DNA of 16,029 nucleotides from an uncultured Verrucomicrobiota bacterium (GTDB lineage Bacteria > Verrucomicrobiota > Verrucomicrobiia > Chthoniobacterales > SZAS-18): NCBI GenBank assembly GCA_937873255.1, contig CALMVM010000607.1, forward strand, positions 1 through 16,029. Reading direction: 5' to 3'. The position numbers and the translations under genes are program-made. Positions 1 to 16,029 of the stretch are shown piece by piece. The notes under the pieces are model-generated. The model worked only from the letters and a program-made list of their open reading frames with translations, was not told the origin of the DNA and ran no database searches. How positions within the stretch are numbered: the first letter of the stretch is position 1; every line of letters starts with the position of its first letter.

Positions 1-828
1 CAGCCACGCCGCCCACCCGAACGCCCCCAGATGGTTGTACGTGTACTCGGTGGAAAGCGCGGACTCGCCCGGATAGAGCGCTGGGTTCAACGCACGCAAG
101 TCGTCACGCAACGCCCGCGACGCCCGGCCGAATTGAAACGTGTTACCCTCCTCGTACGCCCCGATGGCTTCGCGCACGCGGCCCAACACCGCTTCGGCGC
201 GTTCCTTGCCGTAGGGCTTGGCGAGATCGGCGGGTGTCAGCCACGCGCGGCTGTCCTCGGCGGTCGCCGCCGGCGGCGGGGCGACCAGGAAAATCTCGCC
301 GCTGAGCATCCGTCCGAAAAGCGTCAGCCGGCCGGTGACGTTCTCGACCTCCTGCTGCTCGTGGCTGAGCTGGATATCGCCGCCACGCGCGCGACGTTCC
401 TGAATCTGGCGGGCCATTGCCTGCAAGGCGGGCAGGTTCGTCAGTTGCTCGAAGGAAAAACGTTTCTTTTCCGCGTCGAGGCCGAGCTGCTGGATCAGCG
501 GCCGGTAGTTGATGAGGACGAGCGGTTCCTTTTTCCAGTCGTGGGTGTCGCTGGAAAGCACCGAAAGCAGGAAATCGTTCGGATGCCACACCCGGCCGGT
601 GGCGTCCTTGTAGATATCCATGCCCATGAACGAACCGCCCGTCAGCCGCAGCAGCGCGTCGTGGGCGAACGTGTCGAGCGGTTTGCGGCGGCCCTCATCC
701 TGCACGGCGAGGAGGCTCCACTGTTTGAAATCGCTCTCCTGCAACGCGGCGCGCGCGGCGGCCGGAGTCAGGGAGATGAGCACGGAAAGCAGCGCGAACA
801 GGCTGCGGCGGAGGAAATCGGGTTTCAT
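1..828 (-). CDS. Cytochrome c biogenesis protein, CcsA/ResC type (N-terminal part, runs off window)
   Basis: This is an open minus-strand frame of 276 codons from an ATG at 828 to the window edge with no stop, so only the N-terminal part is visible. Seen: a hydrophobic export or anchor segment at about residues 8-29 (FALLSVLISLTPAAARA), then a soluble stretch with the motif VQDEGRRKPLDTFA at residues 42-55, and finally YTYNHLGAFGWAAWL at the edge, which looks like the start of the first membrane helix. Known: large fused CcsA-type heme-handling proteins of system II cytochrome c maturation in several non-proteobacterial phyla have an extracytoplasmic N-terminal region with a 'QD.GR..P..T' motif before the multi-helix CcsA core with its WWD heme site. 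That core would lie outside the window, so the assignment rests on the N-terminal motif. The gene follows dcd after 73 bases. A long plus-strand frame over the same DNA (31-921) is judged a GC-rich shadow. Confidence 0.72.
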   Translation of the reverse strand, partial: MKPDFLRRSLFALLSVLISLTPAAARAALQESDFKQWSLLAVQDEGRRKPLDTFAHDALLRLTGGSFMGMDIYKDATGRVWHPNDFLLSVLSSDTHDWKKEPLVLINYRPLIQQLGLDAEKKRFSFEQLTNLPALQAMARQIQERRARGGDIQLSHEQQEVENVTGRLTLFGRMLSGEIFLVAPPPAATAEDSRAWLTPADLAKPYGKERAEAVLGRVREAIGAYEEGNTFQFGRASRALRDDLRALNPALYPGESALSTEYTYNHLGAFGWAAWL

Positions 829-857
829 GTCGACGGGCACTACGATAGTTCGGAATC

Positions 858-873
858 GGGATTCTCCAATCCC
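858..873. other. Small intergenic hairpin between dcd and the cytochrome c biogenesis gene
   Basis: GGGATT (858-863), the tetraloop CTCC and AATCCC (868-873) form a perfect 6-bp stem. A second copy of the right arm (AATCCCG, 875-881) can pair instead with CGGGATT at 857-863. It lies in the 73-base gap between dcd and the downstream gene. No T-run follows on either strand, so a role as terminator is not supported. It may be an mRNA processing or stability element, or chance. Confidence 0.25.
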
Positions 874-901
874 AAATCCCGTCCGCCACGCGTCCGCGTC
901 C

Positions 902-1522
902 TCACATCCTCGGCACGGTGATGCCGCGCTGCTTCATGTACTTGCCCGCGCGGTCGGCGTACGACACCTCGCAAACGCTCACCCCTTCGAGAAAGAGGAC
1001 CTGCGCCAACCCCTCGTTGGCGTATATCTTGGCCGGCAGCGGCGTCGTGTTGGAAATTTCGAGGGTCACGTGCCCCTCCCATTCCGGCTCGAAGGGCGTG
1101 ACGTTGACGATGATCCCGCACCGCGCGTAGGTCGATTTGCCCAGGCAAATAGTCAGGATGTTGCGCGGGATGCGGAAATATTCCACCGAACGCGCCAGCG
1201 CGAAGGAATTCGGCGGGACGATGCAAACGTCCGTCGTCAGGTCCACGAAGCTCTTTTCGTCAAAGTGCTTGGGATCGACCACGGTGTTGAAGACGTTGGT
1301 GAACACCTTGAACTCGTCGCTGACGCGCAGGTCGTACCCGTAAGAACTCAACCCGTAGGAAATCAGCGAGGTCGGCCGGACGGCGGCCGGCGCGCCGTCG
1401 TCGGGTGGGGAAGTGACGGGCGGTTCGTCGTCGCGGCGGCGGATTTGACGGTCGGCGAACGGCTCGATCATGCCGTGCTCCAGCGCCATTTTGCGAATCC
1501 AGGTATCGGGCTGCACTCCCAT
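902..1522 (-). CDS. dcd: dCTP deaminase
   Basis: The 206-residue product deaminates dCTP to dUTP in the cytosol, feeding dUTPase and thymidylate synthesis. Seen: [10 protein letters not shown] at about residues 128-137 (the nucleotide-binding G-[RK]-S-x3-R motif), [19 protein letters not shown] at 141-159 with the expected catalytic glutamate at E155, and the C-terminal phosphate-lid type end [18 protein letters not shown]. The sequence follows the alphaproteobacterial/verrucomicrobial subtype that begins 'PD.WI..MA..HGMIEPF' and continues '[11 protein letters not shown]'. Odd: between PFADRQI (21-27) and ISYGLSS (54-60) there is a charged and proline-rich segment (residues 28-53) about 18-20 residues longer than I expect for this subtype. 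The ATG at 1522 is supported by that conserved N-terminus. The gene sits 47 bases behind the unknown exported protein upstream. Confidence 0.97.
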
Positions 1523-1569
1523 GGCCGCCCATCAAAGCGCGCCGCCCGCCGGCTGGCAAGCCCGGGGTT

Positions 1570-2226
1570 TTAGAGGGCGTTGATCGAATCCGCGATGTCC
1601 CCGACCACCTTGGCACCGGCGTCGCCGAGCAGTTTGTCGCTCCGGCCGCGCGCCACGAGCATGAAATACTTCCCCTCGACGGGGGCCAGAAAGAAGAAAA
1701 TAAAACTCGTCGGCACCGCTCCGATCTTGCCGTCGACCACTTGGATCTGGCAGTCGAGCCCCGAGGAAAGTTTGCCGTTCGTGACCGGGTGGATCTTGAC
1801 GGCAGTCATCTTGGCGTTGGCGAGCGTTTCCCTGACCTGCGCGTCCAGGTAGAAGCGGGCCTGTTCCACCGTGGCGAAGTCGCCCCCCCGGCCGAAGACC
1901 GCCGAGTAGCCGGCCTGCGCGTCGGTGGGCACGCAGAGCAGCTTGCCGCTGCCCTTCTCGTACGTGCCGTTCCATTTCGCGGGCAGGGTGATGCTCACGA
2001 GCGGGTGGTCGGCCGGATACTCGTAAGGTCGCGGACCGCCGGGCACGGGCGTCGGGGTGCCGTTCACGCCGAACGCCAGCGCGAGCGTTCGTGGCAAGAG
2101 AAGGTCCTGCGCGCGACCGCTCGCCGTCCAACCGGGCAGCGCCGACAACAGGCCGAACGCGGCGACCACGCGGATCGTCCGGCATGCAAACAGGCGAATC
2201 CTCATGAAACCGAAACGACGCCGCAT
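1570..2226 (-). CDS. Exported protein of unknown function
   Basis: I do not recognise this 218-residue protein. Seen: a basic start and hydrophobic core (VVAAFGLLSALPGW) ending near ASGRAQ at residue 40 look like a signal peptide. A second ATG at codon 8 (position 2205) would give a more usual signal-peptide length. The mature part has no cysteine pair or repeat. It has a strand-rich C-terminal half (GLDCQIQVVDGKIGAVPTS, then IFFFLAPVEGKYFMLVARG) followed by a final helix (AKVVGDIADSI). This layout recalls the PsbP/DUF1795-like fold, but that is an impression only. The gene begins 6 bases after the stop of the intact TPR gene, with GCGGAG directly against the ATG, so the two are probably translated from one mRNA. 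Its role may be linked to the exported TPR proteins, which is inference from position. Confidence 0.8.
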   Translation of the reverse strand: MRRRFGFMRIRLFACRTIRVVAAFGLLSALPGWTASGRAQDLLLPRTLALAFGVNGTPTPVPGGPRPYEYPADHPLVSITLPAKWNGTYEKGSGKLLCVPTDAQAGYSAVFGRGGDFATVEQARFYLDAQVRETLANAKMTAVKIHPVTNGKLSSGLDCQIQVVDGKIGAVPTSFIFFFLAPVEGKYFMLVARGRSDKLLGDAGAKVVGDIADSINAL

Positions 2227-2232
2227 CTCCGC

Positions 2233-3447
2233 TCACTCCGCAGGCGTTGGCGACGGCGAAGGCGACGGAGAAGCCGATGGCGCGGCCGGCGCGGGCAGCA
2301 ATCCCTTCAGGAACGCCTCCCCGCGCGCGAGTTCCGGGCTGGTCACCCCCGCCTCGCGCAAATCCGCGAGGTCCTGGAGCGCGATCTGCACGCCGTTGCG
2401 CCCCCACGAACCGCGCTTGTCCTTGTCCTGCACGTAGATGCTCTTTGCCCAATCGAAATGTCCGCCGAGCAGGTAGGCGTGCGCGAGGTTGAGATGCACC
2501 CATAACTGGTCGCCGTCGATGCTCAACGCCTTGAGCCCGGCATCGCGGGCCTCCTCGACCTTGCCGGCGAACAGGCGCGTCCAGGAGGCGGTGCCATACG
2601 CGTAGAGGTTGTCCGGCTTGAGCGCGATGGCGTCTGTGAGATCGGCCTCCGAGCGGTCGTATAATTTTTGCCCGGCGAGGGCGACGGCGCGGTTGCGCAG
2701 GGCGTCGTAGCGGGTCTTCTGGTTTTCCTCGCCGTCTTCTTCGGTGGTGCGCAGGACCTCGTTGAAGATTTCCTCCGCCTCCTTCCAACGCTTGAGGTCC
2801 ATGAGGCATTCCGCGCGCGCGTTGGTGGTGGACTGGCCGGCTTTTTCGGCCTGCTCGTAGTCGTTGAGGGCGTCTTCCAGGCGTCCGATGGTGTGCTCGG
2901 CAATGGCGCGGTTGTACAATTCCATGCCGTGATAGCCGGTCTGCTCCGGGTCGTGCTCGATGACCTTGGTGAAATCGGCGATGGCCTTGTCGCACTGGTC
3001 GCTCTGGGCGTACGCGCAACCGCGCCAATGGTAGAGATCGGTGTTTTCGGGTTCGAGCCGGATGGCGGCGTCGAAGTCCTTGATGGCCTCGGCATAGCGT
3101 TTCGCGTTGAACCGGCCGACGCCGCGCGCCAGTAGCGGCCCGGCGGAGCGCGGGGCGGCGGCGACGGCGTGATCCGTGTCCGCCTCGGCGAGGTCGGGCA
3201 GGTGCAATTGGCGGTAGACCGAGGCGCGGCTGTAGAGTGCCTTCCAGTTGTGCGGATCGGCGGCAACGGCCTCGCTGTACGCCTCGACGGCCTCGTCCAG
3301 CTTGCCGTCCTTGAGGAGTTGGTCGGCGCGTTTCAGGATGTCGCTGGCATCCCGCGTTGCCCGCTCAATGGCCGGGGCGGGAGAGAAGGGCCACAGCAGG
3401 ACCAACAGCGCGGCGGCAAAAGCTGGAAGGGCGGGGCGGATCGTCAT
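2233..3447 (-). CDS. Exported TPR-repeat protein (intact copy)
   Basis: A 404-residue protein from ATG at 3447; an in-frame upstream ATG at 3486 would add 13 residues before the signal peptide and is less likely. Seen: a signal peptide (MTIRPALPAFAAALLVLLWPF, ending near APA), then about nine consecutive helix-turn-helix TPR units covering most of the protein, such as the one ending YSEAVAADPHN and the one ending FDAAIRLEPEN. The tail is Ser-Pro-Ala rich (PSASPSPSPSPTPAE). TPR arrays are protein-binding scaffolds, and the signal peptide puts this one outside the cytoplasm. The partner cannot be told from sequence. A paralogue lies directly upstream in the same orientation. TATGAT at 3459-3454 sits 6 bases before the ATG and could be the -10 box of a near-leaderless transcript, but no good -35 is visible. 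The repeat content is clear; the biological role is unknown. Confidence 0.92.
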   Translation of the reverse strand: MTIRPALPAFAAALLVLLWPFSPAPAIERATRDASDILKRADQLLKDGKLDEAVEAYSEAVAADPHNWKALYSRASVYRQLHLPDLAEADTDHAVAAAPRSAGPLLARGVGRFNAKRYAEAIKDFDAAIRLEPENTDLYHWRGCAYAQSDQCDKAIADFTKVIEHDPEQTGYHGMELYNRAIAEHTIGRLEDALNDYEQAEKAGQSTTNARAECLMDLKRWKEAEEIFNEVLRTTEEDGEENQKTRYDALRNRAVALAGQKLYDRSEADLTDAIALKPDNLYAYGTASWTRLFAGKVEEARDAGLKALSIDGDQLWVHLNLAHAYLLGGHFDWAKSIYVQDKDKRGSWGRNGVQIALQDLADLREAGVTSPELARGEAFLKGLLPAPAAPSASPSPSPSPTPAE

Positions 3448-3518
3448 GACCGCATCATACGACAAAACCCACCGTTGGAGGATCAAAATTCGTTTGCCCT
3501 CGGCTACTCGCGCGGAAC

Positions 3519-4798
3519 TTACGGCGACGTACCGGCTACGGGCGGGGGCGGCGGGGGTGAAACCATGCTCTGGCGCAGCACCTCTTCCATCCGGGTGACG
3601 TTCGGGTCGTTGACACCGTGTACACGAAGCTCCGCGAAGTCATTCAGCGCTCGTTGCGCGCGGGTCTTCAGCCCCTCCTCCGGCCTGCCGCCGTCCGCCA
3701 AGTAGATGCTGCGCGCCCATTCGAAACGCCCTTCCCGCAGGTAGACGTGGGCGAGGTTGACCCTGATCCAAACCTGGGTCTTGTCCAAATTCAAACCCCC
3801 GAGTCCGGCCTCGCGCGCTTCGTTAAACTCGCCGGTGACCGTCCGCACCCACGTCGCGACGCCATAAGCGCGCGGGTTGTTGGGGCGCATCTTGATCGCT
3901 GCGTCGAGATCGGCCTCGGCACCATCGTAGTCCTTCAGGTGCAGGCGGGCGAGCGCGCGGTCAAACAACGCCGCGTATTCAGGCACATCCTCGTTGCCGG
4001 CCGGATTTTGGCTGGGGCGTCGCCATCCGTGTTCTGGTAGCGGAAGAACCCGGACGAGCCGTTCCCGGATGCGTCGTCCGCGTCGGTGCGCACGATACGG
4101 TCGTAGATTTCCTTCGCCTCCTTCCAGCGTCCGAGTCGCGCGAGGCATTCGCCGTGCTCCGGCTGCGCCGGGAGGCCATCGCTCTCCGAGTGCTCGAAGT
4201 CCGTCAAGGCCTCCTTGTAATGCTTCAGATCGGACTGGAGTTGCGCGAGACTGAAGTAGATCGAAGCCCTTTGAGCATGAGGAAAATCTTCCCTCCCACC
4301 TTCCTTGTCGGGGTCGAGTTCGATCACGCGCGCGTAGTCGGCCACAGCCAACTCTTTTTGACCGAGCAGGCTGTGGACGAAGGCGCGTTCTTCGTAGTGG
4401 CCCACGCTGGCAGGATCGAGTCGGATGACGACATCCATGTCGCGGAGTTCCTCGACAAAACGCCGCTTTGCGTGGTGGTTGCGAGCGCGTTTCCGCCACG
4501 CGTAGGCGGAGCCCGGCGCGGCTTGAACGGCAAGGTCGTAGTCTGCATCCGCCAGTTCGGGTAACCTCAGCCGGTCGTAAAGAGTCGCGCGGGCGAAAAG
4601 GGGATTCGGGTCACGGGGATCTTGCCGGATCGCTTCCGTGTAGGCGTCGATGGCTTCCTCGTTCCGCCCCCTCCCATCCAATCGCTTGGCCTCTTCTATC
4701 GCTTCGGTATTATCCTGATTCGCTGACTCTGCGGGTTCGCGCGAAAATGCGAGGATCAACACGATTCCAACGGCGGCGCGCATCAATCGGGAGAGCAT
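3519..4798 (-). pseudogene. Exported TPR-repeat protein, paralogue broken by a one-base frameshift
   Basis: From ATG at 4798 the frame gives a signal peptide ([13 protein letters not shown], ending near AES) and about six TPR units like those of the neighbouring gene. It then passes FRYQNTDGDAPAKIRPA, leaves the homologous frame and stops at 3935. The missing C-terminal half continues without a gap in the -1 frame (GNEDVPEYAALFDRALARLH onward) to a TAA at 3519. There it matches the intact paralogue closely: VWIRVNLAHVYLREGRFEWA here against LWVHLNLAHAYLLGGHFDWA there. One extra base in the A4 run (4006-4009 on plus) or the C4 run (4014-4017) restores one protein of about 425 residues with a proline-rich tail (SPPPPPPVAGTSP). 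No canonical slippery heptamer is visible. It is either a recent inactivating deletion or a homopolymer error in the assembly. It lies 71 bases upstream of the intact copy, which suggests a tandem duplication. Confidence 0.85.
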
Positions 4799-4822
4799 GG
4801 AGCGAGCTTAAACCGACCCTTC

Positions 4823-7462
4823 GTGGACCGGAAAGCCATTCGTGATGGATTCGCGCCAAACCTCGCTCGCCACCCGCCGTCCGCGCATCTACGTTGCTCT
4901 GTGCCGCTCACCCTCTACGACCTGCTGCCGCGCGCGACGGATGTGCCGACCAACGACTTCCTGCTCGGCCGCTTCCTCGAATACGTCGCCGGCCGCTCGC
5001 TCGAACTCTACCCCGCGCAGGAAGCCGCCATCCTGGAACTCTTCGAGGAAAAAAACGTCATCCTCAACACCCCCACCGGCTCCGGCAAATCGCTCGTCGC
5101 CGCCGCGTTGCAATTCAAGGCGCTCGCGCAGGGCCGCCGCTCGGTCTACACCTGCCCGATCAAGGCGCTGGTCAACGAAAAATGGCTCGCGCTGTGCCGC
5201 GAGTTCGGCCCGCAAAACGTCGGGCTTTGCACGGGCGACGCCACGGTCAACCAGGGCGCGCCGATCCTGTGCTGCACGGCCGAAATCCTCGCCAACGTGG
5301 CGTTGCGCGAGGGTTCGCGCGCGGACGTGCGCGACGTGATCCTCGACGAGTTCCACTACTACGCCGACCGCGAGCGCGGCGGGGCGTGGCAGATCCCGCT
5401 GCTCACGTTGCCGCAGGCGCGCTTCCTCCTCATGTCGGCGACGCTCGGGGACACGGCGTTTTTCGAGGAAGAACTAACATCGCTCACGCAACGCGAGACG
5501 ATCACCGTGCGCGCGACCGAACGGCCCGTGCCGCTGGAATATAGTTACTCCGAGACTCCGCTCGCGCAGACATTAGAAGGCCTCGTCACCGGCGACAAGG
5601 GGCCGGTGTACGTCGTCCATTTTACGCAGGCGGCGGCGGCCGAGAGCGCGCAGGCATTCACCAGCATCAACGTCAGCAGTAGGGACGAGAAGGCGGCGAT
5701 TGCCCGCGCGCTGGAAGGCTTCCGGTTCGCCAGCCCGTACGGATCGGAGCTGAAACGCTGGCTGCGCCACGGCATCGGCCTGCACCACGCCGGATTGCTG
5801 CCGAAATACCGCGTGCTGGTCGAGCAACTCGCGCAGCAGGGATTGTTGAAAGTCATCTGCGGCACGGACACGCTCGGCGTCGGGATCAACGTGCCGATCC
5901 GCACCGTGCTCTTCACGCGGCTGTGCAAGTACGATGGACAAAAAACGGCGATCCTGAGCGCGCGTGATTTCCACCAGATCGGCGGGCGCGCGGGTCGGAA
6001 GGGCTATGACAACATTGGGTATGTCGTCGCGCAGGCTCCCGAGCATGTCATCGAAAATCTCCAGCTCGAACAAAAGGCCAACGGCAAGAAATTCGTGCGC
6101 CGCAAACCACCCGAAAAAGGTTATGTGCCGTGGGACAAGACGACCTTTACGCGTCTGATCTCCGCGCCGCCCGAGCGTCTCCAACCGCAACTTCAGATCA
6201 CCCACGGCACGCTGCTCAATGTCCTCAGCCGCACGCACGAGGACGGCTGCCGCGCGATGCAACGTCTCATCCGCGCCAGCCACGATCCCGCGAAAACCAA
6301 GCGAACGAACTTCCGCCGCGCGTGGCAACTGTTCCGCTCGCTGGTGGAGCGCAAGATCGTGGAGTTCGTCCCGCGCGATGCGAACGGCGTGAAGCTGCGG
6401 CTCAACGTCGGGTTGCAGGAGGATTTTTCGATGAACCACGCGCTGTCGCTGTACGTCCACGACACGCTCGAAGTCATGGACCCGCAAGCACCGGACTATG
6501 CGCTCGTGGTTCTAACATTGGTCGAGTCGATATTAGAAGACCCGGACCTGATCCTGCACCGACAACTGGCAAAGCTCAAAACGCAAGCCGTCGCGCAGAT
6601 GAAGGTCGACGGCGTCGAGTACGACGAACGCATGGAGCGTCTCGAACTACTCGAACCCCCCAAGCCCAACCGCGAATTCATCTACAGCACCTTCAATCGC
6701 TTCGCCGGGATACATCCGTGGGTCGGTCAGGAAAACATCCACATCAAGTCCATCGCGCGCGAGATGTACGAGGAATTCCGCTCGTTCGCCGACTACATCA
6801 AGATCTACGAACTCCAACGCGCCGAGGGCCTGCTCCTGCGCCACCTGACGAGCGTTTACAAAGCCCTTTCGCAGACCGTCCCCGACGCCGCCAAGAACGA
6901 CGCCCTGCGCGAGATCGAACTCTACCTGGGCGCGTTGGTCCGCCAGGTGGACAGCAGCCTGCTCGACGAATGGCGGCGGATGCAGGACCCCGACTACCGT
7001 CCAACGCTCGGCGAGGAACCGGAAGTGCGCCCGCCCGGCTGGGAGGAAGCGCAAAAGGACATTACGCGAGACAAGGAGGTGTTCACGGCGCTGGTGCGCA
7101 ACACAATCTTCGCGTTCCTGCGTGCATTATCCATCGGTGATTACCCGGCCGCGCTGACGGCGTTGGGCGAATCCCCCGCCGGGCAAGACGAATCGTGGAC
7201 CACCGAGCGTCTGCGCGCCGCCTTCGACGGATTCCTCGCCGCGCGCGGCCGCATGAGGCTCGATCCCGAGGCGCGCAACCGTCGGCACACCTACGTCGTC
7301 TCCAACGACGAGGACAAAAACCGCTGGCTCGTGCAGCAGATGCTCGTCGATCCCGACGAGGCCAACGACTGGACGGCGGAGTTCGACCTGGACCTCGCCC
7401 TTTCGCGCGAGCGCGGCGAACCGGCGATGCGCCTGCGCCGGCTCGGGCCCTTGACGGAATGA
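4823..7462 (+). CDS. SKI2-like DExH-box helicase with DUF3516-type C-terminus
   Basis: This 879-residue superfamily 2 helicase carries all expected motifs. These are NTPTGSGKS (residues 82-90, Walker A), [10 protein letters not shown] (111-120, Ia), [14 protein letters not shown] (173-186, motif II as DEFH), MSATLGD (204-210, III), [10 protein letters not shown] (318-327), [13 protein letters not shown] (346-358, V) and [10 protein letters not shown] (385-394, VI). The last three are typical of the Ski2/Mtr4/HelY group, which unwinds RNA or DNA with ATP. The C-terminal half (about 430-879) is helix-rich and fits the DUF3516 region found on bacterial members. Substrate and pathway are unknown. 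The GTG at 4823 is only 24 bases from the divergent TPR gene and codes an odd 26-residue leader. An in-frame GTG at 4901 (giving [10 protein letters not shown]) would leave about 100 bases for two promoters and may be the true start. Neither start has a clear ribosome-binding site. Confidence 0.95.
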
Positions 7463-7518
7463 TTTAACGCAATTCGGATGAACGTTTTGTTGTAGAGGAA
7501 GGTCTGACACGAACCCTT

Positions 7519-8082
7519 ATGAACCGACTCAAGTCCACTCTCACGATCATCAGCGCCGCCCTTTTGTGTTCCACGACGCCGCTCTTGGCGCAGCAAAAAC
7601 GCACCAGCCCGCACGAGACGGTCAGCGCGAACATCGACGGCAGCCTCGTTACGGTTGTCTACGGCCGCCCCTTCACGAAGGACCCCAAGAGCGGCGAGGC
7701 GCGCAAGATCTGGGGCGGCCTCGTGCCGTTCGGCCAGGTGTGGCGTCTGGGCGCGGACGAGGCGACGCTGCTCGTCACTGCCAAGCCGCTCGACATCGCC
7801 GGCACGACGATCCCGGCCGGCGCGTACGAACTCTTCATGCTGCCTGCGGAAAACGGCGCGTCCAAGCTCATCGTCAACAAGAAGCTCGGCGAATGGGGTG
7901 CCTACACGTATGACGACAAGCAGGACCTCGCGCGCCTCGATCTCAAGCAGGAAGCGGCCTCGTTGGCTCCCGATCAATTCACCATCGCCATCGATAAAGG
8001 CGACAAAGGCAGTGGCGCCGGGACGCTGAAGTTCGCCTGGGCCGACGCGATGTATTCGCTGCCGTTCACGCTGAAGAAATAA
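7519..8082 (+). CDS. Exported DUF2911-family protein
   Basis: This 187-residue protein has a clear signal peptide (residues 1-24, cut near PLLA-QQK). The family signature follows: SPHETVSANIDGSLVTVVYG at about 31-50, then RPFTKDPKSGEARKIWGGLV, then PFGQVWRLGADEATLL at 70-85. DUF2911 proteins are exported, small and beta-rich, and no reaction has been assigned to the family that I know of. The ATG is supported by the signal peptide. AGAGGAAGG at about 7495-7503 is purine-rich but 15-16 bases upstream, too far for an ideal ribosome-binding site. The gene stands 56 bases after the helicase and 16 bases before the PIG-L gene, so it could be the first gene of the plus-strand run ending with bshA. 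A functional tie to that run is only positional. Confidence 0.93.
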   Translation: MNRLKSTLTIISAALLCSTTPLLAQQKRTSPHETVSANIDGSLVTVVYGRPFTKDPKSGEARKIWGGLVPFGQVWRLGADEATLLVTAKPLDIAGTTIPAGAYELFMLPAENGASKLIVNKKLGEWGAYTYDDKQDLARLDLKQEAASLAPDQFTIAIDKGDKGSGAGTLKFAWADAMYSLPFTLKK

Positions 8083-8098
8083 CGCGTCGCGTTACCGG

Positions 8099-10663
8099 AT
8101 GCGTTTCCTTCGTTCGGTCCGGTTCCCCGCGAGCCGGCGGCTGATCCCTGTTGTCATGGCCCTTAGCGCGTTGGGCGCGGCGGCGTCCGCGCAAGAACCG
8201 CCGCCGTCGGCGTCGATGATCTTGCAGGAACTCCGCGCCTTCCGCGAATGCGGCAGCGTGCTCTACATCGCCGCGCATCCCGACGATGAGAACACGCAGT
8301 TCCTCGCCTACCTTGCGCGCGGACGCGGGGTGCGGACGGGTTATCTGTCGTTGACGCGCGGCGAGGGCGGGCAGGATTTGATCGGCCCCGAGATCGGCGA
8401 TCCGCTGGGCGTCATCCGCACGCAGGAGCTCCTTGCCGCCCGGCGCATCGACGGCGCGGAGCAGTTTTTCACGCGGGCGCGGGACTTCGGTTTCTCCAAG
8501 AGCTACGAGCAGACGCTCGCTAAGTGGGGCAAACAGGAAGTGCTCTCCGACGTGGTGCGCGTGATCCGACAATTCCGCCCCGATGTGATTGTCACGCGTT
8601 TCCCGCCCGAGCCCGGCGGCACGCACGGCCACCACACCGCGAGTACGGTGCTGGCGCTGGAAGCGTTCAAGCTTGCAGGCGATCCGAAGGCGTTTCCCGA
8701 ATGTGGCCTGGCATGGCAAACGAAGCGCATTTTCTGGAACAGCTTCCGCGACGCACACGGCAGCACGCCGCCATTGCGGTTAGACATCGGCGGCTATTTG
8801 CCGTTGCTGGGTGAATCTATCGGCGAGATCGCCGCGCGTAGCCGTTCGAGCCACCGCAGCCAAGGTTACGGATCGGTCGCCACGCGCGGTTCGCGCATGG
8901 ACGATTTCCAACCGCTCGACGGAAAGCCGGTGGGCAAGGACTTGTTCGACGGTGTTGATACCACTTGGGCGAGATGGCCGGGCGGTGCGGAGTTCGGCAA
9001 GGTCATCGATGATACTATCGACCACTTCGACCCAGAAAATCCGGCAGCCAGCGTGCCCGCGCTGATGCACGCCAAGACAACGCTCATTTATAAATTAGGC
9101 AATCTTGAGATGCCGGGGGATCCCGGTGTTGATTCGGCCGTGCCCGAGGCAAAGTTTCGTCAGTTTGACCGGATCGTGCAGGACTGTCTCGGACTGTACG
9201 TCGAGACAACCATTGCCCAGGCGGAGGTCGTCCCGGGAGAAACAATCCATGCGCGCCACACGATCCTGCTTCGCTCCGCTGCAAACGCCGAGTTCGCGAA
9301 TGTGTTCCTGCATCCGGCGCAAAATCAACGTCCGATCCATAATGCTTTGGATCATCTCGTCGCGCTGCATGAGAACCAGCCGTTCGTTCAGGAAATCACC
9401 TTCGAGGTGCCGGATGGTGAGCCGCCGACGCAACCTTACTGGTTGCACGACAACGGTACGGCCGGATTGTATGGCGTCTGGGGTCCTGGCGACCGCGACT
9501 ATCAACATGTGATCGGCATGCCGGACCTTTTGTATAGGTTGGGCGTGGACGACAACTTCAATGTAGAAGGAGAGAGCTTGGTTGTTTCTTCGGAAGTGAT
9601 GCAGATCACCGCCGATCCATCCAAAGGCGAAATTCACCGCAGGGTAGACGTGATTTCGCCGGTGTCGCTTACGCCGGCCCGCGATGTGGAGCTTTTCGCG
9701 CCTGGGTCCGACCGAACGGTGGAAGTCGAAGTCAAAGCCTATCGCCCCGACCAGGCGGGCACGCTGAGACTCGCCGTGCCCGCTGGCTGGGCGGTCACAC
9801 CGGAGTCGCAGCCGTTCCACCTCGCGGCGGTCGGCGACCATGTGCGGCTAGCGTTCACGGTCCATGCGCCCGCGCAGTCGGGCACCGCCGCCATCACCGC
9901 TGAGGCGACGGTCGGCGGACGCACCTACAACACCACCCGACAGGAAATCCGTTACGACCACATCCCGTTCCAACTCCTCCAACCGCCCGCGCGTCTGAAA
10001 GCTGTCTGTCTCGATCTCCAGATTCGCGGTAAGAACGTCGGCTACCTGCCCGGCGTGGGGGATAGGACTGCCGAGGCTCTCGCGGCGATGGGTTATAACG
10101 TGATAACGCTCTCCGGCGCGGACCTGACGCCTGAGCGGCTGCGTGCGTTCGACGCGGTAGTCGTCGGAGTGCGTGCGTTCAACGTCCGCACGGACCTCGC
10201 CGCAGGGTTGAACGCACTGTTTGCGTATGCCGAGAACGGCGGCACGGTTGTCGAGCAGTACAACACGCCCAACGAATTGAAGAACCCGCGCCTCGCGCCG
10301 TACGCGCTGGAACTCTCGCGCGACCTGCCCCGCCAGCGGGTCACGGACGAAAACGCGCCCGTCACGCTGCTGGCCCCGGACCATCCGGCGTTCAACGTGC
10401 CCAACCGACTCACGCCCGCCGACTTCGACGGCTGGGTGCAGGAACGCGGGCTGAATTTCCCCGTCACCTGGGACCAGGAACATTTCCAGGCGCTACTCGC
10501 ATGCAGCGACGTGGGCGAAGCGCCGTTGAAAAGCGGCCTGCTCGTGGCGCGTCGCGGCAAGGGATATTTCGTGTACACGGGGCTGTCGTTTTTCCGGCAG
10601 TTACCCGCCGGTGTACCGGGTGCGTACCGGTTGTTCGCCAACCTCGTTTCGCTGGGAAAATAA
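8099..10663 (+). CDS. Large exported PIG-L family deacetylase with ThuA-like C-terminal domain
   Basis: An 854-residue, three-part protein. A signal peptide (1 to about 31, ending AASAQ) directs it out of the cytoplasm. Residues of about 52-280 form a PIG-L/LmbE domain with the zinc motif AAHPDDE (58-64) and the second metal-ligand motif HGHHTAS (176-182). These enzymes remove acetyl groups from N-acetylglucosamine-type substrates. The middle (about 520-620) is beta-rich and resembles the NEW3/alpha-galactosidase-associated domain. From about 630 to the end there is a ThuA/glutamine-amidotransferase-like Rossmann domain (FDAVVVGVRAFNVRTDL, then GKGYFVYTGLSFFRQLPAG). The gene is 4 bases from a small membrane-protein gene and then a symporter. 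That order suggests processing of an extracellular amino-sugar compound followed by uptake, which is inference. It belongs to the same enzyme superfamily as BshB/MshB, but its size and export argue against a role as the cytosolic BshB. Confidence 0.93.
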   Translation: MRFLRSVRFPASRRLIPVVMALSALGAAASAQEPPPSASMILQELRAFRECGSVLYIAAHPDDENTQFLAYLARGRGVRTGYLSLTRGEGGQDLIGPEIGDPLGVIRTQELLAARRIDGAEQFFTRARDFGFSKSYEQTLAKWGKQEVLSDVVRVIRQFRPDVIVTRFPPEPGGTHGHHTASTVLALEAFKLAGDPKAFPECGLAWQTKRIFWNSFRDAHGSTPPLRLDIGGYLPLLGESIGEIAARSRSSHRSQGYGSVATRGSRMDDFQPLDGKPVGKDLFDGVDTTWARWPGGAEFGKVIDDTIDHFDPENPAASVPALMHAKTTLIYKLGNLEMPGDPGVDSAVPEAKFRQFDRIVQDCLGLYVETTIAQAEVVPGETIHARHTILLRSAANAEFANVFLHPAQNQRPIHNALDHLVALHENQPFVQEITFEVPDGEPPTQPYWLHDNGTAGLYGVWGPGDRDYQHVIGMPDLLYRLGVDDNFNVEGESLVVSSEVMQITADPSKGEIHRRVDVISPVSLTPARDVELFAPGSDRTVEVEVKAYRPDQAGTLRLAVPAGWAVTPESQPFHLAAVGDHVRLAFTVHAPAQSGTAAITAEATVGGRTYNTTRQEIRYDHIPFQLLQPPARLKAVCLDLQIRGKNVGYLPGVGDRTAEALAAMGYNVITLSGADLTPERLRAFDAVVVGVRAFNVRTDLAAGLNALFAYAENGGTVVEQYNTPNELKNPRLAPYALELSRDLPRQRVTDENAPVTLLAPDHPAFNVPNRLTPADFDGWVQERGLNFPVTWDQEHFQALLACSDVGEAPLKSGLLVARRGKGYFVYTGLSFFRQLPAGVPGAYRLFANLVSLGK

Positions 10664-10667
10664 ATCC

Positions 10668-10796
10668 GTGAATCCCGATGACTCCGACACCGGCCTGCCG
10701 CTGTTGCGCACGTGGCGCGGGATATACATTTTTGTCCTGGTAGTGTTCGTCCTGACGGTGGCGTCGCTGACCGCGCTCACGTTCGGCTACCGTTGA
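10668..10796 (+). CDS. Small single-pass membrane protein preceding the symporter
   Basis: A GTG at 10668, 4 bases after the PIG-L stop, opens a 42-residue frame ending in TGA at 10794-10796, one base before the symporter's GTG. The protein has a short acidic start (NPDDSDTG), then LLRTWRGIYIF leading into one strongly hydrophobic helix (VLVVFVLTVASLTALTF) and a GYR end. The 'W-R-x-[IV]-Y' motif before the helix and the position directly in front of a sodium:solute symporter recall small companion proteins often found beside such transporters. It is therefore a candidate accessory subunit. The tight spacing on both sides supports a real coupled gene. The same frame extends upstream to an ATG at 10611, but that start lies inside the PIG-L gene. 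No function has been shown for this type as far as I know. Confidence 0.72.
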   Translation: MNPDDSDTGLPLLRTWRGIYIFVLVVFVLTVASLTALTFGYR

Positions 10797-10797
10797 C

Positions 10798-12516
10798 GTG
10801 AACGCCCTCGACTACCTCGTTCTCTTCGGCACGCTCGCGGGAATCGCCGCTTACGGAATCTGGCGCACGCGTGGCCGGCGTGACCTCCACTCGTACCTCA
10901 AGGGCAACCGCCAGACGGGTTGGCTGACCATCGGGCTTTCCGTGATGGCCACCCAAGCCAGCGCGATCACTTTTCTCTCCGCGACCGGACAGGGATACGG
11001 CGATGGGTTGGGCTTCATCCAGAACTATTTCGGGATGCCGCTGGCGCTGATCATCGTCGCGGCGGTGTTCGTGCCGATCTACCGGCGGTCGGGTGTCTAC
11101 ACCGCCTACGAATATCTCGGAAGACGCTTCGACGGCAAAACGCGGTTGCTCGGCGCGGGGTTGTTCCTGCTCCAACGTGGGTTGGGCGCGGGCATCACGA
11201 TCTACGCGCCGGCCATCGTGCTGTCGGCGTTGATGGGTTGGCGCCTGGACCTGACGATCATCGGCACCGGTCTGCTCGCGGTCGCCTACACGGTCAGCGG
11301 CGGCAACGACGCCGTGAACCTCACGCAGAAGTACCAACTCGGCATCATCTTCGCGGGGATGTTCGCGGCGGGTTGGATATTAGTTTCGCGTCTGCCGGCG
11401 GGCCTGACGCTTGATGACACACTGACGCTCGCTGGCAGCTACGGCAAACTGAAGGCGGTGGATTTCTCCCCCAATCTGGAACGCCGCTACACGTTCCTCG
11501 CGGGGCTCGTTGGCGGGTTGTTTTTGCAACTATCGTATTTCGGCGCGGACCAGTCGCAGGTTGGCCGTTATCTCGGCGGCGGGTCGGTGCGCGAAAGCCG
11601 GCTCGGGCTGATGTTCAACGCCGTGTGCAAGATCCCGATGCAGTTTTTCATCCTGATGCTCGGGGTGTTGACCTTTGTTTTCTATCGTTTCGAGACGCCG
11701 CCGGTGTTCTTTAACGAACCCGCCTGGAACTACCAGACCGCGCACGGCGCGGGCGAACGTCTGAACACTCTCCGCGTCGAGTTCGACGCCGCGCACGCGC
11801 AGGAACGCCAGGGCATCGAGGCCTGGGTCGCCGCGCGCCATTCCGGCGATGCCGCCGCCGCCGAACGCTCCCGCGCCGCCGCGCTCTCCGCGCACGAACA
11901 CGCCGCGGCCGCCCGCCGCGGCACCCGCGAGGCACTCCATGCGGCCGACGGAAGTCTCCCGACGGAAGATTCCGATTACGTGTTCATTACCTTCGTTTTG
12001 CGTCACTTGCCGCATGGATTGATCGGCCTGCTCGTGGCCGCCATTCTCGCCGCCGCGATGAACTCGAAAGCGAGCGAACTCAACGCGCTCGCCTCCACCA
12101 CGACCGTCGATTTCTACCGGCCGCTGCTGCGCCGGGAGGCGCCGGACGCGCACTATATTCGCGTGTCTCCTTGGCTGACGGTTTTTTGGGGAACGGTTGC
12201 CATTGCGTTCGCGTTGTTCGCGCATCTGGTGGAGAACCTCATTCAGGCCAGCAATATTCTCGGATCGATTTTTTACGGAGTGGTGCTCGGATTGTTCCTC
12301 GTAGCTTTTTTCCTGCGGCGGGTGAACGGGACGGCCGTGTTCTGGGGCGCGCTCGCAGCGCAGGCGACCGTGATCGTGATGTACGTCGGGCAGGTGCCGA
12401 TTTCCTATCTGTGGTACAATCTGATCGGTTGCGTGGCGTGCATGCTCTTTAGTTCGATCATTCAAGCCATGCTCGGCCGCGCGGATGTTCCGCCGCTGAA
12501 CGACTCCCCCGCATGA
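10798..12516 (+). CDS. Sodium:solute symporter (SSS family)
   Basis: This 572-residue multi-pass inner-membrane transporter has the SSS fold. The first helix is LDYLVLFGTLAGIAAYGIW. The next helix region, WLTIGLSVMATQASAITFLS (residues 41-60), contributes to the sodium site. The region FVLRHLPHGLIGLLVAAILA onward to AAMNSKASELNALAST is a family hallmark. The substrate cannot be read from sequence. Between the helix ending FVFYRFETPP (about 300) and FVLRHLPHG (about 400) lies a long soluble insertion. Its middle is Ala/Arg/His/Glu-rich and probably a helical hairpin. The GTG start at 10798 follows the small membrane-protein stop by one base. Its stop overlaps the next gene's ATG (ATGA, 12513-12516). 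These junctions imply coupled translation across the small protein, the transporter and the BshC-like protein. Confidence 0.95.
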   Translation: MNALDYLVLFGTLAGIAAYGIWRTRGRRDLHSYLKGNRQTGWLTIGLSVMATQASAITFLSATGQGYGDGLGFIQNYFGMPLALIIVAAVFVPIYRRSGVYTAYEYLGRRFDGKTRLLGAGLFLLQRGLGAGITIYAPAIVLSALMGWRLDLTIIGTGLLAVAYTVSGGNDAVNLTQKYQLGIIFAGMFAAGWILVSRLPAGLTLDDTLTLAGSYGKLKAVDFSPNLERRYTFLAGLVGGLFLQLSYFGADQSQVGRYLGGGSVRESRLGLMFNAVCKIPMQFFILMLGVLTFVFYRFETPPVFFNEPAWNYQTAHGAGERLNTLRVEFDAAHAQERQGIEAWVAARHSGDAAAAERSRAAALSAHEHAAAARRGTREALHAADGSLPTEDSDYVFITFVLRHLPHGLIGLLVAAILAAAMNSKASELNALASTTTVDFYRPLLRREAPDAHYIRVSPWLTVFWGTVAIAFALFAHLVENLIQASNILGSIFYGVVLGLFLVAFFLRRVNGTAVFWGALAAQATVIVMYVGQVPISYLWYNLIGCVACMLFSSIIQAMLGRADVPPLNDSPA

Positions 12517-13274
12517 GCGCGATCATTTGTTTCGGCCAGCAGCCGTGCGGGTTTTTTCCGCGCCGTTTTCTGTCCGCGAAGATCGTCACGGCCCGCCGGC
12601 TGGCGAAGGAACTCGGCGGCGAGATCGTGTTCTTCTACCACGACAGCGACCATGACCCACGCGAGACCCAGACGATCCTCACCCACCGCAAAACCGGTGA
12701 ACAGGCCAAGCTGAATTTTCACTGCGACAATAAGGTCCAGCGCAAGTGGTCGCCTCTCTACGCCAAGCACGTTTCCGCCGAATGGCAGGCGAACACCGCG
12801 CGCCAACTCCCTGCCTACGTGGACCCAACGCTGGTCGAGTATTTTCGCGGTGTCGGGGCACGCAACGTCGCCGATTTCTGCCTGGAGATGTACGCGAAGA
12901 TGGGGCTTCTCGACGGTATACGCGTGGTGCGTTCGGGCAACCCGGCGGTGAGGCAGGCGGCGTGCGCGGTGGCGGATTATTTCGTGGACGTGCCTTACGA
13001 GGGAGAGACGGTCCGCGCGCGCTGGCAGGATGGCGCGTTGCGTCTGCATGAGGGCGGCGGCGCGTACCGGACGTTACCCGGCGCGGAGTTCGGCAAGGAA
13101 CAAATCAGCCCGACTCGCGACACCCGGCTGCGCTGGATGCAATCGGTGGTACGCTGCACGCATTATGTCACCGGGGCGGGGGAGGCGGCTTACTTGAACA
13201 CCGCCGACGCGCCGGAAATCACGTTCGTCACGCGCGATGGGATCGAGCGTTCCGATGAAGCATGGACGGGCTGA
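12513..13274 (+). CDS. Compact BshC-like protein (putative bacillithiol synthase / cysteine ligase)
   Basis: A 253-residue cytosolic protein with no signal peptide. Compared from memory with Bacillus BshC (about 540 residues), the hallmarks appear in the right order. FGQQPCGFF (7-15) matches the N-terminal GQQ-G motif. IVFFYHDSDHDPRET (38-52) matches the 'PVFWIAGEDHDFxE' strand and loop. DFCLEMYAKMGLLDGIRVVR (121-140) followed by SGNPAVR matches 'FF..M...F...GL.LIDSGHPAFR'. RDTRLRWMQ (202-210) matches 'VxTRPLMQ', and YVTGAGEAAY (218-227) matches 'FIAGPGEIAYW'. Missing are the N-terminal helical part, the middle insertion and the long C-terminal coiled coil. BshC joins cysteine to glucosaminyl-malate to make bacillithiol. 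With bshA two genes downstream, a thiol-synthesis role is likely but unproven. The start is fixed by the 4-base overlap with the symporter gene. Confidence 0.8.
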   Translation: MSAIICFGQQPCGFFPRRFLSAKIVTARRLAKELGGEIVFFYHDSDHDPRETQTILTHRKTGEQAKLNFHCDNKVQRKWSPLYAKHVSAEWQANTARQLPAYVDPTLVEYFRGVGARNVADFCLEMYAKMGLLDGIRVVRSGNPAVRQAACAVADYFVDVPYEGETVRARWQDGALRLHEGGGAYRTLPGAEFGKEQISPTRDTRLRWMQSVVRCTHYVTGAGEAAYLNTADAPEITFVTRDGIERSDEAWTG

Positions 13275-13311
13275 AACTACCCTCGCGCAAACCCTGATTT
13301 AACCCCCACCG

Positions 13312-13551
13312 ATGAGCACAAATTCTTCCGATTCCACCGAACGCTGGGCATCCGAATGGCTCGACTCCGTCGCCGACGGCTCCAACACGATGAGCCAGCG
13401 CAAACTCACCTCCGTGGAAAAGCTCGGCGGTGGCATCGAAGCCGTCAAAGCCATCGCCAAGCGGAAGGGCGTCCATCTACTCCTGCTCGAAGACGACAAG
13501 GGCAACGAATTGATCGCGGCGAGCACGAAGCCGTTCAAGGTCGTGTGTTGA
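13312..13551 (+). CDS. Small protein of unknown function between the bshC-like gene and bshA
   Basis: A 79-residue protein from ATG at 13312 that I do not recognise. It starts with a Ser/Thr-rich, probably disordered stretch (STNSSDST). It then has an amphipathic segment (RWASEWLDSVADG) and a helix-strand-turn-strand pattern (VEKLGGGIEAVKAIAKRKGV, then HLLLLEDDKGNELIAAS), ending TKPFKVVC with a terminal cysteine. It has no signal peptide or membrane helix. Codon third positions are G/C-rich as in its neighbours, and the gene lies 37 bases after the BshC-like stop and 21 before bshA, all same strand, which supports it as a real operon member. A complementary-strand frame (13299-13538) is judged a shadow. 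Position suggests a link to thiol metabolism, but nothing in the sequence proves it. Confidence 0.75.
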   Translation: MSTNSSDSTERWASEWLDSVADGSNTMSQRKLTSVEKLGGGIEAVKAIAKRKGVHLLLLEDDKGNELIAASTKPFKVVC

Positions 13552-13572
13552 TCCGATTTCCCGCATCGCGCA

Positions 13573-14700
13573 TTGAAGATCGGCCTGACCTGTTACCCTT
13601 CCGTGGGCGGAAGCGGCGTGCTGGCAACGGCGTTGGGCGAGGAACTGGCCCGGCGCGGGCACGAGGTGCATTTCATTTCCTACGAACGGCCTTTCCGGCT
13701 GTCGGAGGCGGCGGAGCGGGTGTCGTTCCATCCCGTCGTCATCAACGATTACGGGCTATTCAAGTATCCCGATTACACGTTGCCGCTCTCGGTGAAAATG
13801 GCCGAGGTCAGCCGGTCGCATGCCCTCGACGTGCTCCACGTCCATTACGCGGTGCCCCACGCGACGGCCGCCGTGCTCGCGCGCTCGATGCTACCACCCG
13901 GCCGGCAGCCCCGGATCGTCACGACGCTCCATGGCACGGACACCACGCTGCTCGGCTGCGATGCGGGTTACGCGCCGGCGATCCGGTACGGACTGGCGCA
14001 ATCGGATGCGGTCACGACCGTCTCCGGTTTCCTGCGTGACGAGACGCGGCGGTTGCTCGGCGTCGAGCGGCCCATCGACGTGATCTACAATTTCTTCGCC
14101 CCACGCGCTCCGCGCCGTTCGCGCGACGAAACACGCCGCGAACTCGGGCTCGCTCCCGGCGAGAATCTCGTTTTGCATACCTCCAACCTGCGCCCGCTCA
14201 AACGCATCGACCTCCTCCTGCAAACCGTGGCGCGCCTGCGCCTGCATGGATCGTTCCGTTTGCTCTTGCTGGCGGGCGGGGATTGGCAGCCGTTCGAGCA
14301 AGAAGCGCGGCGGCTCGGCGTGGCGAATCGCGTGATCGTCCGTCGGGAAATCAGTGAGGTGGAGGAATATTTCCAGGCCGCCGACCTGGCGTTGTTTACG
14401 TCCGAGAGCGAGAGTTTTTGCCTCGGGATTCTGGAGGCGATGTTCTTCGGTTGTCCGAGCGTGGCGATGGCGGTGGGCGGCATCCCGGAGGTGGTGGAAA
14501 ACGGCGTGAGCGGGAGACTGGTGCCGTTCGGCAATGTGGACGCGGCGGCGCGCGCGTTGGAGGAATTGTCGGCCGATCCTGCTCGCCGCAAGGCGATGGG
14601 CCGGGCGGCGAAACATCGCGCGGAACAACGTTTTTCCGCCGACGTGATCGTGCCGGCCTACGAGGCTCTCTACCGGCGCGTCTGCGGTGGGAGTGCCTGA
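13573..14700 (+). CDS. bshA: N-acetyl-alpha-D-glucosaminyl L-malate synthase (BshA)
   Basis: A 375-residue GT-B glycosyltransferase of family GT4 that joins GlcNAc from UDP-GlcNAc to L-malate, the first step of bacillithiol synthesis. Seen: KIGLTCYPSVGGSG at residues 2-15, FKYPDY (63-68), VLHVHYAVPHA (88-98), TTLHGTDTTLLG (117-128), SNLRPLKR (204-211) and the GT4 E-x7-E pair in ESFCLGILEA (E280, E288), then GGIPEVVENGVSG (302-314). These match the order and wording of Bacillus BshA, including the malate-site region, better than generic GT4 enzymes. The TTG at 13573 is chosen because it places the first residues exactly as in BshA; no ribosome-binding site is clear. It is the last gene of the plus-strand run, and its end overlaps the convergent hydrolase gene by 31 bases. 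Confidence 0.94.
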   Translation: MKIGLTCYPSVGGSGVLATALGEELARRGHEVHFISYERPFRLSEAAERVSFHPVVINDYGLFKYPDYTLPLSVKMAEVSRSHALDVLHVHYAVPHATAAVLARSMLPPGRQPRIVTTLHGTDTTLLGCDAGYAPAIRYGLAQSDAVTTVSGFLRDETRRLLGVERPIDVIYNFFAPRAPRRSRDETRRELGLAPGENLVLHTSNLRPLKRIDLLLQTVARLRLHGSFRLLLLAGGDWQPFEQEARRLGVANRVIVRREISEVEEYFQAADLALFTSESESFCLGILEAMFFGCPSVAMAVGGIPEVVENGVSGRLVPFGNVDAAARALEELSADPARRKAMGRAAKHRAEQRFSADVIVPAYEALYRRVCGGSA

Positions 14701-15674
14701 GTCTTTGCGCGGATCGTCTCGCCGAAGCGCGGCACCACGAATTCCGCAGGGTTCACCCCTGCGCCACGCAACGCCGCCGCCAGGTCAATGATGGGTTGGT
14801 CAATCGCCTCGTCGGTCAATTGGAACGTGCCGAAGTGCATTGCCACGCTCCGGCGTGATCCCAGCGCGCGATGCGCCTGCACGGCGTCCTCCGGGTTCAT
14901 ATGCTGCTCGCGCATGAACCAACGCGGCTCATATGCCCCGATGGGCAGCAGCGCGAGGTCCGGCGCGCCGAGACGCTCGCGGATCATGGCGAAATGCCGA
15001 CCCAACCCCGAGTCACCCGCGAAGTACACACGCAAAACGCCGGCACGCAGCCAGAACCCGCCCCAAAGGGTGTTGTTGCGCCTGGTCGCCGAACGCGCCG
15101 TCCAATGCTGCGCGGGAACGAACGTGATTTCCAAGTCCGAAAAACGATGCGACTGCCACCAATCGAGTTCCTGCACCTGTCGCAGTCCGTGTCGGCGCAG
15201 GAATTCGTGGTTGCCCAGGCCCGTGAGGAAGAGCGGATTGAAGCGTTCATCCAATCGCCGCAATGTCGTCAGATCGAGATGATCGTAATGCCCGTGGCTG
15301 ACGAGCACGATATGAACGGCCGGCAGGGCGTCGAACGCAATGGCCGGCGGGCGGGCGCGGCGAGGACCGGCGAATTTTACGGGGCTGACGCGCTCGCTCC
15401 ACACGGGATCGGTCAGCACGTTCAGGCCGCCGGCAAACTGGAGGAGGAACGTGCTGTGGCCGACAAACGTCGCTGCTGTTTCGCCGGGGCCGACGTCGGT
15501 CGGCAGAACGGGTAGGGTCGGTTCGGCGGGAAGACTTCGCGGCCAGCGCGCGATGCGTCCACCAAGAAACTTCCAACGCAAAAGATCGGCGAACGAGCGG
15601 CCGGCCGGTGCGCCGTCGAGATTGTGGAACTCGCGGCCGTCGAAATGGTCGCTGGGAGGGATGGGAAGGCTCAA
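14670..15674 (-). CDS. MBL-fold metal-dependent hydrolase (NAPE-PLD/RomA-UlaG-like)
   Basis: About 334 residues. Numbering from an upstream GTG at 15692, the metal motifs are GHSTFLLQ (78-85), LTDPVWS (93-99), SHGHYDHLD (132-140, the HxHxDH core), AQHW (184-187), YFAGDSG (213-219, bridging Asp) and HMNPEDA (254-260) leading to MHFGTF (275-280, last His). This pattern is that of the NAPE-PLD/RomA-like group of metallo-beta-lactamase hydrolases, which bind two metals and usually cleave phosphodiester or amide/lactone bonds. The substrate here is unknown. Start choice: the TTG at 15674 gives MSLPIPPSDHFDGREF, has GGAGG 11 bases upstream and resembles the family N-terminus ('SDHFDGRRF'). The GTG at 15692 lies over that GGAGG and is less likely. 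No signal peptide is seen. Its 3' end overlaps convergent bshA by 31 bases, so opposing transcription may affect both genes. Confidence 0.93.
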   Translation of the reverse strand: MSLPIPPSDHFDGREFHNLDGAPAGRSFADLLRWKFLGGRIARWPRSLPAEPTLPVLPTDVGPGETAATFVGHSTFLLQFAGGLNVLTDPVWSERVSPVKFAGPRRARPPAIAFDALPAVHIVLVSHGHYDHLDLTTLRRLDERFNPLFLTGLGNHEFLRRHGLRQVQELDWWQSHRFSDLEITFVPAQHWTARSATRRNNTLWGGFWLRAGVLRVYFAGDSGLGRHFAMIRERLGAPDLALLPIGAYEPRWFMREQHMNPEDAVQAHRALGSRRSVAMHFGTFQLTDEAIDQPIIDLAAALRGAGVNPAEFVVPRFGETIRAKTQALPPQTRR

Positions 15675-15685
15675 GTGGATTCGAA

Positions 15686-15690
15686 CCTCC
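15686..15690 (-). promoter_or_regulatory. Shine-Dalgarno-like GGAGG deciding the hydrolase start
   Basis: On the minus strand GGAGG is followed by 11 bases and then TTG at 15674. It is one of the few good ribosome-binding sites in the window and favours the TTG start over the overlapping GTG at 15692. The spacing is slightly long. Confidence 0.4.
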
Positions 15691-15722
15691 ACGGTCGGGG
15701 AACATCGGCGAAACGCAACGTG

Positions 15723-15760
15723 CTTTCCCTCATTACCCGTGTTTGGGCAACGAGGGAAAG
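15723..15760. terminator. Strong hairpin between the HNH gene and the MBL hydrolase gene
   Basis: Two 16-base arms (15723-15738 and 15745-15760) pair around a 6-base loop. The outer 9 pairs, CTTTCCCTC with GAGGGAAAG, are perfect Watson-Crick. The inner 7 are G-C, A-T and G-T wobble pairs, best when transcribed from the minus strand. It begins 10 bases beyond the HNH stop codon and ends about 48 bases before the hydrolase TTG. It is best read as a transcription end or mRNA 3' stabilising hairpin for the HNH gene. No long T-run follows on either strand, so classic Rho-independent termination is uncertain, and a role in the leader of the hydrolase gene is possible. Confidence 0.5.
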
Positions 15761-15770
15761 ATACGCTGAT

Positions 15771-16029
15771 TTACTTCGTGCGGGCCAGGAACAGTTCCCA
15801 GTCGGCGATGCCGTGGTGGTTGCGCAAGAGCACCGTGACGGGCAGCTCGCGCGGGGCGGCCGGGGCGCGCAAAAGCCGCAGGCCCACTTCCTCGGGCAGC
15901 CGGTCGGCCTTGCGGCTGTTGACCTGCCGGCAGGCCAACACACAGTTCTCCCAGGAGGTCGCCCCGCCCCGGCTGCGCGGCACGACGTGGTCGATGTTGC
16001 CCTCCCCGGGCCCGAGCACCTTGCCCGTG
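15771..16029 (-). CDS. HNH endonuclease family protein (C-terminal part, starts beyond window)
   Basis: The minus-strand frame enters at the right edge and ends in TAA at 15771-15773, giving 85 visible residues of the C-terminus. Seen: GKVLGPGEGNIDHVVPRSRG, where DH and P-R-S-R-G-G form the first part of the HNH beta-beta-alpha metal motif. Then SWENCVLACRQVNSRKADRL, with the Asn and the N-x-R-K helix, and a tail (ELPVTVLLRNHHGIADWELF) seen in short stand-alone HNH proteins related to the McrA/Cas9 nuclease fold. These cut DNA, but the cellular role of the stand-alone bacterial group is unclear. Odd: where most relatives have C-x2-C in the zinc site, the visible pair is C-R-Q-V, so one cysteine is replaced by valine. 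The 5' half with the other expected cysteines is outside the window. Confidence 0.88.
   Translation of the reverse strand, partial: TGKVLGPGEGNIDHVVPRSRGGATSWENCVLACRQVNSRKADRLPEEVGLRLLRAPAAPRELPVTVLLRNHHGIADWELFLARTK

Follow-up and report, generated by a model that had tools for sequence, protein, structure and literature searches.

The window analysed here, by which we mean a whole stretch of 16,029 nucleotides from contig CALMVM010000607.1 of an uncultured Verrucomicrobiota bacterium, carries a conserved set of genes on its forward strand. The first of these (7519..8082) codes for a DUF2911 protein of 187 residues (PF11138, 127.4 bits), and it is followed by genes for a large PIG-L protein of 854 residues (8099..10663; PF02585, 64.2 bits) and for a sodium:solute symporter of the SSF type (10798..12516; PF00474, 111.3 bits). 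Next comes the gene studied in this work, referred to here as short bshC, whose product was assigned by profile match, fold match and co-occurrence. The sequence-only reading of this DNA had placed a BshC-like reading frame of 253 residues at 12513..13274 of the forward strand, and the frame lies exactly there, with an ATG at 12513 that shares bases with the TGA of the symporter gene (an ATGA overlap) and a stop codon that ends at 13274. The bshA gene reported as its neighbour is also borne out, as the 375-residue product of 13573..14700 (forward strand) passes the equivalog model for N-acetyl-glucosaminyl L-malate synthase (TIGR03999, 404.2 bits against a cut-off of 273.7), whereas it reaches 88.7 bits with the MshA model (cut-off, 462.5). 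The sequence-only reading of short bshC had overlooked its other partners, namely the PIG-L protein, the symporter and the bshB that relatives usually have and the window lacks. At the place that bshB occupies in relatives, the forward strand of the window holds an open reading frame for 79 residues (13312..13551) without a Pfam match; it was rejected as a conserved part, as it occurs in 1 of the 81 neighbourhoods compared below, that of the window itself. Positions 4823–7462 encode a helicase that has both a DEAD domain and DUF3516 (PF12029, 484 bits), with homologues in 2 of the 81 neighbourhoods, the window counted.

Routes based on the sequence of the short protein by itself failed to identify it. 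Scans against Pfam and NCBIfam at E 1 gave no match, PF10079 included, the PDB sequence search returned weak matches to ribosomal proteins only (E about 1), and hmmsearch with a BshC profile built for this work did not recover the short family at E 1e-3. Comparison of profiles, in contrast, relates the short family to BshC with E values of 8.3e-9 in one direction and 1.2e-6 in the other; the best of 150 column-shuffled control profiles reached 0.0065, against 9e-9 for the real one. Moreover, the protein aligns with the core of BshC (4wbd) over 237 of its 253 residues, and BshC is the top structural match, 5.6 Z units above the next. The short protein and BshC share a common ancestry and fold, at a sequence identity of 17–19%. 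The difference in size is also as had been claimed, 253 residues against about 520–540 for BshC, and the profile alignment agrees that the N-terminal part of BshC, before about residue 81–84, and a middle insertion of about 35 residues are missing. The claim that the C-terminal coiled coil is absent holds for most of what follows about residue 345–390 of BshC, and the coiled-coil domain, which is PF24850 in almost every full-length relative listed, is absent from the 253-residue protein; however, a short piece behind the coil may be kept, since the last structurally aligned pair, in an alignment reported by its first and last residues only, falls at residue 512 of 4wbd. Only a forced global alignment extends to the final 20 residues of the short protein. 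What is left is a BshC core of the Rossmann type, which lacks the N-terminal helices, the segment in the middle and, wholly or for the most part, the C-terminal coiled-coil domain.

The hallmark motifs of BshC described from the sequence are present in the order claimed, as GQQPCG, DSDHD, GLLDGIRVVRSGNPAVR, TRDTRLRWMQ and GAGEAAY; in BshC, the GQQ, K, DxD..E, R and G..E..Y residues follow one another in the same way. An alignment of 18 members of the short family has as invariant positions GQQPCG, H43, D44, D46, H47, D48, R50, E51 and T52, together with R202, R205, W208, C215, T216, H217, Y218, G221, E224 and Y227. Together with the BshC columns described next and the shuffled controls above, these invariant positions place the shared motifs beyond chance. 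Conversely, 22 columns are invariant among 35 members of BshC, 18 of them inside the part that can be aligned to the short family. At 11 of these 18 columns the same residue is found in at least 97% of the short family, and 7, including W127 and R280, are unmatched, some of them perhaps through misalignment; the other 4 invariant BshC residues sit in the C-terminal part that the short protein lacks.

Gene order was compared in the window and in 80 further loci (L039–L118), the best 80 of 303 relatives from a scan that took one genome for each species, so that the counts lean to close relatives. bshA lies downstream of short bshC, on the same strand, in 77 of the 81 neighbourhoods; L039 and L054 show none in about 10 kb of downstream sequence, and L086 and L110 show none before the contig ends (after 4.1 and 1.2 kb). 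A symporter homologue lies upstream on the same strand in 78 (not found in L060, L099 and L118), a DUF2911 homologue is present in 62 (61 on the same strand), and the large PIG-L protein is encoded upstream in 66 (64 with a shorter query); among the 15 in which the latter was not found, L046, L048 and L099 have at least 9.7 kb of upstream sequence. Of the 77 loci with bshA, 75 have a small PIG-L gene that separates it from short bshC, and the three products scanned against NCBIfam have BshB1 as their best match (134, 127.3 and 132.5 bits, against a cut-off of 182.5). In the two genomes that have full-length BshC the order is bshC, PIG-L, bshA, with 207.3 bits to BshB1, over the cut-off, for the one PIG-L protein scanned, and thus the short gene fills the place of bshC in a bshC-bshB-bshA order. 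The genes upstream of short bshC (symporter and large PIG-L) differ from those at the two full-length loci; PIG-L and symporter genes are known near bshC in Bacteroidota. At these full-length loci (G100 and G178), a putative methyltransferase gene, read from the sequence, overlaps the start of bshC (L119, 8799–9554; L120, 9982–10776). It could encode a bacillithiol methyltransferase of the NmbA type, and it was not found near short bshC in the 81 neighbourhoods at E 1e-5.

The distribution of the two forms of BshC across genomes is equally regular. In a sample of 240 genomes of the phylum, 16 have a BshA that passes its cut-off, 14 carry the short family and 2 have PF10079; the 14 are exactly the 16 BshA-positive genomes minus the 2 with PF10079. 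In a second group, formed by 77 genomes from the class to which G292 belongs (the genome that contains L103, with a record titled Candidatus Obscuribacterales), the short family occurs in 6, BshA over the cut-off in the same 6 and PF10079 in none. Thus, all 20 carriers in the two samples have BshA over the cut-off; the Fisher p values, which ignore shared ancestry, are 7e-21 for the phylum sample and 4e-9 for the second group. A check for full-length bshC found PF10079 absent from the organism's own genome and from 24 carriers picked from the 80 loci, as well as from the 14 and the 6 carriers just mentioned (the sets overlap in part, G292 and G293 being both among the 24 and in the second group). 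In the BshA-bearing genomes of the two groups sampled, short BshC substitutes one-to-one for full-length BshC.

The small PIG-L gene is absent between short bshC and bshA in the window (13275–13572) and in L069. Seven genomes of the family to which the organism belongs (G000–G006) were searched with a bshB profile, and a strong match was found in G002 and G005 only; in G001, G003, G004 and G006 (L138, L139, L140 and L141), a bshA-like gene comes straight after short bshC, without a bshB in the cluster. The match in G005 (L142; G005:C522, about 6100–6800, minus strand) is split over two reading frames, so that either the gene is broken or the assembly is in error, and the stretches examined in G005 and G006 hold neither the symporter nor the large PIG-L gene. 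Likewise, in 2 of the 6 carriers of the second group the gaps between matches, of 53 and 181 bases, are too small to leave room for bshB. The organism's own genome (completeness, 89.98%) codes for two other PIG-L proteins, on C428 (76.7 bits to BshB1) and on C260 (19 bits), and gave no match to glutathione synthetase (PF02955). The PIG-L gene of G000:C260 (L123) directly adjoins a gene for a YcaO protein (PF02624, 160 bits), a pair that is unconnected with the cluster of the 81 neighbourhoods.

We consider it probable, at about 0.8, that the half-size protein performs the last, cysteine-adding step of bacillithiol synthesis, as a minimal BshC-like enzyme acting on L-cysteine and the amine of glucosaminyl-malate. 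BshA, encoded by the next gene, would produce GlcNAc-malate, and a PIG-L deacetylase, BshB1-like and encoded in the cluster in most relatives, would free its amine; short BshC would then join L-cysteine to the amino group, perhaps via an activated cysteine. Such a route through an activated amino acid is that of class I synthetase-like enzymes. The precursor should be glucosaminyl-malate because the neighbouring gene encodes a BshA equivalog and the usual deacetylase is nearest to BshB1. Two outcomes had been put forward from the sequence, a minimal cysteine ligase and a new branch making a different thiol, and it is the former that the profile match, the fold match and the lack of PF10079 in carriers favour; the results speak neither for nor against the latter. 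On the evidence, the short protein probably works like BshC, yet we do not file it as a member of PF10079, because tests for a Pfam match and for the C-terminal domain were both negative.

Alternatively, the protein may be a ligase of the BshC type whose substrate is an amino acid other than cysteine, or a different glucosaminyl compound, giving a different small molecule or thiol. A sequence cannot reveal a substrate, and a protein of about half the length of BshC, with low identity to it, 7 of the 18 invariant core columns unmatched and partners as unusual as an exported-looking PIG-L protein and a symporter, might have changed its own; yet the adjacent glycosyltransferase scores over the BshA equivalog cut-off, the usual deacetylase is nearest to BshB1 and full-length BshC is absent from the carriers, so that we regard such a change as unlikely. 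A function unrelated to thiols, in a protein with nothing but the fold of class I synthetases and nucleotidyltransferase-like proteins in common with BshC, seems very improbable in view of the lead of BshC over the next structural match (5.6 Z units, with 237 of 253 residues covered), of the invariant residues common to BshC and the short family, and of the fact that, in both groups sampled, the carriers are the BshA-positive genomes without PF10079. Slimmer still is the chance that the gene is what decay or splitting has left of a full-length bshC, its product being inactive or dependent on a separate C-terminal partner. The missing C-terminal domain and the missing bshB of the window's cluster are what a decaying locus might show, but the family counts thousands of members that are alike in length, its fold is of high confidence and many of its residues are invariant. 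Moreover, no open reading frame in the 81 neighbourhoods, which are all that this search covered, matches the full-length BshC profile at E 1e-3, so that no partner was found nearby.

The minimal cysteine ligase may also have unusual company. The large PIG-L protein has at its N-terminus a segment resembling a signal peptide, and its best NCBIfam match is the mycothiol conjugate amidase Mca, at 62.8 bits, far below the cut-off of 277; together, these features make a recycling loop of an exported amidase and a symporter possible. Conceivably, this PIG-L protein, if exported, and the symporter would together break down thiol conjugates and return glucosaminyl-malate for re-use. Taken as a whole, the proposal would be that a minimal cysteine ligase which works on its own defines a second BshC lineage, used in Verrucomicrobiota and in records whose titles name non-photosynthetic Cyanobacteria, and that with an exported amidase of the PIG-L type and a sodium symporter it forms a loop that recycles thiol conjugates across the inner membrane. 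This proposal is tentative, and we hold it to be rather doubtful. If true, the loop would be an undescribed form of bacillithiol metabolism.

BshC itself (YllA; PF10079 with a C-terminal PF24850) is the closest known system, given the common core, the order of its conserved residues, its like place beside bshB and bshA and the strict presence of the short form with BshA in the samples, and it differs in size, in its PF10079 match and in the parts that the short protein lacks. MshC, the mycothiol cysteine ligase, carries out an analogous reaction, adding cysteine onto a glucosaminyl amine (PMC4360819), but it is not among the structural matches listed, which leaves room for a relation, and the glycosyltransferase adjoining short bshC scores as BshA, not as MshA. 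Class I lysyl-tRNA synthetase (1irx) has 10% identity to the 253-residue protein, which differs in having no anticodon-binding part and in its link to bshA. A 2018 survey names Verrucomicrobia among the major lineages with "no documented or predicted" low-molecular-weight thiol, and the criteria given there were 30% identity and similar length (PMC6282198); a survey of 2025, the main text of which is without the word Verrucomicro-, used similar length and more than 80% coverage (PMC12719100). A BshC of half the usual length would not pass filters of this kind. Searches of open-licence literature showed no description of the short family, or of bacillithiol in the carrier lineages. The chemistry is already known, and the form of the enzyme and its spread are, to the extent of these searches, undescribed. 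Verrucomicrobia and the other carriers thus gain a predicted bacillithiol pathway that can be tested by thiol profiling. A 2015 review states that the activity of BshC in vitro had never been shown and that its mechanism was unknown (PMC4360819). A half-size protein could be useful for working out this chemistry, and the lack of the coiled coil raises the question of which features of BshC are necessary.

The family is large and widely spread. A protein search gave 6,870 matches at E 0.001 or better among 8,000 candidates scored, and among the 120 matches listed those with a name are called "hypothetical protein"; the viral contigs searched hold no relatives. By the titles that depositors gave to their records, the best 80 of the 303 relatives come mostly from Opitutales and other Verrucomicrobia, with one Methylacidimicrobium and Limisphaerales/Pedosphaera. 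Four of them (L101, L103, L114 and L117), titled Obscuribacterales or Cyanobacteria, have the same cluster and a protein with 66–67% identity to that of the window, which suggests transfer between phyla.
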